DNA of 44,203 nucleotides from Candidatus Methanomethylophilaceae archaeon (GTDB lineage: Archaea; Thermoplasmatota; Thermoplasmata; Methanomassiliicoccales; Methanomethylophilaceae). Location: the NCBI GenBank assembly GCA_017540825.1, contig JAFYAH010000054.1, positions 1 through 44,203 of the forward strand. Reading direction: 5' to 3'. Of the stretch, positions 1 through 44,203 are shown in pieces. The translations under genes were made by a program, and so were the position numbers. Each line of letters starts with the position of its first letter. Within the stretch, counting starts at the first letter, position 1. Under the pieces are notes generated by a model that worked only from the letters and a program-made list of their open reading frames with translations, made no database searches and had not been told where the DNA came from.

Positions 1-1403
1 CTCTCGGGGACCGGCGGCACATCGACTTCTGCGTCGGCGGATGCCTTCATCTCCGCGTACTTGACGTCGTCGACGAAGAACACCAGGTCGTAGACCGTCG
101 GCTCGTAGACCGCGTCCACGCGGACGGTCCCGTCGTCCAGGACCTCGTACTGCCACTCGCCCTTGTAGTCCTCCCTCTCCGGGACGGCGGGAGCGGCGTA
201 GTCGGAGCCTGCGCAAGCGGTATCCCTGACGTACTCCTTCCCGTCGACGTAGAACCTGATGTCGTATTCCTTGGGCTTGTAGAACGCGTCTATCCTGGCG
301 GAGTTCCCGTCTATCAGGGTCTTGACCCACTCGCCCTCGTAGTCCTCCTTCTCCGGCACAGGAGGGACGCCCGACATGTCGTCTCCTGCGACCCTCATCT
401 CGGCGTACTTCACGTCGTCGACGAAGAACACCAGGTCGTACTCCTTCACCTTATAGACAGCGGTCACGACGACGTCGTTCTCGCCTGTCTCCTCGTACTG
501 CCACTCCGCATCGAAGCCTTCCTTCTGCGGTATCTGCGGAACCAGATAGGCGTCCTCCTCGGAAGCCATGACTGCCTTCGATATGACCTTCCCGTCTGCG
601 ACGAACGTGACGTCGTAGGTCTTTGCTTTATCCGCCGCCTCCATGGCGTCGTCGAACCTCTTCGCCGCCTGGGCGATCTTCTCTTCGCTCTCGGCGTTCG
701 CTTCGTTCAGGGACTTCAGCTCCTTCTCGACGCCGCTGGACGTGACCTTGTTCTTCTCGACCATCTCCTGGAACGATTTCAGGGTCTTCTCGGCCTCGGA
801 GAGCTTCGCATCCTTCTCTTCGGCAAGGCTCTTGAACGATTCCAGAGCTTCCCTGGTCTTGAGAATCTCGGAGTCCTTCATCTCAAGCGCCTTCTCCAGG
901 GTGGAGACCTGGCTCTTCTCTGTCGCCAAGGCGCTCTTGACAGACTCTACCTCGGAAACCTTGGCTGCCATCTCATTCTTGATGGACGCTATCTCTGATT
1001 CCTTCGCGGCGACATCGCCTTTCAGGGCCTTTATCTCTGATTCTTTAGCGGACAGGCTGCTCTTCAGGGATTCCAGCTCGGGCGTCTTGGCATCCAGGCC
1101 GCTTTTCGCAGACTCGAGGGCGCTCTCCGCAGCCTTGAGCTTTGAAGAAGCCTCCGCCTTGGCCTTCTCGGCGAGATCCTTGGCGGATTTCAAGGCCTTG
1201 TTGTCCTCGGCCAGCTTTTTAATCTCCGCCTCCTTGGATTCCACGGAAGAGATGAGCTCTGTCTTTTCAGCATACGCCCGCTTCTGGAATTCCGTCAACC
1301 TGTGCTCCGAGTCTTTCAGGAGGTCCTGCGACGCCTTCAGCTCCGCCTCCACACCAGCGAGCTTCTTCTCGAGTCCATCGATCAACTTCTTCTTGCCGAA
1401 CAT
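1..1403 (-). CDS. Coiled-coil protein with C-terminal InlB/Listeria-Bacteroides-like repeats (3' end outside window)
   Basis: The frame opens at an ATG at 1403 and stays open to the window edge, giving 467 residues so far. Residues about 5-262 are almost entirely Lys/Glu/Ala/Ser/Leu-rich heptad-like sequence, a long coiled coil. From residue 263 at least four units of about 58 residues follow. Each starts like YD(L/I/V)xFxVD, has a Pro-rich VPPVPE-type middle and an EGEW motif, and ends in a DAVYKPKEYD-like strand. This resembles the Listeria-Bacteroides (InlB B-repeat) beta-grasp family. No signal peptide or membrane segment is seen at the N-terminus, so export is unproven although the repeats are typical of surface proteins. 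Function is not recognised; a structural or adhesion-like role is inference. Only the 5' part is present. Confidence 0.8.
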   Translation of the reverse strand, partial: MFGKKKLIDGLEKKLAGVEAELKASQDLLKDSEHRLTEFQKRAYAEKTELISSVESKEAEIKKLAEDNKALKSAKDLAEKAKAEASSKLKAAESALESAKSGLDAKTPELESLKSSLSAKESEIKALKGDVAAKESEIASIKNEMAAKVSEVESVKSALATEKSQVSTLEKALEMKDSEILKTREALESFKSLAEEKDAKLSEAEKTLKSFQEMVEKNKVTSSGVEKELKSLNEANAESEEKIAQAAKRFDDAMEAADKAKTYDVTFVADGKVISKAVMASEEDAYLVPQIPQKEGFDAEWQYEETGENDVVVTAVYKVKEYDLVFFVDDVKYAEMRVAGDDMSGVPPVPEKEDYEGEWVKTLIDGNSARIDAFYKPKEYDIRFYVDGKEYVRDTACAGSDYAAPAVPEREDYKGEWQYEVLDDGTVRVDAVYEPTVYDLVFFVDDVKYAEMKASADAEVDVPPVPE

Positions 1404-1407
1404 ACTA

Positions 1408-1641
1408 TCACAGGAAAAAAGGTGTAGGTGATTTACCAAGTGGTTTCTTACTCGTTCCAGGCGCCGAACACCCTCCGTCGTGACATATGGCTGAGCGAGC
1501 GCGGATTTCGTTCTTTTCGGTGGGGATGCACCGCATGCTTTCGGCAGCGGCATTCGGAATGAGGGACGAGTCGCCTACAGAGACCAGAGCCACCGTCATC
1601 AGGACGACGGTTTCGATAATAGACGCCAGCCACTCTGACAT
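1408..1641 (-). CDS. Possible small single-span membrane protein (77 aa)
   Basis: An ATG at 1641 opens a 77-codon frame ending in TGA at 1408, just upstream of the coiled-coil gene. Support is positional. A strong TATA element (1664-1673) is centred about 27 bases before this ATG, the spacing seen at other apparently leaderless starts in this window. Residues about 4-28 are hydrophobic ([19 protein letters not shown]), a plausible membrane span. The rest is polar with a CHDGGC pair of cysteines. No family is recognised. The TATA box could instead drive a leader of the coiled-coil gene, so the protein may not exist. Confidence 0.33.
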
Positions 1642-1663
1642 GCGTCGGTAATCCACTATAATA

Positions 1664-1673
1664 AGTATATACT
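1664..1673 (-). promoter_or_regulatory. TATA box on the minus strand
   Basis: The palindromic AGTATATACT is preceded on the minus strand by an A-rich BRE-like stretch and followed about 27 bases later by the ATG at 1641. It would drive the small frame at 1408-1641 and probably the coiled-coil gene. The rest of the 1404-1835 gap shows no other recognisable element except the weaker CGATAAATAG near 1792-1801, which suits the plus-strand aroA' gene. Confidence 0.5.
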
Positions 1674-1835
1674 TTCGGATATGCTGATACGTCCTGATTA
1701 GTCCTGGACTCCGTTTCTTGGACGACTAGCGCCATGTTGCCATACTTATGCCTCCGTTTGAAGCCGTGCGACTGACGCCATGCAATCGATATCGATAAAT
1801 AGTGTGCCATGTTAACACGTGTCACGGTAATTGAG

Positions 1836-2627
1836 ATGTTCGGCAAGAAGATCAGGATCGAAAGGATAATCGACAGGAACAGCGGAAACGCGGTCGTGGT
1901 GCCCCTTGACCACGGGATAAGCATAGGTCCCGTGCCCGGGATTGTGGACCTCCGCAAGACCGTCAACGACGTGGCCGAAGGTGGAGCCACCGCAGTCCTG
2001 ATGCACAAAGGGATGGTGCCTCAGGGACACAGGACGTCGGGTAACGACGTGGGCCTCATCCTCCACATGTCCGCGTCCACCGACATAGGGGTGAACTCCA
2101 ACAACAAGGTCCTCGTCGCGACCGTAGAGGACGGGCTGAAGCTGGGAGCCGACGCCGTGTCCATCCATGTGAACGTCGGAGCCGAGACCGAGCCCCGCAT
2201 GCTGGAGGATTTCGGAAGGGTCTCCAGCGAGTGCATGGAATGGGGCATGCCGCTGGTGGCGATGGTCTACCCCCGCGGGCCTTCCATAGCCAACTCCTAC
2301 GACCCCAAGGCCATAGCCCACTCGGTGAGGGTGGCCGCGGAGCTGGGAGCCGACGTCATCAAATGCAGCTACACCGGCGACGTGGACTCCTTCAGCAAGG
2401 TGGTCGAAGGATCCATGGTCCCCGTGCTCATAGCCGGAGGCCCCAAGATGGACTCCGACCTGGACATCCTCAAGATGGTCTACGACTCCCTGCAGGCTGG
2501 AGGCCACGGGGTGTCCATCGGAAGGAACGTCTTCCAGCACAAGGACGTCAGGGCGATGATGTCCGCGATATCGGACATAGTCCTCCACGGGGCCACCGTG
2601 AAAGAAGCCGCCCAGCGCCTGGGCTGA
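1836..2627 (+). CDS. aroA': 2-amino-3,7-dideoxy-D-threo-hept-6-ulosonate synthase (AroA', MJ0400 family)
   Basis: This class I aldolase-fold enzyme makes the first committed intermediate of the archaeal route to 3-dehydroquinate by joining L-aspartate semialdehyde with 6-deoxy-5-ketofructose 1-phosphate. The protein is 263 residues, usual for the family. The Methanocaldococcus catalytic trio Asp33, Tyr153, Lys184 appears at a constant offset of eight as Asp25 (PLDHG), Tyr145 (MVYPRG) and Lys176 (VIKCSYTGD). The C-terminal phosphate-binding GRNVFQH motif is present. An in-frame ATG lies at 1809, but 1836 fits the TATA-like CGATAAATAG near 1792-1801 and the family N-terminus ([11 protein letters not shown]). 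It converges on the homocysteine operon, which uses the same substrate. Confidence 0.93.
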
Positions 2628-3341
2628 GGAGCAGAGCCGTCGGCTGCGGTCCACGCACCTGCTGCAGTCCGCGGAGACCATCTCAGGCACGTCCCCGAAC
2701 ATGGCCACCTTGCCGGAGCAGACGGCTACGCAGCCCCTGACGCCTTCTATGGAGCCCACGAGCTCCACGGCTCCGGCGAGGTCGTCGGGGCCCTTCACCT
2801 TGTTCCCCAGAAGCGTGGCGCAGCAGTCCGCCAGAATGACGTCGTCCGAGAACACGGTGCATAGGTCGCTGGACCCCAGCGATACCGAGGGGCCGATCTT
2901 CGCGGACGATGAGCATATCCCCGTGATGACGTCGGACCTGATCATGAATCCAACGTCCCTGAACACGCTGTCCTCCGCGTAGACGCCCACAGGGACGGGC
3001 CTCTTCGAGAAGAAGGCTATGTCCCCTCCGTTCTCCGCTATGGCCTCGGACGCGCCCGCTTCCACCATCCTCTCCACGACATGGACGGCCACCGCCCCTG
3101 CCACGCCCGCCATCGGGCCCACTCCGGAAATGGAGGAGGCCCTGCACATCCGGCGGACGAGCTCGTCGTCGCTAGAATCCTCCGGATAGGGCTCGTAGGT
3201 GATGCCGAAGAACGGGTCCGAGACTATCTTCCTCTCGACGGACGACCTGGCCTCGACGACCGCCTTCCTGGCTATCGGCAGGTAGCCCTCGTCGCAGACC
3301 ACCGTCAGGACGGTCTCGGAGATCTGGATCCTGTGCCTCAT
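2628..3341 (-). CDS. UPF0280/COG2122 (ApbE-superfamily-like) protein of homocysteine synthesis; no in-frame stop found
   Basis: The ATG at 3341 overlaps the TGA of the upstream ferredoxin gene (ATGA). The first ~217 residues look like a complete UPF0280 protein: Ser/Gly-rich ISGVGPMAGVAGAVA, ENGGDIAFF, GICSSSAKIGPSVSLGSSD and the closing KVAMFGDVPEMV. In Methanosarcina, COG2122 is genetically tied to homocysteine synthesis with COG1900 and NIL-ferredoxin proteins; its reaction is not settled. The oddity is the 3' end. The frame has no stop near the expected terminus and stays open to 1812, antisense through all of aroA'. A TGA lies in a neighbouring frame at 2683-2685, right at the expected end, so a one-base frameshift or sequence error, or loss of the stop, is likely. 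The left boundary given here is therefore arbitrary. Confidence 0.72.
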
Positions 3342-3742
3342 ATGTTCAGCTTGAGGGCCTTCACCGAGCAGCTGGTGACGCAGGACCCGCAGGCGATGCA
3401 GGTGTCGATGTCCAGGTGGACCTCCCACGTCTCGGGGTCGTAGGTGAACGACTTGCTGGGGCATATCGACACGCAGGCCCCGCAGCTCCAGCATCTTGCC
3501 TTGTCGCGGGTGATGTGCTTCTCCAGGTCCCTGACCTCGAACCCCATGGACTTCAGCCTGCCCATCGCCTTGTCCAGGAGCTCCTCCTCCCCGTCCACGA
3601 TGAATATCATCAGGCCGCTGCTGTCGTCGTTGACCTGGGCCTTGACTATGTTGGGCTTGAGCCCGAACTCCGTGGCCAGGATGTATGCAACCGACTCTCC
3701 CACGTTCAGCTCGTCGAAATCGACCCTCACCTTTCTGCGCAT
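3338..3742 (-). CDS. NIL-domain 4Fe-4S ferredoxin (MA1822-type homocysteine biosynthesis)
   Basis: This 134-residue protein has an N-terminal NIL (ACT-like ligand-binding) domain at about 1-75 and a C-terminal two-cluster ferredoxin domain. Two CxxCxxCxxxC motifs are visible: CWSCGACVSIC and CIACGSCVTSC. The NIL-Fer plus COG1900 pair is known from Methanosarcina acetivorans (MA1822/MA1821) as the sulfide-dependent route from aspartate semialdehyde to homocysteine; the ferredoxin presumably supplies electrons. It overlaps the upstream COG1900 gene by 16 bases and shares ATGA with the downstream UPF0280 gene, so the three are tightly cotranscribed. Confidence 0.9.
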   Translation of the reverse strand: MRRKVRVDFDELNVGESVAYILATEFGLKPNIVKAQVNDDSSGLMIFIVDGEEELLDKAMGRLKSMGFEVRDLEKHITRDKARCWSCGACVSICPSKSFTYDPETWEVHLDIDTCIACGSCVTSCSVKALKLNI

Positions 3743-4896
3743 CGCCTCGCCTCCCTTACCTTCAGAGGTTTCACCGAGCCGGCCTTGGGAAGCATCAGGC
3801 TGGGGGCGTTGAGGAGGAACTCCCCGCGCTCTATCCGGTCCTTGAGCTCCTGGGCCACCTTCTTGGCTCCGGCGTACGACGACATGGACGAGGTCCTTAT
3901 CGTCTTGCCCTGGTACTCTATCTTCCCCGACCTGAGCTGGGCGTAGCTGTATCTCGCCATAGGCACGCGGCCGGAGGGCAGGCTGTAGTCCAGCATCTCT
4001 GCGAACAGATCCTCGTCGGACACGGCCGCCCTGGCCATCACCCCTTCGTCCAGGATGGGGAGCGGGACCCCTATCCCGAGGGCCAGGGAGATCCCGTAGC
4101 CGTGGATGTCCAGGCCGCGGACGTAGTAGGGGTCCATCTGCTTCATGTCCCCGATCACAGCCAGGGTCCTGGCTCCTGCGACCGGGACTCCGCCGACCTC
4201 CTCGACGTCGGTCTTGAACTGGGTACCCTGCCAGGAGACGTATCCCTCCCCTCCGCCCAGGAATATCCTGGTCCCGATCCCGATGACGTCGCAGTGGGGG
4301 TCGTTGAGAAGAGGGGACAGCTGGCCGGCGGAGCTGTAGGACGCGTTCTTCATCTTGGGCAGAAGCTTGCCCATGTAGGTGTACAGCGCCTTGTCGGAGG
4401 TGTTGGTGGCCACGCCGTAGTTCTGATACGAGTTGCGAGGGTTGTAGAGATAGGCTTCGTTCAGGTCGTCCAGGGACACGTAGGTGTCTATCTCCTTCCT
4501 GACGTAGCAGTCCGTGCCGGGACCTGTGGCGCGAAGATGGATGTCCTTCCCTGCGATGAGGTCCTCGATCACATGTGCGCCGCCGTATCCCTTCTCGGAA
4601 TCCTCGGTCATCTGAGTGGCGCCGATGTAGGTGTCCACGGCCGCCAGGCCCCCGTAGGCCTGCACCCCGTTGAGAAGAATGTTGGTCATCCTTATGGGAG
4701 GGGTGGAATGCCCGAAGTTCAGGAAAGCTCCCGAGGAGCACATGGCGCCGAAAGTGCCTGTGGTGACGACGTCCACCTCCTCGGCTGCCTTCTCGACTCC
4801 CTTCTTCCTCACCAGGTCGACTACCTCCTCGGCAGTGCAGACCACCGCTTTCTTCGATCTGATCTTCTCGTTTATCTCCTCATAGGTTTTGGCCAC
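3727..4896 (-). CDS. L-aspartate semialdehyde sulfurtransferase / homocysteine synthase (COG1900, DUF39)
   Basis: This family converts aspartate semialdehyde and a sulfur donor to homocysteine in anaerobes lacking the usual homoserine route. The protein is 389 residues. Two cysteines match the functionally important pair of the Methanosarcina enzyme (Cys54 and Cys131): Cys53 in GAMCSSGAF and Cys130 in GPGTDCYVRKEI, with the same 77-residue spacing. No CBS domains follow. The start is a GTG at 4896 with a good ribosome-binding site (GGGGGAT) six bases upstream; a TATA box (4948-4953) implies a ~29-base leader. It is the first gene of an operon with the NIL-ferredoxin and UPF0280 genes. Confidence 0.9.
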   Translation of the reverse strand: MAKTYEEINEKIRSKKAVVCTAEEVVDLVRKKGVEKAAEEVDVVTTGTFGAMCSSGAFLNFGHSTPPIRMTNILLNGVQAYGGLAAVDTYIGATQMTEDSEKGYGGAHVIEDLIAGKDIHLRATGPGTDCYVRKEIDTYVSLDDLNEAYLYNPRNSYQNYGVATNTSDKALYTYMGKLLPKMKNASYSSAGQLSPLLNDPHCDVIGIGTRIFLGGGEGYVSWQGTQFKTDVEEVGGVPVAGARTLAVIGDMKQMDPYYVRGLDIHGYGISLALGIGVPLPILDEGVMARAAVSDEDLFAEMLDYSLPSGRVPMARYSYAQLRSGKIEYQGKTIRTSSMSSYAGAKKVAQELKDRIERGEFLLNAPSLMLPKAGSVKPLKVREARRCAER

Positions 4897-4947
4897 TTGC
4901 TATCCCCCGCGCGAACGCCATGACGGCCAGCCATATAGTGCTACCCA

Positions 4948-4953
4948 TTTAAA
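4948..4953 (-). promoter_or_regulatory. TATA box of the homocysteine operon
   Basis: Read on the minus strand the element is CGGCTTTAAATGGG, centred about 55 bases upstream of the GTG at 4896. This predicts transcription from about 4925, a short leader holding a GGGGGAT ribosome-binding site. Confidence 0.5.
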
Positions 4954-4999
4954 GCCGTTTTCGGGCCAGGTTCGGTCTCAGTTAAATACAGGCCCGTCC

Positions 5000-5617
5000 C
5001 TACTCGGCTCGGAACGAGACCGGATGATGATGAATCGAGGCTGAAGCGTGATGAGCCCTATGAGTTCTGACGACCGTTCCTCGCACCGACGAGTAGTCGG
5101 ACATGCTCAGATACAGGAACATGTCGGACAGCTTCATGCCTTCTTCCCAGCGCATGATGTAGTTGCCTTCGGAGGTCACCCCTATCTTCGGCATCCTCCT
5201 GTACAAGGTGGCGTGGCGTCCCTTGAACTCGTGGTCAGTAGGTATCGTGAAGACCCTCCACGGGTCTCCGCGGACCCCTTTGAGCCGATAGGCGTAGATC
5301 GGCACGAGATGGGACCTCTTGCAGTCGTCCAGCATCCTGTCCGCCTGGTCTATGAGCCTCTGGCTCTTGCTGAAGTGCAGCGTGGGGTCGGAGGAGCTCT
5401 TCACCTCGATGGGGAAGGAGAAGTCCCAGCGCAGAGCGACGAGGTCCACCCCGAGGGAGCCTGCCGCCCTTATGACGAGGAAGGGCTCCAGGGAGATGCG
5501 CATGTATCCGGCGGTCTCCATGGCGTTGCAGGTCTTGACCATCTTGGACACGGCCTTCTTGTCCCCGATGAGCAGGGACTTCAGCTCCCTCTCGTAAACG
5601 TCCCCCGGCGCTGACAT
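5000..5617 (-). CDS. hjc: Holliday junction resolvase Hjc-like nuclease
   Basis: Archaeal Hjc cleaves four-way DNA junctions. The 205-residue product carries the family pattern: an N-terminal Glu (VYEREL), an Arg/Gly-rich strand (IRAAGSLG), Asp58 (GVDLVAL) and the Glu71-x-Lys73 pair (PIEVKSS), the PD-(D/E)XK-type metal site. It is longer than typical Hjc (about 130-150 residues) because of a C-terminal extension of unknown role ending in a His-rich tail. The ATG at 5617 is chosen because a TATA box (5644-5651) lies about 30 bases upstream; a longer frame to 5707 would cross that promoter. It stops with TAG, an amber codon, followed five codons later in frame by TAA, so amber readthrough would add only six residues. 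Confidence 0.78.
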   Translation of the reverse strand: MSAPGDVYERELKSLLIGDKKAVSKMVKTCNAMETAGYMRISLEPFLVIRAAGSLGVDLVALRWDFSFPIEVKSSSDPTLHFSKSQRLIDQADRMLDDCKRSHLVPIYAYRLKGVRGDPWRVFTIPTDHEFKGRHATLYRRMPKIGVTSEGNYIMRWEEGMKLSDMFLYLSMSDYSSVRGTVVRTHRAHHASASIHHHPVSFRAE

Positions 5618-5643
5618 CCTATCAGTCTTGGAAAAAACAGGAG

Positions 5644-5651
5644 ATATATAA
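5644..5651 (-). promoter_or_regulatory. TATA box of the Hjc-like gene
   Basis: CTTATATAT on the minus strand is centred about 30 bases before the ATG at 5617, predicting an almost leaderless transcript and supporting the shorter start. Confidence 0.5.
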
Positions 5652-5703
5652 GGGTGGAAGGGCGGGTGCCCGAAAGTGTTTGAGGGGAGATTCCCTCTTT
5701 GTT

Positions 5704-7008
5704 TCAAGGCGAGAGCCTGCTGGGGTCCCTAGGGAAGAGTATGGCCTCCCTGATGTTGGGAAGGTCGAGCATCTTGACGAGGAGCCTCTCGATCCCTATC
5801 CCCCATCCGCCGTGGGGAGGCATGCCGTACCTGAACGCGTCCAGATAGAACGAGAAGTCCTCGGGGTTGAGGCCCTTCTTCTCCATCCTGGCCACGAGCC
5901 TGTCGTATCTGTGCTCCCTCTGGCCCCCGGAGGAGATCTCCTGGCCGCGGTAGTCGAGGTCGAAGGAGAACGAGTAGGGCGTGCCGTCCTTCTCCATGAT
6001 GTAGAAGGGCTTGGCCTCCTCAGGATACTCTGCTATGAAGTAGAGGTCCACGCCATTCTGGGCCATGTAATCCCCGACGATCTTCTCGCCCTCGGTCCCC
6101 AGGTCGTCCCCCTCTTTGAGCGGGAGCCCGCCGTCGTTTACGATCTTCAGGCACTCGGAATATGTGAGAATAGGGTACGGGCGTGCGGGGACGCTGATTT
6201 CCTTTCCGAGGATCTCCAGCTGCCTCTTCCCCCTCTCCCTGAGGCCGACGAGGACGTGGTCCACTATCTCCTCGATCATCGCCATGACCTGCTCCTCGTT
6301 CTCTATCCAGGACATCTCGCCGTCGAAGGATATGAACTCGGTCACGTGGCGGTTGGTGTTGGAGCGCTCGGCGCGGAACGCTGGCGCGATCTCGTAGATG
6401 CGGTCCAAGCCGGTGCTCATGAGGATCTGCTTGTAGAGCTGGGGAGACTGCGCGAGATAGGCGGGTCTGTCGAAGTACTGGACCTGGAACAGCTCGGCTC
6501 CTCCCTCGGCTCCTGCCGCGGAGATCTTGGGGGTGTACACCTGCACGAACCCGTTGCCGCGGACGGCCTCCTCGATGAGTTCCACCATAAGCGCCTTGAG
6601 CTCGAAGATCGCCCTTATCTCGGGCTTCCTGAGGTCCATGAACCTGTTGTTCAAGCGGGTGTCCATCTCGACGTTGACCTTGTCGATGACCCCCATCGGG
6701 AGAGGGACGGCGGCCTCGCTGAGGACCTCGGCGGACGCAGGGATGACCTCCAGCCCCAGAGCGGTCTGGTTGCTCGCCTTGACCTCTCCGGTGACGGAGA
6801 CGACGGTCTCCCTTGATAGCTTCGTGAGGAGCCCGAACAGCTCGGAGTCGATCTTCTTCTTGGGCATGGTCACCTGTATGGTCCCGTGCCTGTCGCGGAG
6901 GGTCAGGAAGGATATCCCGCCCATGTTCCTGATGTCCTGGACCCAGCCGCGGACGGTCGTGGTCCCGTCCTCGACCTTGATGTTGCTAGAGTCTCTGACG
7001 ACTGCCAT
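5704..7008 (-). CDS. aspS: Aspartyl-tRNA synthetase (archaeal type)
   Basis: This class II synthetase charges tRNA-Asp. It has an N-terminal OB-fold anticodon domain (about 1-105, VRGWVQDIRNMGG) and the catalytic core. Motif 2 is seen as FRAERSNTNRHVTEF and motif 3 as GGWGIGIERL near the C-terminus. Length (434 residues) matches the short archaeal enzyme without the bacterial insertion. The ATG at 7008 is preferred over the in-frame ATG at 7020 because the TATA box CTTATAT (7031-7037) is centred 26 bases upstream, giving a leaderless start. Whether it also charges tRNA-Asn depends on whether an AsnRS is encoded elsewhere. Confidence 0.96.
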   Translation of the reverse strand: MAVVRDSSNIKVEDGTTTVRGWVQDIRNMGGISFLTLRDRHGTIQVTMPKKKIDSELFGLLTKLSRETVVSVTGEVKASNQTALGLEVIPASAEVLSEAAVPLPMGVIDKVNVEMDTRLNNRFMDLRKPEIRAIFELKALMVELIEEAVRGNGFVQVYTPKISAAGAEGGAELFQVQYFDRPAYLAQSPQLYKQILMSTGLDRIYEIAPAFRAERSNTNRHVTEFISFDGEMSWIENEEQVMAMIEEIVDHVLVGLRERGKRQLEILGKEISVPARPYPILTYSECLKIVNDGGLPLKEGDDLGTEGEKIVGDYMAQNGVDLYFIAEYPEEAKPFYIMEKDGTPYSFSFDLDYRGQEISSGGQREHRYDRLVARMEKKGLNPEDFSFYLDAFRYGMPPHGGWGIGIERLLVKMLDLPNIREAILFPRDPSRLSP

Positions 7009-7131
7009 GATGGCTCGCAATATCTATGGGATATAAGACGGTTGACACTGAGAGCGGACAAGAGAATATCACTATAGTAATACTCGGAAAAGCGAGGGCT
7101 AGGGAAGCGGTTTAAGACTATAGTCCATTGT

Positions 7132-7914
7132 TCAGTCCTCGCCCATCGGGACCGCGTCCCTCAGGATCACGTGCGGGCGCCCCTCGTCCTCGATCACCTT
7201 GCAATCGACCTGGTACACCACCTTGAGGTTTTCCTCGGTGATCACCTCATCAGGAGTGCCTACGGCGTATATGGAGCCTCCATGGAGCATGATGATCTGG
7301 TCCGAGTACTTCGCGGCGATGTTTATGTCATGGCTTATCATTATCACCAGTATGTCCTTCTCCTCCGTGAGCCTCTTCAGCATCTTGGTCACGTCCAGCT
7401 GATGCCTGACGTCGAGGTTGGAGGTGGGCTCGTCCAGCAGGAGCACCTCGGGCTCCTGAACCAGGCCTCTGGCCAGCATGACCTTCTGGTGCTGCCCAGC
7501 AGACAGCTCGTTGAACGAACGCATCGCCAGGTGGGAGATCCCCAGCATCTTCAGGGTGTCGTGGACTATGTCCAGGTCTTTGTCCAGCGTCCCCCACTTG
7601 CTGTACGGGTGTCTTCCCATCAGGACGGTGTCCACCACGCTCAGAGGGAAGGTGTCGTTGGCGGAATAGGGCACATAGCCCACCAGCTTGGCCATGTCCT
7701 TGATGCTGATGTCGGAGACGTTCCTGTCGTTGAGCATCACTGCCCCGCTGGTGGGGGACAGGATCTTGTTGATGCAATGGATCAGCGTCGACTTCCCAAC
7801 GCCGTTCGGGCCGAGTATCGAGACGAACTTAGGGCCTGTCAGATCGGCGGTTATCCCATGCAGCACCGGGACGCTTCCGTATGCGAAGTCTATGTCGTTT
7901 ATCTTTATGCGCAT
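7132..7914 (-). CDS. ABC transporter ATP-binding protein, FecE/BtuD type
   Basis: This 260-residue nucleotide-binding subunit powers a FecBCD/BtuCDF-type importer of iron chelate, heme or cobalamin. Walker A is GPNGVGKST (about 35-43), the signature is LSAGQHQ (137-143), Walker B is VLLLDEPTS (157-165), and the switch histidine is in ISHD (195). The ATG at 7914 has GGTGAAAGG just upstream. It is the last gene of the minus-strand transporter block and follows the binding-protein gene after 92 bases containing a stem-loop (7955-7977). A TTTAGGATTG half-box at 7985-7994 shares ten bases with the operator before the binding-protein gene. Confidence 0.92.
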   Translation of the reverse strand: MRIKINDIDFAYGSVPVLHGITADLTGPKFVSILGPNGVGKSTLIHCINKILSPTSGAVMLNDRNVSDISIKDMAKLVGYVPYSANDTFPLSVVDTVLMGRHPYSKWGTLDKDLDIVHDTLKMLGISHLAMRSFNELSAGQHQKVMLARGLVQEPEVLLLDEPTSNLDVRHQLDVTKMLKRLTEEKDILVIMISHDINIAAKYSDQIIMLHGGSIYAVGTPDEVITEENLKVVYQVDCKVIEDEGRPHVILRDAVPMGED

Positions 7915-7954
7915 CCTTTCACCATGTTTTTTCGATTGTCCAATAGGATGGGTC

Positions 7955-7977
7955 CCCGCCTCGGAGCAGAAGGCGGG
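7955..7977 (-). other. Intercistronic stem-loop between binding-protein and ATPase genes
   Basis: Seven-base perfect arms CCCGCCT (7955-7961) and AGGCGGG (7971-7977) enclose a nine-base loop. There is no T tract, so it is more likely an RNA-processing or 3'-end-protecting structure than a terminator. This could allow more binding protein than ATPase from one transcript (inference). Confidence 0.45.
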
Positions 7978-8006
7978 TAAGCGGTTTAGGATTGGAGGGA
8001 GTGTGT

Positions 8007-11000
8007 TCAGCTCAGAGAGGATGCCAGAGCGGACATCATCGCATCGATCTCTTCCGCTGTGGCGGCGGATCCCCTGTGGAGCTGGTACGAGGTGTATCCG
8101 TCCACGAACACGTCGCCGTCGAAGGCAGCGAAGAACAGCATGGTGAAGGCTGTGGAGCCCATCGCCATGTTGACCGCCCTTCCGTAGAACCCGTCGAACG
8201 AGGCGGACGTCACCTCTGTGGAAGGCATGCCCATAGACTCGATCTCGGAATCGATCGCCACCTTGGCAGCTTCGAGACGGTCGGAAGCGTCCGTGCATCC
8301 GTTGAAGAAGACTATTGTGTACGGCGTCATCCTGGAGCCGGTGTCGAACTGCGCTGCGGCGATCACGTCGTTCCCGTCCTCCACGACCGACAGCGTCCCG
8401 AACGTGGAAGCGGGCGAGTAGCTGGAGACGAACTTCGCAGCGACTTTGTCGACATCCGCGGATTTCACGGTATTGGAGCCCATCGCCGACTTCAAAGCCT
8501 GGAAGAATCCGTCGAACAGGGCGGTGGACGCCTCTCCGCGGTATACCTGGATCTTCAGCGTCCCGTCGACGGCGACATACCCGTCGGAGACTGCGAAATA
8601 CATCCAGGTCATGGTTCCGCCCATGCTCACGGTGTAGGTGCAGGCCTTGGCGCTGTCGAAGCCGTACTTGGACAGGTCGAGCGGCTCCTTTGCCACGCCG
8701 ACGTAGGGGTCGGGCTTGGCGTCGATAGATTCGGAGAGGGTCTGGAACAGGGTGTCGATCTCGCGATCCCCGATGATGCGGAAATAATGGGTCCCGTCGG
8801 AGACCGTGGCGGTCAATCCGTCGGATGCGCCGTCCACGGCATAGGTCCCGAAGAGGCCTGCGCCATATCCGGAAACGAACGACGTGGCGATTTTGTCCGC
8901 ACCGACGTTCATGACGGTCTCCGGAGCGACCTCGACCGTGCATTCTGCTTTGGAGTCCCCGACCGCTGCGGTGATGACTGCGGTCCCATAGGATATTCCG
9001 ACTACCTCTCCGCCCTCCACGGTGGCTACGGACTCGTCGCTGGACGTCCACACGACAGCTGAGCCGTCGCTGGCAGTGGCCCCGATCTCGATGCCGCTCC
9101 CGGCAACCAGCTTAACAGAGGCGTCGGAGATCTCGACCGTCACGGGGACTGCCGGCTTGTCCTGCTCCCCTTGGGAATCGGCGACCGCCTTGGCGACCGC
9201 GTCAAGGAGCTCCTTGATCTCGGCGTCCGTGGCGATGCTGCCTGCATGGTACTGCCAGGATGCGTATCCATCTACGAAGACGTCTCCGAGATAGGCCGCG
9301 AACTTGAGCGCGGTGAACTTGGCCATAGCCGACGCCTCGTGCTTGTACACGAAGCATCCGTCGAATCCTCCGCTGTACACGTATTCGGACGCGGTCTCCC
9401 CAGGCATTCCGAGGAGGGCCTCGATCTCTCCGGAAGAGACCGCGTTGTCGTACAGCACCTTGGCCGCGGAGTTCACCTTGAAGACGATGGCGGGGGTCCT
9501 GCTCCCTATGGTGGCGGTTGCAGCGGCGGTCGAAACGCTGGCTCCTGCATCCGCAACATACGTTCCGAAGGAGCCGGCGCCGTATTCGGATACGAACGCA
9601 GCGACGATGTCGTCCGCCCCTTTGACAGGGGTGATCGGACCGGATCCGCTGGGATCGGCTACCGAAGACGCAATCGAGTCGACGAACTCCTTGAGCTCGG
9701 CGTCCGTGGCGAGCGCGGAGGGGCGGTACTGCCAGGTATCGTATCCGTTGACGAAGACGTTGCCGTCGTAAGCTGCGAACTTGAGCGCTGTAAACGTCGC
9801 CATGGCGGAGGCTTCGTGCTTGTACCCGCAGAAGCCGTCGAATGTCCCGGCATAGCGGTACTCGCTGGTGGTCTCCCCAGGCATTCCCAAGGGCGCCTCG
9901 ATCGCCCCGCTTCCGGCGGCGTCCTGGTACATCGATGCGGCCTCGGTGTTCCCGCTGAAGACTATAGTGAACGTCCTGGAGCCGCTGACCGCGGACACGC
10001 TTGCATGCTGGGATGTGGCGCCAGGGTCCACGGCGTACTTTCCGAACACGCCGTCGTACTTGAAAGCGAAAGCGGATGCTATCTTGTCGGCGTCGACGTC
10101 GCAGACGGTCTTGGAATAGTCCTTCACGCTGTCGTCGACGACGGTGACGGCGCACTGAGCGCTGAGGGATCCGATGACGAGGGTTATGGTGGCTGTTCCG
10201 GCTGCGACCCCGGTAACCTTCCCTGCTTCCACGGTGGCGACGGACGGGTCGCTGGACCTCCAGACGGTCGCTCCTGAGGCCTTGGAGCCTTCTGGAGTGG
10301 TCTTGTATGACAGGATCTTGGATTCCCCGATCTTGATCTCGACGGTGTCGACGTACATCGATATGGACGTGGCCGCTCCGCTCCCGCCAGACTGTCCGCC
10401 GAAGTCCTTCTTTCCTATGCAGAACCCGTGCTCGGACACCTTGTAGTCGCTTCCGAGGTTCTTGATGTAGCACATCTCGACCCATTTCTGGTTGATCGTA
10501 TCGCCGTACCCGGGGCTGACGCTGCCTCCGTACATCGATTCGACGGCATAGGCGACCTTGCAGATGAAGGGCATGCCGTACATGAAGAGGAACGTCCTGT
10601 CGGGGCAGGCGTCCATCAGGTAAAGGGTGCTGGATTTTCCTGTGGTGCTCTCCCAAACGGACTTCCAGTCGTCCTTGGCGTCCAGATAGCTGACGGAGGT
10701 CCTCACCGGGGCGAGGATGTAGTCGCCGTTGTACTTGTCGTCGAGGATCCCGACTGTTCCGGAGGTGATGTCCATGCTTCCGTCGGGAATCTCGATGAGG
10801 TTCCCGCCGGCCGCGGAGATGAAGGCGGATACCGAGGCCGAGGACGAGGCGTAGAACCCTGTCCCCATGCTTCCGGTGACCCAGCAGCAGAGGACGGAAG
10901 GCTTCTTGCCAGATTCTTTGACCGCCTTGCCGACGGTCTCGTAGACGCCGTCCATCAGTTCGACGACCTTGTGGGCCTTGTCGTCGGCCCCGCAGAGGAA

Positions 11001-11738
11001 TCCGAGGGTGAGGTAGTAGTTCTCCTCCCCCTTCACGTCGAACTTCATCGTGATGGTCTGAGTGCCGAGCTTGGCCAGCTCTGCTTCGGTATCGGAGTCG
11101 ATGGGAGCGCCCATCCCCCCGTTGTTCTGTATGATGGCGTCGATCCCGCCGGGGACCTTGTCCGCCACGTTAGAGAAGAGCGACAGGTCGAAATCGACCA
11201 TGGTGGAGCTGACCGCGGGCTTGGACCAGATGTCCTTGTAGATGACGTCGTTGGTCTGGGAGGTCCCGCTGCGCCCGTAGACGATGTCCGATAGCCCGAG
11301 GGACTGGGCGGCGGTGAATGTGGCGGTGCCGAGGACGCATATGCTGCTAACAGGGTACTCTATGCTCTTCACGTCGCCGTTGCCGTCGAGATAACGGACG
11401 GTCGTCCCTTCCTTGCGGTCCGCGAGGCTCTGGGCGATCGCCACGTCATCCTGCCCTACCTTCCCGTCGTAGTTGGCGTCGGCGTAGGGGTAGAGCGTCT
11501 TCCAGTCGACGTCGTTGGACGAGTCGCTGTCGCTGTTCTTGCTGACGATGTCTTTTATGAGTGCGACGTCGTCCGCGTTGAGATTGTCGTCGTTGTTGGC
11601 GTTGCCGTATATCTGGAGACGACCGTCGGAGTTTCCGGCGACCTTCTCGGAACCATTGTTCTGCAGCAGAAGGAATGCCCCTATCCCTGCGACGATGATT
11701 ATAGCCGCTGCGACGACGGCAACTATCTTTGCGTTCAT
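8007..11738 (-). CDS. Giant mosaic ABC substrate-binding protein: dockerin-like + FeBP/BtuF domain + Ig-like and four novel repeats
   Basis: The 1243-residue product begins with a hydrophobic anchor (about 4-26). A dockerin-like pair of calcium-loop motifs follows at 42-107 (NANNDDNLNADDVALIKDIV and DANYDGKVGQDDVAIAQSL). A periplasmic-binding fold of the iron-chelate/B12 class spans about 125-440. Two Big_2-type Ig-like domains lie at about 456-533 and 868-938 (VWRSSDPSVATVEAGKVTG). Four related units of about 145 residues occupy 545-693, 705-853, 945-1085 and 1092-1243, sharing AADxIAxxFxxxYGxxFGTY, GMPGET and FAAFDGDVFVDGY motifs. Typical binding proteins are 300-400 residues. It has its own promoter and operator box (11775-11790), a GGAG ribosome-binding site, and lies between the permease and ATPase genes. 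Confidence 0.85.
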   Translation of the reverse strand: MNAKIVAVVAAAIIIVAGIGAFLLLQNNGSEKVAGNSDGRLQIYGNANNDDNLNADDVALIKDIVSKNSDSDSSNDVDWKTLYPYADANYDGKVGQDDVAIAQSLADRKEGTTVRYLDGNGDVKSIEYPVSSICVLGTATFTAAQSLGLSDIVYGRSGTSQTNDVIYKDIWSKPAVSSTMVDFDLSLFSNVADKVPGGIDAIIQNNGGMGAPIDSDTEAELAKLGTQTITMKFDVKGEENYYLTLGFLCGADDKAHKVVELMDGVYETVGKAVKESGKKPSVLCCWVTGSMGTGFYASSSASVSAFISAAGGNLIEIPDGSMDITSGTVGILDDKYNGDYILAPVRTSVSYLDAKDDWKSVWESTTGKSSTLYLMDACPDRTFLFMYGMPFICKVAYAVESMYGGSVSPGYGDTINQKWVEMCYIKNLGSDYKVSEHGFCIGKKDFGGQSGGSGAATSISMYVDTVEIKIGESKILSYKTTPEGSKASGATVWRSSDPSVATVEAGKVTGVAAGTATITLVIGSLSAQCAVTVVDDSVKDYSKTVCDVDADKIASAFAFKYDGVFGKYAVDPGATSQHASVSAVSGSRTFTIVFSGNTEAASMYQDAAGSGAIEAPLGMPGETTSEYRYAGTFDGFCGYKHEASAMATFTALKFAAYDGNVFVNGYDTWQYRPSALATDAELKEFVDSIASSVADPSGSGPITPVKGADDIVAAFVSEYGAGSFGTYVADAGASVSTAAATATIGSRTPAIVFKVNSAAKVLYDNAVSSGEIEALLGMPGETASEYVYSGGFDGCFVYKHEASAMAKFTALKFAAYLGDVFVDGYASWQYHAGSIATDAEIKELLDAVAKAVADSQGEQDKPAVPVTVEISDASVKLVAGSGIEIGATASDGSAVVWTSSDESVATVEGGEVVGISYGTAVITAAVGDSKAECTVEVAPETVMNVGADKIATSFVSGYGAGLFGTYAVDGASDGLTATVSDGTHYFRIIGDREIDTLFQTLSESIDAKPDPYVGVAKEPLDLSKYGFDSAKACTYTVSMGGTMTWMYFAVSDGYVAVDGTLKIQVYRGEASTALFDGFFQALKSAMGSNTVKSADVDKVAAKFVSSYSPASTFGTLSVVEDGNDVIAAAQFDTGSRMTPYTIVFFNGCTDASDRLEAAKVAIDSEIESMGMPSTEVTSASFDGFYGRAVNMAMGSTAFTMLFFAAFDGDVFVDGYTSYQLHRGSAATAEEIDAMMSALASSLS

Positions 11739-11774
11739 GCTTCTTTCTCCTTTTTTAAAGTTAGATTAAAAATG

Positions 11775-11790
11775 TTTAGGATTGATTAAA
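11775..11790 (-). promoter_or_regulatory. Operator-like box in the binding-protein promoter
   Basis: TTTAGGATTGATTAAA lies between a TATA box (ATTTAAAG, 11793-11800) and the predicted transcript start near 11771. A related sequence stands at the flavodoxin promoter (18451-18466) and three times at the NifH-NifD promoter. Its position fits repression. A partial copy, TTAGATTAAA, follows at 11761-11770. Confidence 0.55.
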
Positions 11791-11840
11791 TTATTTAAAG
11801 TCCAGGCTATGGCCATCGCAGACTGCGGAATTAGAATCTT

Positions 11841-12914
11841 TCAGACAAGATGCTCGCGCTTGTACTGCTTGACCAGTATGAACAGGAACAGCGGCCCTCC
11901 GACCACCGACATTATCACTCCGACCGGAAGAGCCAGCACCTTCGCCAGCGCGTCGGATGCGACGAGGAGGACGGCTCCCGCCGCGAACGACCCCAGCAGC
12001 ATGTACCTGGTGTTGGTGCCCATCGTAAGGCGCACGATGTGAGGGGCCACTATCCCGACGAACCCTATCGTCCCGGTGAAGGCGACCACCACAGCGACCA
12101 TCATGGACGTCAGCAGCAGGCAGGCGAAGCGAACCCTGTGGGGATCCTCCCCCATCGTGAGAGCCCCGCGGTCCCCGGCGTTCATCAAGCTGAGCTTGTC
12201 GGCCATGAGCATTATCGCGGCGCTGCCGACCACGGTCGCCCCGACTATGATCGGCATGTTGCCCCATCCGACGCTCTCGAGATGCCCGAGGCCCCACCTG
12301 AACGCCCCGGACAGGTCCGAGGGATTCGCCCAGAGCATGAACACCGTGGACGCCGCCCCGAAGAAGTACATGATGCCGATTCCGACCAGTATCAGCTCCG
12401 CGGGGGAGGTCTTCCTGAACATCATCACCGCAATCATGGCCGCCGTGGGGACCAGCGACAGGACGAACGCGTTCGCCACAACCGCCCAGTCGCCCGAGAG
12501 CCCTGGGACGAGGGAGACCCCCATCGCGATGGCGATAGTCGCCCCGAATCCCGCCCCGGAGGATATGCCTGTCGTGTAAGGGTCGGCCAGAGGGTTGCGG
12601 AACACTATCTGCATGACGCATCCGGCGATGGCCAGGGCGCCTCCCACGAAGGCTGCGTTTATCGCTCTGGGGAGAAGCCGGTCCCAGAATATGATGTCCG
12701 TGAACCTCCCGGGAGGGGCCTCGAGCCCGAACAGGTGATGCCCCAGGACAGCGTACGAAGTCCAATAGGACTGGCTGGTGTTGTTGCTGAATCCGTAGAG
12801 CGCTATCACGCATACGGCAGCGAGGACGAGGAACCCGATGCAGACCAGCTTCTGCCTCCTGAGGAAGGAGTAGTAGCGGGACTTCATGCCCCCGGCGACG
12901 GAATCCTTGGACAT
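11841..12914 (-). CDS. FecCD-family ABC transporter permease (second)
   Basis: This 357-residue polytopic protein has the FecCD/BtuC hallmarks RLPRAI-like LLPRAINAAFVGGALAIAGC, FRNPLADPYTTGISSGAGFGA and FTGTIGFVGIVAPHIVRL, the last being the ATPase-coupling region. About ten membrane spans are expected. It starts at an ATG at 12914, 31 bases inside the upstream permease gene, with GGAGGGCGATG upstream. FecCD permeases import ferric chelates, heme or cobamides. With the other permease it could form a heterodimeric channel. The next gene on the strand is the giant binding protein, about 100 bases further on. Confidence 0.93.
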   Translation of the reverse strand: MSKDSVAGGMKSRYYSFLRRQKLVCIGFLVLAAVCVIALYGFSNNTSQSYWTSYAVLGHHLFGLEAPPGRFTDIIFWDRLLPRAINAAFVGGALAIAGCVMQIVFRNPLADPYTTGISSGAGFGATIAIAMGVSLVPGLSGDWAVVANAFVLSLVPTAAMIAVMMFRKTSPAELILVGIGIMYFFGAASTVFMLWANPSDLSGAFRWGLGHLESVGWGNMPIIVGATVVGSAAIMLMADKLSLMNAGDRGALTMGEDPHRVRFACLLLTSMMVAVVVAFTGTIGFVGIVAPHIVRLTMGTNTRYMLLGSFAAGAVLLVASDALAKVLALPVGVIMSVVGGPLFLFILVKQYKREHLV

Positions 12915-14029
12915 CGGTACATCGCCCTCCTTCCGCGCCTTCCGAGCAGTATGTACAGGAATATCGGCGAGCCGACGAACATCATCACTATCCCCACGGG
13001 AAGGTCCACCTCGGCAAGCAGCCTGGACACCGTGTCCGCGAACAGGAGTATCACGGGCCCCAGGAGCATCGACGCCGGAATCACATACCGGTTGTCCGCT
13101 CCCAGGATGGTCCTGACCATGTGGGGGGCCAGCAGCCCGATGAACCCGATGATCCCAGTGAACGACAGGATGACCGCGACCATGAGGGACGAGACGATGA
13201 GGATCGTGTAGCGGACCCTGTTCACGTCCACCCCCAGACTGGTGGCGGACTTGTCCCCTAGCGCCAGGGCGTTGAGGTACTTGGCCGTCATCATCAGGAT
13301 CGCGGTGCAGGCCACCGTCCCTGCGAATATTATCCAGATGTTGTCCCAGCCGATGCCGGCGAGGCTGCCGATCTGCCAGCGGAAGGACGACGTCAGTGTC
13401 TCGTCGTCTGTCCTCACCATCATCAGGGTGGTCAGCCCGCTGAAGAAGTACGAGATCGCCGTCCCGGCGAGGATCATCGTCACCGGAGAGAGCCCCTTCA
13501 TCACCCCCACCAGCACGATGATTATCGCGCATGGCACCAGGGAGAAGATGAAAGCGTTGCCTATTATCCCGTACGTCCCTATGTTGCCGAACGTGAACCC
13601 GAGTATGATGGCCAGGCAGGCCCCGAACACCGCTCCGGACGACACTCCCAGGGTGTAGGGCTCGGCCAGAGGGTTGTTCAGCACGACCTGCATGGCCGCC
13701 CCGCACACCGCCAGGCCGGCCCCGCACACGATGGCCCCCAGGACGCGGGGCATGGTGCTGTTCCAGACGATGTAGTCGTTCCAGAACTTCACCGGTTCCT
13801 CGACCCTGTCGTAGGATACGCCCATGATGTGGTCGACGATGGCCATGATTCCGTCCCAGAAGGTCATGTCCCTCCCGCTGACGGTGACCGAGTATCCCAA
13901 GAGGATGAACATGGCCGCCGCGAGGAAGGCTATGAACATCACCTTGCGCCAGACATAGTTCTTGTATTCCGTGCGGAAGCCCTCGTCCGTGTCCGGCTGC
14001 GGGATAGGGTGGCGCCCCAGGATGCTCAA
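12884..14029 (-). CDS. FecCD-family ABC transporter permease (first)
   Basis: This polytopic permease (381 residues) shows MPRVLGAIVCGAGLAVCGAAMQ, LNNPLAEPYTLGVSSGAVFGA and FTGIIGFIGLLAPHMVR motifs. No ATG precedes the first membrane span sensibly. A TTG at 14029 overlaps the TGA of the nitrogenase-like gene (TTGA) and is preceded by GGAGAG, so a translationally coupled TTG start is proposed. This overlap is direct evidence that the nitrogenase-like genes and the importer form one transcript. It pairs with the downstream permease. Confidence 0.92.
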   Translation of the reverse strand: MSILGRHPIPQPDTDEGFRTEYKNYVWRKVMFIAFLAAAMFILLGYSVTVSGRDMTFWDGIMAIVDHIMGVSYDRVEEPVKFWNDYIVWNSTMPRVLGAIVCGAGLAVCGAAMQVVLNNPLAEPYTLGVSSGAVFGACLAIILGFTFGNIGTYGIIGNAFIFSLVPCAIIIVLVGVMKGLSPVTMILAGTAISYFFSGLTTLMMVRTDDETLTSSFRWQIGSLAGIGWDNIWIIFAGTVACTAILMMTAKYLNALALGDKSATSLGVDVNRVRYTILIVSSLMVAVILSFTGIIGFIGLLAPHMVRTILGADNRYVIPASMLLGPVILLFADTVSRLLAEVDLPVGIVMMFVGSPIFLYILLGRRGRRAMYRCPRIPSPGA

Positions 14030-15321
14030 TACGACACTCTCCGTCCGTCTGTCATCGATTCCATTATGCTGCCTCGGAAGCGGTTGATCACTCTCTCGAG
14101 GATGTACAGGGTCCCCACGGCTCCGAACAGGGGCTGCGGCAGGAACTCCACGCTCATCATCGATGGGAACCTCAGGTCCACCCCGCGGAGGCAGTGGCCG
14201 GACCTGGAGTACATGTCGGCGGTGTTCCCGTCGGCGCACAGGATCTCCGTGTAGTCAGGAACATCGGCATCCAGGGCGTCGGACCATCCTATCCTCTCCA
14301 GGAACTCTCCCATGAGGGCTTCGGACGGCCCGTACGAGACTCCGTTGTACCTCAGGCATCTCGGGACCATCTGGAGGTTGTCGTAGAAGAACTTGGCCAG
14401 TGGGTAGCATATCGACGGCTCCGCGTCTATGGAGAACGAGAACGCGTCGGTGTCGAACCTAGCCGCCATCATGCGGCGGTAGGCCTTCCTGCGTATCCTG
14501 TCGATGTAATCCAGAGCCGCGGAAGGGTCGTGCCCTGTCCTCTCAGCGACAAGGTTGATCCACTTTTCGGTATACTCGAAGCCCACAGGGGAGCATTCCG
14601 GTATTATCGCGGTCATGCCGTACCTTTCGTGGTAATACTCGGCCGTCTTGAGGGCGTACTCAGGGCATATCGCGATCGCGTACTCCGCGTCGACCGAATC
14701 GCGGATCTCCTGTACGGAGGATCCCGCTCCCAGGCAGCACACGACCTCGATGCCCATGAGCCCGAGGATGTGCGACATCTCCTCGTTCACGGACTCCCAG
14801 TCCTTCTGCAGGACATGGTTGCCGAGGAGCACCGCGGCGTTCTTCCTGATGCCCTTCGCGGGCTGGTCCAGCTTCTCGAGGACCCTCTTGAGCGTGAGGT
14901 CTATCCCCACGTTGATGGGCTTGGAGCTGAGGTCGGCGTCCAGTACGATCGCCCTGTCGCTGAGGCCGGCCTCGTCTATAGCCTTGTAGCAGTCGTCCCC
15001 GATGAGGGACGCTCCCGGGGAGCAGACGACGGCGACGAACTGGGTGTCGCGCTCCTTGATGTACTGGAGGGCGTCGAACACGCGGTCGTAGGCGCCGTAT
15101 ATGTAGTCGCTGGACTCCAGGTCGGTGCAGGGTATCCTGGCGCTGCCCCTGTAGTACGGCGTCATCCTGTTTACCGACTTGTCCGTGCGCGGATAGACCT
15201 TGTTCGTGAGGGCCCAGAGGTTCTTCCTGCACCCCTCGGGCCCATGCATCAGGACAGTCGAGTCCTTGATGCCCTCGATCGCCATCGTCACCCCGAAGAA
15301 TCCGTCGGGCTTAACTATCAT
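14026..15321 (-). CDS. Nitrogenase-like component 1 protein (NifK/NifE-class) with reduced cysteine set
   Basis: This 431-residue protein belongs to the oxidoreductase/nitrogenase component 1 superfamily. Seen motifs are LMHGPEGCRKN (Cys31, at the second P-cluster-type position), CTDLESSDYIYG (Cys65) and VVCSPGASLIGDD (Cys100, third P-cluster-type position). The usual N-terminal CxP cysteine is absent; the protein begins at MIVKPDGFFG where that motif would lie. It follows the NifH-NifD fusion by one base with AGGAGG before its ATG, and overlaps the first permease gene. It probably pairs with the NifD-like half of the fusion. It is unlikely to be CfbD (F430 synthesis), which has one component 1 protein and no transporter link. 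Substrate unknown. Confidence 0.85.
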   Translation of the reverse strand: MIVKPDGFFGVTMAIEGIKDSTVLMHGPEGCRKNLWALTNKVYPRTDKSVNRMTPYYRGSARIPCTDLESSDYIYGAYDRVFDALQYIKERDTQFVAVVCSPGASLIGDDCYKAIDEAGLSDRAIVLDADLSSKPINVGIDLTLKRVLEKLDQPAKGIRKNAAVLLGNHVLQKDWESVNEEMSHILGLMGIEVVCCLGAGSSVQEIRDSVDAEYAIAICPEYALKTAEYYHERYGMTAIIPECSPVGFEYTEKWINLVAERTGHDPSAALDYIDRIRRKAYRRMMAARFDTDAFSFSIDAEPSICYPLAKFFYDNLQMVPRCLRYNGVSYGPSEALMGEFLERIGWSDALDADVPDYTEILCADGNTADMYSRSGHCLRGVDLRFPSMMSVEFLPQPLFGAVGTLYILERVINRFRGSIMESMTDGRRVSY

Positions 15322-15322
15322 C

Positions 15323-17668
15323 TCAGTGGCCTCCTGTCATGGATCTTATCATCTGCAGCATGACCGGGGTGATCCCGTCTAGAGTCCTACCCTCCTTCAT
15401 CTGCTCGAGCGCGGCCTCCATCTTCGGAGGCATGCGTCCACCCATCATCGCCTTGATGGCGTCGATCTGCTGCTGCGTCAATTTCACCGGCTCGGCTCTG
15501 GCGGCATCTGGCCGCGGCTCGTCCTCGCCCTTCCAGCTCCTCCATCCCATCGTGGGGGCGCTGGTCATCATCGTATGCATGTAATCGAGGTACTCTATCG
15601 AGGCGTAGTGGGTGAAGCACTGGTAGTCGCGGCTGAACTCCTTGAACTGCTGCCCGTGCCACCCTATCATGACCCCGCCGATGACCATGTCCGGATCGCT
15701 CTCCTGGACGGCCGCCTTTATCTCCATCGGATTGGACATCTCGCGCACGTTAAGCCTGTCTTTGTAGCGGGACTCGAAGTCTTCTCTGGGCCCGCTGCCT
15801 CCGCCCATCCTCATCCTGAAGACGTAGTAGTTCCTTATCTGGACGCCCGCATCGAGCAGTACCTCTATGATCCAGTCGTCGTCTCCGAGTATCCCCGATA
15901 TGACGTCGGCGGTCTTCCCCTCGAAGAACGGCCTGTGCCTGTTGACGGCATCCGCGTACTGCCGCCTTATCTCTTCGCAGACGGCCTGGGCGCGGCCCTC
16001 TATCCCATACTCCTTGCCGATCTCCTCGACCCATGCCAGAGTGTCGGAGTACCCTTTGGGGAGGGGCTTCGAGAATATCATCATCCCCTTCTTCTCGGCC
16101 ATGGCGCCGGCCATCCCGTTGACGGTCGGATCGTCGAAGGTCCTGACGTTGAGGATGTTCTTTTTGCATTCAACGACCTCGTCGAAGAAGACGTTGTCGA
16201 TGATCTTGTGCACCTTGGTGAATCCGAGGTCCTTCAGCAGCCTGTTCGTCCATTCGCTGTTCCTTCCCGAGGAATAGACGATGAAGTTGTCGTCGATGAG
16301 GTTGCACTCCATGTCGACGGGCTCGCGGCTCTCGTCGATGAATTCGATGATAGCCTGCATGGCCATCAGGCGGCCCTCCTCGGAGCCCCCGGTCAGGTTC
16401 CCGTCGGCTTTGACGACCACCAGGTTGAGCCCGGGATACTCCTCCTCGGCTCTCTTCTTGATGAGGTCCAGGTTGTCGCCAATCATCCCCGGGACGCAGG
16501 TGGTGACGACCATGATGGTCCTCCTCCCCTTGTCCGCTTCTGCGCGGATGATGCGCATGAGGTCCTCGTGCCCCCCGAAGATGGACGAGTCGTTGCTCAT
16601 GCGGGTGGACTGGATGTTGTTCCTCAGTATTCCGACGGTGCTGGGGTTGGTTCCCATCTCGGTGAGGAAATGGACGTCCTGAGTGTGGGACATCACGTAG
16701 CCACAGCTGGCAGGCCCGTGGATAATGATGGGCAGGTCGTTGACCCTCCCTGCTGCGAAGACCGCACCGCGGCTCGCACAGGATCCCGTCCCCCTACGGA
16801 CCTTGCCGCAGTGGCAGGCCTCTCGCTTGAAGTTGCCGAGAACGTCGATGGCCTTGCCTGCCGCCAGATCGTTGAGCTGGGCGTCGCTGAGAGGGTGGGG
16901 CTCGTACAGCTTCCTGGAGCCTCCGCTTATCGCCAGCACGTCGTTGGCCAGCTGGCCGTAGATGGAGGCGGGAACGGAATCGGGGAAGGCCTCGGAGACG
17001 GTCTTTCCGAGCCTCTCCGCCTCGATGAACTCCCCGGAACGAGGTATATCAACGACTATCGGCAGCCCTACCCCGTCCGCGAACCTCTCGACGATCTCGC
17101 GCTCGTTCTCCACGTTCCTCCTGTTGAGGATGATCCCGGCCACTCTCGGGCGTGCGGTGCCGAAGTTGAGAAGCCCGCGGAGGATGTTGTTGGCGGCATA
17201 GATCGCCATGAACTCCCCGGAGGTCACGATGTAGACGGCGTCCGCGTATTCGTTCCTCATAGGGACCGCGACGCCGCCGCAGACGACGTCTCCGAGGACA
17301 TCGTAGAGGGTGATGTCCTTCTCGATGTCGTTTATCCCCATCTTCTCGATGGTGTCGAAGGTGGTGAGGATGCCTCTTCCTGCGCATCCTATTCCGGGTT
17401 CAGGGCCGCCCGCCTCGATGCACATCACCCCGCCGGATCCCGTGAGCATGATGTCCTCGAGATTCCTCTGGGAGGGAGGGGTGCTCCTGATGTAATCCAG
17501 GACGGTAGTCTGCTCCATTCCGCTGATCAGATACTTGGTGGAATCGTGCTTGGGGTCACATCCGACCTGGAGCACCTTCGCCCCTTTCTTCGCAAGGGTG
17601 TACGACAGATTCGAAGACGTCGTCGACTTGCCGATACCGCCTTTGCCATAAACTGCGACTTGCAACAT
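15323..17668 (-). CDS. Natural NifH-NifD fusion: nitrogenase-like reductase
   Basis: The 781-residue protein joins two normally separate components. Residues 1-~262 are a NifH-type ATPase: P-loop GKGGIGKST (8-16) and the cluster-bridging Cys95 (GIGCAGRGI) and Cys130 (VVCGGVAV). Residues ~275-715 are a NifD-like component 1 domain: Cys296 (GSCASRG), Cys322 (GPASCGYVM) and Cys391 (TTCVPGMIGDN) occupy P-cluster-type positions, with an extra CHC at 285-287. A helical tail (~725-781, ending with GITPVMLQMI) weakly recalls the PCP_red end of BchB/ChlB. The frame is continuous with no internal stop. The TATA element ATTTAAATAA (17691-17700) puts the transcript start at or next to the ATG. It heads the reductase-importer operon. 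True nitrogenase is unlikely: no nifB/E/N genes nearby. Confidence 0.88.
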   Translation of the reverse strand: MLQVAVYGKGGIGKSTTSSNLSYTLAKKGAKVLQVGCDPKHDSTKYLISGMEQTTVLDYIRSTPPSQRNLEDIMLTGSGGVMCIEAGGPEPGIGCAGRGILTTFDTIEKMGINDIEKDITLYDVLGDVVCGGVAVPMRNEYADAVYIVTSGEFMAIYAANNILRGLLNFGTARPRVAGIILNRRNVENEREIVERFADGVGLPIVVDIPRSGEFIEAERLGKTVSEAFPDSVPASIYGQLANDVLAISGGSRKLYEPHPLSDAQLNDLAAGKAIDVLGNFKREACHCGKVRRGTGSCASRGAVFAAGRVNDLPIIIHGPASCGYVMSHTQDVHFLTEMGTNPSTVGILRNNIQSTRMSNDSSIFGGHEDLMRIIRAEADKGRRTIMVVTTCVPGMIGDNLDLIKKRAEEEYPGLNLVVVKADGNLTGGSEEGRLMAMQAIIEFIDESREPVDMECNLIDDNFIVYSSGRNSEWTNRLLKDLGFTKVHKIIDNVFFDEVVECKKNILNVRTFDDPTVNGMAGAMAEKKGMMIFSKPLPKGYSDTLAWVEEIGKEYGIEGRAQAVCEEIRRQYADAVNRHRPFFEGKTADVISGILGDDDWIIEVLLDAGVQIRNYYVFRMRMGGGSGPREDFESRYKDRLNVREMSNPMEIKAAVQESDPDMVIGGVMIGWHGQQFKEFSRDYQCFTHYASIEYLDYMHTMMTSAPTMGWRSWKGEDEPRPDAARAEPVKLTQQQIDAIKAMMGGRMPPKMEAALEQMKEGRTLDGITPVMLQMIRSMTGGH

Positions 17669-17700
17669 CTGTCTGAGTGAACCATAGTAATTATTTAAAT

Positions 17701-17754
17701 TTTGGTTATCCTAAATATTTTTAGAATAACCTAATATAATTTAGTTTATTCAAA
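17701..17754 (-). promoter_or_regulatory. Three phased operator-like boxes upstream of the NifH-NifD fusion
   Basis: Three related boxes lie at 17701-17715 (TTTGGTTATCCTAAA), 17720-17734 (TTTAGAATAACCTAA) and 17740-17754 (TTTAGTTTATTCAAA), spaced 19-20 bases apart, two helical turns. The first two form a near-perfect 28-base inverted repeat. They abut the TATA element at 17691-17700. The sequence recalls DtxR/IdeR-type metal-regulator boxes (TTAGGTTAGCCTAACC), which is inference. Related boxes precede the flavodoxin and binding-protein genes. Confidence 0.6.
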
Positions 17755-17835
17755 AACATATATCTGAGCAATTAGAGAAACTATTAATGTAAATATGATT
17801 AAATATATCAAATTATAAAATAATTATAATATAAT

Positions 17836-17875
17836 CAGAAAAAAATTAGAAATAAAATTAAATTTAAAAAATAAT
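17836..17875 (-). terminator. T-rich transcript end after the flavodoxin gene
   Basis: On the minus strand, about 50 bases after the flavodoxin stop, the sequence becomes T-rich (TTATTTTTTAAATTTAATTT and on), typical of archaeal termination. The whole 17690-17880 gap is strongly A+T-rich against the G+C-rich surroundings; besides the operator boxes I see nothing else in it. Confidence 0.45.
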
Positions 17876-17923
17876 GGCTATAAATAGTTTTAGTAACAAC
17901 TATCATTCATCCATCCAGTGTCA

Positions 17924-18448
17924 TCATGATATCCAGTCCTGCAGCGCATGTCTGCAGGATCTCACGCTCGAACCGCGTATAGGAAGGCCCTCGCCCAGGA
18001 TCGCATCAGGAGCGCAGGCAGCGATCATCTCCATGCTGGAGCCCATTCCGCTTCCTTCGTTGGTGCATAAAGGATGTATCGTCTTGCCTTTCCAGCCATT
18101 GCTCTCCAGAAATGTAGCGACCGGCATCGGAATCGTCCCGCACCAGTTGGGGTAGCACAGATAGACCTCGCTGAATTCGGAGACGTCAGGACAAACGCTC
18201 AGAACAGGGCGATGGAACTGGACCCACTCCTTCTTAGCACGTTCCACCTGGCCGCGATATTTTCTTGAATAGGGATCCTTAGGAACTATCTCCATGATCG
18301 GACACCTAAGCTCTTTCGACAGAATTGTAGCGGCGACCTTAGTATTTCCAGGGTCGCGCTCCTCGTATTTGCCGCCTACATACGTTTCTCCAGGAACTGA
18401 GAAGAAAACCACACATTGCGGTCCGACCCTGGCTGCCACTTCTTTCAT
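17924..18448 (-). CDS. Flavodoxin (Flavodoxin_4-like)
   Basis: The 174-residue product has the flavodoxin-like fold of the long-chain or NADPH-quinone-type group. It shows an early beta strand (CVVFFSVPGETYVGGKYEE) in place of a classic T/SxTGxT loop, a mid motif VYLCYPNWCGTIPMPVATFLE for the FMN aromatic side, and TNEGSGMGSS late in the protein. Flavodoxins replace ferredoxin under iron shortage and donate electrons to nitrogenase-like enzymes; here it sits directly upstream of the NifH-NifD fusion on the same strand. Its ATG at 18448 is two bases from an operator-like box, and the TATA element near 18472-18480 predicts a leaderless message. It stops in tandem TGA TGA codons. Confidence 0.85.
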   Translation of the reverse strand: MKEVAARVGPQCVVFFSVPGETYVGGKYEERDPGNTKVAATILSKELRCPIMEIVPKDPYSRKYRGQVERAKKEWVQFHRPVLSVCPDVSEFSEVYLCYPNWCGTIPMPVATFLESNGWKGKTIHPLCTNEGSGMGSSMEMIAACAPDAILGEGLPIRGSSVRSCRHALQDWIS

Positions 18449-18450
18449 AA

Positions 18451-18466
18451 TTTAGGATAAACTAAA
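18451..18466 (-). promoter_or_regulatory. Operator-like box at the flavodoxin start
   Basis: TTTAGGATAAACTAAA has perfect five-base outer arms (TTTAG/CTAAA) and sits between the TATA element (near 18472-18480) and the ATG, over the predicted transcript start. A bound protein would block initiation. It is the cleanest copy of the motif found at the NifH-NifD and binding-protein promoters. Confidence 0.58.
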
Positions 18467-18573
18467 TTTTACATATTTATTTGTAGCCAATCCTTAATCG
18501 TAGACGCAGAACAGAATGCTAAAAAGAATGACGCACAGCCTATCCTACGGGAGCATCTGCTCGTACGCACCTG

Positions 18574-18765
18574 TTACGACACACTTACGTCGTCCACCGC
18601 CTGGATCCTCCCTGACAGCATAATAGCGAGCGGAAGTCTGCTGACGAGGCACAGACGATCGGTTCTGACAGTGCCATTGTCGGAATAGCCACGACGGAGG
18701 CCAGGTTTGGTGCCCCTGCGAATGTCGATGGGGACGGGCTCGTGAACGGATGGGGCCGCATAGCT
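18574..18765 (-). pseudogene. Possible decayed transposase fragment in a 486-base gap
   Basis: The gap 18449-18934 has no intact gene. One minus-strand frame, open from 18765 to a TAA at 18574, reads RGYSDNGTVRTDRLCLVS then RLPLAIMLSGRIQAVDDV. This recalls the IS4/IS1634-type DDE core pattern (NLxLLF...SRLPV...PGNIxDVS). No start, terminal repeats or complete domain are seen. The same stretch also holds several short hairpins (GAGCA/TGCTC near 18551-18562 and others), so a structured RNA is an alternative. Assignment is weak. Confidence 0.25.
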
Positions 18766-18887
18766 GCAACCCTCCAGTCCCCGAATTTTTATTTCTACGA
18801 AGGTCGAGCGTCCCGGAAACGGAGAAGCCGACGACGATGCACGCGAGCTTCCGCATATGAAAGCCCAAAAGGCTAAAACCTCTTGAC

Positions 18888-18918
18888 AAAAAGCGATCCC
18901 GGGCGAGCAGAGGGCCCG
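18888..18918 (-). terminator. Terminator hairpin after gpmA
   Basis: On the minus strand, shortly after the gpmA stop, CGGGC (18918-18914) and GCCCG (18904-18900) pair around a nine-base loop and are followed by TTTTT at 18892-18888. Confidence 0.5.
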
Positions 18919-18934
18919 TCCCAGGATACATGGA

Positions 18935-19699
18935 TCATTTCTTCTTTCCCTGGTCGGCGACGGCCTGCATCTTGGACTGGATGGCCTCCTGGTCGCCTAG
19001 GTAGCGCTTGCTGACGAACCTCATGTCCTGGTCGAACTCGTACACCAGCGGGACCCCGGTGGGGATGTTGACGCCGACGATGTCCCCCGGGCCGAGGTTC
19101 TCGAACAGCATCACCAGGGCGCGGAGGGAGTTCCCGTGGGCCGCGATGAGGACCCTCTCGCCTGCCATCATGCGGGGCTTGATCACCTCGTCGAAGTACG
19201 GCTTCACGCGCTGGACGGTGACCTCCAGGCTCTCCGTGAGCGGAATGTCGGCAGGGTCCACGTTCCTGTAGGGGTCCTGGCGGGCGGCGTTCCTCTCGTC
19301 GTCCTCGTCGAGGGCCGGAGGGCAGACGTCGTAGGATCTCCTCCAGATCTTCACCTGGCTCTCGCCGAACCTGGCGGCCGTCTCGGCCTTGTTGAGCCCC
19401 TGGAGGGCCCCGTAGTGGCGCTCGTTGAGCCTCCAGGTCTTGACCACGGGAAGCCATTCCCTGTCCATGCTCTCGAGAGCAAGGTTGAGCGTGTGTATCG
19501 CGCGCTTCAGATAGGAAGTGTAGCAGATGTCGAAGTCGAATCCGGATTCCTTCATGATCGTCCCTGCGGCCTTGGCCTCTTCGCGTCCCTGGTCCGAAAG
19601 GTCCACGTCGGTCCATCCGGTGAACAGGTTGAGCCTGTTCCATTCGCTCTGTCCGTGGCGCAAGAGCACGAGCTTGATTGTTTCGTCTGACTGAGACAC
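18935..19699 (-). CDS. gpmA: 2,3-bisphosphoglycerate-dependent phosphoglycerate mutase
   Basis: The enzyme interconverts 3- and 2-phosphoglycerate in glycolysis/gluconeogenesis. The histidine phosphatase signature LVLLRHGQSEWN lies at about 10-21, with FTGWTDVDLSDQG, the KTWRLNERHYGALQGLNK substrate loop and the second catalytic histidine in AAHGNSLRAL. Length is 254 residues, normal for dPGM. Many archaea use the unrelated cofactor-independent enzyme, so this bacterial-type form may have been acquired by transfer (inference). The start is a GTG at 19699 with GGGAAGC upstream; a TATA element at 19731-19740 gives a short leader. It follows ramA after 60 bases but has its own promoter. Confidence 0.94.
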   Translation of the reverse strand: MSQSDETIKLVLLRHGQSEWNRLNLFTGWTDVDLSDQGREEAKAAGTIMKESGFDFDICYTSYLKRAIHTLNLALESMDREWLPVVKTWRLNERHYGALQGLNKAETAARFGESQVKIWRRSYDVCPPALDEDDERNAARQDPYRNVDPADIPLTESLEVTVQRVKPYFDEVIKPRMMAGERVLIAAHGNSLRALVMLFENLGPGDIVGVNIPTGVPLVYEFDQDMRFVSKRYLGDQEAIQSKMQAVADQGKKK

Positions 19700-19759
19700 C
19701 TGCTTCCCTCTATATCGTGAATGGTTTAGATGGATATAAGTATCGTCATCCAAGAATCT

Positions 19760-21337
19760 TCAGAAGTCGTTCAGCTTGAACCTTCCGTAATCGAACCTGC
19801 CTTCGGGGCATACCTCCCTGCACTTCATGCACGCCGTCCCGAGGCAGTCGCCCGTCCTGACTGAGAATCCGCTGCCATCGTAAGAGAGCGCCCTGCCCGC
19901 GCACTGGTTGACGCAGGCCATGCACTTCGAGCAGTCCCATGTCGCGCCCATCGAGGTAGACAGGGCGGCTATTTCCAGGGACTCGCCTATGTCCCTGATG
20001 TCCCTGATGCAGGCCTTCTCGACCCTGGTCGGGGTCTCCCTGTCGAGATAGCCCTCCATGCCGTACCGCTCCAGCGCCCTGCGATAGCGAGAAAGCGGCA
20101 TCCCGTCGTTCCAATAGCCGAACTCGTAGAGGTACAGGTCCCTGAAAACATCAGAGGACGCGAACATCGTATGCTCTGTGACCAGCCTGTCCCTCAAGGA
20201 ATTGAGATCGTCCAGCATCCCCGGATCCAATGCGAGGTCCTTGGCCAACTCCAGAGAGGTGTTCCCGACCTGGACCACCCGCTCCGCATCCGGTATGATG
20301 AGGCCGACGCTCTTCGACTTGACCGGGTCCACGTAAGTCCCGGTGGCACCGGCCATGTACATAGTGCGGATATCCTCGGGATTGACTCCTGCCCTGATCA
20401 TCAGGGTCATGTGCCCTGCCCTGATGGCTCCGATCGCCTTCCCCGCTTCCTTCAGGTCCTTGCTGTCGAATGTCACCTTGCGATTGATGCGAATAGGCTC
20501 GTTGCGGACCTTGGCGTCCTCTATGCGGCCGTCCTGAAGCCCGGCGTAGACCAAGGCTACCACCCCAGTGCCGGTGATCCCGACAGGGCTCCTCCCGTCC
20601 GGGCGGGAGATGTCGCTGCGGAGGTTCAGCATGGGGCCCTCCCGGGCGATCAGGTCTTCGTCCAGCACCATGGCCCTCCAGCCTTCCGGAGTCCTGGACA
20701 GGTCGCTGACCGCCCCTGGTCCGGCCACCATGCCGCATCTGATCTGTTGCCCTTCCATGGCCGGGCCTGCGGCGGCGGAGCCGGTGTAGATGTCATCGCC
20801 CACCTTCAGGGCCATCTCCGCGTTCGTGCCGTAGTCGGTGACCATGCACATGTCGTCGTCCAGGAACCCGGACTTCAGCATCATCGCCAGGGCGTCCGCG
20901 CCTATCTCGTGCTTGACGGCGGGAGGCACCAGTATCTCGGTCCCGGGAAATCCAAGCTTCTCACCGTCCACAACATGCCCGGACCTGTCCAGCGGCGCTA
21001 TCCCCTCGCTCCTCAGCTTGTTCTCGCCTGCGAACGCCAGGTCCCTGATGTCGATCCCCTCGAACAGGGACAGCTGTATGGGGTTCCCGCAGATCGCCAG
21101 CCTGTCTATGGAGCCCGCTCTCAGCTTCCTCACCACGTCGTGGACGGCCGAGAGCAGTATGCCGTGGGCCAGGCCTGCGCCGAACTCCATGGCGAAGGAC
21201 ATGTGGTCCATCACGTTGGCGCCGGGGATGGGGTTCCTGGTTGTTATACAGGTGCGGACTGTGCTCCCGTCGGCGGGATCGAGCAACTTCCCCCTGATCC
21301 CGCTGGTCCCGATGTCGACAGCGACTACTCTTCCCAT
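19760..21337 (-). CDS. ramA: RamA-type ATP-dependent reductive activase of corrinoid proteins
   Basis: RamA reduces inactive Co(II) corrinoid proteins to Co(I) with ATP so methyltransferases can work. The 525-residue product matches Methanosarcina RamA in size and layout. An ASKHA-like/DUF4445 ATPase core includes VVAVDIGTSGIRGKL at the N-terminus, TDYGTNAEMAL and GITGTGVVALVYAGL. A C-terminal pair of [4Fe-4S] motifs follows: Cys469/472/475/479 (CSKCMACVNQC) and Cys498/503/506/510 (CLGTACMKCREVC). It lacks the N-terminal [2Fe-2S] domain of the bacterial activases. It lies 43 bases after the corrinoid protein gene on the same strand, so it presumably services that protein and perhaps others. 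Confidence 0.93.
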   Translation of the reverse strand: MGRVVAVDIGTSGIRGKLLDPADGSTVRTCITTRNPIPGANVMDHMSFAMEFGAGLAHGILLSAVHDVVRKLRAGSIDRLAICGNPIQLSLFEGIDIRDLAFAGENKLRSEGIAPLDRSGHVVDGEKLGFPGTEILVPPAVKHEIGADALAMMLKSGFLDDDMCMVTDYGTNAEMALKVGDDIYTGSAAAGPAMEGQQIRCGMVAGPGAVSDLSRTPEGWRAMVLDEDLIAREGPMLNLRSDISRPDGRSPVGITGTGVVALVYAGLQDGRIEDAKVRNEPIRINRKVTFDSKDLKEAGKAIGAIRAGHMTLMIRAGVNPEDIRTMYMAGATGTYVDPVKSKSVGLIIPDAERVVQVGNTSLELAKDLALDPGMLDDLNSLRDRLVTEHTMFASSDVFRDLYLYEFGYWNDGMPLSRYRRALERYGMEGYLDRETPTRVEKACIRDIRDIGESLEIAALSTSMGATWDCSKCMACVNQCAGRALSYDGSGFSVRTGDCLGTACMKCREVCPEGRFDYGRFKLNDF

Positions 21338-21380
21338 GATACCACGTCGAAGAATTGGCGGGACGAACCCGCCTGTTTGC

Positions 21381-22196
21381 TCAGTGGAAGTCGTTCCACT
21401 TCTTCTTTCCGCCTATTATGTCGTTGGCCGCATGCACGGTCTCGAGAGGCGACTTCGTGTAGAGCGAGTTGTCGAAGGTGCTGACGAACGCCTTGGACAC
21501 GGCGGCGCCCCCGCATGCTACGGAGACCCCGGTCTTCTCCAGCTCCAGCAGGAGAGCGGTGTCTATGAGCCCGTGCTTGGTGGTGCTCATCAAAGTGGAT
21601 CCGCACACCAGCTTGATGTTGTTCTCCTTCACCACCTGCAGGACCTTCTCCTTCGGGACGTCCCTTCCTATGTCGAACACCTTGAACCCGTTGGCCTTGA
21701 GGATCGCGGCGCAGATGTTCTTCCCGATGTCGTGCAGGTCGCCCTCCGCCACGAACGATGCGATGTTGCCCCTGCTGGGGACGTCGCCTATCTTGTCCTG
21801 GCAGAGCTTGATGCCGCCCTGCATCGCGTCGTTGGACATCAGGATCTCCGGAACGAAGCTCAGGCCGAGGTCGTACATCTCGCACTGGACCTGGATTCCA
21901 GGCATCAGGGCGTTGGTCACGATGTCCACAGGGTCCTTCCCGTCGTCGATGAGCTTCTTCACAAGCCCCTCGACGATCTTCCTCTTCCCGTCCAGGACTC
22001 CCTGCGACACGGCCTTGTAGTCTGCGTTGGCGGGAAACAGCTCGGCCTTCAGCTTCTCGGCGCTTATCTCCTTCTTCGAGGCGGGGCTGATAATGCCCAG
22101 CTCGATGGCCATCCCTTCCTGGACCAGCCTGTTGAAGCGGACTGGATCCTCGACGCGCATCCTCTCGACGTTCTGCATCATTATGTCCATGTGCAT
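21381..22196 (-). CDS. Corrinoid protein, MtaC-like
   Basis: This 271-residue cobalamin-binding protein carries methyl groups between two methyltransferases. It has the helical cap (about 40-135) and the Rossmann B12 domain with the lower-ligand motif DLHDIG (His155), GSTLMSTTKHG and ACGGAAVSKAFVS, closest by eye to methanol-specific MtaC. It differs from a standard methanol system by lacking an adjacent mtaB. Its ATG overlaps the upstream methyltransferase stop (TGATG) and has GGAGGTG upstream. The N-terminal ~40 residues with many Met/Arg are an extension relative to MtaC. Substrate unknown: methanol, methylthiol or another methylated compound are possible. Confidence 0.88.
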   Translation of the reverse strand: MHMDIMMQNVERMRVEDPVRFNRLVQEGMAIELGIISPASKKEISAEKLKAELFPANADYKAVSQGVLDGKRKIVEGLVKKLIDDGKDPVDIVTNALMPGIQVQCEMYDLGLSFVPEILMSNDAMQGGIKLCQDKIGDVPSRGNIASFVAEGDLHDIGKNICAAILKANGFKVFDIGRDVPKEKVLQVVKENNIKLVCGSTLMSTTKHGLIDTALLLELEKTGVSVACGGAAVSKAFVSTFDNSLYTKSPLETVHAANDIIGGKKKWNDFH

Positions 22197-23305
22197 CAGA
22201 AAGCACCTCCTTCGATCTTGTAGTCGGCCATGGCCTTGAGGTTCTTCGCCTTGGCCCTCCCGTACGCGCGTACGCAGTCGTCTATGTCGCACTGGTCGGG
22301 TATCGGGGTCTCCTTGCACGCCCTGACGTACGCCTTCAGATTAGCCAGAGGGGTGCCATTGGACACGTCGCACGCGGTCCCCACCACGTCAACTCCCTGC
22401 CTGATGCATTCCGCGGTCCTGTCGTACACCTGCTGGGGCGTCCCGTTGGGCATCAGGTCGATGACGTCCAGGCTTCCCAGGCACTGCATGTCGTTGCCCA
22501 GCTCCTGCCTCACGAACCATGCCGGGGGAGCGTCGAAGGAGAAGCAGTCCATGCCGCTCTGCTTGATCAGCGGCAGCAGCTTCTCGGTGTGCCCGCACAT
22601 GTGCAGGATCTTCGGGGCGCTCACGGCCCTGGCGAACTTCTTGTGGTACGGGAGCACGAACTCCTTGTACGTCTCCGGCGAAATCAGGTCTCCGGATGCC
22701 GACGGGTCGGCGGGGAACAGCATGTGGGCTCCGGCGGCGACCTGCTGCCTCCCGTACTCTATGCAGAAGTCGGTGGCCGCCTCGATGGCCATGTGCGCCT
22801 TCTCCGGGTCCGTGACCGTCATCATGACGAGCTTCTCGACGCCCATTATGTGCCCGGCAACCGTGAACGGCGCCGTGATGACGGGGATTATAGGAAGATC
22901 GCCGCAGTACCTCTCGCGGAGGATGCTGATCGCCTGGCAGACCACGGCCGCCCTGTCCTTCTCGTAGAACTTGTCGTCCCACGAGATGTCCTTGGGATCC
23001 TTGTAGGCCGGACCTGTCACAGGCGGGCGGTCCGGCTTGTTCCAGTCCAGCTTGCATCCCAGCACTTCCGCTTCTAATGATATGTCGAACTGCGGTCTGG
23101 CCGCCTCTATCCCGCACACCTCGTACGGAGCCGCGGCCAGGTCCGCCATCATCTTCGGATCCCTGTGCGCCTTGGGCCAGGACGCTCCGCAGAACTCCAT
23201 CAGCTCCTTAGTCGTCTGCGCCAGGGGATTAGCCGGAGGCACGTAGTCGACGCGTCCTCCGAGAACAGCTGCCAGAGCGCGCCTGGCACATGTCATCTCT
23301 TCCAT
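22196..23305 (-). CDS. UroD-family methylcobamide:coenzyme M methyltransferase (MtaA/MtbA/MtsA type)
   Basis: Family members move a methyl group from methylated corrinoid protein to coenzyme M using a zinc-bound thiolate. The 369-residue protein has the uroporphyrinogen decarboxylase-like barrel and the MtaA/MtbA zinc set HxC...C: His235 and Cys237 ([10 protein letters not shown]) and Cys312 (GTACDVSNG), at nearly the same spacing as in MtbA. It heads an operon with the corrinoid protein and ramA. A UroD protein plus corrinoid protein without a separate first methyltransferase resembles the dimethylsulfide system MtsA/MtsB, but that is inference. The ATG at 23305 has GGAGGAAG upstream; the promoter is at 23361-23387. 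Confidence 0.85.
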
Positions 23306-23360
23306 CGTTTCTTCCTCCCGGGCGGATTTCCCGCCTCTGAGGGAAACATCCTGATGTTGG

Positions 23361-23387
23361 ATTATATAAGATTACATTTTTTGTAAT
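23361..23387 (-). promoter_or_regulatory. Methyltransferase promoter: TATA box and adjacent inverted repeat
   Basis: The TATA element CTTATATAAT (23361-23370, read on the minus strand) predicts a start near 23340 and a ~35-base leader. Directly upstream, ATTACA (23371-23376) and TGTAAT (23382-23387) form a perfect inverted repeat with a T5 spacer, at the position of the BRE, a likely operator. The rest of the gap to 23543 is A+T-rich without recognisable features. Confidence 0.5.
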
Positions 23388-23543
23388 GTTATGATGACCT
23401 ATCAATAAATTAAAAAAGATTTTACCGATGATGTATTGGATATATTGTCATAATTTCCTGCAATCCGATTAGTTATAAATAAGCACAAATCGGTAGTCAC
23501 TAGCATCGGAGATCGCTGCCGGCCTGCGCGATTGTCGAAAGGA

Positions 23544-24527
23544 TCAGACCAGGCGCAGCGGGACATCCAGGCCATCTCCGAACGCCTTCATGGCAACGTA
23601 GCTGTTGTAGACCATGTCGGATATCGCCCTGTCGTAGTAGAACGCCATGTGATGGGTCAGGAACACGTTGGGAAGAGAGCGGAGCTCCTCCATCAGGTGC
23701 TCGGACAGATCGACGTCGCGGCAGTCGTTGTAGTAGTACCGCAGCTCGTCCTCGATGACGTCAAGCGCGGCGCCTGCCAGATGCCCCGACCTGAGCGAGC
23801 CTATCAGCGCCCTGGTGTCCACCAGAGGCCCTCTGGCGCTGTTGACGAGGAACGCCCCCTCCTTCATCCTCGCCAGCGCGTCAGCGTCGATGATGTGGTG
23901 CGTGGCCTCGTTGTGCTCCAGATGGAGGGAGACCACGTCGCAGCGCTCCAGGAGCTCTTCGAGGCCCATCCTGGTGGCGAGACGGTCCGCCTCCGGAGAG
24001 GGGCTGCGGTTGTAGTAGCAGAGCTCGCACCCGAAGCCGGACAGGTCGCGGAGGACCGCCTTGCCGGCAGCGCCTGCGCCTACTATCCCTACGGAGAGGT
24101 CCTTGAGCTGCCTCCCCATGAGGCCCTCGAGCCTGAAGTCGTTGGCGGCGTTGTTCCTCTGGATCATGCGGAGGTTCCTGATTGCGGCGAGGATCATCAT
24201 CACGGTGTACTCCGCCACCCCGTCTATGCTGTAGGAGACGTGTGAAACTACCATGCCGATCTCCTTCGCATGGGCCAGATCAATGTGGTTGTATCCGATC
24301 GTGCGCGTGCAGACCATCCTGATCCCGACGTCCCGGAGCCCGTCCAGGACCTCCGCCGTGACCGGAGTCGTCAGCACAGACACGAAGTCGCTCCCTGCGG
24401 CCAGGCTGCAGTTAGATGCCGTGGGGGCCTCCTCGGTGAACCCTAGCTCGAAGCCGAACTCCTCCGCGAACCTCTTGAAATACTGCTCCTCGTCGAACCT
24501 GCGGCAGCTGTAAGCGAAAACCTTCAT
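23544..24527 (-). CDS. D-2-hydroxyacid dehydrogenase (D-lactate dehydrogenase/VanH-like)
   Basis: This NAD-dependent enzyme (327 residues) probably interconverts a 2-keto acid such as pyruvate and the D-hydroxy acid. The NAD-binding motif GIVGAGAAGKAV is at about 147-158. The family motif SYSIDGVAEYTVMMIL precedes it, the catalytic Arg232 is in NSARGPLVD, a Glu lies in DVIEDE, and the His is in LTHHMAF (about 292). No adjacent gene explains its role; the divergent neighbour is a DMT transporter. No clear promoter choice was made for it beyond the 85-base divergent gap. Confidence 0.85.
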   Translation of the reverse strand: MKVFAYSCRRFDEEQYFKRFAEEFGFELGFTEEAPTASNCSLAAGSDFVSVLTTPVTAEVLDGLRDVGIRMVCTRTIGYNHIDLAHAKEIGMVVSHVSYSIDGVAEYTVMMILAAIRNLRMIQRNNAANDFRLEGLMGRQLKDLSVGIVGAGAAGKAVLRDLSGFGCELCYYNRSPSPEADRLATRMGLEELLERCDVVSLHLEHNEATHHIIDADALARMKEGAFLVNSARGPLVDTRALIGSLRSGHLAGAALDVIEDELRYYYNDCRDVDLSEHLMEELRSLPNVFLTHHMAFYYDRAISDMVYNSYVAMKAFGDGLDVPLRLV

Positions 24528-24612
24528 CCCTGATTCCCGCCAGCGTGAATCGCTGGATACTATTTATACACGTCCAAAAAGGCATATATGCGCCCTATGA
24601 CGATGAGCGGAC

Positions 24613-25518
24613 GTGACGGCTAAGGCGCTCTCCGCAGCATCCGTGATCGCATGCGCGTCGATTTGGGGATTCATCGGGATATGCACGAGGACCCTCTCGG
24701 ACGCCGGCATGGACTCGGTCCAGATAAACGCGGTGAGGTCGACGGTATGCCTCGTCGCCATCGCGGCGGCCCTCCTTGTAATGGACAGGGGCGCGTTCAG
24801 GATAAAGGCCAAGGACCTGTGGGTGCTGTTCCTGGCGGCCCTCACGAAGGTGGGCATGGACGTCCTGTACATCCAGGCGCAGACCATGATCGACCTCTCG
24901 ATGGCAGGAGTGCTGCTGAGCACCCACTGCTACTTCTCCATAGCCATCTCCTACCTGGTATTCAGGGACAGGATAACCGCGAAGAAGATCCTGGCCGCCG
25001 TCATAGGGTTCTCCGGATGCGCTTTCGCCGTAGGGCTCTTCACCGGCGTGCGGGAGCTGGAGATACTCGGGATCTGCATCGGGCTGGGAGCGGGCTTCGG
25101 GGAAGCTCTGCACGCGGCCACGTTCAAGCTGTCGCTGGACAGGGGGAACTCGGAGCCCACGGTATTGTTCTACGTGTTCGTGCTGAGCACCGCCATGCTG
25201 ATGCCCTTCTCGGACCCTGCGGGCACGGTGTCCATCATGGCCGGTAGCACGGAGGTCCTCGTCGCCTCTTTGGCTATAGGGCTGGTGTTCACCGCCCTCC
25301 CCTACTATCTGTATTCCAAAGGGCTCGCTGGCCTGGACATAGGGACGGTGTCAGTCCTCATGTTCCTGGAGACCGCGATGGCGTCCGTCGCCGGGCTGAT
25401 ATTCTTCGGAGAGGAGATGTCCCTCCACAGCGTGATAGGTATCGCCCTGATATTCGCGTCCCTGGTCATCATGAACCTCGGCATAAGGGACGAGGAGCGC
25501 AAACAGGATAACGCATGA
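24613..25518 (+). CDS. DMT-superfamily transporter (EamA)
   Basis: This 301-residue membrane protein has about ten hydrophobic spans and two EamA-like halves: SIWGFIGICTRTL near the N-terminus and a C-terminal TVSVLMFLETAMASVAGLIFFGEEM typical of the second repeat. Members export or import small metabolites and amino acids; substrate unknown. Two ATGs just upstream (24597, 24603) are out of frame. The GTG at 24613 is about 26 bases from a CATATATG element, so a leaderless GTG is plausible. It is followed after 18 bases by the dihydrouridine synthase gene. Confidence 0.85.
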   Translation: MTAKALSAASVIACASIWGFIGICTRTLSDAGMDSVQINAVRSTVCLVAIAAALLVMDRGAFRIKAKDLWVLFLAALTKVGMDVLYIQAQTMIDLSMAGVLLSTHCYFSIAISYLVFRDRITAKKILAAVIGFSGCAFAVGLFTGVRELEILGICIGLGAGFGEALHAATFKLSLDRGNSEPTVLFYVFVLSTAMLMPFSDPAGTVSIMAGSTEVLVASLAIGLVFTALPYYLYSKGLAGLDIGTVSVLMFLETAMASVAGLIFFGEEMSLHSVIGIALIFASLVIMNLGIRDEERKQDNA

Positions 25519-25536
25519 GCGCATCGCCAGGCCCGG

Positions 25537-26571
25537 ATGTGGAGGATAGGAGACGTTCGCATCGACGGCCGCGTGGTCCTTGGGCCGATGTCCGGATTCA
25601 CTTTCGCCAGCTACAGGGACTTCATGAAGCCTTTCGGGGTGGCGGTGTCGATGACGGAGCTCACTTCGGCCATGGGGATAATCCACGACTGCGACAGGAC
25701 GGCGTCCATGTACGTAGGGTTCGGCCCCAACCATCCCACGGGGCTGCAGCTGTTCGGAAGCGACCCGGATAAGATGGCCGAGGCCGCGGAGACCGCCCTG
25801 AAGATGAACCCCAACATCGACTTCTTCGACATAAACATGGGATGCCCCGTCCCGAAGGTCCTTCGCAGCGGGTCCGGATCCGCCCTCATGGGGGACCCGC
25901 GGAAGTGCGGAGAGATCGTCAAGGCCGTGAAGAGGCGCACAGGCCTCCCAGTGACGATAAAGACCCGCCTGGGGAAATCGATGGACTCGATGAACTACCG
26001 CGACGTCCTGGAAGCCTCCATAGACGCAGGGGCGGACTGCGTGATGATCCATGCCAGGACCGTGAAGGAGAGGTACTCAGGGACTCCGCACTACGGCCTC
26101 GTCGAAGGGCTCCAGTCGGAGCTCCCGGTGCCCTTGGTGGTCTCCGGGAACGTCTACAACCTCGACGACGCGGTCTAGGCTTCCGAGTGCACCGGCGCCG
26201 CCGGGATCATGGTGGCCCGCGGAGGGGTGGGCAACCCCTTCCTGGTTACCCAGATCGACTCCTGGTTCCGCTACAGGAGGAGGCTGCCCAACCCGACGGT
26301 CGCCCAGCAGATAGACTGGTGCATGCGGCTATCCGACGCCGTCATAGAGGAGAAGGGGGAAGCCGTGGGGATAAGGAAGCTGCGCAGCATAGCGCCCAAG
26401 TTCGTGGCTGGGTGCACGAGATGCAAAGGGAGCCGCCGCCTGCTGTCGACAGTCCCGACGACCAGGGAGGAGCTGTTCGAGATGCTCCTCGAGATAAAGG
26501 ACAGGGCAGGGTCGGAGGTCGTCCGCTCCGCTGTCCAGAGCGATGTCGCGTGCACGCACGGAGAGGATTGA
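25537..26571 (+). CDS. tRNA-dihydrouridine synthase with one in-frame amber (TAG) codon
   Basis: Dus enzymes reduce uridines in tRNA with FMN. Reading the TAG at 26176-26178 as sense gives a 344-residue protein with the family features in order: VVLGPMSGFTFASYR, NIDFFDINMGCPVPKV with the catalytic Cys, TIKTRLGKS, MIHARTVKERYSG, VSGNVYNLDDAV, then after the amber ASECTGAAGIMVARGGVGNPF and the C-terminal helical domain. The two parts are in the same frame with no other stop, and the amber sits inside the helix between the conserved SGNV and MVARG motifs. Without readthrough the product loses part of the FMN site and the RNA-binding tail. Pyrrolysine insertion is the natural explanation in this lineage; a fresh nonsense mutation is the alternative. 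Confidence 0.85.
26176..26178 (+). other. In-frame amber codon, candidate pyrrolysine (codon 214 of dus)
   Basis: TAG falls between DDAV and ASECTG. At this helix position homologues usually have a charged residue such as Lys or Arg, so a single base change from AAG would create it. The downstream frame is intact for 131 more codons and ends in TGA. Confidence 0.7.
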
Positions 26572-26603
26572 AGAAGAGGCTAAGGGGTTTGATGGGATGC
26601 GTC

Positions 26604-26634
26604 CGGCCGGGAAGCATGAGGAGCCACCCGGCCG
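26604..26634. terminator. Stem-loop between convergent dus and korC
   Basis: Perfect eight-base arms CGGCCGGG (26604-26611) and CCCGGCCG (26627-26634) lie in the 71-base gap between two converging genes, suiting a bidirectional transcript end. No T tract follows. Confidence 0.45.
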
Positions 26635-26642
26635 AGGCGCGA

Positions 26643-27176
26643 TCAGCTCTCCATCCCCAGGGAGATGGCCTTCCTGTTGCTGTCGATCAGCGCCGCCTTC
26701 TTCGGCGGGATGCTCTTCTGGAGTCCCTTGTCCAGGTTCTCCGCGGAGCAGAACCCGGTCTCCCTGAACATCCTTCCGAGGATGACCATGTTGGCGGCTC
26801 CCTTGAACCCGTTGGCCTCGGCGATGTTCGAGGCGTCCAGATATACGACCTTCACGTCGTCGCGGGAGACCTTCTTGGTGATTATGGAGCTGTCCACTAT
26901 GATCAGGCCGCCGGGGACGACGTCCTTCTCGAACTTCTCCAGAGACGGGAGGTTCATGGCGACGAGGACGTCCGGCGTGGTCACCAGCGGGGACCCTATG
27001 GTCGCGTCGGAGAGGCACACGCTGCAGTTGGCGGTCCCTCCGCGCATCTCCGGCCCGTAGGAGGGAAGCCAGGAGACCTCCTTCCCCTCCATCATGCCGG
27101 CGTAGGCGATGACCTTGCCTGTGAACAGGATCCCCTGCCCGCCGAACCCGGCCAGGAGTATGTTGAGGTCGGTCAC
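26643..27176 (-). CDS. korC: 2-oxoacid:ferredoxin oxidoreductase, gamma subunit
   Basis: The 177-residue gamma chain has the family opening NILLAGFGGQGILFTGK and the middle motif PSYGPEMRGGTANCSV. Together with the alpha, beta and ferredoxin chains it oxidises a 2-oxoacid and CoA to acyl-CoA, reducing ferredoxin. The GTG at 27176 overlaps the beta-subunit TGA (GTGA). It is the last gene of the ParA-korDABC operon. The gene order D-A-B-C favours the 2-oxoglutarate enzyme, but a branched-chain (Vor) substrate cannot be excluded. Confidence 0.88.
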   Translation of the reverse strand: MTDLNILLAGFGGQGILFTGKVIAYAGMMEGKEVSWLPSYGPEMRGGTANCSVCLSDATIGSPLVTTPDVLVAMNLPSLEKFEKDVVPGGLIIVDSSIITKKVSRDDVKVVYLDASNIAEANGFKGAANMVILGRMFRETGFCSAENLDKGLQKSIPPKKAALIDSNRKAISLGMES

Positions 27177-27922
27177 TGCTCTCCCTCCCCTATGTCCTTG
27201 TAGACCCCGAGAGGATAGTAAGGGAGCATGTTGTCCCTGAGCCACTGGATGGCGTCCTTGGGTGCCATCCCCCAGTTGGTGGGGCAGGTGGAGACGACCT
27301 CCACGATGCAGTAGCCCTTCCCGGCCATCTGGTACTCGAAGGCCTTCTTGATAGCCCTCTTGGCTGCCTTCACGTTCTTCACGCAGTCGACCGTGACGCG
27401 CTGGGCCAGTGCCACCCCGTCCAGGGACGAGAGCATCTCGCACACCCTGATGGGGTTCCCGGCGGTCTTCACGTCCCTTCCGTAAGGGGTGGTCTGGGTG
27501 ACCTGCCCGGGCAGGGTGGTGGGGGCCATCTGCCCTCCGGTCATACCGTAAATCGCGTTGTTGATGAAGATCGCGACGATGTTCTCTCCCCTGGCGGCGG
27601 CATGGACGGTCTCTCCCATCCCGATGGCGGCGAGGTCCCCGTCCCCCTGGTAGGTGAATACCACGTTCTCGGGCCTCGCCCTCTTTATCCCGGTGGCGAC
27701 GGCGGGAGCGCGCCCGTGTGGCGCCTGGACCATGTCGCAGCCGAAGTAGTTGTATGTGAATACGGAGCACCCGACGGATGCCACCCCGACGGTCTTCCCC
27801 TCGACGCCGAGCTCGTCTATGGCCTCTGCCACGAGCCTGTGCACGATCCCGTGGGTGCATCCAGGGCAGTAGTGCAGAGGCACGTCCAGGAGCGCATGCG
27901 GCCTCTCTCCTTTGACAGTCAT
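27173..27922 (-). CDS. korB: 2-oxoacid:ferredoxin oxidoreductase, beta (thiamine diphosphate) subunit
   Basis: The 249-residue beta chain binds thiamine diphosphate. Seen are CPGCTHGI (Cys19 and Cys22, with Cys52 nearby) and the GDGDLAAIGMGETVHAAARG pyrophosphate-Mg motif followed by NNAIYGMTGGQMAPTT. Its ATG overlaps the alpha-subunit stop (ATGA), and its stop overlaps the gamma start. In methanogens lacking a full citric-acid cycle this enzyme supplies 2-oxoglutarate for glutamate synthesis. Confidence 0.92.
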   Translation of the reverse strand: MTVKGERPHALLDVPLHYCPGCTHGIVHRLVAEAIDELGVEGKTVGVASVGCSVFTYNYFGCDMVQAPHGRAPAVATGIKRARPENVVFTYQGDGDLAAIGMGETVHAAARGENIVAIFINNAIYGMTGGQMAPTTLPGQVTQTTPYGRDVKTAGNPIRVCEMLSSLDGVALAQRVTVDCVKNVKAAKRAIKKAFEYQMAGKGYCIVEVVSTCPTNWGMAPKDAIQWLRDNMLPYYPLGVYKDIGEGEQ

Positions 27923-28986
27923 CGCTGAACACCTCCGTTTAATCTGACGATCTCGTCATAGACCTCTTTGGGCGTGGGGATTATCCCTCCGGTGCGCCCG
28001 TAGAACTCGACGGGCCTGGTGCACCTGCAGGCGAGCCTGATGTCGTCGACCATCTGCCCCATGTTCATCTCCACCGACAGGAACGCCTTGGCGTGGCCGG
28101 CATGCTTCCAGATCGCCTTCTCTGGGAACGGCCAGAGGGTGATTGGCCTGATGAGGCCGACCTTTATGCCCTCCTTGCGGGCCTTGTCGACGGCGGAGCG
28201 GGAGACCCTGGACGAGGCCCCGAACGCCACGATGATTATGTCCGCGTCGTCTGCGAGGTACTCCTCCGCCCTCTGCTCGGTCTCCTTGATCTTCTCGTAC
28301 TTCTTGTACCGCTCGCGCACGAGGTCCTCCAGCTCCTGGGGGTTGATGTACAGCGAGTTGATGACGTTGTGCTCCCTCTTGTTCTGATGCCCGCAGGCGG
28401 CCCAGGGCTTGCTGTCGTTGTCGACCTCCTTGGGCTCGGGAAGCGCCACAGGCTCCATCATCTGCCCGAGCATCCCGTCGGAGAGGACCATGGCGGGCAT
28501 CCTGTACTTGTCCCCGAGGTCGAACGCGCCGGCGACGAGGTCCACCATCTCCTGGACGGTGGAAGGCGCGAAGACGAGCATGTGGAAGTCTCCGTGACCG
28601 GTGGCCTTGGTGGCCTGGCAGTAGTCCGCCTGGGAAGGCTGGATCCCGCCGAGGCCGGGCCCGCCGCGCTGGACGTTGATTATGAGGCACGGCACGTCGG
28701 ATCCGGCGATGTAGGATATCCCCTCTGACATGAGGCTGATCCCGGGCGATGAGGTGGACGTCATGACCCTGGCCCCGGCGGCTCCGGCCCCCAGGACCAT
28801 GTTGATCGATGCGACCTCGGACTCCCCCTGGAGGTACACTCCTCCGATCTTGGGCATCCTCTTGGACATGTAGGCCGCGACCTCCGTCTGGGGCGTTATA
28901 GGATAGCCGAAGAAGTGCCTGCATCCGGCTGCTATGGCGGCCTCCGCGATGGCCTCGTTCCCTTTCATGAGGACTCTCTCGGCCAT
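27919..28986 (-). CDS. korA: 2-oxoacid:ferredoxin oxidoreductase, alpha subunit
   Basis: The 355-residue alpha chain shows KGNEAIAEAAIAAGCRHFFGYPITPQTEV, the GESEVASINMVLGAGAAGARVMTSTSSPG core and a late IRPITLWPFPEK segment. The ATG at 28986 lies 22 bases inside the ferredoxin-subunit gene. The longer frame upstream has no family similarity, so this start is chosen. It works with korB, korC and korD. Confidence 0.92.
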   Translation of the reverse strand: MAERVLMKGNEAIAEAAIAAGCRHFFGYPITPQTEVAAYMSKRMPKIGGVYLQGESEVASINMVLGAGAAGARVMTSTSSPGISLMSEGISYIAGSDVPCLIINVQRGGPGLGGIQPSQADYCQATKATGHGDFHMLVFAPSTVQEMVDLVAGAFDLGDKYRMPAMVLSDGMLGQMMEPVALPEPKEVDNDSKPWAACGHQNKREHNVINSLYINPQELEDLVRERYKKYEKIKETEQRAEEYLADDADIIIVAFGASSRVSRSAVDKARKEGIKVGLIRPITLWPFPEKAIWKHAGHAKAFLSVEMNMGQMVDDIRLACRCTRPVEFYGRTGGIIPTPKEVYDEIVRLNGGVQR

Positions 28987-29195
28987 CCTCGGACCTCCAC
29001 TGTGATGGCCACGTCCGGGCACATGACTGTGCAAGACCCGCATCCGGTGCATCTGGACTGGTCTATCATGTGCGCGGGATGGTATCCCTTGCTGTTGGTT
29101 GTCTTCTTGTCAAGCTCCAGGATGTGCATCGGGCATGCGATCACGCACATCTCGCAGCCTTTGCATCTGTCGTTGTTAACGGTGACTTTGGGCAT
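28965..29195 (-). CDS. korD: 2-oxoacid:ferredoxin oxidoreductase, ferredoxin (delta) subunit
   Basis: This 76-residue ferredoxin has two [4Fe-4S] motifs, CKGCEMCVIAC and CTGCGSCTVMC, separated by about 30 residues, and carries electrons out of the complex. It starts 12 bases after the ParA-like gene and overlaps korA by 22 bases. Confidence 0.92.
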   Translation of the reverse strand: MPKVTVNNDRCKGCEMCVIACPMHILELDKKTTNSKGYHPAHMIDQSRCTGCGSCTVMCPDVAITVEVRGWPRESS

Positions 29196-29207
29196 CTGAC
29201 TACCTGC

Positions 29208-29870
29208 TTATTCCCATGGCGCCTTGACGCAGACGTCTATCGGGTAGATGTTCGGTATTTTATTTAAGAGGTTGATGTCGCGAGGGACCGCTGTGAACCT
29301 TATCGGAAGCCCGGTGAGCTCCGAGACCTTCTCTGCAAAACCTGCCGAGCCCATTATCACGGACTCGTCGGTCCTCTGCTTGAGATGGGAGTTGTTCACC
29401 AGGCCGGTGGCCTTCAGGCGCGAGGCCTTCTCGATCTCCCCGAGGATCTCCGCCGCCTCCTCCGGACGAGTGGTCATGGACCTGTACCTGTTGACCACGT
29501 ACAGCACGTCGGGGTCGGCATCGTACAGCCTCGAGGCGTACACCCCGAGCGCCGTTGCTCCGGCGTCGTCCCCTCCGACGTCGATTATCACCCTCTGGCC
29601 GTCCTCTATGAGGCCTGGGATGGATCCTGGGAGCGAGGGGGTGTCCAGGTTGGTGTTGGCGAAGTTGGGCCCGATGACCCTGATCCCCTACGCCGAGAGC
29701 TGCTCCGAGTAGTCCGCGGACCTGAAATAGGGGTTCACCACGTCCAGGTCTATCAGCGTCACGTCCTCTCCGCGGCGGGCGCAGTCTGACGCGAGGTTGA
29801 TGGACAGGTTGGTCTTGCCGGCGCCGTAATGGCCGCAGACGACGGTGACCCTCCTCTCTAGCGGGAACAT
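29208..29870 (-). CDS. ParA/MinD-like ATPase with one in-frame amber (TAG) codon, upstream of korDABC
   Basis: Reading the TAG at 29688-29690 as sense gives a 220-residue P-loop protein. The Walker A motif GHYGAGKTN is at 13-21, a switch-type LIDLDVVNPYFRS follows, and after the amber come GPNFANTNLDTPSLPG, VIIDVGGDDAGATALG (Walker B-like) and a VNRYR segment. The amber (codon 61) lies between YSEQLSA and GIRVIGPN in the same frame with no other stop. The gene is followed after 12 bases by korD, and such ATPases are found beside oxidoreductases of this class in other anaerobes; its role there is unknown. The TATA box TTTATAAAAG (29893-29902) is ~27 bases from the ATG, so the message is leaderless. 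It ends in TAA. Confidence 0.83.
29688..29690 (-). other. In-frame amber codon, candidate pyrrolysine (codon 61 of the ParA-like gene)
   Basis: TAG (minus strand) sits just before the GIRVIGPN strand, where a Lys or other charged residue would be ordinary, and splits an otherwise intact ATPase between its two nucleotide-binding motifs. A truncated 60-residue product could not fold as a ParA ATPase. Confidence 0.7.
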
Positions 29871-30025
29871 GGACGCGCAATCCCTATTCTCCTTTTATAA
29901 ATGTCGTGCGGCTGAGATCATATGAGCGAAATCGGCTGCGGCCTGGCACGACTCGCGCTCTTGACAAAGGCGCTGAGTAATCTGCACTATTTTTTATATA
30001 TTGCAATATGGAGAGGAATCCGGTG

Positions 30026-33000
30026 ATGCGAACGACAAGAACAGACCATGATAAAAGGACCGGATGGGCCATTCCGGATGCTCTCGTCGCTGTAATCGTC
30101 CTGGCTGTCGTCGCCATGGGCCTGTGCGCCCTCTCGGAGGGCTCGGATGCGGCATCGTCTGGAACCTGCGGGGACGACCTGACCTGGGAGATGGACGACG
30201 ACGGCAACCTGACGATATCGGGAACCGGCCCCATGCGCGACTACAGCAAAAACGATCCGTCCCCGATGAAGGGCGCCACGTCCGTGTCGATAGGGGGCTC
30301 TGTGACGTCCATCGGAGACTATGCGTTCTCCGGGAGCACATTGAAGACGCTCGTCATACCCGACTCTGTCGAGACGATCGGGGACCGCGCATTCTATGCA
30401 TGCAAGCACATGAGGTCCGTGACTTTCGGAGACTCCGTTACATCGATAGGGGAATACGCGTTCTACAAGTGCAGGGTGAAGAGCCTCTCTTTAGGGGGGT
30501 CGATAGAATTCATAGGCGACGGCGCCTTCTACTACTGCGAATACCTGCAGACCCTGATCATAGGAGACTCTGTAAAGACCATCGGGAACAATGCGTTCGA
30601 AGGCTGCTCCTCCCTGAAGAAGGCGACCATAGGCGACTCGTTGACCGCTATCCCGTGCTGCGCGTTTTCCTGCTGCACGCTTCTGGAGACCGTAACAGTC
30701 GGAGATTCCGTGAAGTCCGTCGGGGACCGCGCATTCTACTGTGCTGGCTTGAAAACCATCGTTTTAGGAAAGGCAGTGGAATCCATAGGGGACTGTGCAT
30801 TCTACGGAAGCTCGCTCGACTCCGTGACGATCGGCCATCCAGTCAAACTCATCGGCAAGAGCGCGTTCAGCAACTGCAAATCCTTGGAGACTGTGGACAT
30901 AGGCGATTCCGTGACATCCATCGGGGCGTATGCTTTCTCTTCCTGCGAATCCCTGACCTCTATAGCGATTCCCGACTCGGTGACCAGCTTAGGCCAATAT
31001 GCGTTCACAGATTGCAAGGGTCTGAGAAACGCCGCCGTAGGCGATTCGGTAACTGTCTTAGAACACACGTTCTACGGCTGCAGCAGCCTCGAATCGGTAG
31101 AGATAGGCGACTCTTTGAAATCGATCAGCGGGTATGCTTTCACAAGCGGCTTGAAGACCCTGCATCTGGGAGCGTCCGTGGAGTCCGTCACCCAATTCGA
31201 GGGGATCAAGTCCTTGGAATCGTTCTCCGTCAGCAGCTCTAACCCCAACTACTCATCGAAGGATGGGATTCTCTACAGCAAGACCGGGAAGACGCTGGTC
31301 AGGGCCCCATGCGGAATCGAAGGGGAGTTCGTGATTCCCTCCAAGGTGACGATAATAGAGGAGTACGCGTTCGACGGATGCGACAGGATCACGTCGGTAG
31401 CCATGCCGGACGCGCTGAAGTCCCTGAGGCAGTTCGCGTTCAGAGGATGCACGTCCCTGACGTCGGTAGCCGTTCCGGACGCTGTCGCGACCATAGGATG
31501 GCATGTCTTCGACGGGTGCACGTCCCTGAAGAGCGCAGTCATCGGGAAATCTGTGACCACCATAGGCGGATGCGCGTTCTACGAATGTCGCTCGCTTGAA
31601 TCGGTCAAGATGCCTGAAACGGTCAGCATAATCAGGGCGAGCGCGTTCCATCACTGCGAGTCCTTGGCGTCGATCGACCTGCCTAGCTCCCTCACGACGC
31701 TCGGAGGGTGCGCATTCTACAACTGCTCGTCATTGGAAGCCGTAGACCTTCCCGATTCCTTGGAGTCCATCGAGATACAGACCTTCTACGACTGCAAATC
31801 GCTGGCATCCGTCCATCTGCCTGATTCGCTGACGTCAATCGAACAGATGGCGTTCATGTCCTGCTCCTCCCTGGCATCGATCGTGTTCCCCGAATCCCTA
31901 AAAACTGTGGGCATCCATGCTTTCGAGAACTGCGCTTCGCTGGAACACGTAGATTTCGGGATGGTCGAGTCTATCATGAAGCAGGCTTTCTCGAATACCC
32001 CGATCAGGACGATCGACCTGCCTGAAACAGTGAAGAGGATTGGAGGCAGCGCATTCTACGGATGCGACCACGTCGTCTCGCTCTACGTGCCCGAAGGCGT
32101 AAGGTACGATACGGACCGTTACGGGCGTCAGTACCTAAGCCCGTTCCCGGGATTCAATTTCGACCTCGTAGACTGGGATGAAGACTATTACTTCACCGAG
32201 AGCTTCCCGATAAAGGGGATGAGATACATAGGCGAGAACAGCAACCTGAAATGCATGAGCGGGTCATCGTCAGGCTATTGCGGCTTCGACCTCGTCTGGT
32301 CGATGGACGACGAAGGGAATCTGACGATAGTGGGGAGCGGTCCGATGGACGACTACGGCCTCAGCGATCCGTCCCCGTGGAAGTTGGCGAAGACGGCGAC
32401 CATCTCCGACTCGGTGACGCATATTGGCAGCTTGGCGTTCTACGACTGCGCCTTGCTGGTGTCCATAAACTACCCCAGCTCGCTTAGGACCATAGGCAAC
32501 GGCGCCTTCTATAAGTGCGCGTCGCTGGAGTCCGTGGATCTCCCCGAATCCGTGACCGGCATTGGCGACATGGCTTTCTGGGACTGCACCTCGATAAAGT
32601 CGCTGTACGTCCCCAAGGGAGCGAAGTTCACCGACCCCGACCCGGAGATGGAGATCTACTCCGACCCGTTCGGGATGGACATCGAGTTCCTGGGTCTGGA
32701 TGGCGACCGCGAGGGATGGTTCAGCAAGGGATTCAGGTACGTAGGCGAGAACTCCGTCCTAAGGATCGTCCTCGAGGAAGGATCCGAGTTCGAGTGCATG
32801 AGCGACGGATGCATGTTCTCATGCGTCATCTCGTCCCTGGATAGCAGAACCGTCGAGATCGCAGGCGTCGAAAGATACAACCTTTCGAAGACCAGGCTTG
32901 CCATCCCGAAGACGATCATGAGCTGGGGCGCAGACTTCAAAGTAGAATCGATCGGCCCGAGGGCGTTCTTCGGCGAAGCCATAGCTAATCTGACGACCGT

Positions 33001-34060
33001 AGACCTGGGCTCGGTGACCGAGATCGGAATGAAGGCGTTCGCCCGCTGCGAGAAGCTGTCCGCAGTCTATGCTGGCGACTCGCTGAAGACGATCGGGTCG
33101 TACGCGTTCTACGGGTGCAAGAATCTTGAGACCTTCGACCTCGAAGAATCGCTGGACGAGCTGAATACGATCAAGCCCTATGCGTTCTACGGATGCAGAG
33201 CGCTCGAGTCGATCTCCATGCCGTCCGGCCTCGAGAAGATAGGCAAGAGGGCGTTCACCGTGGGGTTCGTCGACGAGGATGGCAATCCGCTCGACAAGAC
33301 GGCGCCCTCGCTAGCAGGATACGCCTATCTGAACATCGATGGGGTGATGGTGCGCCAGCCTGGGCCCGTCGTCGGAAGCGAATACGAGCTCGACAGCCTC
33401 ACATACAAGGTGACATCGACCCTGCCTGCAAGGCTTGAGGTGTCCGGATACAACGGGTCGATCAAAAACGTCACCGTCCCGGAATCCCTCGTGTTCGACG
33501 AGTGCGAGTTCGAGGTCGTGACCATCGGGAGCGCGGCTTTCAAGGGATGCAGGACCCTCGCCTCGATCGATATGCCCTATGTGGAGAAGATCGGCAAGGA
33601 GGCGTTCTACGGATGCTCTCGGCTGGCTGAAGTGATCCTCGGAGACGCCGAGTCCATAGGAACGAAGGCGTTCGCCAACTGCTCCAGGCTGTCGGAGATC
33701 GCCTTGGGAGACGACCTGGAGACGATCAGCGCATACGCGTTCTACAAGTGCAGGTCGCTACAGTCGATCGACGCCCCAGATTCCCTGAAGACTGTAGGCT
33801 CCTATGCGTTCTTCAGATGCTACTCGCTGGAGAGTGTCGGCCTAGGCGCTTCCGCAGAAAAGCTGTGCTCCCATTCCTTCGAGCATTGCGGTGGCATGGC
33901 GTCCATAGGGATCCCAGAATCCGTCAGAATCATAGGGAGTGGCGCATTCGGAGGCCTGACTTTCCTGGATTCCGAAGGCGACGAGCTCGCACATGACTGC
34001 GGATCCCTCAGCAGGCACTTCTTCTCAGGCTCCAGCGGGATCCTGACCATCTCTTCCTGA
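30026..34060 (+). CDS. BspA-like leucine-rich repeat surface protein
   Basis: The 1344-residue exported protein has an N-terminal hydrophobic segment (about 15-37, LVAVIVLAVVAMGLCAL) ending in EGSDAASSG, a likely signal or anchor. A BspA-type beta module follows (CGDDLTWEMDDDGNLTISGTGPM), recurring near residue 755 as CGFDLVWSMDDEGNLTIVG. Most of the rest is LRR_5 repeats of about 23 residues (IPDSVTSIGxxAFxxCxxL). Such proteins mediate adhesion in gut and oral microbes; a host-contact role is inference. An in-frame ATG exists at 30008, but the TATA element at 29991-30000 places transcription near 30023, so 30026 is preferred. The C-terminal ~400 residues are clearly paralogous to the protein at 36097. 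No C-terminal anchor is seen. Confidence 0.92.
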   Translation: MRTTRTDHDKRTGWAIPDALVAVIVLAVVAMGLCALSEGSDAASSGTCGDDLTWEMDDDGNLTISGTGPMRDYSKNDPSPMKGATSVSIGGSVTSIGDYAFSGSTLKTLVIPDSVETIGDRAFYACKHMRSVTFGDSVTSIGEYAFYKCRVKSLSLGGSIEFIGDGAFYYCEYLQTLIIGDSVKTIGNNAFEGCSSLKKATIGDSLTAIPCCAFSCCTLLETVTVGDSVKSVGDRAFYCAGLKTIVLGKAVESIGDCAFYGSSLDSVTIGHPVKLIGKSAFSNCKSLETVDIGDSVTSIGAYAFSSCESLTSIAIPDSVTSLGQYAFTDCKGLRNAAVGDSVTVLEHTFYGCSSLESVEIGDSLKSISGYAFTSGLKTLHLGASVESVTQFEGIKSLESFSVSSSNPNYSSKDGILYSKTGKTLVRAPCGIEGEFVIPSKVTIIEEYAFDGCDRITSVAMPDALKSLRQFAFRGCTSLTSVAVPDAVATIGWHVFDGCTSLKSAVIGKSVTTIGGCAFYECRSLESVKMPETVSIIRASAFHHCESLASIDLPSSLTTLGGCAFYNCSSLEAVDLPDSLESIEIQTFYDCKSLASVHLPDSLTSIEQMAFMSCSSLASIVFPESLKTVGIHAFENCASLEHVDFGMVESIMKQAFSNTPIRTIDLPETVKRIGGSAFYGCDHVVSLYVPEGVRYDTDRYGRQYLSPFPGFNFDLVDWDEDYYFTESFPIKGMRYIGENSNLKCMSGSSSGYCGFDLVWSMDDEGNLTIVGSGPMDDYGLSDPSPWKLAKTATISDSVTHIGSLAFYDCALLVSINYPSSLRTIGNGAFYKCASLESVDLPESVTGIGDMAFWDCTSIKSLYVPKGAKFTDPDPEMEIYSDPFGMDIEFLGLDGDREGWFSKGFRYVGENSVLRIVLEEGSEFECMSDGCMFSCVISSLDSRTVEIAGVERYNLSKTRLAIPKTIMSWGADFKVESIGPRAFFGEAIANLTTVDLGSVTEIGMKAFARCEKLSAVYAGDSLKTIGSYAFYGCKNLETFDLEESLDELNTIKPYAFYGCRALESISMPSGLEKIGKRAFTVGFVDEDGNPLDKTAPSLAGYAYLNIDGVMVRQPGPVVGSEYELDSLTYKVTSTLPARLEVSGYNGSIKNVTVPESLVFDECEFEVVTIGSAAFKGCRTLASIDMPYVEKIGKEAFYGCSRLAEVILGDAESIGTKAFANCSRLSEIALGDDLETISAYAFYKCRSLQSIDAPDSLKTVGSYAFFRCYSLESVGLGASAEKLCSHSFEHCGGMASIGIPESVRIIGSGAFGGLTFLDSEGDELAHDCGSLSRHFFSGSSGILTISS

Positions 34061-34068
34061 GACCTAAA

Positions 34069-34085
34069 GAGGGGCGACACCCCTC
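34069..34085 (+). terminator. Terminator hairpin after the first BspA-like gene
   Basis: GAGGGG (34069-34074) and CCCCTC (34080-34085) pair around CGACA, followed by CCTTT, nine bases after the stop codon. The remaining gap to 34290 is A+T-rich and contains the 12-base element at 34228-34239. Confidence 0.6.
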
Positions 34086-34227
34086 CCTTTCATCCCGTCA
34101 GGCTCATAGCGTCTGACAATCCGATTGTCAGGAACAGAAACGCATTCTGGCCCCAGAGATGATGGCATACCAGATTGTATATATCATAACATTAAATGAT
34201 AATTAAGTTCTAAATAATACATTATGA

Positions 34228-34239
34228 TTGTAATCGACA
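34228..34239. promoter_or_regulatory. TTGTAATCGACA element, copy 1
   Basis: This 12-base sequence occurs about 50-60 bases upstream of the MFS-UspA start and again at 42056-42067 in the divergent gap before the XRE-cupin gene. Both are intergenic. A chance repeat of 12 bases in a window this size is uncommon, so a shared operator is possible. Confidence 0.35.
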
Positions 34240-34290
34240 CTATCAGTTGTCTAATCAAACTTTAATAAAATAACATAATGCGCCCTTGGC

Positions 34291-36003
34291 ATGAGAAATT
34301 GTGCCGAAACATTCAAGCCGAGCCCGTTCACGCTCCTGACCATCCTCCTGTCGTCCATGGTCATACTGATGGGAGCGGCCGCCGTGGCCCCCTCCCTCAG
34401 AGGTATAGGGGAGTACTTCGGGCAGAGCGAGTCGATGACCGCCCTTATAATCGGCCTTCCGGCCCTCTCCGTCGCCGTCTTCGGGTTCCTGATGGGGGCC
34501 TTGGCCGACCGCTTCGGAAAGGCGAAGACCCTGTTCGTCTCCCTCGTCGTCTTCACCGCGATGGGGGTGATCCCGTTCTTCCTGGACGACTTCCTCCTCG
34601 TCCTCGTATGCCGCTTCCTTCTGGGGATAGGGCTGACCGGCATCTCCTCCACCAGCACGGCGCTGATCGGGGAGTACTGGACCGGGACCCAGCGCATGAA
34701 GGTCATCGGGTACCAGTCCGCCGCCATAGGGGTCGGAGGGTTCGTGCTCGAGACCCTCGGAGGGACGCTGGCGGACATAGGATGGAACTACCCGTTCCTC
34801 ATCTACCTGATAGGCCTCGTCATAATAGCGTTCGGCATATTCTCCGTGAGGGAGCCTGTCCGCGAGAAGGACGCCCCCGCCGACTACGGGGAAGCGGACA
34901 TCCCCAACAGGTCCGGCAAGATCCTGCTGTGCTACGTCGCCGTGTTCTGCGAGATGTTCATAATGTTCTCCATGCCCACGAACTTCTCGTACTACGTTCC
35001 GTCTGTCGGGCTCGAGGCCAGCGCCGGGCTCCTCTGCGGCCTGCTCCTGGGCCTCATGGGGGTCTCTCAGGCAGTATTCAGCCTCGTCTACAGCCGCAGC
35101 GCGTCCAAGCTCGGAGAGAGAGCGGCGTACGCGGTCGCCTACCTGCTTATGGCGGTCGGGATGACCCTCTTGTTCGTTCCGGAGCTAGTCGACGGAGAAG
35201 CCGTCACGATAGCGATCCTGTTCGTAGCGGAAGTCGTGATAGGATGCTCCCTGGGTCTGCTGATGCCCACGGTCGTAGGCTCGCTGTCGAGGCTGTCCAC
35301 CGCCAAGACCTCTGGGAAGATTATGGGCGGGTACGCCATGGCGCTGAACCTTTCCACCTTCCTTTCTGGGATGCTCGTCCCGGCCATATTCGGAGTTGTC
35401 GGAGCCCACACGACGGTGTTCCTCGCGCTAGCATGCTTCGCCCTAGCGATGTTCGCGGCGTTCCTTGCCCTGAGCAGACTTGATATGCGCAAGAACGAAG
35501 CCCCCGGCACCGAATTGTCCGTCAGGAGGATCGAAGCCGTGAAGCCCATGTCGACCGACGTGAGCATGTACAGGACGATCCTGGTGCCCACGGACGGCTC
35601 CGAGCACAGCGACTTCGCAGTCAGAAACGCCGTGAACATAGCGAAGAAGAACCGCTCGTCCATAACAGCCGTCTTCGTCGTGGAGGCCGAGAGGTACTCT
35701 GGCCTGGGGGATGGAAGGCCCACTGGGGAGATGATGAGGGAAGCGGGGGCGGAGGAGTCGAGAGCGGCCCTCGACTACGTAGTGAGGCTCGCCGAGGAGA
35801 ACGGCATCGAAGTGACGACGAAAGTCCTCCTGGGACGTCCGGCCGAGGAAATCGTCAGGGAGTCCAGGAACGCGGACCTGGTCGTCTGCGGGTCGCTCGG
35901 CCGCACCAACCTCAGCAGGGCGGTTATGGGCTCCGTAGCAGAGACGGTCGTCAGGATGTCACACTGCCCCGTCCTCGTGTGTCGTAAGACGGCCGAGAGC
36001 TGA
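34291..36003 (+). CDS. MFS transporter fused to a C-terminal UspA domain
   Basis: Residues about 12-400 are a major facilitator with roughly twelve spans, including the MFS loop motif GALADRFGKAKTL after span 2 and CRFLLGIGLTGISS. Residues ~426-570 are a cytosolic universal-stress-protein domain (MYRTILVPTDGSEHSDFAVRNA) with the complete ATP-binding pattern G-2x-G-9x-GS (GSLGRTNLSRAVMGS). A UspA tail may sense adenine nucleotides and gate transport (inference). Substrate unknown; the sequence suggests a drug- or metabolite-efflux-like MFS. The ATG at 34291 is 26 bases from an AATAAAAT TATA-like element, so the message is probably leaderless. It lies between two BspA-like genes and is followed by a terminator. 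Confidence 0.9.
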   Translation: MRNCAETFKPSPFTLLTILLSSMVILMGAAAVAPSLRGIGEYFGQSESMTALIIGLPALSVAVFGFLMGALADRFGKAKTLFVSLVVFTAMGVIPFFLDDFLLVLVCRFLLGIGLTGISSTSTALIGEYWTGTQRMKVIGYQSAAIGVGGFVLETLGGTLADIGWNYPFLIYLIGLVIIAFGIFSVREPVREKDAPADYGEADIPNRSGKILLCYVAVFCEMFIMFSMPTNFSYYVPSVGLEASAGLLCGLLLGLMGVSQAVFSLVYSRSASKLGERAAYAVAYLLMAVGMTLLFVPELVDGEAVTIAILFVAEVVIGCSLGLLMPTVVGSLSRLSTAKTSGKIMGGYAMALNLSTFLSGMLVPAIFGVVGAHTTVFLALACFALAMFAAFLALSRLDMRKNEAPGTELSVRRIEAVKPMSTDVSMYRTILVPTDGSEHSDFAVRNAVNIAKKNRSSITAVFVVEAERYSGLGDGRPTGEMMREAGAEESRAALDYVVRLAEENGIEVTTKVLLGRPAEEIVRESRNADLVVCGSLGRTNLSRAVMGSVAETVVRMSHCPVLVCRKTAES

Positions 36004-36009
36004 TTCCCC

Positions 36010-36028
36010 GGGGCATTTCGCCCCTTTT
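36010..36028 (+). terminator. Terminator hairpin after the MFS-UspA gene
   Basis: GGGGC (36010-36014) and GCCCC (36020-36024) pair around ATTTC and are followed by TTTT, seven bases after the stop codon. Confidence 0.65.
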
Positions 36029-36096
36029 ACCCCCGTTGTCAAAGCCTCCGAGCAACCGATGGAAAGTATTTTAAGGTCATATAAAGACGAAATCGC

Positions 36097-39000
36097 ATGA
36101 AGCAGTCACGTCTTGTTTCTACCAATCACAACGATATGGGGCGCATCGCGCTCATGGCCGTGCTGGCGGTCGTGGCGATCGCGCTCCTGTCCGCTCTAGC
36201 GGAAGGTTCCGACGCCGTCTCCTCCGGAAAGTGCGGAGACGACGTCACATGGACCCTGGACGACGACAACGTGCTCACGATCTCCGGAACGGGACCGATG
36301 TACAACTACGAATACGAATATATAGTAGATGGTGGAGAAAACGGTTTGACAAGAAAAAACTTCGAGAAGGTCGTCATCGAATACGGAGTCACAAGCATAG
36401 GGGACAATGCGTTCTGGCAAAGCAACATCCATTGCCTCGAGATATCGGATTCCGTGACCTATATCGGAAAGGGTGCTTTTGCTGAGGGATGGTACCTCGA
36501 ATCCGTGGTCATACCGGATTCCGTGACCTATATCGGAGCAAGCGCATTCCTGATGCAGCCGCTGAGGACAGTAGTGCTCCCCGACACCTTGTCGTATATT
36601 GGCTCTTGTGCTTTCTGTGAAACTTTCCTTGAATCGATAGAACTTCCGAGCACGCTGACGTTCATCGGCGATAACCTACTGAATTCTACTAAAATAGAGT
36701 CGATCAACATACCGTCCACGGCCACGTACATAGGATATGATGCATTCGCCTGGTGCGAAAAGCTGACCGATGTTTATATCCCGCCCTCGGTCATCCAGAT
36801 CAAAAGTGGCGCTTTCCAATACTGCACCTCTCTGAAATCCTTGACTATCCCTGATTCGGTGACTTCTATAGAATATGAAGCATTCGCCGGATGCACGGCG
36901 CTGGAGTCCATAACGATCTCCGATTCAGTTACGTCCATCGGCAGAGACGCTTTCAAGGGCATCGTATTCAAGGACTGGTCTACAGTTCTGAGCCACGACG
37001 CAGAGTCGTTGGCTGGACGCTCGTTCCAACGTAGCGGGGGCACGATGTACCTCGTAGATGTAGATGGATACGTCCACGGACTCGTCGAAGGCGCCTCGTT
37101 CGTAAAGGACGGCATCCGCTATTCCATCGAGACGACATCGGGCGGCCTCGGCGTGTCAATCACCGGATACGAAGGAGACGGGACCAGCCTGACCATCCCG
37201 AACGAGGTCTATTATGACAAGAGATACTTCAAAGTGATCTCGATCGCAGAAGATGCATTCCTCGGATTGAGCCTCCTGGACCTCGCCGGGAACGAGCTGC
37301 CTCAGACGTTGGATAATCTTCTTGGACACACGTTCAAAGGAACAGACGGCATCCTCAGTTTTATACTCGACGACAGAGCGTTCAGTTATGACGGGCTGAG
37401 ATACTATATTGAGCCGAATGCCCTCCATGCAATATTGTGCGGCTACAGCGGCAGGCCTGTAGATGTGGTGATCCCCGCATCTATGACCTACATGGGCGCC
37501 GATTTCGAAGTCACCATCATAGAGTTCGAAGCATTCTACCAGTGCAATACGCTGAAGTCGGTGATAATGCCTGACTCGATCACCGCCATGTGGGGACACA
37601 CGTTCGGCGAATGCACGTCATTGAAAACCGTAGTGCTCTCGAAGTCGCTGACCGAGATTGAGAACTATACATTCGATGTGTGCACATCGCTAACGTCTGT
37701 CGTCATACCCGATTCCGTGACGTCTATTGATTATAATGCGTTCAGCAGTTGCAAATCTCTGGAATACATAGACATACCGGACTCGGTTACCTCCATAGGA
37801 AATCATGCGTTCAGCAGTTGTGTTTCTCTGAAATACGTGGACATACCGGACTCGGTTACCTCCATAGGAGCATTAGCGTTCTACAACTGCCCGTCGCTGT
37901 CCTTCCTGTCCGTCCCGTCCTCGGTCACAGCCATCAGTAACAAGGCCTTCATGAACATCACTCTCAAAGACGAGGCTGGAAAAAACCTCTCTGCATCCGT
38001 CGAAAACCTGTGCGGATACGTCTTCGAGGGCGGCAACAATGTTCTGAATCGCATTGATGACTACGGAAGCAGGATCGCATACGGCGGCCTGCTGTACGAG
38101 ACGTCTGCGCCTGACCGCGAGAGCGCCGTTCTGGTCGGCTACGCCGTGGCGCAGAAGAACCTGGTGGTACCGGACGTCATCGATCGCGGAGGACTCCAGC
38201 CCATGGTGTCCGCGATCGGGCCCAAGGCCTTCTACGGATGCTCCGAGCTGAAGTCCGCGGACCTCGGCAGCGTGTCAGAGATAGGCTCGAAGGCGTTCGC
38301 CCGCTGCAGGATGCTCGCGTCCGTGGACGCAGGCGACTCCCTGAAGACCATAGGGTCGTACGCGTTCTACGACTGCGTCAGGCTCAGGAGCCTGGACCTG
38401 GACGGATCTCTAGACGACCTGAAGGCCATTAAGGACTACGCATTCTTCAGGACCAACCTGGACTCCGTCTCGATACCCTCAGACATCGCGAAGATAGGCG
38501 TCAAGGCGCTCCCGAGGACCTTCGCCGACGAGAACGGATGCCCGCTGGAGATGACGCCTGCAGCCCTCGCCGGATACGTGTACGCCAACGTGGGCGGCGT
38601 CCTCGTCCGCCAGCCCGGCGCGGAGACGGGCGACGAGATCGCATACGGCGGCCTCGTGTTCAGGGTGACCAAGACGCTCCCAGCGGAGGTGGAGGTCGTT
38701 GGTTACGAGGGATCTCCGAAGAACGTCTCTGTCCCCAGAACGGTATCCTCCGGCGGTTCAGATTACAGGGTCGCCAGCATAGGCGAGAGCGCCTTCATGG
38801 GATGCAGGTCGTTGAGGAGCGTGGACGCGCCCTACGTCGAGAAGATCGGGGTGAAGGCGTTCGCCAACTGCACCAGCCTCAGGTCCATCACGGTCGGCGA
38901 GGGACTGGAGACGGTAAGCGCATACGCGTTCTACAGATGCCTGTCCCTGGCCTCCTTCGACTCGCCTGAGAGCCTGGAGACCATAGGGTCGTACGCGCTC

Positions 39001-39180
39001 TACAAGTGCTCCGCCCTCTCGGACATAAATCTTGGAGGGTCGCTGAAGAAGGTCGGCAATAACGCCTTAGGAGAGCTGACCTTCCTGGATGCCGGCGGGG
39101 TCGAGCTCCCCAGGACCGCCGAGGCCCTCCGCGGGCACGAGTTCGCCGGGATCGGCGGCGTTCTCCAGGCGACTTCCTGA
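36097..39180 (+). CDS. BspA-like leucine-rich repeat surface protein (paralogue)
   Basis: The 1027-residue product has a hydrophobic N-terminal segment (about 16-36) ending in ALAEGSDAVSSG, the BspA module CGDDVTWTLDDDNVLTISGTGPM, then LRR_5 repeats of ~23 residues. The last ~400 residues (from SAIGPKAFYGCSELKSAD) parallel the C-terminus of the protein at 30026, sharing KAFARC, GDSLKTIGSYAFY, a non-repeat insert with VRQPG, and PYVEKIG motifs. The N-terminal half (36300-38000) looks less G+C-rich and holds recent tandem copies of repeat units, so the gene appears chimeric. The ATG at 36097 is 26 bases from TATTTTAAG. A terminator follows at 39188. Confidence 0.92.
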   Translation: MKQSRLVSTNHNDMGRIALMAVLAVVAIALLSALAEGSDAVSSGKCGDDVTWTLDDDNVLTISGTGPMYNYEYEYIVDGGENGLTRKNFEKVVIEYGVTSIGDNAFWQSNIHCLEISDSVTYIGKGAFAEGWYLESVVIPDSVTYIGASAFLMQPLRTVVLPDTLSYIGSCAFCETFLESIELPSTLTFIGDNLLNSTKIESINIPSTATYIGYDAFAWCEKLTDVYIPPSVIQIKSGAFQYCTSLKSLTIPDSVTSIEYEAFAGCTALESITISDSVTSIGRDAFKGIVFKDWSTVLSHDAESLAGRSFQRSGGTMYLVDVDGYVHGLVEGASFVKDGIRYSIETTSGGLGVSITGYEGDGTSLTIPNEVYYDKRYFKVISIAEDAFLGLSLLDLAGNELPQTLDNLLGHTFKGTDGILSFILDDRAFSYDGLRYYIEPNALHAILCGYSGRPVDVVIPASMTYMGADFEVTIIEFEAFYQCNTLKSVIMPDSITAMWGHTFGECTSLKTVVLSKSLTEIENYTFDVCTSLTSVVIPDSVTSIDYNAFSSCKSLEYIDIPDSVTSIGNHAFSSCVSLKYVDIPDSVTSIGALAFYNCPSLSFLSVPSSVTAISNKAFMNITLKDEAGKNLSASVENLCGYVFEGGNNVLNRIDDYGSRIAYGGLLYETSAPDRESAVLVGYAVAQKNLVVPDVIDRGGLQPMVSAIGPKAFYGCSELKSADLGSVSEIGSKAFARCRMLASVDAGDSLKTIGSYAFYDCVRLRSLDLDGSLDDLKAIKDYAFFRTNLDSVSIPSDIAKIGVKALPRTFADENGCPLEMTPAALAGYVYANVGGVLVRQPGAETGDEIAYGGLVFRVTKTLPAEVEVVGYEGSPKNVSVPRTVSSGGSDYRVASIGESAFMGCRSLRSVDAPYVEKIGVKAFANCTSLRSITVGEGLETVSAYAFYRCLSLASFDSPESLETIGSYALYKCSALSDINLGGSLKKVGNNALGELTFLDAGGVELPRTAEALRGHEFAGIGGVLQATS
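37738..37875 (+). repeat. Tandem 69-base duplication of one LRR unit
   Basis: Two adjacent 69-base copies (37738-37806 and 37807-37875), each one 23-residue LRR, share a perfectly identical 30-base block (37771-37800 and 37840-37869), including synonymous positions. Another identical 22-base block recurs at a 69-base offset near 36447 and 36516. This points to recent unit duplication rather than purifying selection. Confidence 0.75.
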
Positions 39181-39187
39181 CCAAACA

Positions 39188-39203
39188 CGGGGCTACGGCC
39201 CCG
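39188..39203 (+). terminator. Terminator hairpin after the second BspA-like gene
   Basis: CGGGGC (39188-39193) and GCCCCG (39198-39203) pair around TACG and are followed by a pyrimidine-rich run (ATCTTCTTTCTC), eight bases after the stop codon. Confidence 0.6.
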
Positions 39204-39274
39204 GCATTCCATCTTCTTTCTCAGTCAACACCTAAATACGGTGGCGCGGCCTTGCCTCCTCTCGTACAAGGAAG

Positions 39275-40663
39275 GTGAGCGAGACGGTGAAACTGCTGAG
39301 ACAAGACAGCCACGACCTCGACGTGCTCCTCGGAGAGCCGAAGGCTGCGGTCCGCAGCATGTTCCTCCCGTTCCTGATAGCCTTCGCCATCGTGGAGGCC
39401 AACCAGTTCGTCGACACCTTCTGGATCTCAGGCCTAGGGACGGCCTCCTCGTCAGCGATATCCGCGGTGGTCCCGTTCTACGTCCTGCTCATGAGCGCGG
39501 GGATGGGGATATCTGTCGGGGCGACCACCACCATCGCCTTCCGCCTCGGTCGTGGCGAGAGGGAGGAGGCCGGGATGCTTGCTTCCAACGCCCTGATCCT
39601 CGGAGCGGCGTCCTCCGTGCTGGTGTCGGCCGTCCTCCTGCTAGTCCTGGACCCGGCCATGAGCGTCATGGGCATAGACGGCATCCGCGCCGAATGCTGG
39701 AGCTACATGCTCCCCATGATCCTGATGTCCACGCCCATGATCTGCCTCCTGGTCCTGGGCGGGAACCTGAGGGGGGAGGGCGCGGCCAGGAGGTCCACGG
39801 TCATACAGATATCGGCCGCCCTGCTGAACATGGTTCTGGACCCGGTCCTGATATACATCCTCGGGATGGGCATAATGGGAGCCGGCCTGGCTACGGGGCT
39901 GTCCTCCCTCATGTCACTGGCCATCGGCCTGTCCTGGTACTTCAGGGGCAGGACCCTCCTGAAGATGGACAGGTCGAGCTTCAAGGCCGACAGGAGGATG
40001 ATGTCCGAGGTCATGTCCGTCGGCGGGCCGAGGACCGTCAACGAGCTCATCGGCAGCGCTATGACGTTCATCCAGAGGATCTTCTTCGTCGTGGCCGGGG
40101 GCACCACGGCAGTCCTGATGTACAACTACCCCTGGCGCTTCATATCGCTCTTCAACCTTCCAGGGAAGGCGTTCGAGAGCAGCCTCATCCCCGTCGGGTC
40201 GGCTGCATACGGCCAGGGCGACTCGGAGAAGATGTGGTCCGCCTACGTCTACTGCTTCAAGCTCACGCTGGTCGTCTCCGTCGCGGCTGCCGTGCTCATA
40301 TTCGCGTTCGCCGAGCCCCTAATGTCGATAATGACTTACGAGGACAGCATGCGCGCCATCCTCCCCAAGCTCGCATGGTGCCTGGAGGTCTCGGTCGTCA
40401 TCCTGCCGTTCATGGCGCTGAGAGGGGTGGGCGCCGCCCTCCTCCAGTCGATGAAGAAGGCCAAGGTCCCCATGTACTTCGACCTGTTCTGGGGCTCTGT
40501 GAGGATGGTCCTGTACGCCATGAGCGCCTACGGGCTTCTCGGCGTCGACCCGTTCGACGGGATAATCTACATCATGGTCATCGTGTACTCGCTGAGCGGG
40601 GTGATCATCAACGCCCTCGCCGTATGGGAGTTCAAAAAGCTCAAGCGCATGATCCTCCCCTGA
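39275..40663 (+). CDS. MATE-family efflux transporter
   Basis: This 462-residue protein has about twelve membrane spans in two MatE halves: an early VEANQFVDTFWISGLG and GMGISVGATTTIAFRLGRGE, then a middle NMVLDPVLIYILGMGIMGAGLATGLSS. MATE proteins export cations, drugs or metabolites using Na+ or H+; the substrate here is unknown. The start is a GTG at 39275 with AAGGAAG immediately upstream. It stands alone between a terminator and the promoter of the next gene (AATATATAA, 40690-40700). Confidence 0.92.
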   Translation: MSETVKLLRQDSHDLDVLLGEPKAAVRSMFLPFLIAFAIVEANQFVDTFWISGLGTASSSAISAVVPFYVLLMSAGMGISVGATTTIAFRLGRGEREEAGMLASNALILGAASSVLVSAVLLLVLDPAMSVMGIDGIRAECWSYMLPMILMSTPMICLLVLGGNLRGEGAARRSTVIQISAALLNMVLDPVLIYILGMGIMGAGLATGLSSLMSLAIGLSWYFRGRTLLKMDRSSFKADRRMMSEVMSVGGPRTVNELIGSAMTFIQRIFFVVAGGTTAVLMYNYPWRFISLFNLPGKAFESSLIPVGSAAYGQGDSEKMWSAYVYCFKLTLVVSVAAAVLIFAFAEPLMSIMTYEDSMRAILPKLAWCLEVSVVILPFMALRGVGAALLQSMKKAKVPMYFDLFWGSVRMVLYAMSAYGLLGVDPFDGIIYIMVIVYSLSGVIINALAVWEFKKLKRMILP

Positions 40664-40723
40664 TCCGCCTGAGCTGGCGCCAGGTCTGAAAAATATATAA
40701 TTCGAACATCGCGATGGGAACCC

Positions 40724-41545
40724 ATGAGCAATCAAGCCGGGGACAGGGTCACGCTCTGCACGGACGGCAAGTACCGCTGGGTGTACGAGATGAGCCTGAT
40801 CCGCAACGCCACTATACCTCTCCTTATGCTGAAGGTCCTCCTCATCACCCTGGCCATAGTCGAGATAATCATACTGGCCATCGCCCTGGCGTCGGGAGAC
40901 GACGTGGTCGAGATGCTCGTCGGCTCGCTTAGGATCATGGGGTGCGTCCTCCTGGCCCTCGTCCCGGTAGGGGTCGTCGCATACCTTCTGTACGCCTGGC
41001 GTATGGGATGGTACTACTGCGTAGTGTTCGAGATGGACGAGGAAGGGGTGCTCCACGCCCAGCAGGAGAACCAGGTGAAGAAGGCAGGGCTGCTGGCGGA
41101 CATGGCGATACTCGCAGGGCTGGTCGCCGGGAACCCGACCACCGCGGGAGCCGGGCTGCTGGCCAAGACTAGTAGCCGCATGTACACCGAGTTCGCTAGC
41201 GTCCGCCTTCTAGGCTCGTCCAGAGGCAGGAACGTCATCTACGTGAACAACAACCATGTCTACGTCCCGGACGAGGACTTCGACTTCGTCTGGGAATACA
41301 TCAGGAGCCGCTGCCCGAAGGCCAGGCGACGTCCCTCTGTGAACGGCTCGCGTCGCAGGCGGGTCTTTCCCATGATGGATTTGGGATCGAAGAACTCGTA
41401 CTCGATTTTGCGGCCGAGCTGGATGAAGCAGCCGGTGTCCTGCTGTATCACCTGTCTGGAGAACTCGTCGTTGAACTGGAACGTGTGGGTCCCTGTGTCC
41501 AGAGCGTGCTGGTGCCTCTCCCCTGTGCCCAGCGTCGCCACATGA
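40724..41545 (+). CDS. Small two-span membrane protein family; expected stop lost, runs antisense into next gene
   Basis: The recognisable part is ~205 residues: an N-terminal CTDGKYRWVYEMSLIRN, two hydrophobic spans (about 35-55 and 70-90), GWYYCVVFEMDEEGVLH, an AGLVAGNPTTAGAGLLA stretch, and a C-terminal VYVPDEDFDFVWEYIRSRCPKAR. Similar proteins in anaerobes usually end right after the CPxAK motif; function unknown. Here the frame continues 68 more codons, entirely antisense to the gene on the other strand, before a TGA at 41543. The ATG at 40724 is ~27 bases from the TATA element, so leaderless. The real C-terminus may lie near 41335. Confidence 0.7.
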   Translation: MSNQAGDRVTLCTDGKYRWVYEMSLIRNATIPLLMLKVLLITLAIVEIIILAIALASGDDVVEMLVGSLRIMGCVLLALVPVGVVAYLLYAWRMGWYYCVVFEMDEEGVLHAQQENQVKKAGLLADMAILAGLVAGNPTTAGAGLLAKTSSRMYTEFASVRLLGSSRGRNVIYVNNNHVYVPDEDFDFVWEYIRSRCPKARRRPSVNGSRRRRVFPMMDLGSKNSYSILRPSWMKQPVSCCITCLENSSLNWNVWVPVSRACWCLSPVPSVAT

Positions 41546-41988
41546 ATGCCGTCGATGCTAATGTCGACCTTCCGGTCCCTCCCGGTTAGGCCGGCTTCCG
41601 CCCTGAAGAACACCTTCACCTCCTTGGAACCGGTGCTGGCCTTCTTCTCCCCGTTGACGAAGGACAGCGCGCCTCCCCCGTTAGCCCAGCTGATCTCCGT
41701 GCCGTCCTCGCGGTCCTCCTTGATGTAGCAGTGGATGTCGCCGTCGATATTCTTGGATACGCTGCTCTTCCCGTCCTTGTGAGCGAACGTGAACTTGCGC
41801 TTGCCGGTCATGACCTTGGCCTCGAAGCTCTCCCCCGGCTGCAGCGAGGCCACGAGGCTCCCGTCCACGTAGATCGCGACCGGCTTCGCCTTGCCGAACA
41901 GGCGATCGCCGTATCCCCTCTCCACCTCGAACACGACCGAGGCTTCCGCAGCATCGCCGGCATCTTTGCTCTTCGAAAAAAGACTCAT
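41260..41988 (-). CDS. Protein with two tandem PEGA/DUF2846-like beta domains
   Basis: The 242-residue product has a short N-terminus without a signal (MSLFSKSKDAGDAAEA). Two related ~90-residue beta-rich domains follow: the first with AIYVDGSLVASLQPGESF and KVMTGKRKFTFAH, the second with DISIDGIHVATLGTGERHQ and ALDTGTHTFQF. This is the xxVDGxxVxxLxPGxxxxxxLxxGxHxF pattern of PEGA/DUF2846-like folds, internally duplicated. Function unknown. The last ~50 residues overlap the convergent membrane-protein gene and look unrelated to any domain, and it stops in TAG. A TATA element (TTTAAATAC, 42009-42017) precedes the ATG at 41988. Confidence 0.7.
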   Translation of the reverse strand: MSLFSKSKDAGDAAEASVVFEVERGYGDRLFGKAKPVAIYVDGSLVASLQPGESFEAKVMTGKRKFTFAHKDGKSSVSKNIDGDIHCYIKEDREDGTEISWANGGGALSFVNGEKKASTGSKEVKVFFRAEAGLTGRDRKVDISIDGIHVATLGTGERHQHALDTGTHTFQFNDEFSRQVIQQDTGCFIQLGRKIEYEFFDPKSIMGKTRLRREPFTEGRRLAFGQRLLMYSQTKSKSSSGT

Positions 41989-42055
41989 ACAATTGATACG
42001 ATTCTGAAGTATTTAAACAAAAACGCATCGCCTGCTTGTGCGGTGAACATAACAG

Positions 42056-42067
42056 TTGTAATCGACA
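42056..42067. promoter_or_regulatory. TTGTAATCGACA element, copy 2
   Basis: Second copy of the 12-base sequence, here part of an inverted repeat GTTGT-AATCG-ACAAC (42055-42069). It lies in the divergent gap between the PEGA-like gene and the XRE-cupin gene, about 65-100 bases from either start. Confidence 0.35.
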
Positions 42068-42158
42068 ACGACCGCCTCCCTGACCGTTTGTACTACCCTC
42101 CTGGCCACCGGTAACATGATTTTATACAAAGACCAAGATTGGCTGGCGAAGTGACGGC

Positions 42159-42734
42159 ATGGAACCCAACATAGCAGAAGTGGCAGAGCGCATCGTCGCG
42201 ATGAGAGAGCTTTGCGACGTCTCGGCCGAAGAGATGGCCGCGATCGTAGGCAAGCCCGTCGAGGAGTATCTAGAGTACGAGACCGGGACGAAGGACTTCT
42301 CGTTCACGTTCCTGTACAAATGCGCAGAGAGGTTCGGCATCGACATGGTGGAGCTCCTGACCGGCGACAACCCCCACCTTTCCGGATTCTCCCTCGTCAG
42401 GAAGGACCGCGGCCTTCCGATGAAGAGGAGGCTCGGCTTCCAGTACCAGCATCTGGCCGCCACCTTCAAGGACAAGCTCTCCGAGCCCTTCCTGGTGTTC
42501 GCGCCTTTCATAGAGGAGGACCAGGACGCCCCCATCCGCACGTCCACGCACGTAGGGCAGGAGTTCGACTACATCCTGGAGGGGACGCTCCGCTTCTCCC
42601 ACGACGGCCGCGTCATGGACCTGGGCCCGGGAGATTCTGTATACTACGATTCGGGCAAGCCCCACGGCATGTACGCCACGTCCAAGAGCGGATGCAGGTT
42701 CATAGCCGTAGTCATGAAAGGTGCGGAAGAATGA
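42159..42734 (+). CDS. XRE-family regulator with C-terminal cupin domain
   Basis: The 191-residue protein has an N-terminal helix-turn-helix of the Xre/lambda-repressor class (about 5-60, AERIVAMRELCDVSAEEMAAIVG) and a C-terminal cupin (about 105-185, HVGQEFDYILEGTLRFSHDGRVMDLGPGDSVYYDSGKPHGM). Such fusions sense a small metabolite or metal through the cupin. Its TGA overlaps the ATG of the acyl-CoA synthetase (ATGA), so it likely controls or tunes that enzyme; the same pairing occurs in other anaerobes. The ATG at 42159 is preceded by a TTTATAC TATA box (42121-42127). Confidence 0.9.
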   Translation: MEPNIAEVAERIVAMRELCDVSAEEMAAIVGKPVEEYLEYETGTKDFSFTFLYKCAERFGIDMVELLTGDNPHLSGFSLVRKDRGLPMKRRLGFQYQHLAATFKDKLSEPFLVFAPFIEEDQDAPIRTSTHVGQEFDYILEGTLRFSHDGRVMDLGPGDSVYYDSGKPHGMYATSKSGCRFIAVVMKGAEE

Positions 42735-44203
42735 GAGACATAAACCTCAGATACCTCGAGGAGACCTACGACGAGGACGGCCTTCTGGAGACTTACAAGA
42801 TAAAGTACCCTGAGAGCTACAACTTCGGATACGACATAGTGGACGACATAGCGGAGAACGACCCCGACCGCGTCGCCCTGGTGTGGGACAGCGTTTCCGG
42901 AGAGGAGCACAGGTTCACCTTCGCCGACATCAAGAGGATGAGCGACAAGACCGCGAACTGCCTCGCCGCGCACGGGATAGGCAAAGGCGACGTCGTCATG
43001 CTCATCCTGAAGCAGAAGTACCAGTTCTGGTACTCCATCGTCGCCCTCCACAAGCTCGGGGCGATCGTTGCCCCGGCCACCCACATGCTCACCAAGCACG
43101 ACATCGAGTACAGGATAAGGTCCGCCGAGGTCAAGGCTGTCATATGCACAGACCAGTCCAACATCAGCGGGGCCGTCGAAGCCGCGGAGGACATCCCCTC
43201 CCTGAAGGTCAGGATGCTCTCCGGCGCCCCCCGCGACGGGTGGCTGGACTTCGACGCCGAGGTGGAGAAGGCCTCGGAGAGCTTCGAGAGGAGGGAGACC
43301 AAGGCCTCCGAGCCCATGATAATGTACTTCACCTCCGGGACCTCCAGCAACCCGAAGATGGTCCTCCACGACCACACGTACTCCCTGGGGCACATCATGA
43401 CCGCCAAGCACTGGCACCAGGTCGACCCAGAGGGGATACACTGGACGGTTGCGGACACCGGATGGGGCAAGGCTGTATGGGGCGCCTTGTACGGCCAGTG
43501 GATCATGGAGGCGGCCGTGTTCGTGTACGAGTACGACAAGTTCGTGCCCAGCGACGTCCTGGACATGATAGGGAAGCACAGGATAACCACCTTCTGCTGC
43601 CCTCCCACGATGTTCAGGCTCTATCTGAACGCAGGCCTGGAAGGCCACGACCTCTCCTCCCTGAAGAACTGCTGCATCGCAGGCGAGGCCCTGAACCCCG
43701 ACACCTACTACAAATGGCTCGAGGAGACCGGGCTGAAGCTCATGGAGGGTTACGGCCAGACCGAGACGACGATGACCATCGGGACCCTCAGGGGCATGAC
43801 CCCCAAGCCCGGGTCCATGGGGAAGCCGTCGCCCCAGTTCAAGGTCGACATCATCGACGAGAACGGCGACTCCTGCCCGCCCGGAGCCACCGGGGAGATA
43901 GTGGTCGGGATAGAGCCCAGGGTCCCCGGGATCATGATCGGGTACTACAGGAACCCCGAGAAGACCAAGGAGACCCTGTACAACGGATGGCACCACACCG
44001 GGGACATAGCCTGGAAGGACGAGGACGGGTACTTCTGGTACTCCGGGAGGAACGACGACATAATCAAGTCCTCCGGGTACAGGATCAGCCCGTTCGAGGT
44101 GGAGAGCTGCGCCCTGGAGCACCCCGCCGTGCTGGAGTGCGCGGTCACAGGGGTGCCGGACCCGGTGAGGGGCCAGCTGGTCAAGGCGACCATAGTCCTG
44201 CGC
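42731..44203 (+). CDS. Acyl-CoA synthetase, AMP-forming (MACS/acetyl-CoA-synthetase-like), 3' end outside window
   Basis: The first 491 residues are present. The enzyme activates a carboxylate with ATP through an acyl-adenylate and transfers it to CoA. Motifs seen are the P-loop-like MYFTSGTSSNPKMVLH, YGQTETTMTIG (adenylate-binding), HTGDIAWKDEDGYFWYSGR and DDIIKSSGYRISPFEVE (hinge region), with the start of the C-terminal lysine domain cut by the window edge. It resembles the medium/branched-chain MACS group (also known from Methanosarcina) more than acetate-specific Acs. It is translationally coupled to the XRE-cupin gene. The physiological acid is unknown; roles in branched-chain acid assimilation or lipid precursors are guesses. 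Confidence 0.9.
   Translation, partial: MRDINLRYLEETYDEDGLLETYKIKYPESYNFGYDIVDDIAENDPDRVALVWDSVSGEEHRFTFADIKRMSDKTANCLAAHGIGKGDVVMLILKQKYQFWYSIVALHKLGAIVAPATHMLTKHDIEYRIRSAEVKAVICTDQSNISGAVEAAEDIPSLKVRMLSGAPRDGWLDFDAEVEKASESFERRETKASEPMIMYFTSGTSSNPKMVLHDHTYSLGHIMTAKHWHQVDPEGIHWTVADTGWGKAVWGALYGQWIMEAAVFVYEYDKFVPSDVLDMIGKHRITTFCCPPTMFRLYLNAGLEGHDLSSLKNCCIAGEALNPDTYYKWLEETGLKLMEGYGQTETTMTIGTLRGMTPKPGSMGKPSPQFKVDIIDENGDSCPPGATGEIVVGIEPRVPGIMIGYYRNPEKTKETLYNGWHHTGDIAWKDEDGYFWYSGRNDDIIKSSGYRISPFEVESCALEHPAVLECAVTGVPDPVRGQLVKATIVLR

Follow-up and report, generated by a model that had tools for sequence, protein, structure and literature searches.

An in-frame amber codon, very probably read as pyrrolysine, conserved in a tRNA-dihydrouridine synthase gene of Methanomethylophilaceae archaea

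The methylamine methyltransferases MtmB, MtbB and MttB carry pyrrolysine (Pyl) in their active site. An archaeal genetic code in which all TAG codons specify pyrrolysine has reportedly been described by Kivenson et al. (Science 2025), and the Pyl case of Methanosarcina thg1 is said to have experimental work behind it. The product of the latter gene, a Pyl-containing tRNA-His guanylyltransferase, is put down to neutral evolution in the title of Heinemann et al. (2009; cited in PMC4153887). For Candidatus Methanomethylophilus alvus, 16 non-methyltransferase Pyl proteins have been predicted (Borrel et al. 2014, PMC4153887, Table 7); in the same paper, the low use of TAG as a stop in this organism is argued to reflect constitutive decoding, and a stable acceptance of in-frame ambers is proposed. 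The locus described here is a dus gene interrupted by one in-frame TAG. As in M. alvus, which belongs to the same archaeal family, ordinary genes with a single in-frame TAG are joined by homology, and TAG is rare as a stop (about 5% in our genome, 1.6% in M. alvus; PMC4153887). Unlike in M. alvus, whose list contains no dihydrouridine synthase (PMC4153887), the TAG is here conserved in four species and selection was measured on both sides of it. Like Methanosarcina thg1, dus is a gene for a tRNA-processing or -modifying enzyme with one in-frame amber, but the enzyme and the archaeal order are different and the case is a prediction from sequence. The UAG would be decoded by the same pyl genes that serve the methylamine methyltransferases, and mtmB and mtbB carry TAG here as well; whereas Pyl is general to those families, in Dus it would be confined to a single clade and to a variable site with no catalytic role. 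The reading of TAG as Pyl appears to be genome-wide, as in the code of Kivenson et al., but about 5% of the strong genes apparently retain it as their terminator. Beyond a review of missing tRNA genes, no pairing of pyrrolysine with a dihydrouridine synthase was found in the literature extracts consulted.

The dus gene lies in a window of 44,203 nucleotides, the whole stretch of DNA analysed (Table 1). Its frame of 344 codons ends with TGA and contains a single internal stop, the TAG at codon 214, past which the coding signal continues. The readthrough product matches the Pfam Dus domain in one piece over residues 15-314 (185.7 bits against a gathering score of 20.4; E=1.5e-54), in agreement with the claim of an earlier note that an intact frame is broken by the amber and by no other lesion. 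Among NCBIfam models, DusB (TIGR00737) scores highest but, at 230 bits, does not reach its cut-off (293); these profile matches establish membership in the Dus family beyond doubt but leave the DusB name uncertain. The catalytic residues C103, K142/R144 and H172/R174, which lie in the motifs NxGCP (with the catalytic Cys), KxR and HxR as defined in PMC3674756, are invariant across the alignment. AlphaFold gives a confident Dus fold for the readthrough product, a TIM barrel with a helical domain (pLDDT 88), whose best match in the PDB is 1vhn (TM 0.83/0.93); E. coli DusB (6ei9) matches with TM 0.81/0.90. Residue 214 is placed in an outer barrel helix (residues 209-219) of this model. A 213-residue product would lack the VARGxxGNP loop and the helical domain as well as the last barrel strand, and is unlikely to be active as an enzyme. 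No second Dus was found in the assembly, where the remaining matches to PF01207 are PyrD and HisF.

Table 1. Positions of dus, its in-frame TAG and neighbouring genes in the window.
Feature	Position	Strand	Remarks
EamA-family transporter	24613..25518	+	Directly upstream of dus; synteny kept in six genomes
dus, tRNA-dihydrouridine synthase (DusB-like, COG0042/PF01207)	25537..26571	+	344 codons with TAG readthrough
Pre-TAG segment of dus	25537..26175	+	213 aa; three Dus catalytic motifs NxGCP (C103), KxR (K142), HxR (H172)
In-frame TAG, codon 214 of dus	26176..26178	+	Predicted pyrrolysine; TIM-barrel outer helix H209-219
Post-TAG segment of dus	26179..26568	+	130 aa; last barrel strand, conserved VARGxxGNP loop, C-terminal helical domain
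2-oxoacid:ferredoxin oxidoreductase, three genes	26643..28986	-	POR, TPP-binding, POR_N/PFOR_II; between dus and NTPase
P-loop NTPase (CbiA/ParA-like)	29208..29870	-	Second predicted Pyl gene; 220 aa with TAG readthrough
In-frame TAG, codon 61 of NTPase	29688..29690	-	

The genus sample comprised 31 genomes, 29 of which match the Dus protein, one of them as a short fragment. Four species-level genomes (G000, G018, G026 and G029) have an internal stop in dus, which is always TAG and always at the same codon. Since these genomes were assembled separately, sequencing error and chance can be ruled out. The four form one clade (support 98/94), and the sister clade has Ser at this position, encoded by TCC or TCG, the latter being one step from TAG. 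The amber would have arisen once, in the ancestor of the four species, probably from the serine codon TCG. Purifying selection downstream of the TAG is as strong as upstream, NG86 dN/dS being about 0.08-0.11 in either segment. For the pair G000/G018 it is 0.108 upstream and 0.110 downstream (core), and for G026/G029 it is 0.089 upstream and 0.083 downstream (core). A sense pair from the sister clade gave 0.083 before codon 214 and 0.132 after. None of the four TAG genomes has another lesion in dus, and the TAG has been retained at a synonymous divergence near saturation. That the TAG inactivates the gene and that dus is a pseudogene might be suspected from all that the 213-residue product would lack, but the low dN/dS after the TAG in two species pairs, the freedom from other lesions, the persistence of the TAG over such divergence and the coding signal beyond it make this most improbable; conservation in one clade together with similar dN/dS before and after the codon in our judgement excludes a degraded gene as well as a sequencing error. 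Another alternative is that translation terminates at the TAG and restarts at Met225 (position 26209), residues 1-213 and the downstream fragment then assembling into a split Dus. An ATG is indeed found 11 codons past the TAG (ORF 26209-26571), but M225 is invariant in relatives without the stop and hence no newly gained start codon, nothing that clearly resembles a ribosome-binding sequence was seen ahead of it, and a break inside the barrel, just before the strand formed by residues 223-226, would be unusual. We regard such an arrangement as very unlikely.

Outside the genus, this Dus was found in one of the 29 other family and order genomes searched, a family member belonging to a different genus. 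Among the relatives identified from sequence are Methanomethylophilaceae/Thermoplasmata of rumen and gut, and the nearest non-archaeal relatives of the genus Dus (L008-L015) are Bacilli. This distribution and these nearest relatives suggest that the gene was transferred long ago between Bacilli and the archaea described here.

The genes pylT, pylS and pylBCD, which the earlier note had expected in a pyrrolysine-using lineage, are all present in the assembly (2.37 Mb, 95.6% complete), where they form a complete cassette on a contig other than that of dus. A tRNA-Pyl with a CTA anticodon was located by ARAGORN (L047:9328-9398). PylS, PylB and PylC score above their curated cut-offs (255 bits against 178, 433 against 348 and 296 against 248, respectively), and PylD was confirmed by a PylD_N match (110 against 27). 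Of 12 genomes tested, this one included, 11 have a PylS above the cut-off, the exception being a 61%-complete assembly. A search for the PylS N-terminal domain found none; presumably PylSc alone is expected in this order, so that the missing domain is not evidence against a pyl system. The mtmC and mtmB genes adjoin the cassette. Two positive controls behaved as such: the full Pfam MtmB match of mtmB (759 bits) spans a single in-frame TAG, and mtbB has one TAG each in G000, G018, G029 and G001. With pyl genes present, close relatives sharing the TAG and the downstream segment under selection, the Pyl-containing Dus predicted in the earlier note is by far the best reading. Neither of the two sequence-level findings that the note had named as refuting it was observed, since the genome has pyl genes and some relatives carry TAG instead of a sense codon. 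We conclude that the locus is very probably a functional dus gene of a Pyl-decoding Methanomethylophilaceae methanogen, in which the UAG at codon 214 is read as Pyl to give a full-length product. The UAG would be read by tRNA-Pyl charged by PylS, yielding a Dus of 344 residues with Pyl on an outer barrel helix; we infer both this insertion and the activity of the readthrough enzyme. That the inserted residue is Pyl is suggested by a scan for tRNAs over 30% of the genome, in which a single tRNA with a CTA anticodon was found. Given this coverage, one might imagine another suppressor tRNA that reads TAG as a standard amino acid, but the only CTA tRNA in the sample is tRNA-Pyl and the full Pyl pathway is present, which makes such a decoder scarcely conceivable. 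No PYLIS-type stem-loop was found after the UAG of the four TAG dus genes: single-sequence folds of 120 nt gave z values from -1.38 to +1.00 and resemble those downstream of the same site in sense genes. Lack of a downstream fold agrees with a mechanism in which Pyl insertion and release factors compete (PMC8211752).

Codon 214 specifies ten different residues in 22 aligned sense relatives: Asp in five, Ser in four, Gly and Ala in three each, Asn in two, and Arg, His, Glu, Thr and Leu in one each. The earlier note had taken Lys or Arg to be normal at this position, which was not borne out, as none of the 22 has Lys, a single one has Arg and the sister clade has Ser; of the two codon meanings whose conservation in close relatives it had proposed as a check, TAG is conserved (four genomes) and Lys is not (0/22). 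Such diversity is reached in only 3 of 325 alignment columns, this site included. A further 18 columns hold eight or more residue types, and in six of them the four TAG genomes agree with one another, so that conservation of the TAG needs no special selection. Special selection for Pyl at codon 214 is thus unsupported, the TAG being retained no better than other variable sites. The dus amber looks neutral rather than regulatory and is best seen as neutrally accepted; its tolerance would follow from an active tRNA-Pyl and from a surface position at which nearly every residue is admissible. A different proposal is that Pyl at this codon was selected as a regulatory device coupling tRNA dihydrouridine to methylamine supply. 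Retention of the TAG in four species and the failure to find a second Dus in the genome would fit this proposal, as would the carbon-source-dependent Pyl decoding known in Acetohalobium, as cited in PMC8211752 and PMC4153887. We nevertheless consider it very unlikely, since the site ranks in the top three of all columns for variability and a third of its peers (6/18) are equally uniform in the four genomes, since TAG is carried by many unrelated genes, and since the low use of TAG as a stop suggests constitutive decoding, an argument already made for M. alvus (PMC4153887). Dependence of Dus on Pyl, from which the earlier note derived a hypothetical link between tRNA modification and methylamine metabolism, is plausible, no other Dus having been found in the assembly, but other genes would have the same dependence, which does not amount to specific regulation.

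Use of TAG elsewhere was surveyed in 709 kb (30%) of the same genome, with genes called from codon usage by a home-made caller. Coding-like sequence flanks 20 TAGs, in 18 genes, on both sides; the corresponding controls are nine TGAs (of 450 inside called genes) and one TAA (of 41). Coding signal persists after 23% of the apparent TAG stops in this sample, against 4% for TGA and 3% for TAA. TAG terminates about 23 of 434 strong genes (~5%), with non-coding-like sequence following, whereas triplet frequency would lead one to expect a 27% share of stops. No clear excess of back-up stops was detected near these TAG-ended genes of the sample. TAG is depleted, yet it still appears to act as a stop in this genome, and full reassignment to Pyl is unsupported in view of the strong genes that end in TAG without such an excess. 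Since genuine termination at TAG seems to persist, some truncated 213-residue Dus may be produced as well.

Within the surveyed sample, the TAG falls inside a single Pfam domain in NADAR (L074:8642-9073, minus strand), in a phage integrase (L076:474-1433, minus strand) and in a copy of RNA polymerase subunit A'. Other TAG-interrupted genes encode PPK2 (L094:14951-17023), an OB-fold Ssb-like protein (L068:11550-13523) and an ArsR-arsenite methyltransferase fusion (L080:724-2100), all on the minus strand. Some called genes with multiple TAGs (e.g., L101, L098 and L103) were not relied on, being probable shadow frames. In the A' gene (L080:2462-5413, plus strand; G000:C13) the TAG replaces Lys at codon 24, within what we take to be the motif SPDEIRKM. 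An intact second A' copy, 84% identical, is found on C48 of the same assembly, and G018 likewise has two copies, reflecting either a duplicated subunit or co-binned strains. The intact copy weakens the TAG-bearing one as proof of essential Pyl use.

The dus amber is a further case of the already known in-frame Pyl codons in ordinary genes. It represents a clearly supported, cross-species-conserved predicted Pyl outside the methylamine methyltransferases, in what is apparently the sole tRNA-modifying enzyme of the Dus family in its genome, and the TAG and Ser clades offer a clean natural comparison for asking whether such a residue is a neutral passenger. More tentatively, and with some doubt on our part, Pyl might be a general, constitutive amino acid in this clade, needed by dozens of genes including the only Dus found and the A' copy; growth and tRNA modification would then depend on Pyl synthesis whatever the substrate. 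The locus also serves as a warning that standard annotation splits such TAG genes in rumen Methanomassiliicoccales.

The order transporter, dus, three oxidoreductase genes and NTPase is conserved in six genomes. The NTPase gene lies 3 kb from dus. Its TAG falls inside the CbiA match and is shared by the four genomes that carry the dus amber, the sister clade having AAG or GAG. Elsewhere in the window, a gene on the minus strand (41260-41934) has as its only stop before a long extension the TAG at 41260-41262; it overlaps a frame on the opposite strand.
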